A stretch of DNA of 64,000 bases from Daphnia pulex (lineage: Eukaryota; Arthropoda; Branchiopoda; Diplostraca; Daphniidae). The notes below the pieces were generated by a model. It was given only the letters and a program-made list of their open reading frames with translations, had not been told where the DNA came from and searched no databases. The position numbers and the translations under genes were made by a program. The stretch lies in NCBI RefSeq assembly GCF_021134715.1, contig NC_060023.1, positions 9,920,001 to 9,984,000 of the forward strand. Reading direction: 5' to 3'. Shown one piece after another: positions 1-64,000 of the stretch (the stretch's first letter is position 1; the number at the start of each line of letters is the position of its first letter).

Positions 1-1506
1 TTGTGTCACGACCTGGACCATCGTGGAACCAACAACGCCTTCCAGGTACGAACATTATTGTGTTTGGTTTTGCATACATCAACTGCTGTTCCTTATTGTG
101 TTTGTTTTGCCTTCAAGTCAAAAGTGATGTCCCCTTTGGCTGTTTTATACTCGACTTCAACCATGGAACATCACCATTTGGATCAATGCACTATGATCCT
201 TAGCGACGACTCCAATAATATCCTACAAGTACGATTTCTGTTTGCTTCGTATTCACTTTGACAAATGCAATTTTAAGGCTTTGCGGTTCTTTTGTAGTCG
301 CTGTCGCCAGAGCAATATAGGCAATCCGTTCACATGATTGAGCATGCTATCCTTTCAACCGATTTGGCTGTTTACTTTCGAAAGAAGAGTAGATTTATCA
401 CCATGGTAGAAAATGGAGAATTCAATTGGCAAGATCCTGACCAGAAATCATGTAAAGCGAGCAATTCTTATACGATTATTAGACATTGCCTCAAGCTTCA
501 GTTCTAAACCCATTTCTTTTTGCGTGTGCCTTGCGAAGTGCTTTGCGGTATGATGATGACGGGATGCGATGTGGGTGCCATTGCCAAGCCGTGGTCCATT
601 CAACATCGAATTGCCAAACTAGTCGCGGAAGAGTTTTTCGAGCAGGGCGATATGGAGAAACTGCAACTCAATGAAACACCTATTGTAATTTTATCTGTAA
701 ACGGATTTATGATGAACTTATTAAATCTTTTGTTCTCATTCAGGCCATGTTCGATAGAGACGAGAAAGATAATCTACCGAAAATGCAGATTGGATTTATC
801 GACTCGATATGTCTGCCTCTCTACAGGGTAAAATGTAAAATACGAGCTATTGTAATTGAATTCCTAACATTCCATATTTTTTATAAAAGGCACTTTCGGA
901 ATCGTTCCCTTGGGTCAAACCAGTTTACGAGACATGCTTGAGCAACCGAGAGCAATGGAAGAAACTGTCTGATCTCGTCGATATGGGTTTGACGTGGATC
1001 GATCACCCGTTCATCGAGAAACCCGTAGAACACATTGTCGGTAAGTAAATAATCCTTAACTATTTTAAAATGGCTGACTTAAAAATGCCCATATTGATCT
1101 TGCCAGGAAGCAAAGAGAAAGAAAAGATCCCGTTGATTGTGACGGATTTGAGTGCTTCAAACCAATTGGTAATTTGAAAATCAAAGAAAAGTTTTAAGGC
1201 TCTTTTCTTTAATACTCCCGATTTAAGGTGGGAAAAAGTGGCAACCGTTACGACATGGACCATTTAAAATTGGAGCAGCCCAAATCAATACTAAAGTCAC
1301 CTAGCAAGATTATAACGAAATCGATACTCAAATTGCCGAAGAACGTCCCTGCCTCGGGATCAGCTCCTGTTAGCCCTCACCAAGAACCCTCTAAACATTT
1401 GACTCGGATGCGTTCAATGAGCCTCAATAGCCCCACTGAGTTGGTCGATATCAAACCCCTAAGACCTAGTCGCGATTATACCAGTAAATTGTGTAGCATT
1501 TCTTGA
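1..1506 (+). CDS. Pde6: cGMP-type 3',5'-cyclic nucleotide phosphodiesterase, C-terminal part (5' end outside window)
   Basis: Eight exons can be read: 1-45, 118-228, 298-451, 539-684, 744-827, 890-1040, 1107-1168, 1228-1506, all with GT-AG borders and consistent phase. The first residues are the [10 protein letters not shown] metal-binding motif of class I phosphodiesterases. Then come the TSTMEHHH segment, [10 protein letters not shown], the KPW and FEQGD motifs, and [14 protein letters not shown], which carries the invariant glutamine that contacts the purine. [12 protein letters not shown] and FEQGDMEK favour the PDE5/6 branch over PDE11. A basic Ser/Pro-rich tail follows and the protein ends in CSIS, a CaaX-like box that would fit prenylation, as known for PDE6 proteins. 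GAF domains and half of the catalytic domain must lie upstream of the window. Pde6 is assigned by motif comparison from memory, so the exact orthologue could be a related PDE5/6/11 member. Confidence 0.88.
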
Positions 1507-4500
1507 ATCCATCAACCCGTAAAACACTCTGATAGACACATCGTTGAGCGGTTGGTATGTCATAATAAAATTCTGAATTAACATTACAAAAAAGTTCAGT
1601 AAAAATTTACCATTTTGTGAAAGGTAACAACGAAAATACTGAAATCAATATTAATGTTTGAATGTTTTTATTAATGAATTTAAATGCCTGAGAAGCTTCT
1701 CCCGAATTATCACCAATTTTTTCCATATTTTTTCACGGTTTGTTTAATTGTTCTGTACTTCTGTTACTTAAAAAGAAGTCCCGTTCACAAAAACAAACAG
1801 AAGCACTGAAGCAGTAAAGTACAGTACAGTGACATGCAACCTTGACAGACTGTCGATAATGGGAAATTGGGAATCGTATTTAAGTAACTCGTCAACCCGA
1901 CCGATGAGAGTGATAAGTATAAAATATTTTTATTATTCTTAAACATTTAAATAGAATTATTCTCAAATTAATGAGTCATTAAATGAAGGAATCAACTGAC
2001 AAAAACTGGCAACAGTTAGAGCTTACTCCATCTCACGGTGTCATGCAAATGGCGACCATTGTTGTGCATTTCAATTTAGAATATTTACCTAAATATGCTG
2101 AGTTTGTTGGAGTGGGATTGGACTTGTACTTACTGTCTTTTCGTTTTATTTATTAGAAAATAGTAATATAGAGTTTCCTCAATGTTTTTGTTAGTCAAGC
2201 ACAGATTTCAGCTTTTGCTTCTTTCTAAGTGTTAAAAAATCATTCCTTCCTGAAGCCTGAACTGAATCTTTTGATAGCACAAATTGAGTAACAAATATAA
2301 GTATAATATTATATTATCACCTTATTTATACATTTTTCGACAGAATTTTGCGGAATTTTTCGTAATTTTTGTTCTTTTCATTTTGCTTTTTCCTATTGCT
2401 ATGTTTAAGGGGGGACTGGAAGGATAACCTTGCTTGAACCTAATCGCCTCCTACTCTTTTTGAATTTCTAGAAGAACTCTTCCGCTTGATCCTAAACCAA
2501 AGACGTGTACTTCACTGTGATCGGACTCTGTTGCCTTGACTGCAAGATACTTGATGAATCCCTACCTGCTGTAAGCATCCTGGCTTCATGGAAACCGGTT
2601 CATCTTCTAAGATGAAGAATTTTCACGATTGTGGAATCCTCGAGTCGTCAAACATTGCATGAAGCTCAGAGTTGTGTATATCTCTCTTGCTGCAATGTCT
2701 CTTGCAGATGGATTGGATTACCACTCCTGTAGATGCGATGTCTATAGCTTCATGAGCAGGGGGTGTTGGTGTGCCAACCCATCAGGAAGATCAGAATTAT
2801 CTTCTTCTCCCTTAAGGAAATGTAAGTTTTTTCGGTTTTGTAATTTGTGTGTTTTGTTGATGTAATTAATTTTACTATTTAAGAACATAAATACGTGGTT
2901 ATTTAAGGTTATTAGTTGGGATTTAGAGTTGTTTTCCGTTGTCTAACTAACCGTAAAAAGGTCTAAGAGCCTGAAAATGAAGATAACGTTAAGGACATTG
3001 TAAAATAAGGTCCTCTTGCCATCAGGCGGCTGACCCAGCTGACAATCGTTTCCGAGACGTTTAACAACTTCAGTGAACGCACTAGATTACGACAAATTAT
3101 AGACAAATGATTTTAATTTCCTTCAAATAATAATTGTGCCTTGTGTAAAGGTACACAAATTTCTGTCTGCCAAAATTTTATTATTTGAGCGATAGATATT
3201 AATCTTACCGTCTTCTGTGTCTCTTTTTCGAGAACATCAAGTTGATCCATTAGTGTGTGGTGAGATACTTTCTTTTATGTCACTTAAGTAAGCTCTACAG
3301 TTTGGATTATTAGATTTCCTCAGATAATTATGCTAAGCTTTTCATAATGCAATCAAAGAAATTTACAGAAGTTGTTAAACTGTTTTTACAACTGAATCTT
3401 AATTTTCCCTGTTGGTTATCTCTGACGATGATGTATGCAAAACAATGCATTACATTTCCTTTCTTTCACAGGACATGTTAGCCAGGTCAAATTGAAGCTT
3501 TTTTTCTAATGCAGAACATTTTGACTTGTCAACTGTTGTTTTTGCTTAAGGTGTCTAACTCTAAAATGTGTGCGCCAGGTGGCCATGAAGTACAGAGGTA
3601 CGTGGGCGGAGACATTCCGATTTCATGACAGTGTCTTCTTGTTTCGGGAATATTGTCGGACTTCATTGCTAGAAACTACCGGATGCTACTCACTTCGTCA
3701 GGTTACTTTGCTTATTTCCCATAATGAAAATGAAAAAGGTATTCTGTTTTGCATTCCTCAAGTTACATTCCTCAAGTTATTAGTGTGTAACATATTTTTG
3801 TGTGAATTTACAGGTAAACTAGCCTATAATTCTCTTGGCCAAAATATCCGACGTGGCATGACTTTGGTCCAGATTGCCGAAATGTTAGATTTTGCTGCCT
3901 ATATAGGCTCTACGAATTTTGTTTGTTTGATCAGAGTAAGTTGTCTTCTGATAGCTCATCTCATCCTGTGCCATATCATGTCACAGCAAAAGTAATTATA
4001 TTGAACAATTATTCGTCTAGAAGGCGAATAGATAACTTAGTTTCTGTTTTGTAGACTGCCAGTGAAGTAAAAGCAAGTGTGGACCTGTGGTTTTATATGA
4101 TAATACACTAAAATTATCATCGTCGTAAGTTATTAAATTACCCATTAGATATGTTCATAAAAAATTACGTTCTCGGGAATTTTTTTTTATACAGGCCATT
4201 TTGATTTTTTACTGTGAACCACTTTAAACGCTTGCGTACGGCGATCATACGTATCCCGTAGGTAATCATTACAGATTTTTAATTTCCATTTATTGTTGAG
4301 TTAATGCTGTTTTTTTCTTTTTGCAATTTATCTACCTTGAGGTAATGATAACTGGATTAATATGAAACTCACCAGACCGACCTGAATTCTCCACCTTTAA
4401 GTATTGACAACATTCAAACCACTGCGCTGGATAGCTTAATTCGGTAGTAACAGAATTCTCACGTTCAGTTCACCCGGTGGAAAGGATGGTATCCAACAAG

Positions 4501-5180
4501 TCAATTAATCTCAACTATCTGTAAAGCTTGTTCCATCAACCTCTGCTGTGTCTACGCAGACTGGCAATCCGACATGCAAAGCATTCTGCCTCCCAGTATG
4601 AAGCGCACAACAGACTTCCAACAGCAGATAAAAGTAGAGGTGTACTGCCCATTTTAAATCTTGGTTCTACTTAGTTTCTACAGCTATTTTTCAGCAAAGA
4701 AATCACTAACCACGAAGCGGTTTGAGTTTTTCGTCTGTATTGGTCATTCCATTGTATTTGTTAGATGTGCTATCAGATCGAGAATGTAGAGAACTTGTTT
4801 AGAATGCAACCCAGCTAAGAGTTAGGTAGAGTTTTATTTCTTATAGGTAAATTTGTAAATAACATAGATAATTTCCTTGTCCCATTTTAGAGTTTCAGTG
4901 ACATGGAGAGTATGAAGTGAATAATCTGCAATGTGTATGAACATAGATCTGTACATGACACATGAGTACAGATATATAATAGGAAACAATTTTATTTTTT
5001 AAATCCATATAGCCAATAATCATTCTATTCTTTCCTACAGATGTGCAATCACGAATGTTATGAATTTCATTTTGGGGTCAATGGAGTTGGTGCTGGTTGC
5101 CGTTACTGGCCTTTTGCAACGTCCAGACAGGATGTCCTTCTCGCTTGAAGGTCACGAGAAACATTCCGTAAAACTGGCAT
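1507..5180. other. intergenic region, no recognised gene
   Basis: This holds the 3' flank of the phosphodiesterase gene and then mixed-composition sequence. The longest open frame (3570-3995, +, 141 codons, no convincing ATG) resembles no family I know and has no clear splice context. A repeat fragment lies at about 4795-4960 (separate entry). Nothing else could be supported. Confidence 0.5.
4795..4960. repeat. solo fragment of the palindrome-arm repeat
   Basis: From the segment reading cccagctaagagttaggtag through the gtttcagtgacatggagag stretch, this sequence matches about 10930-11060 on the same strand and the inverse of about 9780-9905. It is therefore a third, separate copy of part of the unit forming the large palindrome at 7972-12907. 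The match is clear by eye but has several substitutions and small gaps. Confidence 0.7.
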
Positions 5181-5191
5181 GCGGTGGTGTA

Positions 5192-5520
5192 GAGGTTGGG
5201 TGAGAATGACACGTGTTTCATCACTATCAAAGCAGGTACAATAGCCGCAAAGGTAAGCTATTTGGTATTCATTTTGATATTGGTTTTTGTAGACCCATCC
5301 CCAGCAACGTCACCTACAGAAGGAAAGGCCAGTTTGCATTTCAATCGAAGGTCATGGAGATCATTAGTAAGTAAAACGTGTCATGCAGTGTTGTAGAGGT
5401 TGGGTGAGAACGGAACGTTTTTGCATCATTATCAAGAAAGTAAAATAACCGCAAGGCTTAAGAGGAGGGGTGAGAAAAAGTCGTATAAAAGGCGAGAGAA
5501 AACTAGAAAGGGGATCAGTC
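5192..5520 (+). promoter_or_regulatory. TATA promoter and duplicated upstream element of the + strand YYT cluster
   Basis: TATAAAAGG lies at 5484-5492 and an arthropod-type initiator TCAGTC at 5515-5520, 33 bp from the TATA T to the initiator A. Upstream, the element GAGGTTGGGTGAGAA occurs twice (about 5192-5215, followed by CACGTG, and 5395-5417). The same TATA, initiator and upstream element recur on the minus strand near 15.5-15.6 kb and 25.3-25.4 kb in front of related genes, which supports a shared promoter. Regulation itself is inferred. Confidence 0.7.
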
Positions 5521-6236
5521 GAGCGAGTATCTCCGACACGGTAAGAGCTGCATGCACTATTTGCCATCAGCTGCATTCTTCATCGTATTATCAGTTCTCA
5601 ATCATGGGTAAATTTTCTGTTGTTCCATGGAGTTATGTATCAATTTCAATGTTTTTTTCTCTTTGTTAATATGCTAGTTAATTTTGCATATTATATTTAA
5701 AATATTTATTGTCTAGTCGTAGGTAAGGGCAAAGAAAAGGCGAAAGATATCAGTCGAGTGAGCATCTCCGATATACAAGAGCTACAGTGCACCATGTGTC
5801 ACCAACTGCATTCTTCGTCGCGCTACCAGTTTCAATCATGGGTAAATATTCTGCTTTTTGTATGGAAAGTTTTGGATCTATTTCTATTTTTTTTTTTTTC
5901 AATATGCTATTAGCTAGTTATTGTTGAATAATAGCGTTTGAATTTATTAATTGTGTAGTGAACTGTGCTGTTATTGGGTGTTGTATCGTTGATAGCTGTG
6001 TCGACCACTGGTGTACCGATGACTCTTGGGTGTGGCGGATACCAAAGCACTACACTACCGCCTTACTGCATCACAACATACAACACAACCAGTTGCTACT
6101 CCAATGCCCCCAAGTATTACACCACCAAGGAACCAGAGTGTTACACAACTACAAATGCCGCGCCAGCTTATTACACTGAGGCTCCCCAACACAACACCAC
6201 CAAGGCATTGGAGTACTACACCACTACATATCATGG
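5515..6236 (+). pseudogene. YYT-family gene copy A, frameshifted, with two exon-1 modules
   Basis: The exon-1 module (5' UTR, ATG, first G of the next codon, then gtaaat donor) is present twice, with ATGG at 5604-5607 and 5838-5841. The second copy has lost its TATA box. Exon 2 starts at 5959 after a TAG acceptor and has the family signal peptide (LLLGVVSLIAVS), then Tyr/Thr repeats such as APKYYTTKEP. Compared with intact relatives, about 8 bp are missing just inside exon 2, so the ATG frame leaves the family frame. The exon ends in ATCATGG at 6236 before another gtaaat, which looks like an exon-1 donor captured by rearrangement. It is probably nonfunctional, unless an internal start at 5965 is used. 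Confidence 0.65.
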
Positions 6237-6299
6237 GTAAATATTCCGTTACGTGGAGTTTTAATATGCTATCTACTAAATACACAAATTATTTTTTGT

Positions 6300-7527
6300 C
6301 TAGTCGTATGAAAGGAGAGAAAAGGTGAAAGAATTCAGCAGCCGAGTGAGCATCTCCGTTACGGCAATAGGGACTGCCGTGCACTATTTGTCAATAACTT
6401 CATTCTTCGTCGCATTACAAGTTTTAAATAAAGGTAAAAACATTTCCATAGAGTTGTGAATCAACTCTACTTTTTTTCTATTTGTTATTATACCAGTACC
6501 ATAATTGAAAATTAATGTTAAAATGTATTAATTGTCTAGTAAACTATGGCGTCGTGCTGCTGTTGGGTGTTGTATCGTTGATGGTTGGTTCAGCCATGGT
6601 GTACCGACATCTCCTGGTTATGGTGGGTACCAACAACAACATACGTAACAACCGCTTACTACATTGAGGCCTGCAAGTGCCACACTACCGAGGATCAACT
6701 TGTTACCTCATCGAAGCGCCCAATACTGCACTACAACCTACGTCGCCCCAGCTTAAACGACGAAGGGAGCGGAGTACTACACCACGAAGGGAGCGGAGTA
6801 CTACACCACGAAGGGAGCGGAGTACTACACCACGAAGGGAGCGGAGTACTACACCACGAAGGGAGCTGAGCACTACACCACGAAGGGAGCTGAGCACTAC
6901 ACCACGAAGGGAGCTGAGCACTACACCACGAAGGGAGCTGAGCACTACACCACGAAGGGAGCGGAGTATTACACCACGAAGGGAGCGGAGTATTACACCA
7001 CGAAGGGAGCGGAGTACTACACCACGAAGGGAGCGGAGTACTACACCACGAAGGGAGCGGAGTACTACACCACGAAGGGAGCGGAGTACTACACCACGAA
7101 GGGAGCGGAGTACTACACCACGAAGGGAGCGGAGTACTACACCACGAAGGGAGCGGAGTACTACACCACGAAGGGAGCGGAGTACTACACCACGAAGGGA
7201 GCGGAGTACTACACCACGAAGGGAGCGGAGTACTACACCACGAAGGGAGCGGAGTACTACACCACGAAGGGAGCGGAGTACTACACTAGGCTCCCGTTTA
7301 CTACACTACAACCTACGCTGCTCCAAAGTACTACTACAGTGATGATTCAAAGCACTAAACCACCAAGGCATCAGAGTATTACACCACTACTTACGCTATT
7401 ACCATTTACTACACCGAAGCTCCGAACGCACCACTCTTCCCCGAGTTACTACACCACTAAGGCAGCCGAATATTACACCACAAACTACGATCCCGCAATT
7501 TTCTACAAGGAAATTTCTAAATACTAG
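6300..7527 (+). pseudogene. YYT-family gene copy B, degenerate, expanded by a 24-bp minisatellite
   Basis: A decayed promoter and exon-1 module (6304-6430, no TATA and no ATG) is followed by exon 2 from 6540. Exon 2 begins with the family signal peptide (VVLLLGVVSLMVGSA) but then shifts frame several times. The middle is a 24-bp tandem array whose family-frame meaning is EYYTTKGA. The family C-terminus returns at the end: YYTTKAAEYYTT and a terminal ISKY followed by a stop at 7525-7527, where intact relatives end in APKY. AATAAA at about 7616 is a possible poly(A) signal. Frame breaks and the missing start make a functional product unlikely. Confidence 0.65.
6762..7285 (+). repeat. 24-bp coding minisatellite, about 22 units
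   Basis: The unit gaagggagcggagtactaca plus ccac repeats with an exact 24-bp period from 6762 to about 7285 (21 full units and a partial). Variants are clustered: four units with gagctgagcac (6858-6953), then two with gagtattac (6954-7001), then a homogeneous run. Because 24 is a multiple of three, reading frame is kept and several frames on both strands stay open, producing long spurious ORFs. In the family frame it reads EYYTTKGA. Confidence 0.95.
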
Positions 7528-7971
7528 AGCCGAAATGTCTTGAAGTTATTTATATTTGTCGATTATTTTCGTGGTCATTGGTCACTGGGAATTAATAATT
7601 GATCTTAAATGGGGAAATAAAAGTTTTAATACGGGTAATTCTTTTGTAAGACTTTTGCTAGTAACTAAAAATGTGTTAACATTGCGACAGGTGTCTATTG
7701 GTGTTGGATTTCTTCAAAAACGGCATTCTGTGATGTGAATTGTTTGTTGAATGTTTTAGAGGTGACTACTGCCTTAATCAAACGGACATGTTCTTGTGCT
7801 TCGACGATGATATTTCAAAGATTAGTGACGAAAGAAACTTGGTAACTGATGATTTTTTCAAATCTTATAAATAATGGGAAAATGGTTAATCTCTGTCAAA
7901 ATGAAGGACTTTGTCATTCAAAGAAATATATTGATACAGTTCCTAAACAAAACTTGGTATAAATTAAAGCG
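7528..7971 (+). other. 3' flank of YYT copy B
   Basis: This corresponds to the 3' flanks of the other YYT genes (17808 downwards and 24025 downwards on the minus strand): a GAGCCGAAAT start, a tttgtcg segment, then an aataaa followed by a tttt-aatgcgg segment. It is a gene-family 3' UTR rather than unique intergenic DNA. Confidence 0.55.
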
Positions 7972-8079
7972 CAATGAACAAAAAATCTTATAAAAAGAAT
8001 TGTGTTATATTATCCCACCTCCACCCACAATTCCACCACATTTTACAGTCACATACATAAATACATACACTTGAGTTAA

Positions 8080-8359
8080 CCCGTTGGCTGCCACGCCATA
8101 CAACCCGTAGGTTGCTCTCTACTAATCTACGCGCCACGTCTGAAGGATCCATGACCAAGTGGGACTTGCCATTGCTGACAAGTCCGTGCTGACAAGGGGG
8201 GGGGGGGGGGACTGAGGTGCATTGCCTTATAACAGGCTTGCCTTGCGGCAAATTTTGGGCTTGGCGACTCTCCGACCCCGCGGCTTGTAAGCCACGAGAC
8301 CGAACAGCGCGGCCCGTGCAGGGGAGCTAGGGGAGAACAAAGGCGTGGCAGCCGACGGG
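8080..8359. mobile_element. piggyBac-type MITE (left-arm copy)
   Basis: A 280-bp element starting CCCGTTGGCTGCCACGCC and ending GGCGTGGCAGCCGACGGG, flanked by TTAA on both sides (8076-8079 and 8360-8363). TTAA target duplications with CCC/GGG ends are typical of the piggyBac superfamily. It has no transposase, so it is non-autonomous. Its GC content is much higher than its surroundings, and it contains a poly-G run at about 8196-8211. Confidence 0.8.
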
Positions 8360-8626
8360 TTAACTAACACTAACACAAATATATTACCAACAACAAATGA
8401 TGATCCGCGCTGACATTTTGGAGATACCGGCGACGTTTTAGTGTCCATCTTCTCGACGTTTCCTCTGCATTACCTGAATAAAGATAAAACAATTCTTATT
8501 AGTGACATGCCAATAAAAGTTACATAATATAGATAGAAACAATAGTCAGGTTTTTAAGCTCAAACATTTAAAGATGCAATTTTTTTAACTTAAAATCAAG
8601 CTTGCAATATTGAGAACTGTAAACAG

Positions 8627-9013
8627 AACAAAGCTCACTTGCTAGTCTTTTAAAAAAAATCCGGAAGTAGACCGGAAGTAACCATAGCGCCTCAACCATT
8701 GAGCTGTCATCAAATTAAACCACATATTCGTGATCTCCATGAAAATTGGGGTCGATTAGGTGGGATTTAAACGAAATCCAAAATTTGGCCAAAATCGAGA
8801 ATTTTCCTGAACTATAGTTCAGGAAAACTTTCGAAACCGGAAGTACGAATACGTAAAAAAGATAACATGAACTTTACCACAAATTTTACGAGGATCACGA
8901 ATATGTGGTTCTTTTGCTCCTCAGATGAATATTTACTGAACTACTGACTGAAATGAGCAAACCGGAAGTAGAAAAAAAACTCATTATCAAAAATCTAACA
9001 AGTGAGCTTTGTT
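8627..9013. mobile_element. MITE-like element with 15-bp inverted termini (left-arm copy)
   Basis: A 387-bp segment bounded by AACAAAGCTCACTTG and its exact inverse CAAGTGAGCTTTGTT, with a second internal inverted pair around the ccacatattcgtgat motif. There is no coding capacity. No target-site duplication could be recognised, so the superfamily is unknown. Confidence 0.65.
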
Positions 9014-11858
9014 GGAGGTATAGTCATCGTCAGTTTCCACTAAAAAATTTACACACAACAGCTGCCGATAAATATTTAAAGAGATTTTCAAAGTAACTGA
9101 AACTGACTGTTTTGACAGCTGAAAATGATCGAAAAGCCATCTAGCGTTAGAAAAAAGAAACGTCTAAATAACACACTAACACTTCTTTTACGCGCAAGAG
9201 GGGCCTGATTTTGGAATTACTACACAGACAGAGAGTTTTACGCAAAAAGATAACTAGTAGATAATCTACGAAAATAATTCAATTGTCCGGTACCTGGCCA
9301 TAATCCCGTGGTGAGTGACTGCACACTGCAGGTGTGTAACAGCGGACGGAAGCGATCACTGAAGTGATCCAGAAACTCGCCAAGTCGCCAGTGAAGTAAA
9401 ACCAATTGTGTTTAGAAGCAGTGAAACTAGATGAGCGTGCGTCGCGAAGATAAGGATGGAGAAGAACGTTGATGGAAATCCCTCTTCCGTCATGGTCAGC
9501 ATTGGCTCAAGAATCTCCGTGCCAGGACCACACGATTCCATTAAGAAACTGCGTGCTCTGTAAAATAAAATGTTTTACATTAATAAAAATATAACAAAGA
9601 ATAAAGCATTTCAATCTTTACCTATTTTAAGAAGCACACTGATTGTTCATGATGAAAAAACCGTGAAAATGGAATTCACTGCAACCAACAGCATTACTCC
9701 ACATGTTGAGATCAATTTCCGCATGCTCAAGAAAGGTTCATGAAGTATTGCAGTAGCATGGTGATAGGTGGTTTACTTGACACTCTTCATGTCACTGAAA
9801 CTCTAAGTGGGAATGGGACAAGGAATTTCTCTACGTTATTTACAAATTTACACAAATTTACCTATGAGAAATAAAACTGTACCTATGTCTTAGCTGGGTT
9901 GCCTTCTAAACAGAACTAAAAACAGCCATGACAACAAACATGCTGTTGCAGGGTACACCACCAAAATTGCGAGATTCAGAAAAGATCCTATGGTTCAAGA
10001 ATACCTATGTTGCATGAAAATCTGAATTGTAATGGTCTGGTAGCAGTAATGGGGGAATACCTTATCTCGGCAAATTTGTATTCCACTACATGTGGGCTTC
10101 AAACATGAGTTTTTGGCTTTTGAAATCATGAGGGTCTAATCCGATGGAAAGTGACTGAGTGCTAAGTCAACTTGTTGGAATGACTGACAGTATGCATCTA
10201 GAATTTGGAGAAATAAGTTGGTACAGTATACAAATAAAGAATAAACTATGCCAAGATTAACCTACATAAGATACGAAGTTCAATTTGGTATTTGATATCA
10301 CAGGAATATAAGTATTAATTAGCTACAATTTGTTTCGCCTTTTTCGCCTCGTTTCACGATGTAACAACAACAAAGGCGACACTAGCGACATCTAGTAATG
10401 CGTTTTGAATCCTAATTCCTAAGTAGGTAACTAGATGTGCTAGTGTCGCCTTTGTTGTTGTTACATCGTAAAACGAGGCGAAAAAGACGAAACAAATTGT
10501 AGCCAATTGTAGCTAATTAATACTTATATTCCTGTGATTTCATTTACCAAATTGAACTTCGTAACTTATACAGGTTTATCTTGACATAGTTTCCTTATTT
10601 TTATACTGTATCAAATTATTTCTTCAAATTTTAGATGCATACTGTCAGTCATTCCATACAAGCTGACTTAACGCTCAGTCAATTTCCATCCATTAGGCCC
10701 ATCATGCTGTCAAAAGACTAAAACTAATGTTTGAATCTCACATATGGAATACACATCTCCAGAGTTAAGGTATTTTCCCATTACTACTACCAGACCATTA
10801 CAATTCTGATTTTCTTATAACATAGGTATTCTTTTTCATAAACCATAGGACTTTTCTGAATCTCACAATTTTGGTGGTGTAACCTGCAACATTATGTTTA
10901 CTGTTATAGCTGTTTCTACTTCTGTCTAAAAGATAACCCAGCTGAGAGATAGGTAGAGTTTTATTTCTCTTAGGTAAATTTGTGTAAATTTGTAAATAAC
11001 AGATAATTTCCTTGTCCCATTTTAGAGTTTCAGTGACATGAAGAGTGTGATGTGAATAATGATGTGTGTATGCATACATGTTACAGTTCTGCTTGATGCC
11101 TTACTAAATTCATCACCTGTATGATAAAGGTAAGCATCAATACCACCTATCACCAAGCTACTGCAACACTTCATGACACTTTCTTAATTAGCATCAGGAA
11201 ATCTCAACATGTGGAGTAATGCTGTTGGTTTCTGTGATTTCCATTTTTACGGTTTTTCATCATGAAAATTGCAGTGTGCTTCTTAGAAAAGGTAAAGATT
11301 GATATGCTTTATTAACTGTTATATTTTCATTAATGTATTACATTTTATTTTTACAGAGCACGTAAGAGATCTTTAAGCCAATGCTGATCATTCTCCATGA
11401 CGAAAGAAGGATTTCCACCGACGTTCGGCTACATCCTAATCTTCCCGACGTACGATCATCCAGCTTCACTGCTTCAGTGCTTCTCATGCTGAAAAACAAC
11501 TTTTCTTGCTTCACTGGCGAGGCTGGATCACTTCAGTTGCTGTGACACACCTGCAATCACTCACCACGGGATTACGGCCAGGTACCGGACAATTTACTTA
11601 TTTTCGTAGATTATCTTCTAGTTATCTACTTGCGTAAAACTCCCTGTCTGTGTAATAATTCCAAAATCAGGCCCTTCTTGCGCGTAAAAGAAGTGTTAGT
11701 GTGTTACTTCGACGTTTCTTTTTTCTAACGCTAGATGGCTTTTCGATAATTTTCAGCTGTCAAAATCAATTTCAGTTACTTTGCAAATCTCTTTAAATAT
11801 TTATCAGCAGCTGTTGTGTGTAAATTTTTTAGTGGAAACTGACGATGACTATTCCTCC

Positions 11859-12247
11859 AACAAAGCTCACTTGTTAGATTTTTAATAATGAGTTTTTTTT
11901 TTCTACTTCCGGTTTGCTCATTTCCGTCAGTAGTTCAGTAAATATTCATTCTAGGAGCAAAAGAACCACATATTCGTGATCCTCGTAAAATTTGTGGTAA
12001 AGTTCATGTTATCTTTTTTACGTATTCGTACTTCCGGTTTCGAAAGTTTTCCTGAACTATAGTTCAGGAAAATTCTCGATTTTGGCCAAATTTTGGATTT
12101 CGTTTAAATCCCACCTAATCGACCCCAATTTTCATGGAGATCACGAATATGTGGTTTAATTTGATGACAGCTCAATGGTTGAGGCGCTATGGTTACTTCC
12201 GGTCTACTTCCGGATTTTTTTTTAAAGACTAGCAAGTGAGCTTTGTT
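11859..12247. mobile_element. MITE-like element with 15-bp inverted termini (right-arm copy)
   Basis: Mirror copy of 8627-9013 with the same inverted termini. Internal sequence is almost identical to the left copy, with few single-base differences (for example the length of one A/T run). Confidence 0.65.
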
Positions 12248-12514
12248 CTGTTTACAGTTCTCAATATTGCAAGCTTGATTTTAAGTTAAAAAAATTGCAT
12301 CTTTAAATGTTTGAGCTTAAAAACCTGACTATTGTTTCTATCTATATTATGTAACTTTTATTGGCATGTCACTAATAAGAATTGTTTTATCTTTATTCAG
12401 GTAATGCAGAGGAAACGTCGAGAAGATGGACACTAAAACGTCGCCGGTATCTCCAAAATGTCAGCGCGGATCATCATTTGTTGTTGGTAATATATTTGTG
12501 TTAGTGTTAGTTAA

Positions 12515-12791
12515 CCCGTCGGCTGCCACGCCTTTGTTCTCCCCTAGCTCCCCTGCACGGGCCGCGCTGTTCGGTCTCGTGGCTTACAAGCCGCGGGGTC
12601 GGAGAGTCGCCAAGCCCAAAATTTGCCGCAAGGCAAGCCTGTTATAAGGCAATGCACCTCAGTCCCCCCCCCCCCTTGTCAGCACGGACTTGTCAGCAAT
12701 GGCAAGTCCCACTTGGTCATGGATCCTTCAGACGTGGCGCGTAGATTAGTAGAGAGCAACCTACGGGTTGTATGGCGTGGCAGCCAACGGG
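12515..12791. mobile_element. piggyBac-type MITE (right-arm copy)
   Basis: Inverted copy of 8080-8359, flanked by TTAA at 12511-12514 and 12792-12795. Its position in the arm mirrors that of the left copy, so it was present before the arms were duplicated or has been homogenised between them, rather than inserting twice. Confidence 0.8.
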
Positions 12792-12907
12792 TTAACTCAA
12801 GTGTATGTATGTATATATGTAATTATGTATGTGACTGTAAAATGTGGTGGAATTGTGGGTGGAGGTGGGACAAAACAGCAATTTCTTTTTTAAGTATTTG
12901 TTCATTG

Positions 12908-13224
12908 TGTATTGTAATATATTACATCATTTATCTCAAGACTTGCTTTCAGTAAACATCTATGAAAATTTAGAGAACGTAGTACGTTTCTCTCGTAACT
13001 TGACCTGATAATGAAATTCGTCCAAGCTTCAGAATGTCGTTTAGTAGAATTGTCAGACATAAGTTAATTAGGAAATATCTAAAACAATGAGAACACTTCG
13101 CAATGGCAAAAGGTTTGAAGGATTTAAGAGAAGTTTTACAAGATATTTACCCGCATAAAAATTTATTTTCTCATACAACATCAACAAGAATTCTCAGTGA
13201 AATCACATGAAAACAATTTCAGAT
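12908..13224 (-). other. 3' flank of YYT copy D
   Basis: Read on the minus strand, this continues from the copy D stop into an aaataaattttt and gcgggtaaata segment, then cattgcgaagtgttct and acgacattctgaa. It is homologous to the 3' flanks of the intact YYT genes (17808-17510 on the minus strand). No separate gene is seen. Confidence 0.55.
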
Positions 13225-13949
13225 CTAGTATTTAGAAGCCTCCTTGTAGTTATCTGGAGAAGCGTAGGTCGTGGTGTAACATTCAGATCCCTTAGTGGTG
13301 TAATAACTCGGAGCAGAGTAATACTTAAGAGCTTCGGTGTAGCAGGTCGGAGCATCGTATGTAGTGGCATAGATCTCAGGTACCTTCGTATTATACTACT
13401 TCAGAGCTTCGGTGTAGTAGCAGAGTGTAGCGTAGGTTGTGGTGTAGCAAACTGGGTCTTCAGTGTAGTATTTTGGTTCAGCGTAATACGAAGGGGCGGC
13501 AGTTGTGTAGAAAGTTGAGGCTACGTAATACTTGGCCGCCTCAGTTAGGGTTTTGTAGCTCGGGGCAGAGTAGTTCTTTGTCACTTCCGGTAGTTTTCGA
13601 CCGTTGGTGGTGTGATAAGCTGGAGCCTCGGTGTAGTAAGCTGGCGCTGCATACGTAGTTGTGTAATACTCCGATGACTTGTTGGTGGAACTCGGGGAAG
13701 AATAATACTTCGGGGCTGCTGTGTAGTAACTCGGGACAGCTTATGTTTTTGAATAACAATCTGGAACATTGGTGGTGTAGTACTTGGAGGCCTCAGTGTA
13801 GTAACTGGTCGTTGCGTATGTTGTTGTTGTCGTGCAGTCAGACGCCGGCGTTGTGGTTTCATACCCGCCATACCCAGGAGGCATCAACACAACAGTGGTC
13901 AATACAGCCATCAACGATTCAACACCCAACAGCAGCACGCCATAGATCA
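13225..13949 (-). pseudogene. YYT-family copy D, exon 2 with two in-frame stops and no own promoter
   Basis: Exon 2 starts at 13949 after a TAG acceptor. It encodes the family signal peptide (YGVLLLGVESLMAV) and Tyr/Thr repeats, and ends in KEASKY plus stop at 13225-13227. The frame stays continuous over the whole exon except for two nonsense codons, one near 13741 (TAA) and one near 13396 (TAG where relatives have TAC). No TATA or exon 1 lies directly upstream. The nearest donor is the end of exon 2 of copy E at 14056, and splicing from there would keep phase. Read-through or residual transcription is possible, but the full-length protein is interrupted. Confidence 0.7.
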
Positions 13950-14055
13950 CTAGACAAAAAAAATAATTTGAACATTTATATGCAATAATAACTAGCATAT
14001 TAAAAAATTATGTACAGTTATTTCACATCTCAATGAAAAAAATCATAATATTTAC

Positions 14056-14491
14056 CAATGATAACTTCTGTGTAGTATTCGACTGTTTTAGTGGTGTAAT
14101 AAGCTGGAACCTCGGTGTAGTAGCTGGGAGCAGAGTAGTACTTGGGAGCCTCGGTGTAATAAGCTGGCGCGGCATTTGTAGTTGTGTAATACTCCGGTTC
14201 CTTGGTGGTGTAGTACTTGGGGACCTCAGTGTAGTAACTGGTCGTGTCGTATGTTGTTGTTGTATAGTAAGACGGCGGCGTCGTGCTTTGGTATCCGCCA
14301 TACCCAGGAGACATTAGTACACCAGTGGTCGACTCACCCATCAACGAAACGACACCCAACAGCAGCACGACAAAATAGTTTACTAAACAATAATTCAATT
14401 GAAACATTAATATGCAATAATAACTGGCATTTAAAAATATAGAATAAATGTAGAGCTGATTCACATCTCCAGAAAAAAAATATTTACCCAT
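14056..14491 (-). CDS. Tyr/Thr-rich secreted repeat protein, YYT-family copy E (short)
   Basis: Coding exon 1 is only ATGG (14488-14491), followed by a phase-1 gtaaat donor. Exon 2 begins at 14382. The predicted start is MVNYFVVLLLGVVSLMGES, a good signal peptide, then SPGYGGYQSTTPP and repeats built on PKYYTTKEPEYYTTT and APAYYTEAPKYY. Exon 2 ends at 14056 with ATTG before gtaaat. If not spliced there, the frame stops at 14030. The protein (about 110-120 aa) is much shorter than copies G and H. The local promoter is weakened (TATAACAGG), so transcription may start at the intact TATA near 15.52 kb. No biochemical function is known to me. A secreted, possibly Tyr-crosslinked matrix protein is an inference. 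Confidence 0.5.
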
Positions 14492-14687
14492 GATTTTAAA
14501 ACTGGTGGTACGACGGAGAACGCTGTTAGTGACGACTACTGCACTATAGTTGTTGCCATGTCGGTGATAAACATTCGACTGATACCTATCGCCTTCTCTC
14601 CTGTTATACGACTAGACAATAAATAATATTGCATAATTGGATATTCAATAAATGACATATTAAAATTCTATGTAACAGAATATTTAC

Positions 14688-15170
14688 CCATGATATGTAG
14701 TGTGTTGTCATTATGGGACTCGTTGTAGTACTCGACCCTTAAATGGCGTAGCTCGGGGAAGAAGAAATTTCGGGGAATCGGTGTAGTAGCCCGGGGCAGC
14801 GAAGTTGTGGTGTAATAATCTGGAGACTTGGTGGTGTAGTACTTGGGGGCCTCGGTGTAGTAACATGCGGCGTTGCGGTTTCATACCCGTCATACCCAGA
14901 AGACATCAGTACACCAGTAGTTGGACGAGACTATACATCCCCCAACATCAGCACGACGACATAGTTTACTACACAATTAATCAATTTAAACATTTGCATT
15001 CAATAAAAACTAGGCATGTTAACTACACCACCGCATGCCAGTTATACGAAATGTTTCTTCTGACCTCCAAGCGTGAACATCAAATTTTTTCGATTGTAAC
15101 TGACAAATTAACAAATAAAAACAGGATTCACATTTCACAACTCCACGTAAAAAACAGAATATTTACCCAT
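14688..15170 (-). pseudogene. YYT-family copy F, frame-broken
   Basis: Exon 1 (ATGG, 15167-15170) and the exon 2 acceptor (exon from 14968) match the family. Exon 2 begins NYVVVLMLGDV and then hits a stop inside the signal peptide, because the segment differs by indels from relatives. Further on, only out-of-frame remnants of the YYT repeats can be seen. The exon ends in ATCATGG before gtaaat at 14688, the same captured donor arrangement as copy A. The TATA box has decayed (TAAAAGG). Confidence 0.65.
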
Positions 15171-15490
15171 GATGGCAAACTGGTGGTACGACGAAGAATG
15201 CAGTTGATGACGACTAGTGCACCGCAGTTGTTGCCATGTCGAAGATGATCACTCGACTGATTCCTTTCGCCTTTCCTCTCTCCTTTTACACGACGAGACA
15301 ATAAATAATTTTAACGTTAATATAGAATATTTGGCATGTTAAAATTAGAACAAATATTTAGACATAATTAGAAAACTCCATGTAAAATACAGAATGTATA
15401 CCCAGTATTGATAACTGATAATACGACGAAGAATGCAGTTGGTGACAAAAATTGCACAACAGTTACTGTTACCGTGTCGGAGATGCTCCA

Positions 15491-15625
15491 TCGACTGATT
15501 TCTTTCGTCTCTTCTCTCTCCTTTTATACGACTTTTTCTAACCCTGTCCTCTCAACTCAAGCCTTGCGGCAATTCTACCTGCTTGATAATGATGTAACAC
15601 GTGGCATTCTCACCCAACCTCTACA
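15491..15625 (-). promoter_or_regulatory. intact TATA promoter of the minus-strand YYT cluster
   Basis: On the minus strand: TATAAAAGG at 15528-15520, initiator AATCAGTCGA at 15500-15491, and upstream the GAGGTTGGGTGAGAA plus CACGTG element (about 15625-15599). The exon-1 module that follows (15490-15405) lacks the usual ATGG and ends in CTGG before a gtatac donor. This is the best promoter in the D-E-F cluster. Confidence 0.65.
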
Positions 15626-15629
15626 CCGT

Positions 15630-17808
15630 CGCATGACACGTTTACGTTTTGTTTCCTACGACCTTCAACCAAATTCAAAGGAAATTATACTGGTTGATTA
15701 TTTTATTCAAATATACAGATCAAAGTATGTTTCGCCTTTTTCTCTTTTTCTTTCCATTTTTCTCTTCCTTTACCTCTCTTTTCAACAGAGAGAAGAATGG
15801 AAAGAAAAAGAGAAAAAGTCGAAACATTAGGGGTACGGTAGGCACCGTAGTATCCCTTCAATCAAATTTAAAATAAAGCAGAGAGTGCCACGTCATAACT
15901 GCATTCAACACAAGTATGTGCAAGTTATCCTTTATAGTTCACAAAAAATGCACATATTTAAAAGCATTTGACATTATCTCCCACATGAAAAGATATGTGG
16001 TTATGGTATAACTTTACCCTGTCTTATTAGAAATCAAGCAATATTTGGCAAATTCTCTTTGCAGGTTCTTAGTGAAACCATTTGGTGCACAGGCAGGGAT
16101 GAAAACAGGTTTACCAAACCAACTGATGTTCTACACTGCACTGAAAGCAAGAGAATCAAAGAGAATAACAATTATAATCATAGAAACATGAATAATACTA
16201 ATAAAAGGGGTAAAAGTTGACCTGTTACCTGTCAGGATGACTAGTTTAACATGAGAATATTATATCTTGCATGATATGATTGAAATCCCTGTTCAGGATA
16301 TAAAATCTTCAAAACCATGCCCTCGTGAATAAAAATAATAAACATAACTTTCCAACCAATTTTACTGCCCTCTTTACAAGTTGTGTCAGCTCCCACTAAC
16401 AAGAGCACTTATTAAGTTATTATAAGGGTGCAAAGTGAGCATAATGCTTCTTATTGATAACCAAGTGTTTGGACATTTTAAGCAAGACTTCACAGTTCAC
16501 ACTCTTCAAATTTTGATGTAGTGTTCAAGGCAAAAGGCTCTCAAAATTATGTAGAGAAAACTGCAATGCCATCACACCAAAAACAATACTATCAGAACCA
16601 TATTTCAACTAAAACTGGATTGCTGTCAAATTTCAGCTCGAGTCAGCACCATCAATTCAGAATGCTATATTAAGTTAATTTAACTTTCCCGATAATTTCC
16701 AACACAATTTGAGACTTTGACCACTTCATCAGGTTCTTTTTCTTCATTACTATTTGCTGCAGAGGCAACTTCCAGCTGTACTTATTAGGCAAAATAACGT
16801 CCCATACCTCACTTGGTGTAGTACCTATGTGCACTATGTCAATCTGAGAAACCTGTGTAGTTTCAAACGTTTTCTAACAAGGATACTACGACTGGGCAAT
16901 CGAGAAACCAAAGAAAGCTTTGCGTTAATGGACTTTTTTGACAAATGCTAAGTAAAAATTAAAGAATCCAAGAGCTGAAACTTTTATACTAAAAATGGCC
17001 GGATTGGCCGCTGGCCGCTGCTGATGTTGATACTTATTCACTGCAGACGAATTTTCATGGGAACTGGAAAGCAGTGTTGCCATTTACCAATTTATAAAGA
17101 TCGACGCCGGTGAAATAAATATCGCAAATTCGCAAAATCGCGATACAAATTTCAAAACTACAATCTACAATGGCACTAGCATGAGAATGGACTGCTGCAA
17201 AAAAATAAAAAAATGTATCATACAATTTTTTAATGCGATGAAAATTGAAATTATCAAATTACCGATTAAAATCATTACTTCGTGATAGCTGTTTATAAAT
17301 CAGGTACCTTCTTTGAAAACAACTTGACGATCGACCAAACTGGTAACTAGGGGTCGGTTGCCAGAGAGCTGTTAGTGAGGGGACCAAGGCTTGATGTTAT
17401 TTCGTTACTACCCATCCTCTTCCACTACCCATTCATAAACAAGTAATTACAAGTGATTATAATAATTATATAAGACAATATTTGCCATGAACTCCTCCGC
17501 CAACAATACATTTTTCTCGAAACTTCCCCTGAAAATGAAATTCGTCCAAGTATCAGAATGTCCATAAATGCAGCGCGACTAGAGTAATAGTCACCTCAAA
17601 CATATGAAATAGGCAAGATCCAACAAAAATAAGAACACACTGCAATGTCAAAAGGCTTAGAGGTGGTAAGAAAAGTCGTACAAGGTTTAAACCGCATTAA
17701 AAAATTTATTCTCTCATTAAAGATCAACAATCAATTCCCAGTGACTAGTAACTATTAAGATATGACCGACAAATCTGAGCAAAAATAAATAAAACTGGAA
17801 TTTCGGCT
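15630..17808. other. intergenic, no confident gene
   Basis: Contains the upstream flank of the minus YYT cluster and the 3' flank of gene G (about 17510-17808, with AATAAA-like signals on the minus strand). A few short minus-strand open stretches with possible splice sites lie around 16700-16980, but none resembles a known family. About 15.85-16.7 kb shows nothing I can support. Confidence 0.4.
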
Positions 17809-19067
17809 CTAATATTTAGGAGCTTCCTTGTAGTAAGCTGGAGAAGCGTAGGTTGTGGTGTGATATTCAGGAGTCTTAGTGGTGTAGTAACTCGGGGCAG
17901 AGTAATGCTTCGGAGCTTCGGTGTTGTAGGTCGGTGCAGCGTAAGTAGTGGCGTAATACTCAGGTGCCTTGGTAGTGTAGTACTTGGGGACCTCAGTGTA
18001 GTAGCTGGGGGCAGCATAGGTTGTAGTGTAATACTCGGTTGCCTTGGTGGTGTAGTAAACAGGAGCCTCTGTTTGGTAGTAGCTTGGAGCAGAGTAATAT
18101 TTGGGTTCCTCGGTGAAGTAAACTGGGGCAGCGTACGTGGTTGCGTAATATTCGCTCTTTTCGGTGTAGTAGCTAGGTGTAGCTTTAGTTGTGGTGTAGT
18201 AAACTGGAGCCTCGGTGTAGTATTTCGGCTCAACGTAGTACGAAGGAGCAGCCGCTGTGTAGTAGCTATTGGCTACGGAATACTTCGCCGCCTCAGTTTT
18301 GGTTGTGTAGCTCGGGGCAGAGAAGTACTTGGGTTGTTCTGTGTAGTAACTTGGAGCAGCGTAGGTTGTAGTTAAGTATTTAGGTGCTTCGACGTAGTAC
18401 TCGGCCGCTTTGGTATAATAAGTTGGAGTCTCGGTATAGTATCTAGGATAATCAGTACAGTAGTATATAGGATAATCGGTACAGTAGGCTGGGGTAGCAT
18501 ACTTAGTTGTGTAGTACTCCGGTGCCCTGGTTGTGTAGTACTTGGGAGCCTCGGTGTAGTAAGCTGGGGCAGCATAAGTAGTCGTGTAGTACTCGGGTGT
18601 CTTGGTGGTGTAGTACTTGGGAGCCTCGGTGTAGTAAGCTGGGGCAGCATACGTAGTCGTGTAGTACTCCGTTGCCTTGTTGGTGTAGTAAGCTGGGGCA
18701 GCATACGTAGTCGTGTAATATTCCGGTGCCTTGGTGGTGTAGTACTTGGGAGCCTCGGTGTAGTAAGCTGGGGCAGCATACGTAGTCGTGTAGTACTTGG
18801 GGGGCTCGGTGTAGTATTCCTTCGTCGTTGTTGTTTGGTATCCTGGGTACCCAGGAGACATCGGTACACTCATGGTCGACCCAGCCATCAATGATAAAAC
18901 GCCCAAAAGCAGCACGATGCAGTTGTTTATAACTAGACATAAATAATTTGAACATATCAATAGCAAACATAAAACATAAATAACAAATATAAATCGCAAA
19001 TTAAAAACTAGAAACAAGTTAGTACTGATTCAAGTCTCAGTATAAAAAGAAAATATTTACCCATCAT
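17809..19067 (-). CDS. Tyr/Thr-rich secreted repeat protein, YYT-family gene G (376 aa)
   Basis: Coding exon 1 is 7 nt (ATGATGG, 19061-19067) and is followed by a phase-1 intron. Exon 2 runs 18932-17809, giving 377 codons with stop. The N-terminus MMVINNCIVLLLGVLSLMAG is a clear signal peptide, followed by SPGYPGYQTTTT. The rest is imperfect repeats of about 22-25 residues (YYTTKAPEYYTTTYAAP, then AYYTEAPK), extremely rich in Tyr, Thr, Ala and Pro, ending APKY. There is no cysteine framework, chitin-binding domain or membrane segment after the signal peptide. Gene H is a close paralogue on the other side of CUL1. Such composition suits an extracellular matrix, cuticle-surface or secreted-fibre protein with possible dityrosine links. 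This is inference, and I know no named family. Confidence 0.85.
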
Positions 19068-19145
19068 TGCGAACTTGATATTCGATGAAGAATAAAGTTG
19101 GTGACAAGTAGTGACTGCAGTTGTCGCTGTGTCAGAGATGCTCAC

Positions 19146-19183
19146 TCGACTGAATTCTTTCGCCTTTTCTCTCTCCTTTTATA
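19146..19183 (-). promoter_or_regulatory. core promoter of YYT gene G
   Basis: TATAAAAGG on the minus strand at 19183-19175 and initiator TCAGTCGA at 19153-19146, about 32 bp apart. The ~90 bp to the ATG is nearly identical to gene H. Unlike gene H, sequence further upstream loses similarity after the CCGCAAGGCTTAAG segment, so the GAGGTTGGGTGAGAA element is absent. Confidence 0.75.
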
Positions 19184-19860
19184 CGATTTTTTCTCATCCT
19201 GATACACCTCTTAAGCCTTGCGGCTATTGTACCTACGGCTATTCAAAACTCTATGTTTTAGCTTTTACTTCTTTAGCTAGGTAATGACTTATGAGTAATG
19301 ATAGCTAATGAATTTAAACACCGATTTTTAGGCAAAAGCTTATTGAATTGTAAATTATGCATCGATGTTATGTGTAACATTCTAAAAAAGCGTAAAGGAC
19401 TAAAGGTAATGGCATTCGTTTGCTCGGAAATTCCAGTATGAAATAAATTCATTTTTATTTGTGATAATTAGCAGGACTTCACACATAGACCCATTCGCAC
19501 CCACTAACAATCGAAAAAATGATAACCTCCGGAACGCGATAAAAGTTGTACCTCAAGACTCAAGAGAAAAAAAAAATGCCGAATTTTAAAGTGCAGTAGA
19601 ACAGAAAACGAGAAAAAGAAGTAAATTTAAGATGGGGAGTCAAGACAGAAATGGGTATGCTAAACAAGATATGATCAACTCTGTGAGCGTCTTTTGTTCC
19701 TAGAATTGGTCACGGTTCTTATCCTTTGTACAAAAATCTCTGTTGACCAGCGGCAACAACCGTGAAAACTCTGTCTCTCTCCTCTACTTCCATTTTTCTA
19801 GTGTATAAGTAACACGCAAAAAATGGCAAAAGTTAAGGAAAAGCTCACAGGACTGAGAAG
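19184..19860. other. intergenic between YYT gene G and CUL1 3' end
   Basis: Holds the upstream flank of gene G and the probable 3' UTR of CUL1 (minus strand, below 19861). No further coding sequence or repeat was recognised. Confidence 0.5.
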
Positions 19861-22800
19861 TCATGCGAGATAGGAATAAGTCTCCTTCTGTCCTTCGGTT
19901 CTCTCCAAATATTCCTTTTCGATCAGAATGTCAATACATTTCTGTATAATAACAATAAAAACACAAGTTAATAGAAATGAAAAATGACCGACAGCGTACA
20001 CAAAAATATTACCTTAATTATGTGCACTCCTGGCTTGAAACGAGACGATAGCTGATTGAGGACCTCAGCCAGTAACTCGTCATGCGGAAGTACTTTGCGC
20101 ATCTTCATGATGCGTACAATTTCCGCTTGGATCAGTAGCTTTCGATCCTCTTCTAAATGCCGTTGATTGGCTTCTTGCTCTTGTTTCAATTCAGCCTTCA
20201 TTGGAATGTTGATGTTAACACGCAACTTTTTGCTAGGGAGAGAACAGTAAAAACAAAAAAGTGTTAGTCACAGCTTTGCGAGAAATTGAGAAAATACAAC
20301 GCTTTCTCGTTGATAAACACATCGGAACAGAATTGTTAATTACTTTTTGTATCCAACAAAGAGAGAGAGCTGAGAAGTTTGTTTCAAATCATTTTCGTCA
20401 TCTTCGGACGACAAGAGCTTCGATTTTAAGAGAATCTGCGCCACCTGTTAAAAAAGTCTGTGAATTAAAAAAAATTCTCTAATATTTGTTCAGTAGAAGT
20501 TACCTGCAGTAGTAAATCCATTTTGATTCCAGTTGCATCACTTAACTGATTGGCTGTCCAAGATGTTGAAACATTGTATTGCAAAAGTACAGCCATTTGT
20601 AAAGTTGATGCCTACAAGAATAAATGATGTTAAAAATTTTGTTAATAACAGTAATCTAAACCAAATTATAAAAAACCTGAAGTGTGTATCTATTTTTGAA
20701 ACAGTTGGTGACTAATTCGCCTTTAGACATTTGATAGAGCCAGTGCAGTTTGCGCCCACTGTGCTGGCTGCTGTAAAAAGTAGTAAAACGTTGGACGGAG
20801 CGCTCGAGTTCGGATGGAAGAGAAAAATTGACTGATTGCTGAAACGGCCAAGAACCAGATGGCAGGACCTGTTGCACATGCGATGGAATTATATTTAGAC
20901 AAATATAAATGTAACGATTAAGGGATTCTCAAATCTATTTTTGACACCAAACAAACCTGAATACTGAAATCGATGTCGAGTGGTTCAGCAGAGTTGGCCA
21001 GATGTCGCTTAAATTGTTCGTTGAGATCTTTACTGACTCCAATGTCTTGAAACATACGCTGAAGCTTCGAAGTGTACTCGAAGCCACAGGCTTGCTTTAA
21101 CTTGGAGATCATTGATGCTTCAGCGTCGTCTGAAGCCGACATATGCTGCACCAAACGCTTAGCCAGCATTTTGGAGTAGAACCTTTGGAATACGTCTTTG
21201 TCTTCAATATACTGGAAGACCACCATCTGTGTACAGAATTAGATTGAGTTTAAAAAAGTAAATAACAGAAAATGTAAAAACTGACCACTTGATTTTGCGT
21301 ATCCTCTAACTCGGCCTCTTCGGGATTTTTCGCGCTCTTTTTCAGCAAAAGATCACAGTATTTGGCCAGTAGTTCTGGCGATTTCGACGAGGAGTTGGCG
21401 GCCTTTGTCACGGCATTGCTATTGATGAACTTTCCGCAAGCTTTGTCCAATGCAGCCACAAATCCGGCATCATTATGGAACGCCGACATAACGAGGGCGT
21501 TATATTTGCGGTGGACATCCAGAATGGTAGTAACGTAAACCTTTAGAAAACATTCGTAAAATTTATTACAATTCTTTATGTGTCTAAAAATGTACACCGT
21601 ACCTTAGGATCATTGTGGGCGGCTTCTCCTTCGCGTTCGATGGCAGACAAACCTTGCTGGGTTATGTGATCTTCAAGAAGTGTTCGCAATTTTGTTAATC
21701 CATCTGATATGCGTGAGACCAACTGGTACATTCTTCCGAGATCATCATGCTTGTCGTCTGCAAGGAGGTGTTGAAATTCCGCCTTTTAAAAGAGAAGGAA
21801 TAATTAGGAATTCAACATAGAAGACAAAATAAATTAAAATTAAAGATCGCAATATACCTGAAAGATCTCTAAATGTTTTTCTATAAGGACTTTTTCACAA
21901 GTTTTGCTCAGCTTGTCAAGGGTGGCTTCATGCAAATAAGTCTGCACTCGTTTTTGCTCCTCAGCTAACCGCTGTTCGGCACGTTTCATGTACTCAGTCA
22001 CTGGGTTGTGCCGTAGAAATTCAGCGCTTTCCCGGGTATAGAAGCGCTCTGTATCCTCTAAGAATGAATTCTCGAATGAATTTTTATGCACAGATAAATT
22101 CTGCCCTTTTGCCGTCTGATCCTCTTCGTTCAAACCTAATGAAATGTCGATTTTAATTAAAGTTCCGAAATTCTCGTTCAAGGAATTAAAGCTATCACAA
22201 TACCAAGTTCAACGTAGCAGTTCATCACACCACTAACTAAACGGGTATTAATAGGTTCACCGTTTCGTTCTCGTTCAATTAGTTTCAGCACAGCATTCGT
22301 AACCTTTAAATTCACAAGTTAGGTGATTTTATTATTCTGTAAAGAAAGAAAATTGTGCTTTTCGTGTTATACCTGTCCGTGAAGATGACGAAACAAATTC
22401 TCTCTCCATGTCACAAGCGCCAACTGATAAATTTCGTAAATTCCTTTCTGTCCTTCTTCACATGCTTGCTCCACCCAGTGTCTATTGCAATAAAAATTGG
22501 CATCAGAAATAGTTATGCTTAAACTTCACTAGATGTGTTTACCGGTTCAAATAGGCACAAACTCCATTTAAAACCTTTGAACTAAACTGAAACTCCTCCC
22601 ATTGCTGAGTATAAAACTTGAGAACAGGCTCATCCATGTAGTCAACTCCATTCTACCAAAAGGATAAAAACATATTATTAAAGAAACATTCACCCATTTC
22701 AGTTTAGAAGATTTTCATTGGGTCTTACCTTAAGAACATCGATTAAGTGAGACTTGAGGTAGTCTTTTAATCTCTTATACAGCTCATGGCCCACAAATTG

Positions 22801-23116
22801 AGCTCCACTGGAAACCCGACTCTTTTTGGCTTTACTGGTAGCTGCAGATGGGATAGAAACTGAATTTCCTATTCCCTCCTGATTATTTACGTTGGTACAA
22901 TAATCATATACATGCCTGGAGGATTAGAACCTACATTAGACAACTGATTTAAAAGTGAAAAAAGTAATATTACGTGTAAAGGTCCATATATTGCTTCATA
23001 GACATCGCCTGTTTATTATAAACTTTTTCAATGCCTTGTAAGAGGTCCGACCAAATTTGATCCAGATCAATAGGTGCTTTAGACCCATGACTACTTTGGC
23101 CATGTTGACTGGACAT
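19861..23116 (-). CDS. Cul1: cullin-1, scaffold of SCF ubiquitin ligases (777 aa, complete)
   Basis: Fourteen coding exons (minus): 23116-22974, 22915-22729, 22652-22543, 22481-22373, 22303-22204, 22135-21858, 21782-21603, 21540-21286, 21226-20957, 20868-20677, 20611-20504, 20444-20344, 20232-20013, 19941-19861. They sum to 778 codons, against 776 residues in the human protein as I recall it. The N-terminus has [16 protein letters not shown] (Skp1/F-box-protein side), then the cullin repeats ([20 protein letters not shown]), the cullin homology region ([20 protein letters not shown]) and the neddylation motif IVRIMKMRK with Lys about residue 721. The C-terminal KETYSYLA closes the winged-helix domain. 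CUL1 binds Skp1/F-box at one end and Rbx1/E2 at the other. A non-coding first exon is likely, since a TGTAG acceptor lies just before the ATG. Confidence 0.97.
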
Positions 23117-24025
23117 GATTGCACCTACAGAAAGGAGTACAATGTAATTTATTAATTGAAACTCTACCCATTTCTTAAATGCAACAAATTGTATTTAGGA
23201 GAAACTAACAACTGGTATCATTAAGTAATGTTTACATATGAATATTTAATTTGACTTTCTCAGAATTTTATTCCATAAAATAAAAAGTCTAATTAAAAAA
23301 TTTGACAAAGAATTTGAATTCAAACAGTTGACGATTTTTAAAAGATAAAAAAAAACAGTCGTTCAAGTTTCTAGCAGCAGAAATTCCCTTAGAAACTCAT
23401 GGCAAAGCATCAGGCTTTCACCATGTAACTTCAGTTATACAACTGGTCACTACTTCGTACATCAACATAAATCATAACTACCTGCATTTGCTATTGTTTA
23501 TTTAATATCATCGATATGTTATAACTTGTATGTATTCAACTTACGTTAAATTGAAGATAATTAGCTGCAAGTGATGCTACTCTGTCCAACTTGACGAATG
23601 GGGACTAAAAAACTACGAAACTGATCAGTTTTTTCATACAGCGTTGTCACTTTGCAAATATAACAAAGGAGAAAAGAAAAACAAATCGCCATAGAAAAAA
23701 ACGGAGTAAAGCAGGCAATCTAAATTCTATATATCGAAATCATTTCCGACTTTTGCTTAACTACGTCCTGTGATCATTGCGGATTTGCGGTGAAGCAACA
23801 TTCGTGTTGAAGGGTAACGGTTTCTTATCTACTTAGGCTAATACGTTTAGTAATGCCGTATGCGAGTAGCTTGCACATTTTTATAAAAAGATGAATTGTG
23901 AAGACTATTACCCGCATTAAAAAATGTATTCTTTCATTACAGATCAACAATAAATTCTCAGTGACTAGTAACTATTAAGATGATCGACAAATCTGAAAAC
24001 AATTATATAAAACTGGAATTTGGCT
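23117..24025. other. CUL1 5' UTR/promoter and 3' flank of YYT gene H
   Basis: A probable non-coding CUL1 exon lies near 23545-23600 (minus), ending in a taacgtaagt-type donor. Next to it is AT-rich DNA with no gene. About 23885-24025 repeats the 3' flank of gene G (acccgcattaaaaaa, then tattc-ttcatta, agatcaacaa). No TATA box was recognised for CUL1. Confidence 0.45.
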
Positions 24026-25159
24026 CTAGTATTTAGGAGCCTCCCTGTAGTAAGCTGGAGAAGCGTAGGTTGTGGTGTAATATTCAGGAGCCTTGGTGGT
24101 GTAGTGACTCGGGGCAGAGTAATACTTCGGGGCTTCGGTGTAGTAGGTCGGTGCAGCAGAAGTAGTGGTGTAATACTCAGGTGCCTTGGTAGTGTAGTAA
24201 ACAGGAGCCTCTGTTTGGTAGTAGCTTTGAGCAGAGTAATATTTGGGTTCCTCGGTGAAGTAAACTGGGGCAGCGTACGTGGTTGCGTAATATTCGCTCT
24301 TTTCGGTGTAGTAGCTAGGTGTAGCGTAAGTTGTGGTGTAGTAAACTGGAGCCTCGGTGTAGTATTTCGGCTCAACGTAGTACGAAGGAGCAGCCGCTGT
24401 GTAGTAAGTTGCGGCTACGGAATACTTCGCCGCCTCAGTTGTGGTTGTGTAGCTCGGGGCAGAGTAGTACTTGGGTTGTTCTGCGTAGTAACTTGGAGCA
24501 GCGTAGGTTGTAGTCAAGTACTTAGGTGCTTCGACGTAGTACTCAGCCACTTTGGTATAATAAGTTGGAGTCTCGGCATAGTATCTAGGAGCAGAATAGT
24601 ATATAGGATAATCAGTACAGTAGTATATAGGATAATCGGTACAGTAGGCTGGGGTAGCATACTTAGTTGTGTAGTACTCCGGTGCCTTGGTTGTGTAGTA
24701 CTTGGGAGCCTCGGTGTAGTAAGCTGGGGCAGCATACGTAGTCGTATAGTACTCCGTTGCCTTGGTGGTGTAGTAAGCTGGGGCAGCATACGTAGTCCTG
24801 TAATATTCCGGTGCCTTGGTGGTGTAGTACTTGGGAGCCTCGGTGTAGTAAGCTGGGGCAGCATACGTAGTCGTGTAGTACTTGGGGGGCTCGGTGTAGT
24901 ATTCCTTCGTCGTTGTTGTTTGGTATCCTGGGTACCCAGGAGACATCGGTACACCCATGTTCGACCCAGCCATCAATGATAAAACGCCCAAAAGCAGCAC
25001 GATGCAGTTGTTTATAACTAGACATAAATAATTTGAACATATCAATAGCAAATATAAAACATAAATAACAAATATAAATGGCAAATTAAAAACTAGAAAC
25101 AAGTTAGTACTGATTCACGTCTCGGTATAAAAAGAAAATATTTAGTATTTACCCATCAT
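24026..25159 (-). CDS. Tyr/Thr-rich secreted repeat protein, YYT-family gene H (332 aa)
   Basis: Coding exon 1 is ATGATGG (25153-25159). Exon 2 is 25017-24026, 333 codons with stop. The signal peptide is identical to gene G, followed by GSNMGVPMSPGYPGYQ, then the same repeat series. Compared with gene G it lacks two repeat blocks (one near the N-terminus, one before the C-terminal third) and carries scattered substitutions. One CTDYPIYY block is duplicated. Intron 1, 5' UTR and promoter are nearly identical to gene G. Function is unknown; secreted structural role inferred from the signal peptide and composition. G and H lie in the same orientation on either side of CUL1. Confidence 0.85.
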
Positions 25160-25239
25160 TGCGATTTGCGAACTTAATATTCGATGAAGAATAAAGTTGG
25201 TGACAAGTAGTGACTGCAGTTGTCGCTGTGTCAGAGATG

Positions 25240-25405
25240 CTCACTCGACTGAATTCTTTCGCCTTTTCTCTCTCCTTTTATACGATTTTTTCTCATCCTG
25301 ATACACCCCTTAAGCCTTGCGGCTATTGTACCTTACGGCTATTGGACCCTACTTAATAATGGTGTTAGGTGTATTACACGTGTCGTTCTCACCCAACCTC
25401 TATCT
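25240..25405 (-). promoter_or_regulatory. promoter of YYT gene H with upstream CACGTG element
   Basis: TATAAAAGG on the minus strand at 25282-25274 and an initiator TCAGTCGA about 32 bp downstream. The GAGGTTGGGTGAGAA element followed by CACGTG lies at about 25403-25375. Same order and spacing class as in the + cluster (5192-5520) and the minus cluster (15491-15625). Confidence 0.72.
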
Positions 25406-25825
25406 ACACCGTTGCATGACATTTTTACGTAATGTTCCCCGCGGTTCCCCGTGACCTTCAATCAATTCACAGTAAATGATACTAATCGATTTACTATTCA
25501 AATATTTACTACATAATCAATCGTCATCAATCGTTTTTTAATCCCTTTTAACTTTGTTTTTAATTGTTTTTTAAGTAAAAGTAACACATCGTTTTCTTAT
25601 CACGAATCCACATCAATATGTCCCTGACTACACAAATTTTCAATTTTGAATCATCAATAAAAGAAATACATAGTATTATTAGCCGCATCATAATGGAGCC
25701 GAGAATGGAGCAATCGAGTGAGAAATCACTGATGTTATTGAGATTTGATTTGATGTGGACGCAGAAGGTGGTCATCGTTCTCGATCGTTTTTTATTCCGT
25801 TCCCAAATGCGCCAGTGATCAGCTG

Positions 25826-26145
25826 TTGCAGCTCGAGGAAAGTGGGATGAACGCAGAACAAGGTGGAGATGGCAGTGACACGGATCTCGGTAGTCTCGGT
25901 GGCATTGAGGATCAGGGGGAGCATAGCAGACAAGAAGTTGTCGCAGTTTGTTGGGCCGAAAGAGGGAACAGCCTAAAGAATCACAATGTTCAATTCAACA
26001 ACAATTTTTATACAAAACTCATTAATAGCTTACCTAAGCACGGAGAGCTTGTTGGGATTCGGGTTCTTCGGGGTGCAAGAAATCCTACTTGCGAGCCAAG
26101 TCGATATCCTTGGGTGTAGGGATAGGGCGCTTGAGGGTGTATGTA
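25826..26145 (-). pseudogene. possible large lipid transfer protein (vitellogenin-like) fragment
   Basis: On the minus strand, two pieces can be read across a possible intron (about 26035-25985). The first holds DFLHPEEPESQQALRA preceded by a stop, and the second holds PTNCDNFLSAMLPLI, TTEIRVTAISTLFC and HPTFLELQQLI. The pattern 'TEIR(V/I)-A--LF--HPT--ELQ' resembles the helical N-terminal domain of vitellogenin and apolipophorin. At least one stop lies in the first piece and no neighbouring exons were found, so it looks like an isolated, decayed fragment. The family call rests on memory of the domain and is tentative. Confidence 0.35.
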
Positions 26146-27007
26146 GAAAATTAAGTATCTCTGATGATAAAAAATAATGTAATGAATTAAAAAAAAACAA
26201 TGTCGAAGGGGGCCCTATAAAATACATAAGGCACTTGTCAGCCTCTTATCAAATTAGATTATTAATGGAATAGCAAGTAAAATTGGTCTAAGACCAACCG
26301 AAGAAACTGAAGGCGATCCTATTCCTAACAAATCTTTCGAAAAAAATTAAACGAAGTAACATTGTCTTCCTCTACCTACAACCAAACAATTCTGTACCCT
26401 ATAACAACATAATTGAGATTACACGTGCTTTAACAGACGGGATCAGTACCACAGGTGAATTCGAAACCAATTCCGTTTAGCCTACGCTTTATTCAAACAA
26501 GAGAGTGAATTACGGTTAACAATTGCTTTCCTTTTAATGTCCCTCCAACTAGCTCCATCTTCTCCGAATAACCTGAATTCTTTGAAATTCCTATCGGTGA
26601 ATGTGTTGCAACACTAAAGCCTTTTACTTTTTTTTTTCATCCTGTGAATTAAATCTAGAAAGCTCGATGTAACATAACAAATGCCAAGCATTAAATCCCA
26701 GAATTTCTGAAACTTTTTTCTTGCGTGTTTTTAGTTACACGTACTAATTTACCATTACCGATAGAATTGAATAATTCAACTGTTTATCTGAAGTAACCGA
26801 ATGCTACCCCACGGAAGCTAAAGGCTCTACAGTCTACACGAACAGTCTGCGGAAAACGAAAGATCAACCACGATTTCACAATCCACCAAAATTCCATCAA
26901 TTGAAACCCGAAAAAAAACACGCTTTAATAAGTCATACAAAATAAAAATCTGCTTATTTTATCATTTGAAATTGCAACGTTGAAATAACTATGAATACCC
27001 ACCCACC
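26146..27007. other. no recognised gene
   Basis: AT-rich sequence without a splice-consistent gene model or recognisable protein motif. Short open stretches occur on both strands. It ends at the left target-site duplication of the foldback element (27008-27015). Confidence 0.4.
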
Positions 27008-28164
27008 CATTTAAGCAACTTGATCTCGGTCGTCTGGACGAACCCTACCGACTCTCATGGGTACGACATTTAGACGGTAGGGTTCGTCCAGACGACCATA
27101 GGCACGGTAGCGCTCATGGTGGCAGAGGGCTACAACACACTGTCCTACAACATACTGTCAATATAAACAAAGCAGTTCAAAAGTGTCAATTCAGGTTTAT
27201 TGCAGGTTTAGTGCCGTTTCTCACAGTCACAGTATGTCAGGTAGAGATTTGATGAAAGATTCTCTGACCAGGCATCGAGCCAGAACCAAAGCCGATAAAA
27301 GAAAAAATGATGCTTTGTAACAGGAACCTAAACGTTCAGGTAACTTCTTGACCGTAATTTTGGCAGAGGCAGAGGCCGAGTTACCCAGTCTGATGAAGTT
27401 GTAGCAGTTTCTAATCAAGAAACTGCTAGTGAAATAACTCCCAGTCTAATGGTAAGTTTATCAATATTTGTGTTCAAGTTTACGATTAAAAAATGTTCCA
27501 TTGTTTACAGAAAGAAGTGGTGTACAGGATATCATTCATTCAGTCGAACTGGAAAAGACATCATTGAAGCAAGCATTTCACAATTTAACAAGTAGAAAAA
27601 GGAAGCAATCAAGAAAGCGAGTGGAAAACTCGCATGAAAGACAAAGAAGATGCTTGGGATTCCAAGAGAGATGCTGTCTTTCAAAACTACATTAGCTCCC
27701 GTTCCTACAGTGCAAGTAAATGTGGTGTATGTGAAAAAGTCACTAATCCTGTACATCACTGTTGAAGGTAATAGCGGTTTCTTGAATTATTTATGTAGAT
27801 TAATAATTATCTTGTTTTATAGTGTCCCTTCCTGTCCAGAATGCAAAAGCCCTCATTCGTGTACTACGAAACCTGGTTCAAGAGACGTAACCGTAGTTAC
27901 AGCCAATGGTAAATGAGGGCAACTTCACGGAGGACAACCGATTACCAGGATTACATCGACGAAGACACAGCCAATTATCAAGACTACGCTGATGAAGAAA
28001 ATGAAGAAAAAAACTGTTATCCATCGTTTAAAACGCTCACATATATTGTCATGCAAATCTTGTAATCGCATTTGAAATACAGCTATTGTTTGAAGGGAAT
28101 AAAAGTATAATAATGAGCTTTTTGATTTGTTTCATGAACATTATTCGTCACCTTATAGGCATAT

Positions 28165-28605
28165 CCGAGTGTGCGTGAAAATAAAATTGTTTGCAGTTAG
28201 TTATCCATGCGTATGTTCATAATAGACTTAATCTGACTTTAAATTTTTATTCAGCGTAAAAAGTTGAGTCAGAGGTGTAATTTTCATTTATATTGGTGGT
28301 CAGCCGCATAGTAGCGTGCGTGAAACTAAAAAAAATCGTTCGCAGTTAATTACCCATGCGTGTGTTTATTTTAGGCTTATTTTGACCTGATATTCTGACT
28401 CAGCGTAAAAAGTTGAGTCAGAGGTGTAATTTTCATTCATATTGGTGGTCAGCCGCATAGTAGCGTGCGTGAAACTAAAAAAATCGTTCACAGTTAATTA
28501 CACATGCGTGTGTTTATTTTAGGCTTATTCTGACCTGATATTCCGATTCAGCGTAAAAAATTGATTAAGAGTTGTATTTTTCATTCATATTGGTGATAGC
28601 CTGCG
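28165..28605. repeat. ~149-bp tandem repeats in left foldback arm
   Basis: About three units with period near 149 bp. The segment agttgagtcagaggtgtaat occurs at 28262 and 28411, and a diverged version at 28560. Each unit contains a gtgcgtgaaa segment, a catgcgtgtgtttatttta segment and a gtaaaaa-ttga segment. Confidence 0.8.
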
Positions 28606-28729
28606 GGAGTTATTGGTTTACGACACTTTTTTTTTATGGAAAAAAGCGCAGTAAGTCGCTTACCGTAACAGGGCGGACTTTTTTCAGAAAAAAATTAGAT
28701 CGCAAAAAACTAAATCCCTCAGGCTAGTA

Positions 28730-29175
28730 CCAAAATGAATGAAATTAACAACTATAACTCAACTTTTGACGCTGAATCGGAATATCAGGTCAGAATAAGC
28801 CTTAAATAAACACACGAATGTGTATTGAACTGCGAACGAATTTTTACTTTCACGCTACTCGCTAGGCAGCTGAACCACGAAGATTAATGAAAATTACAAC
28901 TCTAACTCAAATTTTTATGCTGAATCGGAATATCAGGTGAAAATAAGCCTAAAATAAACACACGCATGTGTAATTAACTCGGTAATTAACTGCGAACGAA
29001 TTTTTTTTTAGTTTCACGCACGCTACTATGCGGCTGCCCACTAAAATGAATGAAAATTACAACTCTAATTCAAATTTTTACGCAGAATCGAAATATGAAG
29101 TCAGACTAAGTATAACATCAACACGCCGAATGTATAATTTACTGCGAAAGAATTTTATTTTCACGCAGACTCGGA
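28730..29175. repeat. ~149-bp tandem repeats in right foldback arm (inverted)
   Basis: Inverted counterpart of 28165-28605 with about three more diverged units (taaacacacgcatgtgtaat and acgctactatgcggctg motifs). The ~100-bp spacer between the arms (about 28616-28719) contains A-rich and T-rich runs. Confidence 0.75.
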
Positions 29176-30329
29176 AAGGCATATAAGGATGACGAATAAT
29201 GTTGATGAAACAAATCAAAAGCTCGCAAGAATACTTTTATTCCCTTCAAACAATAGCTCTATTTCAAATGTAATTACAAGATTTGCATAAATATATGTGA
29301 GCGTTTTAAACGATGGATAATAATTGTTGTCTTCATTTTCTTCATCAGCGTAGTCTTGATAATTGGCTGTGTCTTCGTCGATGTAATCCTGGTAATCGGT
29401 TGTCCTCCGTGAAGTTGCCCTCATTTACCATTGGCTGTAACTACGGTTACGTCTCTTGAACCAGGTTTCGTAGTACACGAATGAGGGCTTTTGCATTCTG
29501 GACAGGAAGGGACACTATAAAACAAGATAATTATTAATCTACATAAATAATTCAAGAAACCGCTATTACCTTCAACAGTGATGTACAGGATTAGTGACTT
29601 TTTCACATACACCACATTTACTTGCACTGTAGGAACGGGAGCTAATGTAGTTTTGAAAGACAGCATCTCTCTTGGAATCCCAAGCATCTTCTTTGTCTTT
29701 CATGCGAGTTTTCCACTCGCTTTCTTGATTGCTTCCTTTTTCTACTTGTTAAATTGTGAAATGCTTGCTTCAATGATGTCTTTTCCAGTTCGACTGAATG
29801 AATGATATCCTGTACACCACTTCTTTCTGTAAACAATGGAACATTTTTTAATCGTAAACTTGAACACAAATATTGATAAACTTACCATTAGACTGGGAGT
29901 TATTTCACTAGCAGTTTCTTGATTAGAAACTGCTACAACTTCATCAGACTGGGTAACTCGGCCTCTGCCTCTGCCAAAATTACGGTCAAGAAGTTACCTG
30001 AACGTTTAGGTTCCTGTTACAAAGCATCATTTTTTCTTTTATCGGCTTTGGTTCTGGCTCGATGCCTGGTCAGAGAATCTTTCATCAAATCTCTACCTGA
30101 CATACTGTGACTGTGAGAAACGGCACTAAACCTGCAATAAACCTGAATTGACACTTTTGAACTGCTTTGTTTATATTGACAGTATGTTGTAGGACAGTGT
30201 GTTGTAGCCCTCTGCCACCATGAGCGCTACCGTGCCTATGGTCGTCTGGACGAACCCTACCGTCTAAATGTCGTACCCATGAGAGTCGGTAGGGTTCGTC
30301 CAGACGACCGAGATCAAGTTGCATTTAAG

Positions 30330-32487
30330 GCAATGATACTAAGTGCGGCAACATAACGTGTTTTTGCCCCATACTACGACAAAATTACCAAAATATCTTC
30401 AACTAGGTTTGAACACAAAGTTTCTGCGTGGCACTTCAAGCCTATATACCACTTAGCTACCATGACTCCATTGACAAAATCTAATTCTTACTGACAGATC
30501 TACTAACGCTTAATAATAAAAAAAAAATTAGTTAAACAGTTCGAGGCAAGTCAGAATGATTACCTGCTGTAAGACTTGGGACAATCCTGTACGTCGTTGT
30601 ACTCGAGTGCTTGACTACTGCTGCAATTGACCGTCACGAGATATCGCAAACCCTGAATAGACAAAACTTTTTTGTTCCTTATTAAGTATAAATAAGGAAT
30701 ATTTCAACAATTACGGAAACCTAAATCACCTTTATCTAAAACTGGCCGTGAAAGCACCACCACCGTCAATCAGACTTGTACCGCCAAGAAACCAATGTTA
30801 TTTGCGCGAATGCCGTTAGCTACAGCCATCTCGTTCAGCTGGGCCAATGCGCCTATTGCCTGACGCTAAAATCGGAAATGCTTTTACCACCGATATGTTC
30901 AGTTTCCGGATCGACTGGAGCAGTGGTTTCAGATATCGTATGGTGAACCGATAACAATCTCATTTGGTTTCTACGAGTACGCACGTGGAAAGTGCGGCTG
31001 AGGAGTAAAGATTTTCTTCGCTGGTTCCTCAAATGGATGGGGAGCGAGTTGTTCCTGAGTGAGATGTTGTTCAGCGTTTTACAGTTGTTCCGCCGAGTCA
31101 CCACTCGATCCACGATCCGAATCACTTCATCGAATTTCAGATCTGTCCAATTTCAAAGTTAGTAAGTAGCGAGTTCCCGGCTACATGTCAATTTGTTCAA
31201 CCTGATTGACTGGGGGAGAACTATGCCCACTCTAACAAAGTCTCAATCTCCTGTGAAAAATGAACAATAACTGAATAAATTGAAGCTCTAAATAGTTTCA
31301 ATGATGGAATTTTACCAAATGCGATATCTGATGACCCCTCCGGCAACAAAACTTCGTCGGGGTCCGGTTCGTCGCGGTGATGTTGGAATCCGATGCGATA
31401 ATGGATACGATCAGGATCTCCAGGAGCTGCAGAATAAATTTGGTTGAAAAAAGAATAATTCGGTCTCAGCTTTGGTAACCGTTTCCTATACTTTTGTTTC
31501 GCAACTACAAACGAACGCTGAGAGACACTGCAACCATCAAAATGATAGACATGAGTTTACCTGTGAGTTTTCACTTAAGTTTAAATAAAGGAGCTAAAAA
31601 AAATGGTTAAAAATGGCTTTCTTTTCAATCTCCCCTCAGACCTGACTCCAGTAAATGCTGGAGTTCTTCAAATTATCGCTGAAGTTGAAATACTAAAGCC
31701 ATAATTTCCGTTTTTCGAACTGTGAATACAAATCAGATTTTAGTATCGCTTTTTGTCAGACTTTGAGTAATTTACGTTGGCGTTTGTAAGTTCCGACTCT
31801 TGTCTCCACATTGTAGAGTCGCTAAGGCCGGAATATCTTCCAGGGTGATCCGGGGTGAGATTTTCTCCATGACACTAGGGGGAAAACTCGGGTAAACTTC
31901 TAGAGGTAAGTCGGGCTGTTAATATTTTACAAATTAGGGAGTTAGCTGCATACTGGGTAGCCAATTGCAAGACCTGGATGGACGTCTTTCTGTTAGAATT
32001 CTATAAGGTGAAATGTCAAGCTGATATTTGTCTCTGCTGTTTCGAAATCGACCAATTCAATATGAGTTATTCGTCTACCAACTGAACAACTCGATATTCT
32101 CTTTATCCTGATTACAAGCATTCAAAAAAATTTCTAATTTTGGTAAATAAAAGGAGATGTCATAACAATGAAAACTTTGATGTGAAAGCAGACTCGTGGG
32201 CTACATGCTATACTAACCATCCCGCACCGATACCTTTCGGCTTACGGTAGCATGACACAAAATGTTGATTTGCCTTCCTTTTTTTCTCGAATTTTGTTCT
32301 TCGTAAGCCCAATACCTCTTGTGTCCTGTGAGCTCCAATTGCACAGCCTTGCAAATTTCCCCTCTTGTTTTGTTTATTGCTAGATGGCAGCATTCCGCAT
32401 TTTTTCCTCCTTCGCTAGATGGTGTAGTAGGGGATGCCCCTTTTCAGGTGTTTTGTTTTTCAATCTAAAAAATGGGCTAAATCTAAA
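30330..32487. other. intergenic with decayed minus-strand coding fragments
   Basis: On the minus strand, two splice-bounded open pieces can be seen: about 31430-31315 (begins PGDPDRIHYRIGF, contains EPDPDEVLLPEG) and about 31142-30853 (KFDEVIRIVDRVVTRRNN, then frame breaks). The second continues only after changing frame (QAIGALAQLNEMAVANGI). I do not recognise the family. It looks like a dead gene. 31.5-32.48 kb holds nothing I can support. Confidence 0.35.
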
Positions 32488-32905
32488 TGGATCGATCACA
32501 CGCTCACCGAGAAGCCCGTACCCGTAATCGTAATTTTAAATGGCTGAATTAAAAATGCCAATACTGATCTTGCAGGAAGCAAAGTTGCAATCGTTATGAC
32601 ATGGACCACTTAAATTTAGAGCAGCCCAAATCAATCGTCACTCAGCAGGATCATAACGAAATCGCTACTCGAATGACCCCTGTTAGCCCTCACCAAGCAG
32701 CTCCAAACATTTGACTATAGTCGCGATCATACCAGTAAATTGTGCAGCAATTTTTGATTCCATCAACCTATAAAAATTCTCTGAGACACAACGTTGAGCT
32801 CTTTCGTCTGGTTATAATAACACAAAATTCTTGATTAACATTACAAAAATAGTTCAGTGAAAATCAAACATTTTCCGAAAGGTTAAAAACAAAATACTGA
32901 AATGA
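32488..32905 (+). pseudogene. truncated duplicate of the phosphodiesterase C-terminus
   Basis: Matches 984-1655 of the window: the tail of the exon with TGGATCGATCAC, the following intron (aaatggctga-ttaaaaatgcc), the next short exon, and the last exon with GACATGGACCA, GAGCAGCCCAAATCAAT, GTTAGCCCTCACCAAG and ACCAGTAAATTGTG, then 3' flank. Several internal deletions reduce ~670 bp to ~420 bp, splice donors are lost and the reading frame is broken. Because intron and 3' flank are included, this is a DNA-level duplication and not a retrocopy. Confidence 0.85.
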
Positions 32906-32952
32906 ACATTTTTTATAGTGACTATGTCACTGAAATTAACTGTTTAATAAGC

Positions 32953-35790
32953 TTAACGTTTACGATGACTAACCGGAAGAAGATGGAGATCGTCCAATTC
33001 TTTGAGTTGATGAAGACGTTCGCAAGCTCGCAGAGCAGCTGCGCGTTTGGCTAGACGTTTAGTTAACATAGGGTCACCAACTACTTCTCCTTGCAACGGC
33101 GAACTCTTTGGCAACAACAAACGGCACTGGAACAAAGCAATTTTCTCAGCAGGTTCTTTGGTAGAGAGGGGTTTAACCACGGGCAACTGTTTCATCAATT
33201 CCTTCATCTTTTTTAGCAATAACGGATCAGCTTTACTCTCATCCACTTCCTTGATGCTCCATCTGGGAACCAGGACAGATGCTCCGTAAGACACGAGTTG
33301 ACTGCAATACCTGTAAAAGATTCAATTTAGAAATCAAATGTTCAAAAAAGATAATAAATAGTAATAATTACCTGTTGACAAGCGATATGCTACTTTGTAA
33401 AGTAACTCGGGGTCCTTGGTTGCCATAAGGAGTGTAAGGTTCGATTATCTGACTAAATAGATTGTCTAGAATCGCGTCCTTGTCATCTTCAAAGTTACCC
33501 GTGGCTACGAGCTGCTGCTCGATAGCGTGGAAATGCGCCATATCTTCTAGGAATTTTTTTGAGTCACTACTACTCACCAGCATACAAAAAAAGGCTTTCT
33601 TAGACCTTGCTCGACCTGGCGTTATTTTTAAATGAAAATTACCCGTGAAATTTATTTTCTCAATAACTTCTAAATAATTGATTACCCTTTGTCTGGACGT
33701 AGTCGCAATAAGTTCTTATTTTATCAAACCGAACAATTAAATTGCATTCGGGGATGTCGACTCCTTCTTCCAGTACACTTGTGGCCACCAACAAGTTACA
33801 GTTACCCGATCGAAAATCTCTCATAATGTCCTTCTGATTCATATTGAGAATTTGCGTTTCTCTGAGGGACGAAGCGGAACCTGCCGCCTGGCCCATGGTG
33901 AACAAAGGTTTCACAAACTCTAGGTTCTCATCATGTTGCCGAATGTCCTGAAACGAGATAAAAAAAAGACTCAACAGTTATTCGCGAGTACAAAGTAACA
34001 AGAGATGCAGGGTGAAACCTTCAGGAAGTGATACAAGACACTGGCCACCGATCGTCTTTCAACGAAAATGATACCGCACATCTTGAATGCCCTGTACAAA
34101 GAGAGGACGCTAAAGTGATTCCACGAATTTCTTTTCTAAACAGAAACTTACTTTTCATCAGGCCTACAGCGTTTAGGGTTGAAGTTTTGTATAATATCCA
34201 ACAAGCGTATGACGTTAGGGTGGACAAACAACACTAAGCGTTCCTTTGCCGAGTATTTCGCAAAAACAGGAGCGCAAACATCTCTAAAAAACCACAAAAA
34301 CTAAATAAACTGTTTCCAAACGAAATGTTTAAAAAATGAATACTGAATTTTGTGACAGATATTTATCACTTTGTTGAAATCAGCACTTTGAGATCGACTT
34401 TTAGCTCCCATCAAAATAGGAATGTAAAGTTGTGCGCAGTGATAAGCACCGTACGGACCTGTTTTTTGTTTTTTTAAGGAAATGAAATCAACAACTATAA
34501 ATCGTAAAACCAAATATACCGAAATTTTCCAGGAGGAAGCCAATGTCTTTAAGTGCGTCGCATAATACTTCAATCTTGTTCGATTTTTTCCCGCCAAAAG
34601 TATTATTCAATCCAGATCCACTATAGTTTTGGGATAATTTTAAAAAGTCCTGGATCCATGACGACAACGTGCACGAAGCCAGTAAAGTCTCGATCAGTTT
34701 ACTCAACTCCTGTGAAACAGGATTCTGACCAATGTTGACGTCATCATACTGAAATATGACTTCGCAGGGTTTCGTAGAGGAGCTTATTACAAACGGGGTA
34801 GTCAGAACGACGTGAACTAACGAGGCAATTTGAATTTAAATTACCGGTAGACTGTCTGGACGTCGGATGGAATTCTAACGATGCAACCCATCGATTCAGA
34901 GAGTTGCTTGATTACGCCACGCACCTCTCGAGGCTTACACCGTTTTCTAAAGAGGGCCGCAGTAAGTCCGAGAATTTTTGGTCGCCGAGCAACTGATGAA
35001 AACGGAATCATTATTAGTTTAACCATTAATAGAGGATGAGGAAAATTCATTTTCTTTTACCGTCACAACTGCGCAGTTTCGTGAGTACTTGTTTCATGGG
35101 CGCGTCTTTCACTGCTGAGTGGCACTCGTCGAATACCAGCAAGTTGAGTTGGTAGGGGGAAAAGAAGGCGTGATTCAAAATATCCACAAAAATTTGAGCA
35201 GTCATCACTAGCACGTGATTAGTTTCAAATTCGGTTTCCCACCTGAAAGGGTTTTCAATTCAGAAAATTACAAACATTAGAACATACAAATAAAGAAAAA
35301 AAATGGAATCAAATATACTTTTGTTTGTCTCTCCCCCACATGTCCACACCCATACTCCCATAGAATTCTTTCACTTTTAAAAGAGTATGCTTCCTCAAAT
35401 ATGCAGCCTGTTGGATGGCCAGAACGATTGTAGGGACAAGAAACACTGTTCGCTTCCCTCCAGCACTTAATGATTTAGTGACTTCATGAGACTTTTCCTT
35501 AATAAGAAGGGCTGCTATGTATGTTTTGCCTGAACCAGTAGGCAAGTAAACTATAATATTTTCATCCAGGGCTGCTTGGAATAGTTCAATCTGAAAAATG
35601 GAAATGTTTTACGAATTTCACCAATTTTTACTTTACAATCATCACAATTTCACTATATTGCCAATAACGTATGCCATTGACTCAACTGCATTAAAACATC
35701 AAAAGAAAGTACCTGATAATCCCTAGGACTGAAAACTCCATCATCTTCATCTAGATGAATGTTCGCAACAGCAGCTTCTAATGCTTCCAT
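32953..35790 (-). CDS. Dicer-type helicase protein lacking PAZ and RNase III domains (708 aa)
   Basis: Eleven exons (minus): 35790-35713, 35590-35319, 35242-35061, 34992-34845, 34782-34520, 34458-34344, 34283-34152, 34091-34019, 33947-33686, 33615-33372, 33310-32953, all in phase (709 codons with stop). Motif I LPTGSGKT is at about residue 42, the DECH box at about 155 ([13 protein letters not shown]), motif III region ILGLTA follows, motif [17 protein letters not shown] at about 472, and motif VI QTKGRARSK at about 506. The Dicer-specific insert region ([10 protein letters not shown]) is present. From about 570 the DUF283/dimerisation domain follows, ending [20 protein letters not shown] and a stop. 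Canonical Dicers continue into PAZ and two RNase III domains of more than 1000 residues. None is seen downstream, where a PDE pseudogene lies instead. It may act as a dsRNA-binding ATPase. Exon 6-7 borders are the least certain. Confidence 0.88.
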
Positions 35791-36603
35791 GACTTTAGCA
35801 GTAATTTGGAAATGAAAAGAACAGCAATACATAAAAATTAAATTATGACATATAAAGCTATCATAGCATAGTCTGTGCTTCAAAGAACATGTTAAAAGGG
35901 GTATGCTTCATCGTTCCAGTCACAAAAGTTAGAAAATACTATAGTCACATGGTATCCTTGATTAGACATTTTGGTTTTTTTCATTTTGGCAAATTATCTA
36001 AGTATATGCAACAGTTAACTACTAGTGTTTGATTTATAATAATATACCTTGGATATTCAATCAAATGTTGAGTCTACTTGAATTATTCTCAAACACATAC
36101 GTTTCAAATGCATAACAAGCGTTTAGAACGTCTTATAGCATGCTCCAATTTCACGATTTGATGTTGTGAAATCGCAAGCTCGTCAGCGAGGACATCTGGC
36201 GAAAATAAAAAAAATATCAGTGTTAAATAAAAAAATGAGCTGATAATTAATGTGAATATTCTACGAATTATTTTCTAGAGTTGTAAAAGTTATTAATTTT
36301 ATCAAACCAAAAATGTCACGAACTCAAACTTGAATAATTTTCCCGCCATCTGAAAGTTTCCAGTTTCCAACACACTGCAACGAGCGCCACTTGATAAAAT
36401 CCAACAGAATTAAACGAGAAATCGATTTCGAGTCTTTGTACTAGTGTGAGGAGTGTTGCTATTTATTATTCAAGCGCTTTCATCAATGACATCCAAAAGA
36501 GGAGGAAGTAGCAAGCAAAAGACAAGTGAGGTGAACGGGAAAAAAAATGTGCTTTATTTTGATCCAAAAAGCGATTATTTTTTTTCGAAAAGGACGAGTT
36601 TGC
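35791..36603. other. Dicer-like gene 5' region and CCT7 3' flank
   Basis: Contains the probable 5' UTR and promoter of the minus-strand Dicer-like gene (35791-36400) and, below 36604, the CCT7 3' UTR. A second upstream coding exon of the Dicer-like gene cannot be excluded, but the ATG at 35790 suits the family N-terminus. Short + strand open frames at 36453-36930 are shadows of CCT7 exons. Confidence 0.45.
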
Positions 36604-39048
36604 TTAACGACGGCCACGGCCGGGAGGAGCTGGACCTTCACCGGATTTCGGGTTCTTGATGGTTTCGTCCACCGAGAGAATAAGACACGTCGCTTCGGAT
36701 GCAGCACTCAGTGCGTTGATCTTCACTAGTGACGGTTCCCAGACACACTTCTCCATGTTGTCTGCCACATCTTCGTTCAAAATGTCAACTCCCATCCAGC
36801 GGTTACCTTTTGATTTAAAAGACAAATTCTTGAATAACCATTTTTTAACTAGAGCATTACATTTCATTACCTTGGGCATGTTTCTGCCTCAACTTGTTCA
36901 AAATGTTGGTCGAATCGAATCCAGCGTTATCACATAGCTGCCGTGGAATGACCTCTAGGGCTCGAGCAATAGCGCTGATGAGCATCTGCTCTTTGCCGGC
37001 GATCGTGCGGGAAACATCGCGGAGATGTTTGGACAATTCCATTTCAATAGCTCCACCACCTAAGAATCAGTCAGATCAAATCAGTTAGAACCCACTGAGA
37101 TTCACAGTTCGATCAATTTAATTTTTACCAGCAACAACGGCATCGTTCTTCTTGGCTCGACGGACAATCATGATGGCATCGTGAAGGGATCGTTCAGTTT
37201 CTTCCATAAACTGTTCAGCTCCACCACGAATGATGATGGTGCAAGTTTTGGCTTGAGGGCAACCTTTGAAAAGGTTGAACCTAATCGAAATAGAATAGTT
37301 AAATGATAAAATGGGTCAAGAACCAAATGATAACTTGATTAGATACCTGTCACCGCCGATTTGACTCTCTTCGAAATGTTGACAGGTTCCGAGGACGGAG
37401 TCGCCGAGATCAGCCACAGTCGTCAGAATTGAACCACCGCAAGCTTTCATGGTACGTTTAAGATCTTCATCGGGAACACGGCCGGCGCAGAACATGTCAC
37501 GGTCGGCGAAATACTGGGTGGCGACGTCTCCAATTGGAAGTTTGGAAAGGACAACTTTAGCACCGCTCAAATGAAGTTTCTCCAGTTTGTCGTACAAAAT
37601 GGTCCATTCGGCATCGACGACTTTTTGATATTCCTGTTCACGAAAGAGATGCGTCGTTATACATTTTTATTAAAGTCATAATCGCCAAAATGTTGATTAC
37701 CTCGACGTTCTCGAGACGAACTTCGGCATTGTCGCGTTCAGCCTTGAGCTCCAGCTCAATGTTGAGCAGAGCAATTTTGGGATCAGTGTACTGTTTGGGC
37801 TGCATTTCAAAACCAGCGTATGAGAAGGTTTTCTTGAAGGCAACACCGGCAACAAGGAGTGTGTCCTAATATTCAACAGGAATTTGTTAAGTTTTACAGT
37901 TCAATTTTATACAAAAGGGTCCACTCACTTCCAGCGCTCCACCAGGTACTTTCTTGATGCCAATCATGTTGAGGGGAAGCAGATCATCAAGCATCAGGAC
38001 AGCATCGACAACCATCTTGGAGAAGAAATCTTTCTGTTGGTTGATCAGCTTGGAGCCCATAGCAGTAGCAGCACATTTCTCAAGCAACTGTCTCAGTTCT
38101 GTTTCATCATCTTTCTTGGGCTGTAAATACAAATGGATTTTAAACAAAATTGATGAGAATGCATTTGAGTTTGTTTCTAAGGTTACCTTCTCAGCAATTT
38201 CGTTGATGAATTGAACTGCTAGCTGTGTAGCTCTACGGACACCGCGAATGATGATTTGGGAGTGAACACCTTCCTCTACAAATGGTTTCATTTGCTTGAG
38301 AAATTCTCCAGCCAAGATGACCACACTGGTGGTACCATCTCCCACTTCCGCATCTTGAGACTTTGCAATGTCAACCAGAGTTTTGGCTGCCGGGTGAACA
38401 ACGTCAAGTAGCTTCATGATAGTTGCTCCATCGTTAGAGATTGTGGCTTTCCCACCCATATCAACCATCAATTTGTCCATGCCCCTGGGGCCAAGAGTTG
38501 TTCGAACACAGTCGACAATAGCCTGGTTTAGGAAGATAACCTTTAAATTCAGAAATTAATTCTCGGACAAAACAAAATTTCCATACCTGGCAGGCATTGA
38601 TATTTGAAATGATCTGGGATCTTCCTTGAGAAGCTTCAGTCCCCTCCTTCAACAGGATGATCTGTGGTTGCTATTGATCAAAATGAAAAGATTGATAAAT
38701 TTTTAAAAAAATATTGACTTTTCGTTGATCATGACAAAGGAAAGTTTTTTTTGTGAATTTTTTAAAACACACCAAGTTTTAATCTTACACCACAAGGCAA
38801 AATGTTTAATGCATTCAGGATTTTAACGAAAAACCAAGCCTTTGAACCTTTAAAACCCAAAAGTTTACTCGACGACATAAATTAATGAAACGTCATGTGC
38901 TTGTCATGGGGCGGGGATTGTCATGCACGTGCCGTCTGATTCTTCCCACAATAAAAGAGCATAAAACCCGAGTGAAATTCCATTTCAATCTCGAGTATTC
39001 AATTCAACACATTATTTCGTAATTAAATAGGACAAGGTTAGTTACCAT
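36604..39048 (-). CDS. CCT7: T-complex protein 1 subunit eta (CCT7), cytosolic chaperonin subunit (536 aa)
   Basis: Nine coding exons (minus): 39048-39046 (ATG only), 38670-38587, 38522-38187, 38120-37929, 37865-37701, 37633-37347, 37280-37129, 37059-36871, 36806-36604, totalling 537 codons. Group II chaperonin motifs are present: [24 protein letters not shown], the [10 protein letters not shown] nucleotide-binding loop, [17 protein letters not shown], the apical domain with [30 protein letters not shown], and the C-terminal [17 protein letters not shown] and VDETIKNP before a Gly/Arg-rich tail. Eta-specific features ([26 protein letters not shown]) identify the subunit. It works in the eight-subunit TRiC ring that folds actin and tubulin. 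The first coding exon holds only the start codon. Confidence 0.96.
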
Positions 39049-42000
39049 TTTTGCTAGAAATTATGTGTAGGAACAATCGGCACACCGGTTCTGCACGTTG
39101 GACTTTTTTACGGAACGGAGAATAGCAGAAGACCCCAGAAAATGCATGACTAGCACGAGAGGCTATATCGATTATTATATCGATTATTGAATCGCCAATT
39201 GTTTAATCGTGCATCGAATACCCAACGTCAAAATAAAATTACATTTCGTATCTTTTTGTTTTGTTTTAATTCTTTTCAGTATATTGAAAATGTCAACTCG
39301 TCTAACATTTGCATTACATCTCCCGTTTTTAATACCTGGCAGGCTGGCACGAACGGGCTATAATATATATCTCTAATCTAATGCATTGAGAAAATGTACC
39401 GTTTTTAATCAAAAGACACACGTAGGTATATATATATGAAGCAGCAAGCCCTTGATCATCTTATTAGATTGTTATTACACGAGTGGAAGAAGAGACGACT
39501 CCCGTTCGTGATTGGCTATATATCGCGGTTGCTCTCCGGCCGCTCCTTTTTCATTATTAATTCCCGTCCGTCGGGAATATGCTCGAGGCATTTCAAAAAC
39601 CCAATCATCGAGCATTTAGCTCCTGGCGCACATGTTAGTAAAAAAAAAATTAAACTTTGATTTGATTTTTGATCATTTTTTAAATAATATTTATACAAAG
39701 AGATGTGAATGAATGACACTAGAGGGCCATCAGACCATACATTTTAAAAAATAGCCAGATTTTTATTATTTAAAAGTTCAAGAATGTTCAGCATTTTTTT
39801 CTTTATTGATTTGCATGTATATAACTGCACGCTGCTGCTGCTATCATTATTATTGGGATATAATATAAAACGTGCTGTGCAGCGTTGCCCAGTCTAAGAA
39901 AGGGTTATTGGATATATGAGTGTAATTGGATTGTATATATATATTCTGCATCTCCTTTCAACTCCCCCCTGTATTTATTATTATTATTCTATTGTCAAAA
40001 TATTGCCTAGCTCAGCGAATAATAACACCAGACAAAGCCGGAAAAATTCGCTCTCCTCCGCGACGTGCCAATTCCCGTTGGCATTCACGTTTTCTTCTCC
40101 GCGTCTATAGTATACATTTTTTATTCACGACTATAACATAATGGCACGACAGCATAGCTTTTTGTTGCGCGTCGTCTGCCGCATTATTACGCAATAATTA
40201 TCAGCCGAAGACGAATTTCAAATCACCAGCAAATAACAAGAAGAATAATAACAACGCGACGCCCATAATAATAATGGGTGGGAAATAATACACCATCGAA
40301 TGATGTGCTGCTGTGTAAAAGGCTATATATTCGTTCCAGCGGAGCGTGAAATTATTTATTACCTATACCGAAAAATATTTTGCCGTGCGCGAGTATAGTT
40401 GATTGGAAATCGGAATCCGATAGCATCGATTCCCGATGATGATGCAGAGTAGATATATACATATAGTATCTGGCGTACACAGTGCCCGGGGATGCCTTTA
40501 TATATGGATCCTCGGGATCGAAAGTGCACACGCCGCTGCCGGCTGAATCGGGAAAAAAAAGAAAACGGAATAGACGCGCGTGCTTTATCGACCGACATCA
40601 GACACAGCACATAGACGAAACATCAATATGATCTATATGACAGATAGAGCAATACAGCAACGAATTGCAGCAGCAATAGCTGATTGCTGTTGGATGCCCC
40701 ACAGCAGCATCAAAGTTGATATTACTATAGAGACCTCCATGCAATTCTCCGCAGTTAATTTCAGTAGACAATAATAAGCACAGCAGCAATTTCGTTTTAG
40801 ACCTTTTTCTTATTTTATTACATTAAGGAAATGCTTTTGTATTACTGGCGTATAAGTTAAGATTCGGAATACTTCTATTAACTCTCTCTCTGGCTTTATA
40901 TAAAATAGACACAGAGAAAATGGGGATCAAAATCAAAAAAATCTTCTTTTCGCTCCTTGATTCTTTTACTATTAGACGTAGCCGGTCGGATGCTGCTGCT
41001 GCTGCTGCTGCTGCCGGATTTTCCTCTTCTCATCAGTACATTCAACGCAGCACAAGTATATTATATAACAAAAAAGGCTTTTCAGCTGCTGCATATATAC
41101 GGTTTACTGCACCAGCAGCAGCAGCAGCAGCACTCTTTTTCACACATCAGACAGCAGCAGCCCTTATATAGATAAATCTAAATTGCTTTCGGGCTAATTC
41201 ACATTTAATATATCTGCCAACAGCCTACATGTAGTTATTATATACAGCACAATTTATTTCCTTTTCAAAGACTATATAGAAATAGATCTAATATATAGGC
41301 CTACGCTGAAAACTTTGGATGAAGGCGGGTGCATAACATCTGTGATGAATACAAAATGGCGGCAGCCTATTTAATATACTAATATATAATAGGTTTAATC
41401 GCAATTACATCAACTGTGTGTATTTCAGCAGCATTCGAGAGTGCTCTATCGATCCACCTCGTTTTGCGGGAGCAGCAGCCAAAAGAAATGGCGCGGGATG
41501 AGGAAAGAGCTAGAAAACTTTTTTACTGCAACATCTCAGGCGATTGATTTCCTCATATCTTTTTTTTTTCTTCTTCTTCTTCTTTTTTTATATTTTTTCC
41601 CGATCCTCAGCAGCAGCAGCAGCATCGGTCGCCGGGGAACTATCTCTTTCTTCTTCCGTGAATGCGTGTTGGCCCTTTGCCAGCAAATGAAGAATATATA
41701 AAAGGGAGGGGAAGAGCTCCTCCTTTTGTGTCGTGACATTCGTGATCGATCGATCGTCTATACACACACACTTTACAAGATGAACAGCGGCAGCAGCAGC
41801 GAATAAAGAAGAAAAAAAAACGGGAATTGCTATGCTACACGATATATAGGTATATCTATAATATTATCTCTTTATGTATAGAAGATGATGTAACTCTAAT
41901 CTGCTGTATAGTATATATAATAAAAATCGATATTGTCGGTGATTTGTTTGCGGCCTATATATATCCATTGCCAACCGACCGTGAAATTTCGCGGAAATCC

Positions 42001-44192
42001 ACCAAGAAAATCTTCCAATTAAACAATTGATGTGATGGGGGGAGGGCTATAATCGTCTACTTGTATAGATATTATTAATATGGGAAATGTGTGATCTATT
42101 CTGCTGGCGATCAGCAGTGTGGGCTATATATTCATGATCGATCAGAATAAAAAAAGGGATAGGCCTACACAGCAGAGCGCGAAATTCAATTAGAAATTAA
42201 GATTTATATTTATTATATATACAGGCTACACGTCGTGAACTTTCTTACATAATATATATCCTCGATATATATATACGAGACTTTCTTTTTAATTGATATG
42301 GATGAGCTAGTTGTTAATGGAACTATAACGTGCCGGCTGCCCACCTCACGCATCTCATCGGCACTCTGTCAATTAGCCGCGAAAAAAGAAAAAGTTTCGT
42401 ATGGGACGCGCTTGCTGCAGTGATCATCAGCGGCAGAACTTTTTCTTTTTTATTCCTTTTTCATTTAAATGTAACAACTCCCGCGTGAATAGTTCCAGCA
42501 GCCGCCCTGTATCTCTTCTACAGCAGCTCATTTTATAAATTTTAAATTATATTTAAAAAGGAATCAACGATATTTATCCTCCTTAATTTATGTAATAATA
42601 ATTGAATCATTAATAAGAAGCGACATGGTTTGATTTGTTGAAATTATATTGAAACCCAAGACAGAGAGAGAGAGTTAGAGAGAGAGAATGGGGACAACAA
42701 TGAAAAGAATAATAATAATGTCAAGATTATAAAGATAAGAGAGAGAGAGAGAGGAGAATGGAAAGATAATAATAATAATAATGACGATAAATGCGATGAC
42801 ACTATACAATAAAGGCTACGTCGGATCGTTGGATTTTTCAGAAAAAATTTTGTCATCCCATCTTTTCTTCTCATCTTCTTTTCGAAATATATATATAAAA
42901 CTCGGGCAAATATTGATGGAACACGTGCGCGACAAATGCGCACGTTACATCATCATATAAATAGCGCGCGAAATATATACATGAATTCAAAAGAAAACGA
43001 TCTCTACAATGGAATGATTAATTTTTTTGTTTTTTTTTGTTTGTTTTAAATATATATAATAACAGCAGGCGCGGTGTAAAACACACACAGACACACACAA
43101 TTACACAGCACACACATGACTAGTTTTTTTGTTGTTATATATTTTCGAATTGGTTTGTTTGTGAGGGAGAGGGGGGTTGTTTGTTTGTTGTTGAGATGGG
43201 GTTATAATATATATCAAATGATAGAGAGCCTATTAAATGATAATTGCTGTATACATAATAATATAATACTTGGGCCTATATAATAAACTCTCTCTCTCTT
43301 CTTTCTTTCTCCTTTTTTGATAATAATAATAATAATATGATGGGGGGAGGGGGGCGGGGGCCAACAGAGAAGAATCTACAAACGAGAGTGTAATATATCG
43401 CGAACAAAACAACAGTGTGTGGAATATTTTTTTTGTTTTTTTTTTCATCTTATTTCTTTTTTTGAAATATTATTATCATATATGTTTACTCTCACAGCGG
43501 GCATCCAGAGCAGCAGCAGCAGAGCACATATACAACCAACAACAACCAACAACAACAACGAGGATATATATAATATAAAAAATTACATGGAACGGAATTC
43601 AAAACTTAACTAATTCATTTTTCTTTTAATTAAAAAAAATTATTTTTTTTGTGGGTTTTAATTGTTTTTTTTCTCACTCGAGATGGAATACTTTTTGGGG
43701 GAATGGGAAATTTTTGGGAATTTTTTTTTTCACGTGTGTATAAAAAGAAATTTTTTTGGTTGGTATATTGAATTAAAAAAAAAAATTTTTTTAATTTTTT
43801 GTTTGACGCCCCAAAATTGTTTTGGTTTTATTTTTGTTTGCCCTTTTTATTTTTAATGTTTTTGCATAGTTTAGCTCGTCGTTGCTTCGCTGGAGGAATC
43901 GCCTACCCACCCAAATTCAATTGTAAAAAAATGACACACCTTTGGAATATAATCTGCTGTAGTATCTTGTGTGTGTCGATTAAAATATTTTTGGATATAA
44001 GAGTTATCCCTCGTCTCTGCTATAGATGAAGTTCGATATTTTGTTTGTTTTTTTGGGTGGGATGGAAATTATTTTTTGTTATTTCTTTGGGGCTGATTGG
44101 GGGGCATCAATTTCCCATCATTTGAATGTTTTATATCATAAGAGGAGGAAGTTACATGTGGTGTGTGTAGAGTCGGTGGGGCTTTTTATTCC
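39049..44192. other. gene-less AT-rich region with microsatellites
   Basis: CCT7 5' UTR/promoter is at the left edge and the complexin 3' UTR at the right edge (minus). The rest is AT-rich with many TATATA runs, CAG/CTG trinucleotide runs (for example 40993-41013, 41113-41131 and 41610-41622), GA/CT runs (42664-42760, 43288-43310) and G-rich spots (43340-43360). No open frame resembles a protein family. Confidence 0.6.
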
Positions 44193-47100
44193 TCACTGAA
44201 TGACGCACTTGCTCTCGATCTGCGACTTCCACTCGTTCACCTGGGTCTCCAACGTGTTTTTCAATTCTACGAAAAATTTAGATTTTCATCAATCGATAAA
44301 TTATTTTATAATTAAAAATTAAAATTAAATTCATTTATAATAAATAAAAAAAGAGTTCAATGTATTATTTATTAAATATTATACTTGTCAATTCGTCCTG
44401 GTCGGCTTCTTCGGCTTCTTTGGCCAATTCCTCGGGCGTCTTCTTCTTGCGCATCAGCGGATTGTCCGGCTCCTTTTGAGTCTCGGCTTCAGGAGCTTCT
44501 TCCTTTTTCTTGATATTGTACTGCCCAACAATGTAACAATAATAATAGAATATAATCGAATCACATTTCGATATAATATATAAGGCATTTTAAAAGACTG
44601 GCGCTATATTATTATATAGGTCCAGCAGTATAGCCAATTATAACCGAGCGAATAGAGTGCTGCTGCTGGCCTGCGGGTAAAACGCCATCGGCAATAATCA
44701 ATCGCCTGCGGTCAAACATCTAAACAACTCTCTAAAAGACGTTCCAGACGGCTAATAGTTGTAAACAATAAAACAAAGAAGGGAAAAAATAAAACACAAT
44801 TCACGTCGAGACACGCATTGATCCCCCAGCAGCACCATCACAGTCATGGCCGACTACATACTACTCATCGATCCAGCAGCAGCAGCAGCAACAGCCAGCG
44901 TTATATTTTATATGTCTATACAATCATCAACCAATAAGAAAAATAAAAGTCTTTTTATTTTTTCCTTATATCTGGCCGCGGCTGTGCTGAAACAAAAGTT
45001 TATATACAAGGACATCCCAATTGAACTGAAGACGATTTAGCCTGCTGCTGCTGCTTATATGCTGTGGGAACTCCCCCATTGTATTATGTGAGCTGGGAGG
45101 GCTATTGCACAGTGATAAATCGATTGAACACAAGCGACGACCGAGGAATTATCGATCCCCCTCGTCTCGCTGCTGGGCAGCAGCAATATATATGGGCGGT
45201 GCCCGGCTTTCTGGCTGGTTTACACGGCATTTATACACAGAAGAAAGTTGTGTGTGTGTGTGGGAAAAATATGGATTCTTTCTTAACTTTTGCTTGTCAT
45301 CTCCTTCTCTAGCACCCTCTACATAGCCCCAAAATGGATTATATGATATTTTGGTTAAGTTTAAGTAGGCTATATCTAGGGCAATGCACAGCACACAGCA
45401 GGATATAATAGAAGCACTTTATGGAGGCTGCTGCTGCTGTGTGTGTTCTTTTTTATTGGAACATTTCGAGCCTTTTGTTTTCTTTGCTGTCCAAATCCTT
45501 ATATATATATATACTATATACACATTGTGTTTAACGAACCAAAATGTATTTATTTAACTGTATTATATACATTTATCTGCTCCTACTGTATATATATATA
45601 TCTAAGCGGCGATCGATATTATATAGCTCTGCTGCTGCTGCCCAGTTTTATCTATCCCAAGATATATAGTATATATGTGCTGTTCTCTCTCTCTCCCCTT
45701 CGCTCGTGTGTGCTATATATCTCAGCTGCAACGGACCGGAACGCTCTTCTTCCGCGTCTCGTTTCCAGCTAAAGCAGCAGAGATATATATCTCTTTTGCT
45801 GGCCATTTTCTTTTTCTTTCTGTGGCTATCTAGCTCTCCTTGTTTATATTCCCTTTTTTGGCTTTATAGCTGCTGTCCAGCTTCTTCTTCTTCTTCTGCC
45901 AGCAGAAAAAGAAGGGTGGGGGGATTTAAGTTGAAATCATCTTGGAACTCTGCCACCAGTCTCACAGAGTGACACACAAAAGAGCAGCAGCAGCTCGTCT
46001 GATGGAATTAAAAATTTGATAGTCATATATAAGACCCCCAGCCAGCTATAGCCGACTATAGCATACATAAGCAAGAAATTCCTAGACTATGTGTGTGTGT
46101 GGAGATGTCGAAAAGTTTCTATTCTTTATAGGACGCGCTGCTGCTGCTGTCATCTCCCCTTGATCCCCCCCACACAACATCACAAGGATTTTCAAAGGGA
46201 TTTCTTTTTTTCTTATTATTATTCCCAGACGAAGAAGAAGAGTCGACGACGACGACGACGACTTTTCTGTGTATAAAAAGTGATTTGCACCCCACGAGAT
46301 CAAAGCTTTTCTTTGCTGCTATAGGGGTGGGGGGATGACGACTTTTATATTATCGCAGACTTTTATATATTTGGCTGTGGGCTCTGCTGCTGCTGTTGTC
46401 GCTTAGACATTTGAAACTTTCCTTTTTTTTTCACGTTAGTGACTTTGGAGATTTGTCCTGGTGGCTTCTCGCAATGTGCAGCAGCAGCAAGCAAGGCTTT
46501 TGATATACATGTATAATGGTGGCCGCGAAAAGAAACAATAGCTCTTGAAGTATATGTGTACTATATCTATTTCTCTATTGTATCGTTTGCTGATGCCAAA
46601 TGAACTAATGGGTCTTTGCCTATTATGTCTCAAAAGTTTTGATTTGAACTGTGCTGGACAATGGACACAAAACCATGACATATTATATATATACTGGTGC
46701 TTTGGGGATTTATAGATCCTTTTCATACATGTGCTGTCTGTAGGCTATGTAAATTGATCGGAATGGAATTTTTGGATTTAATCCCGGCCGCATTTAATAC
46801 ATAATATTATCCTATATATATCTGAAATGATCGATATAGGACACACACATCAGCAAGAAACTTTTTTGTTTCTGTGTCACGCCACAGCACCGAACAAAAC
46901 TTGTGTCTCAGATCAAAATCTAAAAACGATGCACATGTTCACGTCACGCTCTATTCTCGTCAGTCTACACACAATCTAGCTATATAAATATTTATTTACT
47001 ATTTTATATTAGATATATATAAATATTCTAATATAACTTTTTCTTTTCCTTTTCTTTCTGTACATCAGAGAGACATCAGGGCGATACTATTTATTTTGTG

Positions 47101-47866
47101 TATAGATTTAAATAAATGTTTGCACGCGTTTGGCTCTGCTGCACTGCGCTGTTGTACATATTACATAATAATAAATATAGGCCCTCTAACTGCGTCCCTT
47201 TTGATGTGATAAAATATAGTGTGATATTGTTGAGAGATATATTTACCTTGTCGCGGATATCCTGTCTCATGTTCTCACGTTCCACTTCCATTTTGCGGTG
47301 CTTCTCCTTGCGGCGATCCTCGGCTTCCTTGATGGCCTCCAATCGCTCACGCTCGGCCTCGTCGTCCTTGTCTTTGGTGTCGCCGTCCTCGCTGTCGTTG
47401 CCTCCCAGACCTTATCATCATAATAGTAGTAAATGCATGAAATTGCATATAGATGACCGATCAACTTTGATAAATAAGTTATATACATCATCGGATATAT
47501 AGGCTTTATACATCATAGTATATAAGAAATATATGTAGACCTATTTATAGGTTAAGGAGATGTATAACATCGTGATGTGTTATATTGAGAACAAAGTTTA
47601 AAATAAAACGTAGAGCCATTTTGATATGGCTGCAGGCATTTCCTGCCTGTAGGCTATCACGTTTTATGTTGTTAAATGTTGTTTTCCATGTTGAACGTTT
47701 CTTGTGAATAGAAATAAATCACGACTATAATATGCGTAATAGATAAATAGGCCTACACAGTTTATATAGGAAAATAGTAATAACTATAATGATTAATATA
47801 TTTATAAATACCTTTAACGGCGTTCATTTTGCTGCCCAGCATTTGTTTCGCAACGAAAGCCGCCAT
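44193..47866 (-). CDS. cpx: complexin, SNARE-binding regulator of synaptic vesicle fusion (142 aa)
   Basis: Four coding exons (minus): 47866-47812, 47410-47247, 44520-44385, 44266-44193, in phase, 143 codons with stop. The N-terminus MAAFVAKQMLGSKMNAVKG is followed by an acidic stretch, then the accessory and central helices (ERERLEAIKEAEDRRKEKHR, then RENMRQDIRDKYNIKKKEE), which clamp the assembled SNARE complex. The NPLMRKKKTPEELAKEAE segment and amphipathic C-terminus (TKLKNTLETQVNEWKSQIE) match insect complexin. The last residues CVIQ are a CaaX-like box, comparable with the CVMQ end of a Drosophila isoform. A 5' UTR exon probably runs 47978-47867 after a CACAG acceptor. Intron 2 is 2.7 kb, unusually long for this window, and full of CAG and TA runs. 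Confidence 0.95.
44521..47246 (-). other. large intron 2 of complexin
   Basis: No coding sequence was recognised. It is rich in CTG/CAG runs (44874-44891, 45041-45053, 45427-45438, 46138-46149), a GACGAC run at 46241-46262, TATATA runs and purine-rich tracts. All other introns of recognised genes here are far shorter, so this intron may carry regulatory sequence. Confidence 0.6.
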
Positions 47867-47978
47867 GATGATTGGTATTTATATTGAATCAACTGAGCAG
47901 TGGGAGATTCAGGCAGCAGCACAGCACACAACCAACGACGTCGATCCTCCTTGTATTTATATATCCAATCAAAGACTC

Positions 47979-50900
47979 CTGTGTGTACACAAAATAAGAA
48001 TAAGAGAAAATGATTGCATAAACAATAGATCAATTCAATCAGACATAGCAGCAGCCATTTTATTTACACGCGCATAACTCAATCTCAGTCTCTAAATAAC
48101 TCTAAAGTGGATGCATATAATATTACACACGTCTACTGGGATACACAAAAACGTGCTAAAAAAAGAAAATCGAATATTTAGATATTTAATATTGGCCTTA
48201 TATAATAAATAATATCTAGAAATGCAGCAGCATTCCTTATGATTTGATTAGCGCCGTGTCTCTCATCTCTTATAATACAGCTCGTATTATATAAAGAAGC
48301 TGTCAAAAAAAGAAAAGGAAAAAGGGGGTAGGCAGCCCAGCACAGACATTTCCTGCTTGTGTTCCGGCTCCTGCTGAGGATTGAGGCAGCCCAGCAGCAG
48401 CACCGAAAGAATCAATACCGCCGTATACCAGAGCTGTATATATATATATCAAGCATATTATATATAGCACATCCGGCTTATATCTATTCCTTTAAAGTTT
48501 CTAGATTTTCTACCTTTTAACTTCTAACTTTGATAAGGATATTAAGGAGCCACATATCGCGTGATCAACTGTTAGGATATTACACACTCAAGTCTATAGG
48601 ATATAGTATTATAGGCTATACACATATAATACAGCAGCATCAGTGTAGCAATTGAACGGGAATCGTTGAGAAAAAACGAACATTGCGTGATTCTCCTTTT
48701 CTCCATGTTATATAGATGATCAAGGACACGGGGGAGACTTTGTACATAGTATACCGCGTGCTATGTATAACATTGATCGTCTCGTATATATGTAGAACTG
48801 CTATATAGCTGCTGTAGCTGCTGGTGGGAATATATAAGATACGTGAGAGATCCAGAGTTCGTGTGCACGCGCTCAGCAGCAGCCGAGAGAGTCGCTCCCT
48901 CCGGCCATATATATCGTGATATATAGTACATTTAAGGTTTAGACTAACTACATTTCAAATGTTATATAGGGGCCAACACTTTGTCGGTTGAGAAGCAATA
49001 TCGATCCTTTGTAGGCCCTATATATATGATGGGAAAATTGTCCAGCTATTATTACATTGTCAATAGATTGATCATCAGGCCGCTGCTGTCCAGCAGCTTT
49101 CATGACCATCAGACTGCTGGTCTAACAACATTAATATAATTGATGATATTCTTATTTGTATTATATTAGAGTCTGCTGGAAATGTCGCCGTGCTCCATCA
49201 CATGCTTCTTTCTAAATAATATCTATTGATGTCTAAACTAATTGGATTAGATGCCATCAGTGCAGACATCACGCATCTCCAGCCAAAGAGAACCATGCAG
49301 CACCGTGCTGGGGGGCATTGTGTATTATACACTAATATAGACGTACCTATAAGTTAGACTATACATATATAAGTTCATTCTATATATAGTCTAGGCCGGC
49401 GCAGGTCAAGTTCCGACACGCTCTCCGCTGTATAGTGCACGTTGCACTTGCATTATAGAACCGAGCTCAATATGAACTGTATAGACTTTCGTATATTGAA
49501 TTAGTGGTGAGAGAGAGACGCCGTTAAAGTGCACTGTCTTATTTCTCTTTCACATCAGCAAAAGAACCCAAAAATAACTCTAGGTCATCAGCACATAGCA
49601 GCATAAAGACAAAATGCCAAACTTGCCGCATTCTGTCTACCGGCAAATTTACATACAAAAATAAACAGCTAAACAGCATCTTTTCGAGTATTATTACGAT
49701 TCTTATTATTATGACATTTCCGGTTCTTTTTTTAAAATGCCGATTGGTTCACACTTGCGACATCTACCGGCGCACTTTCAACACTATTTCCACTTCCGGT
49801 TTCTACATCTAGACACGTATAAATAACATCAAAATGATGAGTTTCTTAGCGTTGATTGTCTTACCTTTTTTAGTTGGGTTGATTCGAATCAAAAGGAATT
49901 CCACAGGAGCCAATAATGTTTGGATTGGTCGCACGCACTGAAGGAAGGATGAGGGGCGGGAGGAGGAAGAAGATATAGGAAGGAAAAGAAGAAGAAAGGA
50001 ATATGGAAAAAACTAAATCAATCAAAAAAAGAGGACAGAAAAAAACGAGAGAGAAAAGAGAAAGTTACAATCGAGAAAAACAAAAAGACCAGGAAACGCG
50101 CGGATATATAAAATGACGTGTGACGAATATTCTAAGTAAAGTAGGAGAGAATCTGAGCTCTCAACCGACCATCAGCACTACACACAGCACATTATACACA
50201 GCAGCAGCAGCAGCAATAGTATCTATATAGCACATGTGCTATATAATACAAATCAAATCTTTTTGCCCCATCCAACATTGAAACTTATTAATCGTCCCCC
50301 AACAATAAGAAACTGGAATATTGGCAGTGAATCGACATGTAGGAAAAATTGTCTTAAAATTGACTCTTAAAAATTTGGTTTGAGAAAACTATGACAGCAC
50401 ACAGCACACACTAGATATATATGCTGGATCTATAAACAATCGATTGGCAAATTCCTTCAGCCAGCAGCAGAGATATCTGGAATGTTGTGTCTAATAACGA
50501 ATAGAATTCAACAAAATGTGATGTTTGAATTAAGAACGATAGAAAACTACTACCGAAATTGCAGAGAGAAAGAGAAAAAGAGAGAGAGAGATGTGTGTGT
50601 ACTATTGAGAAACTGATGACGGGGGGGGGGGAATTCGATTTATTTGTCTAATAGAATAAGAAAAAACGGGGCGGATATACAAGTCGATGGCTCGAGATCC
50701 GAAACTGCACTGGAGATAACCCACAACGAGGACCAGACTTTTGGCTATGGCAATTTCTCTGTGCTGCCCCCTGTGTGTGTCTATCAAGTCCTATATCTCT
50801 CTCTCAAATCACCCAGTGGGTGGTGGGGGGTTTGATATAGAAAAATCCTTCGCCACCACCCACCAACATTTTTTTTATTTTATTTTTTCGTGAAAAATAA

Positions 50901-53900
50901 AAAAAAGAAACTTGGGGGGGCCAGCACAGCAGTTTGACTCTCTAACGCTATGATGGGTGGGTGGTTTTGGATGGGGGGTTGTTATGGGAGGATGCGCGCC
51001 TGATATTTTCACGAGCGCCGGCGCCGCCGCTCACGAATATATTTCCTGTGCGCTGTGACGTATATACAGCAGCAGCAGCATATATAAAGGGATCCCCGGA
51101 CTCTCAAATATTGATCTGCCCTTGCTGTGCTGTCCTCATATGCACATCACATGCTGCTGCTGCTGCTGCTGTGCAGGAAACAGCGCCACCGCCAACGTGT
51201 TTCCTATATAGATTTCAACACCATTTCTATAGATATACAGCATGTTGTACATTTATTTGATATACCCTTATGTTATTATTATTTTCCTACTCTTTTTGAA
51301 TGTAATCAAATGCTGCTGGGAGAGCCGAGACCGCATATAGGTCCTACTCACGATATTATTATTCGCTTCGACACCCCTATGTAGCATATTTTCTTTTATA
51401 TTATTATAGGCCTACAATATACAAATGACATTCATTTGATTCGATATAAAGATGAGTTCGATTCACATCATTTTGTTTTTTTAACTTTTAGATAGGCCTA
51501 TGATAATATTCGAGACATTTGAGATGATGTCAATTATATTTTATTTTGGGGATCGTATGTTGTGTGCTACGTCTATTATATCAGCTGATTGGTGTCACGT
51601 TCTCCTCTTTTTTTTTGGGGTCCAAACAGAAAAGGATATACGTGTGGATATACTATCCTACATTTGAATATATAACGCACACAGACAGCGGTGTTGTGTG
51701 TAAAAACGAGTGACATCTGGTGCCATTTGAAAATTATTCCAGCTGCTGCTGTGTCTTATTTCTACACGAAAGAAAAGAAAAACGAAAAACATCTTTTACA
51801 TGTAATGTCTAAATATAAAACTGATGCGACCGAATTCAAATGGAGGGGCGTTATTATATATAGGCTTAAATTTTTATATAATAATATTCTTTTTCTGCCT
51901 TCTTTTTCTCTATATGCTTCATCGATCAGTCCTGCTGGTACATATAAAGGGCGCATCAATTTATTTTGAATATTTCCAAATTTCTTGTGCTGTGCAATTT
52001 GTTTCGGTGATCGATAGAAATGCAATCTCGATAAAAAAAAAAGAATCAAATGTTGAAAAATGTATACAAGACATTTTTCTATTTCTTTTATAATATCCAA
52101 TCTGTTATCTAATAATAGGCCTACATAAAAAAAAATCCCTTTGATCGTTTTATCTTGACCTTATAAGACGTAAAAATGGCAATAAAAAAAAATGTTATTC
52201 TTGAGTGCTATTTCATCACATTTACACGAAATATTATATAGATGTGACAACAGCCCCCGCGATGATAGAAGACGCCGGTGGCCATCCACCCCCATTTCAA
52301 TCGTGTCAAAATGTCACGTTGCAAATCAAAAGCGAGGGCGACAGCAAGAGCAGCATCATTTCCTTTTCCATCAAACCCAGCACAAATGTACTATACATAC
52401 ATGTATAAAGGCAAACGCATATATAAAAGAACCGCAGTAGTATAACATACTGTATACCCCCAGCAGCTGAAATATAAGTCTAATAAACATGATGGAATTG
52501 GATCAAAAATATATAAGCCTTTAACACAAATGCCTACAAATGCATCCGACAGTTGCCTATAACATGACCATCAGCAGCTTAACATTTATTTCTGAAAGAG
52601 AAAACAAACTTCTGCGCTATGTATGTCCCACCGACCATCATTACAATACAATAGTCTATCGTCTATATAATATAGGCAGCTGAAATCATCATCTGATCAT
52701 CATGCAACACAGCAGGCAGTCCTGTGGCGCTATATTAAAGCACTCACCGTCCTGTGTCCTATTTACCGTCTCTTTCATCCTAGAACATCACAGCATAAAG
52801 AACCTGATAATTCGCATTACAAAAGCTCGCGTTGAATTATAGTACGCTGTATAATAATAATATAGTTCTGGACATCGAATTATGATTGCCATGGATTCGC
52901 CTTTTTCTAACAGCGGACGATGGCAGCAGCAATTGGATTAAATGTTTAATAAATGACCCATAGCATAGACCGTATAGATAACAAGTTCAAACATTTTCGA
53001 ATGTGAAAGTTGAAGAAAAAGTGATGAGGTGCAAAAACATGCCTGTTCTGAAGTCGTTCGACAAATGAGAATTTTAGTAGAAACCCTCACTGGGAAAAAC
53101 ACAAAAAACGGGGAGAGAAAACAGTTGCAGTCAACCGCCTAACTCATCAGAAATAAACTCCGTCTCAGAAATACTCCGTGACTACGTAACGATTTATAAT
53201 CAACGCCACCCAAAATTGTCCAAAAGGAAGAATGGAGATCAATTTTGTCCTACCTTTATGCCTGGGAAATACAGCCAGGCATCCACAGTTGCTGCCGCTG
53301 AAGAGTTGAATTACACCAGCAGACGGGATAGGGTAAAAAGGGTGTCCTCGTGAATACATCCATATTCACATGGGCGTACACGAGGACATTTAAAGAAAGG
53401 TGAAGAAGGGAGATCCATAACTCGGCCGACATCGGTAGTTTCTCCAATCAAGAGGGATGCTGTTTATCTGTGTAAAAATAGAAAATGGATTACGACAAAA
53501 TATTGACAGAAAAACGACAAGGAAAAGTTGAAAATGAGACACTGGGTAAACCCTAATTGTTGATAAATGGGAGAATGAAAGGTTTACACTGCATTTATGC
53601 AGGTAATGCAGCATTATAATATCTATAGTAGGTCACAGGTCAATAAAAGTAATGAAAATCATTACCCAAGCGATGAGACTTCTGGTGACATGCTGCTCAA
53701 TCCCAGCACAAGCCAAACTTGCATATTGAGTGGTTATGACGGCTGACTCTGGCCTCGAATCTGAAAAAAATAAAAAGGTTTTTTAGTACAAACAAACTGC
53801 AATGCATCGTAAGGGCAATCACATGGTAAATGCTAGTCGTTAGGAAGTAACATTTCACAAATTTAGAACAGGTCTCTTCTGTAGCTCCCACAATCATTCT

Positions 53901-55117
53901 AGAATTTGTATTTTTAGTTTTATTTACCTGCTAAAGAGTATGACGGTTATCATCAAAACAAATAAATCTATAACAACATAAAATTTTGAACTTTTTTGCT
54001 GACTTCTTCGAAATTTTAACCCAGCGAGAGCAGACGACACTTGTCGAAAATTGTTCTAATCAGCATGCTTACGAAATAAGTTATCGATAGAAATTAGAAA
54101 TGAAAAAAAATCAAACCCCCCCCCCCCCTCAAAATTAATTAATTAAGATAAATAAATTATTAAAAAATAAATTATTGAAATAAATGAATCCAAACCACTC
54201 AAAAGCGGTACAGGAATAAGTTGAAGGAATAAGTTTTAGTTGAAATCTAATACCATTTGTTTTATTGGTATACATATAATTGTTCAACAAATTAACCAAT
54301 TTGATTAAGCCCACCCTGGACGGACAAGGTCCAAATAAAAATTTGCACAAAACCCGCAAATGGTCTGAAAACCCGCCCTAATAACATCCCCCAGTACCCT
54401 CTTGGAAGCCAAGAGGGAATGAAAGATATTAAGTTCATAGTATACATATACAATGAGCAAGCGAGCCTAATCATGGACAATTTGTGTGACTTAATTGAAC
54501 TTGTATATAATTTCAAAGTTCTGTTTTGTCGTAGCATACATTTATGATCATTTATTAGCTATGTACTGATCGAGGATTATAGGGCTTATCAACTAACTAT
54601 ATTATATTATATGCTATTTCTTTGATGTATGTGCTGCTGCTGCGCGCTGTGATATAGCCAGCAACAGCATCAATTTGTAATTTGGTGCTGCTGGGCAGCA
54701 GCACATTGGACTTTTATATTAACGGGATTCCAGCAAAGGATTTTCTTATTAACAATCAAGGTCACCAACAGCAGCAGGATGCACTATGCAATGTTAACAA
54801 GCAACTCCTGATGATGAATAGCCAACTGATTACGATGATGATGGCTTCCATTTTCTAATCACATAAATATAACATTACTTTTGATAGCAATAATGTGTCA
54901 ACTAATTGTTGGAACCTTTGAAAGAAATCAACTGTTAGATATAGGACTTTAGAAAGCGCAAAACAAAGTATTTTTCTGTTACAATCAAACTAGTTCTCCG
55001 GCCAATTTTCTCTTCATCAGGTTTTGCAGGTTTTGCGCTACGTGTGTCTAAACCAAGTTCCACTTCCCGACACATCATTTTGTGTTTAGTTTGATCTGTG
55101 ACTAGCGTTTGAATAAC
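47979..55117. other. long AT- and microsatellite-rich intergenic/5' region
   Basis: Upstream of complexin. A possible non-coding exon end (a donor of the aaaaaag/gtaaga type on the minus strand) lies near 49872. CAG/CTG runs (50202-50212, 51067-51079, 51151-51169), GA runs (50567-50590), G runs (50621-50630, 50826-50830), a poly-C run (54117-54128) and many TATATA stretches occur. Short minus-strand open pieces at 53165-53900 have possible splice sites but match no family I know. No confident gene. Confidence 0.5.
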
Positions 55118-56525
55118 ATGTTGGACGTTTCGTGGTCTAAATGGATGAGTCCAACATCCCTATAGCCATGACGGCCCTAGCCGGATTGATAGGCGGATAT
55201 TATTGGGTGTGGAGTCGTTCCCGCTTTGTCCGTCTCATTGACGCTCTACCCGGACCGAATCCACTTCCTTTGCTGGGCAACCTCCTCCACCTATTGAAAT
55301 TCTCTCCCGATGGTAAGTAATACAACTTGCTGCGCTGATGGTACCGCGTTATTTCCGCTGTCCAATTCGAAATGACGCCATCAGTGTCGGTTTCCAATTG
55401 TTTCCCTTATGCTGTATAGAAATGTTGCTGGGCATGAACCACCGTCATCCAATTTACAAGATGTGGATCAGCCGTTTCTTTCCAGTGGTTTTCATCGCTC
55501 ATCCTGAGCTATGCAAAGTATATAACATCACACATTAAATGTTAATTCGATACGTTTCAAGTATTATCATCTCACCGATTGGCTCTTCCTGTGATTCAAT
55601 TATTAGCCAATTTTATCCAGCAATAAATATGTGACGAGGCCACGGGAATACCTCTTTGCTTTTTCCGAAAACAGCCTTCCCATCTTAACGGGTATAATGA
55701 GATTTAACGGCGAAAGCCGTTTTTACTGTATTATGCTTTATTATCTCACCTCTCCATAATGTGTTATATTATTGGCTTAATATTCCCGTTATTGAAATTA
55801 TATCCGCGCGCAGGCAAGCCGTGGAAAAAGCGCCGTCGCATGCTCAACCCGGCGTTCCACTTGCAAAATCTCAACGGGTTCGTGGATATTTTCAACGACT
55901 TGAGCCTCGACTGCGTTGCGAAAATCGAACTAATAATTCTCGGGACGGCATCATCATCATCAGGCTGCCAAGAAATTGACGTCCATCCGATTATGTCTCT
56001 GCTGGTGTTGAATCTATCAATTTCACAACGATTTCACTTGCGCATATATGTACATATTCGAAATCTTTTCTAAAATTTATCATATAGGGGACTATACCTT
56101 GCCAAAGGATTTAACAGTTTTGGTAAACATTTACGGCACCCATCGCAATCCTGAATTTTTCCCCGATCCGGATTCTTTCAAACCGGAACGATTCCTACCG
56201 GAGAACAGCGTCGATCGACATCCGTATGTCTTCATTCCATTTAGCGCTGGCGTCCGTAATTGCATCGGTGAGTTTCAAACAACTTGCTGCTGGCGGGAGA
56301 TTTGAATTTCGTTCAATTCGAATTTCTTTTTCTTTTATGAATTGAACAGCGCCGAAATACGCCATGATGAAAATGAAAGTTGCTCTGGCCAACATATTGC
56401 GCAGGTTGAAATTTTCTCTTTCTGATCCATCGGGTCCACTGCAAACTCCGGCCATTCATGCCATGCTGAAACCCAAGGGCGGCAAATTCAATCTCATTGT
56501 TTCTAAAAGATTGGGCCTTTCTTAA
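55118..56525 (+). pseudogene. CYP4-type cytochrome P450 pseudogene, middle exons deleted
   Basis: Exons align with the intact downstream genes: 55118-55312 (N-terminal anchor region), 55420-55517, 55607-55691, 55814-~56030, 56088-56267, 56350-56525. In exon 1 the family frame is broken by a small insertion giving an early TAG, though an internal ATG at 55168 restores the frame. The exons coding for the I helix (A/G-G-x-D-T) and the ExxR motif are absent: a helix-C/D exon is followed directly by the exon with [12 protein letters not shown] and FSAGVRNCI. The heme-binding motif reads C-I-A where the family has C-I-G. Without the I helix and ExxR it cannot fold as a P450. Confidence 0.85.
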
Positions 56526-57011
56526 ATAATGGCATTATATTTGCATATTTAGTATATTTAGATTTTTCGCCACTTTTGAGTTATAGAAGGAAAACACAAT
56601 TCCTATAAAATGGCAACGCTGGTTCATTGTAACATTTCAACTTTGGCAACGCAAATAAACCTTATATTGTTTGGTCAAATTATTTGTTAGGACAACAGTT
56701 TTTCTAACCGGTTCGTCTTGCTGATTCTTATAACCTATTTATTTATTCCTATTTATGTGCAAAAACCCCCAAAAAGGTCAGTGAAACGACAGCATTTGCC
56801 ACTAGTTCTATATGCCATGAAACGCCAAAATCGGCCAACCAACCCTTATTGTGAAAACTGTGAAATCAAGACAAGAATTTCTTTCTCCTTTACAGTTACT
56901 ATCTAGATTCGTTTTCTCTTTAGACTTTGTTCGTTGTTGATTCAGTTTTGGGTTTATGGACGACATTGCTGGCGTAGCTATCAGTTGGTCTTCAACTTTT
57001 GTTTGAATAAC

Positions 57012-59383
57012 ATGTGGGACATTTCGTGGTCTGCTGGATGGAGTTCATCGTCACTGGCCATGACGACGGCCCTGGCCGGATTGCTGGGTGGTTATTATTG
57101 GGTGTGGAGTCGTTCCCGCTTTGTCCGTCTCATTGACGAACTGCCCGGACCGAAACCACTTCCTTTGCTGGGCAACATCCTCCACCTTGCGAATTTTTCT
57201 CTCGATGGTATAAAAACGGTCGTTGTGAACATTAATAAATTCCAAAACGATGAATGAATTCACATTGAGATTTTTTTTCAGATGTGAAGTACGAGCCTAT
57301 TTACCGGATTTGGATCAGTTACTATCCGGCCGTTTTCATGGCTCACTCTGAACTATTCGAAGTAATAAGCGGTTATTTGTTTATTCAGCACAGTTATTAT
57401 TTAGCAGCTATTTCCGTTATACTGACAGTCATTTGTTTCCCCCCGAATGTAGCCCATTTTATCGAACCCTAAACTGATTAGTAGGCCACACGAATATGAA
57501 TATCTCTTTCACGGTGAAAGCCTTGTCCTCTTTACAGGTATTCATTTGATTTCAGTTAGCTTTCATTTAGCTTTATTTGATTATTTAATTCGGGTTCACC
57601 ACCACTCACAGATGACGCGTGGCGAAAACGTCGTCGCATGCTGAATCCCGCGTTCAGTTTTCAAATTCTCAACGGGTTCATTGGCACTTTCAACGACTTG
57701 AGCCTCGACTGCGCTACCAAATTGGAAGAAATGGTCGAAACCGTCCAAGACCAAGAAATGGACTTGTTTCCAATCATGTCTAAACTGGCTTTAGATATTC
57801 TCTCTGGTAATGAGTGAAACCCTTTAGATTATAGTATAAGCGCAATGAGATTAATTTTCTATCAATTTTATTTTGACTTTAAAAGAAACTTCCATGGGAC
57901 GGAAAACGTGGAGCGAAGAGGAAACGATCAACTACATCCAGGGCCTTGAAGGGTAAGTTATCATTTTTATCTCCCTATACTTTTATTTCAAACGACAATT
58001 TCAGAAATTTGCATTCATTAACACACTGCCGACATAGATTGGAGCACGTCTACACGCAACGCTCTTTCCACCAGCCGTGGCTCAGAAGCGATTTCATTTT
58101 TAAATTGAGTCCACTTTACCGCCTGGAAAAGCGATGCATTTCCATCACGAGGTCCTTAATTGACAAGGTAATTGACAATTGTCATATTTCATTCTCTAAT
58201 CCCGATGGATATAATAATGTACACTTTTGACTATTACATCAGGTCATTCAAAATCGCCGTGAGCTGCAGAAGAAAAACGGCCAGTGCGAGTCGCTTGTTT
58301 CCAACAACAATAACGAGGAAGAAGACGAGTACAACCGACCAAGTAAAAAATGTTTATTTCATTTGACATTATTTTATTAGAATATATACAGTAACAAAAG
58401 CTCATTTTTAGAGAAGAGATTGGCTTTCCTGGACCTGCTATTCCAAGCAGCCAAAGCTAATCCGGATCTTAACGACGAGGCGATTCGAAATGAAATTTTT
58501 CTATTCATGTCGGCGGTATCAATAATTATCGTCTCACATTTCTCAAATATTATTCACTAACATATTCAATGATTATTTGAAAAATAGGGGCTTGATACAA
58601 CGTCCTTGACTTTAATTTGGTTCCTTTATCTCATCGCCAAACACCCCGAGCAGCAGGTAACAAATAATTCACATAATTATATCAGCATCACATATTCCGT
58701 TGTTTATATGTGCGTATTGATTTCATTTAGAAATTGGTAACGGAAGAATTGGATCAGATTTTTGGCGATTCCGATCGGCCGGTGACGGCCCAGGACTTGA
58801 TTCGGCTCAAATATTTGGAGTGTTGCATCAAGGAAACATTGAGATTGTATCCGTCCCTTCCGCTCATTTCACGACGTTTAACGGAAGACGTCCAAGCAGG
58901 TCGTAATTTTTAATTGACTAAAATTTATAAAGTTCATCTATAACGTATCTATCGTAAATAGGAGGATACACCTTACCAAAGGGTCTAACAGTCATATTCA
59001 ACATTTACTCTGCTCATCGAAATCCGGAAGTTTATCCCGATCCGGATGCATTCAAGCCGGATCGATTCCTTCCGGAGAACAGCATCGGCCGACATCCGTA
59101 CGCCTACGTTCCATTTAGCGCTGGCGTCCGCATTTGCATCGGTGAGTTTTCGATTCCGTTTGAAATAAAAAAAAGGAATCTAAATAAAATGGCGCAACTA
59201 TTTATTCCAGGACACAGGTACGCCATGCTGGAACTGAAAGTCTCTTTGGCCAATTTACTGCGTCGACTCCGATTTTCCGTCTCCGATCCGTCGGCTCCAC
59301 TCGAAACTCCGTCCATGCAATTAACGGCTAAACCCAAGAGTGGCCAATGCAATTTGATTGTTTCAAAACGAGTCGTTTCATAG
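57012..59383 (+). CDS. cytochrome P450, CYP4 family (515 aa, complete)
   Basis: Twelve exons: 57012-57207, 57282-57361, 57453-57537, 57612-57806, 57886-57952, 58038-58167, 58243-58342, 58412-58515, 58588-58656, 58731-58899, 58962-59141, 59211-59383, in phase (516 codons with stop). It has an N-terminal membrane anchor ending before the proline hinge LPGPKPLPLLGN, helix C WRKRRRMLNPAF, the I helix (FLFMSAGLDTTSLTLIWFLY) with D-T-T for oxygen activation, ETLR as ExxR, the PERF-like FKPDRFLP, and the heme loop FSAGVRICIG with the Cys ligand. Microsomal monooxygenase, typically of fatty acids, hormones or xenobiotics. The substrate cannot be told. It belongs to a head-to-tail array with shared intron positions. 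Confidence 0.94.
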
Positions 59384-60481
59384 GAAATTACTATAGTAAA
59401 TAATGTCACTCGAAATACATGACACTATTAAGTGTCGATATATTTCCTATATGTTATTTTATCCCTTCAAAATTAGCATTCTGCATTTACCCATAATAGG
59501 AAATAACATTATATACATTTAAAAAAAAACTGGAATGGTTAATTGATAAATAATCCGTTCTGACCTGTCTCTGATAAAGTCTAATAATATTTTTCTTCAA
59601 ATTTGTTCGCAATACAACTTCTTCAAACCAATTTTGCACATTCGAAGCCATTTTTTCTTTTCCTCACCCAGCCTTTAAAAAAAAATTTTTTTTCTAAAGA
59701 ACAAAAAAAAGGGGAAGGTAAGAAAATTAAAAAAAAAAGTCATTTCGGCACGAGGCAAAAAATCAGCTGCTTTGAAAGTAAAATGTCAGAAGACCTTGAA
59801 AAGAAACGAAACATTTTCTACCCACCTGTACACGAGCGTTTGCATGTAGTAAATATACTCCCCATTTCGGTCTCAGACGCAAATCGATTGCACATTGCCA
59901 AAAAATGGAAAACGACTTGTTAGAAAGTGCTGAAATTCGAAATTTCCCTTTAAATCTGTTTCAACCCCATTCTCCAATCAGCTCTCTCTTAAAGTTGACG
60001 TTCGTTATATATTTGCTGAGTTTGTCGTCCTTTTGTTCTTGCTGGCCAATTACTTGTGCAGTCGCTGTTGATGCCTGCGGAATGTTGCCCTATTAAAAAA
60101 CTACCCAATAAAATATTCACAACGAATCAAAAGTGAATCAAAAGCGAAACAACATAAGCCAAACTTTAAATAGCGGTACAGGTTTATCTATCAGGTTTCT
60201 ATAATGCATTAGCTATACATATGTTGTGCGCAACCCGTTTGTCACACGTGAAATCGATTCATTTGTGCTAGATCTTTTCAACTGTTGGAATTCGCAATGC
60301 GCTACAGGAAAAGGTGAAAGGGTGCAAAATAAAACTCTCGCTTCCAGCAGAAGAGAGTGTTGTTGTGTTGTACGAGTACGGAGAGAAATCGAGCGTTTTA
60401 TATGTTATGTAATGAGGGATAAAATAAGTCTTGATTCGAGACATGCACAGGTAGTTGGTGTCCAGCTATCATCGTTTGAAC
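59384..60481 (+). other. intergenic between CYP4 genes
   Basis: A/T-rich with poly-A runs (about 59520-59530, 59676-59745). Short open frames show no family similarity. It presumably holds the 3' UTR of the upstream gene and the promoter of the next. No TATA box was clearly recognised. Confidence 0.5.
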
Positions 60482-63007
<2,526 letters not shown>

Positions 63008-63622
63008 AAATTGCATTACAACGAACTAAAAAAAAATTAAATTAAATTAAATTCTTCTCTCAGCTGCTCAAAAAAAAAAGAAATATTCAAAAGAAATAAG
63101 GAATGGTAAGAAAAATTTATAAAATGAGTCCAGCACTGCGTGGCTTCTTCAAACAAGACCTTGAAAAGAAACCAAACCTTCTCTTGACAAGTACCCGAGG
63201 GAAGACATTATTAATTTGCATAAATAAGAGTCTAAATAAAAGTAGAATTTAATTTCTCAATAGTTAAGGTGGTCAGTCGCCCAATTTGAAAAGAGTTCAT
63301 TTGCTACCTTTTTTTCTGCTATTACGACTTTACTACACCTGCTATGGATATGGAAATATATTCGAAACGATTTATCTGTTTTGTTTTTTCATTTTTTTTG
63401 TTTCTGACTCTTCCTTTCTCTTTTTCCCCAACCTTCAGCGTTTACAGATATGGTGCTATTATATATCCCCTCTTTGTTCACATCAAAACAAAGGGTCCTT
63501 TCTCTTTTGGACCTCTTTCAGGTCCATTGTAAAATTTATGTGGTTTCAGTGGGGTTTTATTGGGTAGGTCGGTTCGCTGTTTAAGTTGGTCCTTAACTCC
63601 GGCTAAACTCTCAAGTGCGAAC
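63008..63622 (+). other. intergenic downstream of the second CYP4 gene
   Basis: 3' flank with A-rich runs (63070-63080) and T-rich stretches. No gene recognised until the ATG at 63623. Confidence 0.5.
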
Positions 63623-63748
63623 ATGTTGGACATGTTTCGAACGAGATGGAGCAGTCCATTGTCTTTGACATTCACGGCCGTCGTCGTTTTGCTGGCAGCC
63701 GGTTATTATTGGGTGTGGTGTCGTTCTCGTTTTGTTCGCACGAGGTAA
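63623..63748 (+). CDS. first exon of a further CYP4-like gene, or orphan fragment
   Basis: Starts MLDMFRTRWSSPLSLTFTA, then a hydrophobic anchor and GYYWVWCRSRFVRTR. This parallels the N-termini of the other CYP4 copies (YYWVWSRSRFVRLIDALPGP), but the reading stops right after the FVR segment, where the others continue into the LPGP hinge. A GT at 63747 could be a donor. No matching second exon was found in the remaining 250 bp. It could be a truncated duplicate or a gene continuing beyond the window. Confidence 0.5.
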   Translation: MLDMFRTRWSSPLSLTFTAVVVLLAAGYYWVWCRSRFVRTR

Positions 63749-64000
63749 AAAGATGGAAAGAATTATGGCAAAAACTTTGTATAGTACATTCGCACATTTG
63801 AAACCACTTGTTTGGTAATAAACCATTGAGAGACTAATGGTGTTTCTAACTGGTTTTCATTATATTATTGATAAATGATGATTTCCTTTCCCTGTTTAAC
63901 CTAGCTCCTCCAATCAACTCTCATCAAGATCGAATTAGGTTTTAGGTTTATGTTGGGTTTGTCTTAATTCCTATTTTAGTTTGTCTGAAACTCTTTTCGA

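Follow-up and report, generated by a model that had tools for sequence, protein, structure and literature searches.

The window analysed here is a 64,000-nucleotide (nt) stretch of the Daphnia pulex genome on contig C7, one of the 13 contigs (133.19 Mb) covered by our genome searches. On its minus strand lies a gene that encodes the helicase and the DUF283 domain of a Dicer and then stops, which we call the HEL-DUF gene. An earlier reading made from the letters alone (the sequence-only reading) had proposed an in-phase gene of 11 exons here, and its coordinates, strand, exons and stop hold: the joined exons give a single open frame of 708 codons, in which the donor of exon 6 at 34344 keeps the phase. 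The gene, its exons and the feature that adjoins its 3′ end are as follows.

32953–35790, minus strand: HEL-DUF gene, 11 coding exons, 708 amino acids, ATG at 35790 and stop codon at 32955–32953
35713–35790, minus strand: exon 1, N terminus, ...FSPRDYQ
35319–35590, minus strand: exon 2, HEL1, with Walker A LPTGSGKT at 35522–35545
35061–35242, minus strand: exon 3, HEL1, with DECH at 35119–35130
34845–34992, minus strand: exon 4, GLTAAL motif III
34520–34782, minus strand: exon 5, HEL2i (domain borders within the helicase chosen by us)
34344–34458, minus strand: exon 6, HEL2i, donor at 34344
34152–34283, minus strand: exon 7, HEL2i
34019–34091, minus strand: exon 8, start of HEL2, IIFVERR
33686–33947, minus strand: exon 9, HEL2
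33372–33615, minus strand: exon 10, HEL2 motif VI QTKGRAR (spanning intron 9) and pincer region
32953–33310, minus strand: exon 11, DUF283 (Dicer_dimer), then the stop
32488–32910, plus strand: decayed fragment copied from a phosphodiesterase gene (3′ end); 42 bp separate it from the stop of the HEL-DUF gene

The exon borders were picked to preserve the frame and are predictions from the genomic sequence of one genome in one assembly. Independent support for them comes from a paralogue, a Dicer-2 gene on contig C9 (hereafter C9): all ten introns, each bounded by GT–AG and 60–122 nt long, have a counterpart of the same phase in C9, and the lengths of exons 1–10 differ between the two genes only by multiples of three (0–21 nt). 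These common introns also led us to reject the idea that the HEL-DUF gene is a retrocopy. The start at ATG 35790 is a choice within a frame that stays open farther upstream; C9 begins at a comparable place. Among 138 PDB sequences that match the protein, the best is AncD1D2, a 652-residue helicase–DUF283 construct (E = 9e-144), and the differences from C9 are distributed over codon positions 1, 2 and 3 as 179, 125 and 382; this match and this skew place the gene beyond chance.

The upstream neighbour, which we take to encode the chaperonin subunit CCT-eta, lies on the same strand and ends at 36604. Between the two genes, a possible untranslated first exon of the HEL-DUF gene is seen at about 36102–36197 (minus strand), flanked by an acceptor-like CAG on one side and a donor-like GTATGT on the other. 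On the other side, a dispersed repeat occupies about 30480–31934, where 41 of 52 matches in a genome search fall, at 69–82% identity (the best 40 of 67 candidates being scored). Farther along, arms of 1,033 nt at 27015–28047 and 29290–30322 form an inverted repeat, 100% complementary, around a 1,242-nt spacer that holds tandem units of about 148 nt. The family of this repeat has 78 matches, with paired arms at 88–100% on several contigs, and a weak CxC3/KDZ-associated Pfam match below the cut-off coincides with it. We regard it as a long foldback element, which would form a long hairpin if transcribed.

A Pfam scan of the predicted protein found four families and no other: DEAD and ResIII over residues 21–192 (the DEAD match starting at residue 24), Helicase_C over residues 453–511 and Dicer_dimer (DUF283, PF03368) over residues 584–706, the last covering model positions 1–88 of 89 with an E value of 1.6e-20. 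Motifs of superfamily 2 (SF2) helicases are present, including DECH and those that we take to be Walker A, motif III and motif VI (QTKGRAR). Consistent with the sequence-only reading, then, intact Dicer helicase motifs are followed by a full DUF283 and a stop.

The dicing half of a Dicer, by contrast, is missing, as had also been claimed. The Pfam scan of the protein detected no platform/PAZ, RNase III or dsRBD domain, and a query of 832 residues of C9, running from platform/PAZ to RNase IIIb with the dsRBD left out, gave a best E of 0.68 against the whole window. In profile searches of the genome, whose counts for RNase III, PAZ and DUF283 are lower bounds, none of at least 20 RNase III matches lies on C7, and one of at least 15 PAZ matches does, at 8.515 Mb, 1.4 Mb from the HEL-DUF gene. 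We therefore rejected missed downstream PAZ/RNase III exons. Moreover, in C9 and in a second Dicer-2 gene, C2b (11.39 Mb of contig C2), the frame continues beyond the end of DUF283 without a stop or an intron (open frames of 387 and 377 amino acids), whereas the HEL-DUF gene stops five codons past the end of its alignment with C9, whose final stretch is residues 694–703. The locus is known from one assembly, and a misassembly, or transcripts that splice to PAZ/RNase III exons elsewhere, would make the C-terminal half displaced or overlooked rather than lost; given the empty window, the absence of RNase III matches from C7 and the position of the stop, we consider this very improbable. With helicase and DUF283 present and PAZ and RNase III absent, the gene no longer encodes a Dicer nuclease.

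Matches to DUF283 were found at five places in the genome: 8.40 Mb and 11.39 Mb on C2, 9.54 Mb on C9, the HEL-DUF gene and 2.01 Mb on C5. At both C2 loci and on C9, PAZ and RNase III matches adjoin DUF283, so that the genome has three full Dicers in addition to the HEL-DUF gene, two of them Dicer-2 (C9 and C2b). The C5 match and a further one on C3 were rejected as extra stand-alone helicases, because both are scraps of C9 at 91–94% DNA identity with frameshifts and, on C5, stops. The C5 scrap carries two stops, four frameshifting indels and 66 substitutions over 944 aligned bases; as 42 of these 66 differences from C9 lie at third positions, it is an impure neutral yardstick. The C3 scrap, in which an early helicase exon is fused to sequence that lies immediately ahead of the RNase IIIa region, carries ten substitutions, no stop and one frameshifting indel over about 160 bases. 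The two are recent broken copies of the C9 Dicer-2 gene. On contig C13 (15,333 bp), we recognized frames in the first 10,000 bases, read in the invertebrate mitochondrial code, as presumably COX1, COX2, ND5 and others, and a tRNA scan of this contig with bacterial settings found none. As for the published record, three Dicers have been reported for D. pulex, of 1,979, 1,459 and 1,604 amino acids (PMC2685406, PMC3991619), and Dicer-2 is described as duplicated in this species (PMC4833078).

The genome also holds RNase III matches away from these Dicers. A gene on C4 with two RNase III domains is, we assume, Drosha; outside it and the three Dicers lie 13 of the 20 matches (11 on C12, one at C8:3977380 and one at C3:5210163). 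These scattered matches are single RNase III genes or fragments, and some neighbours may be one gene. Eleven single-RNase III loci match the RNase IIIb of C9, and none matches its RNase IIIa or platform/PAZ at an E of 0.01. Such loci could make the HEL-DUF gene one part of a split Dicer, its helicase acting in trans with a single RNase III gene on C12, C8 or C3, and both their number and their restriction to RNase IIIb fit this idea. However, most of the single matches contain stops (introns or decay), C12 has no PAZ match, and nothing in location or age connects these loci to the HEL-DUF gene; we consider a split Dicer very improbable.

The ancestry of the gene lies within Dicer-2. In a tree of six rows, two of them (Dicer-1 and human) fragmentary and none of them RIG-I, the HEL-DUF gene is sister to C9 with support of 100/99 and the pair joins C2b with 99/98; this helicase phylogeny bears out the Dicer-2 origin suggested earlier. 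The protein is 65% identical to C9 (447 residues in 683 columns), 45% to C2b (666 columns) and 43% to AncD1D2 (628 columns). Judged by a synonymous divergence (dS) of about 2.4, which is saturated, and by two introns private to C9, the split between the HEL-DUF gene and C9 is old. These introns, at YLR|RHT and SVL|EEG, are absent from both the HEL-DUF gene and C2b and were most simply gained in C9 after the split. In exon 2, amino acid identity between the two genes reaches 89%; recent gene conversion there was rejected, because 43 of the 60 nucleotide differences are at third positions.

The protein sequence has been kept under purifying selection. Between the HEL-DUF gene and C9, dN is 0.244 and dS 2.43, giving an omega of 0.10 over 683 codons, and a model with omega fixed at 1 is worse by a 2ΔlnL of 359. 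By block, with borders set by us, omega is 0.06 for HEL1, 0.14 for HEL2i, 0.09 for HEL2 and 0.12 for the pincer and DUF283; HEL2i is the least conserved block, at 48%. Per-exon dS ran off for exons 3 and 8 (115 and 139), and these two values were left aside. On the HEL-DUF branch, omega is about 0.12 with dS split evenly, or 0.20 if this branch carries all of dN. The alignment behind these values was made on proteins, so its whole-codon gaps are no evidence of a preserved frame. A frame-blind DNA alignment of the two genes has inner gaps that are not multiples of three in exons 1 (2 and 4), 5 (8 and 1) and 10 (5 and 5); these offset each other inside the same exon and may be alignment noise at such divergence or compensated shifts. 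Taken together, an omega of 0.10 and an open frame indicate that constraint on the coding sequence is strong and long-term.

The HEL-DUF gene has the longer branch in the tree (0.38, against 0.21 for C9). Relative-rate tests counted 41 changes private to it and 27 private to C9 with C2b as outgroup (χ2 = 2.88), and 44 and 33 with AncD1D2 (χ2 = 1.57), both values falling short of the 5% threshold. In 207 columns, C2b and AncD1D2 share a residue that the HEL-DUF protein, C9 or both also have; the HEL-DUF protein is the only one to differ in 13 of these columns, and C9 the only one in 8. None of the 13 lone departures of the HEL-DUF protein lies in the helicase motifs listed above, and six are in the pincer and DUF283 (P567E, D575Q, D598Y, N659S, R663Q and P672L), a placement that could reflect either relaxed constraint or contacts lost together with the dicing half.

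That the duplication is old does not suffice to make the truncation old. A full-length Dicer-2 paralogue that had long been under selection would likewise show an old duplication and high constraint, and a very recent deletion could have cut it and left a functionless remnant that has yet to decay; this genome does shed partial Dicer copies, such as the C5 and C3 scraps of C9. The time available for such a remnant can be bounded, given that 294 of the 6,372 possible single-base changes create a stop (4.1% when weighted), that 40 bases belong to splice sites and that indels were set at 0–0.1 per substitution. With no disabling event in the HEL-DUF gene, any neutral period since the truncation comes to at most about 0.011–0.024 substitutions per site. 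The deletion would also have to be clean, since the 64 kb hold no C-terminal remnant.

The phosphodiesterase fragment gives a second measure. Its parent lies about 31 kb away, at 995–1652 of the window (plus strand); the frame upstream of this matches PF00233, and we read 995–1652 as the last exon of the phosphodiesterase gene and the copy as including an intron. In a genome search in which the best 40 of 67 candidates were scored, the fragment matched one other place only. Its Kimura two-parameter (K2P) distance from the parent comes to 0.161 across 416 sites, with 0.188 for the final 144. Assuming that half of this divergence (0.08) passed with the HEL-DUF gene in its present surroundings, a neutral gene would be expected to have suffered 10–21 disabling events, and none is seen. 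A fragment this decayed, 42 bp past the stop, argues for, but does not prove, a truncation that is old too; the argument fails if a later deletion that ended exactly at the fragment took the dicing half. With that caveat, the bound and the diverged flank (already 0.16) make a very recent deletion unlikely, and we infer that constraint probably persisted after the truncation. The sequence-only reading had offered, as its alternative, a recently truncated and still undecayed Dicer-2 copy. Its Dicer-2 origin stands and a recent duplication does not, with dS at about 2.4; a recent truncation would fit only within 0.011–0.024 substitutions per site.

We therefore propose, at a probability of roughly 60%, that the gene is a free-standing Dicer-2 helicase–DUF283 module, retained by selection after an old duplication and the loss of PAZ and RNase III. 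Its closest counterparts are the ancestral Dicer constructs AncD1D2 and AncD2ARTH (PMC10159624; PDB 9mw6), which have the same two domains and the same end; these were reconstructed in the laboratory and cut at that point by the authors of the study, whereas the HEL-DUF gene is a natural gene that ends there. AncD1D2 binds double-stranded RNA (dsRNA) with a Kd of 3.4–6.5 nM without ATP, two ancestral constructs together span 3–40 nM under the same condition, and blunt dsRNA raises the efficiency with which AncD1D2 uses ATP about 19-fold (PMC10159624). AncD2ARTH, the arthropod Dicer-2 ancestor, for which no Kd was obtained, has a burst ATPase of 6.5 µM per min without and 19.3 µM per min with blunt dsRNA (PMC10159624). 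Because the HEL-DUF protein ends where these constructs end, it would be expected to clamp dsRNA and to turn over ATP in response to RNA. In human Dicer, the motifs are well conserved and yet no ATP is hydrolysed (PMC10159624). Intact motifs alone thus do not guarantee ATPase activity in the HEL-DUF protein. Reportedly, to go by the title of another paper, human Dicer does hydrolyse ATP.

In the mechanism that we envisage, an antiviral Dicer-2 gene was duplicated long ago and one copy lost its PAZ/RNase III half. The remaining protein would clamp dsRNA and, while bound to it, hydrolyse ATP without cutting. Its likeliest task would be to recognize or reshape dsRNA of viral or endogenous origin, and it might hand the RNA or a signal to a full Dicer-2, to dsRNA-binding partners or to a Vago-like response, much as DRH-1 works beside Dicer in nematodes. 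In support of such roles, the Drosophila Dicer-2 helicase is required to induce Vago, irrespective of the other members of RNAi, and DRH-1 assists Dicer (PMC8659333). The same architecture, with intact motifs and no nuclease, would also suit a decoy or dominant negative that holds dsRNA ends or Dicer-2 partners of the R2D2/Loquacious type and dampens dicing without signalling. Complete ATPase motifs would exceed what a passive decoy needs, and because they have been kept we favour an active sensor or regulator and judge a decoy unlikely. By analogy, then, the gene is best read as a natural, retained dsRNA-activated ATPase, either a sensor of the RIG-I/DRH type or a regulator of Dicer-2. The stand-alone dsRNA-sensing or regulatory ATPase of the sequence-only reading gains support from the architecture, the intact ATPase motifs, the constraint and the biochemistry of the HEL-DUF constructs, its activity being a prediction.

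The RIG-I-like receptors and nematode DRH proteins share with the HEL-DUF protein the helicase superfamily (MDA5, RIG-I, LGP2 and a Dicer-related helicase are among its PDB matches) and the lack of a nuclease. They differ in that the HEL-DUF protein has a DUF283 and, in the Pfam scan, neither the RIG-I C-terminal domain (PF11648) nor a CARD or signalling domain; since PF11648 is missing from the protein, membership of the RIG-I family was rejected. A search of the genome with PF18119 and PF11648 gave no match and carries no weight, since the controls (a prokaryote for PF11648) were silent too. Because the ancestry of the gene is in Dicer-2, its RIG-I-like layout would be convergent. On this basis, we tentatively raise the possibility, less probable than its opposite, that a RIG-I-like dsRNA sensor has been reinvented from a crustacean Dicer-2, one that would set off or gate an antiviral response but do no dicing.

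Compared with arthropod Dicer-2, of which C9 is the nearest, the gene shares the helicase and DUF283 and lacks the platform/PAZ, RNase IIIa and IIIb, the dsRBD and the two private introns of C9. Predicted truncated variants of human Dicer1, which would be partial Dicers arising as splice forms, have reportedly been described. The truncated vertebrate Dicers Dicer-O, Dicer-N1 and AviD are, like the HEL-DUF protein, partial Dicers, natural or engineered, but in them parts of the helicase are lost and the nuclease is retained, opposite to the situation here (PMC8659333). A truncated Dicer-like gene of the scorpion Mesobuthus is likewise incomplete, which its authors blame on an assembly or annotation error (PMC4833078). 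In the main texts of the mostly open-access literature covered, a stand-alone Dicer helicase like this one was not found.

In Dicer-2, dsRNA motor and nuclease form one protein. The HEL-DUF gene bears on whether the motor acts in its own right, for example in Vago induction. It would be a natural counterpart of the HEL-DUF constructs used for studying the divergence of Dicer and RIG-I helicases. With the dsRNA motor apparently retained in a gene of its own while full-length Dicer-2 genes are also present, this genome would offer a separation-of-function experiment made by nature, in an animal that is experimentally tractable.
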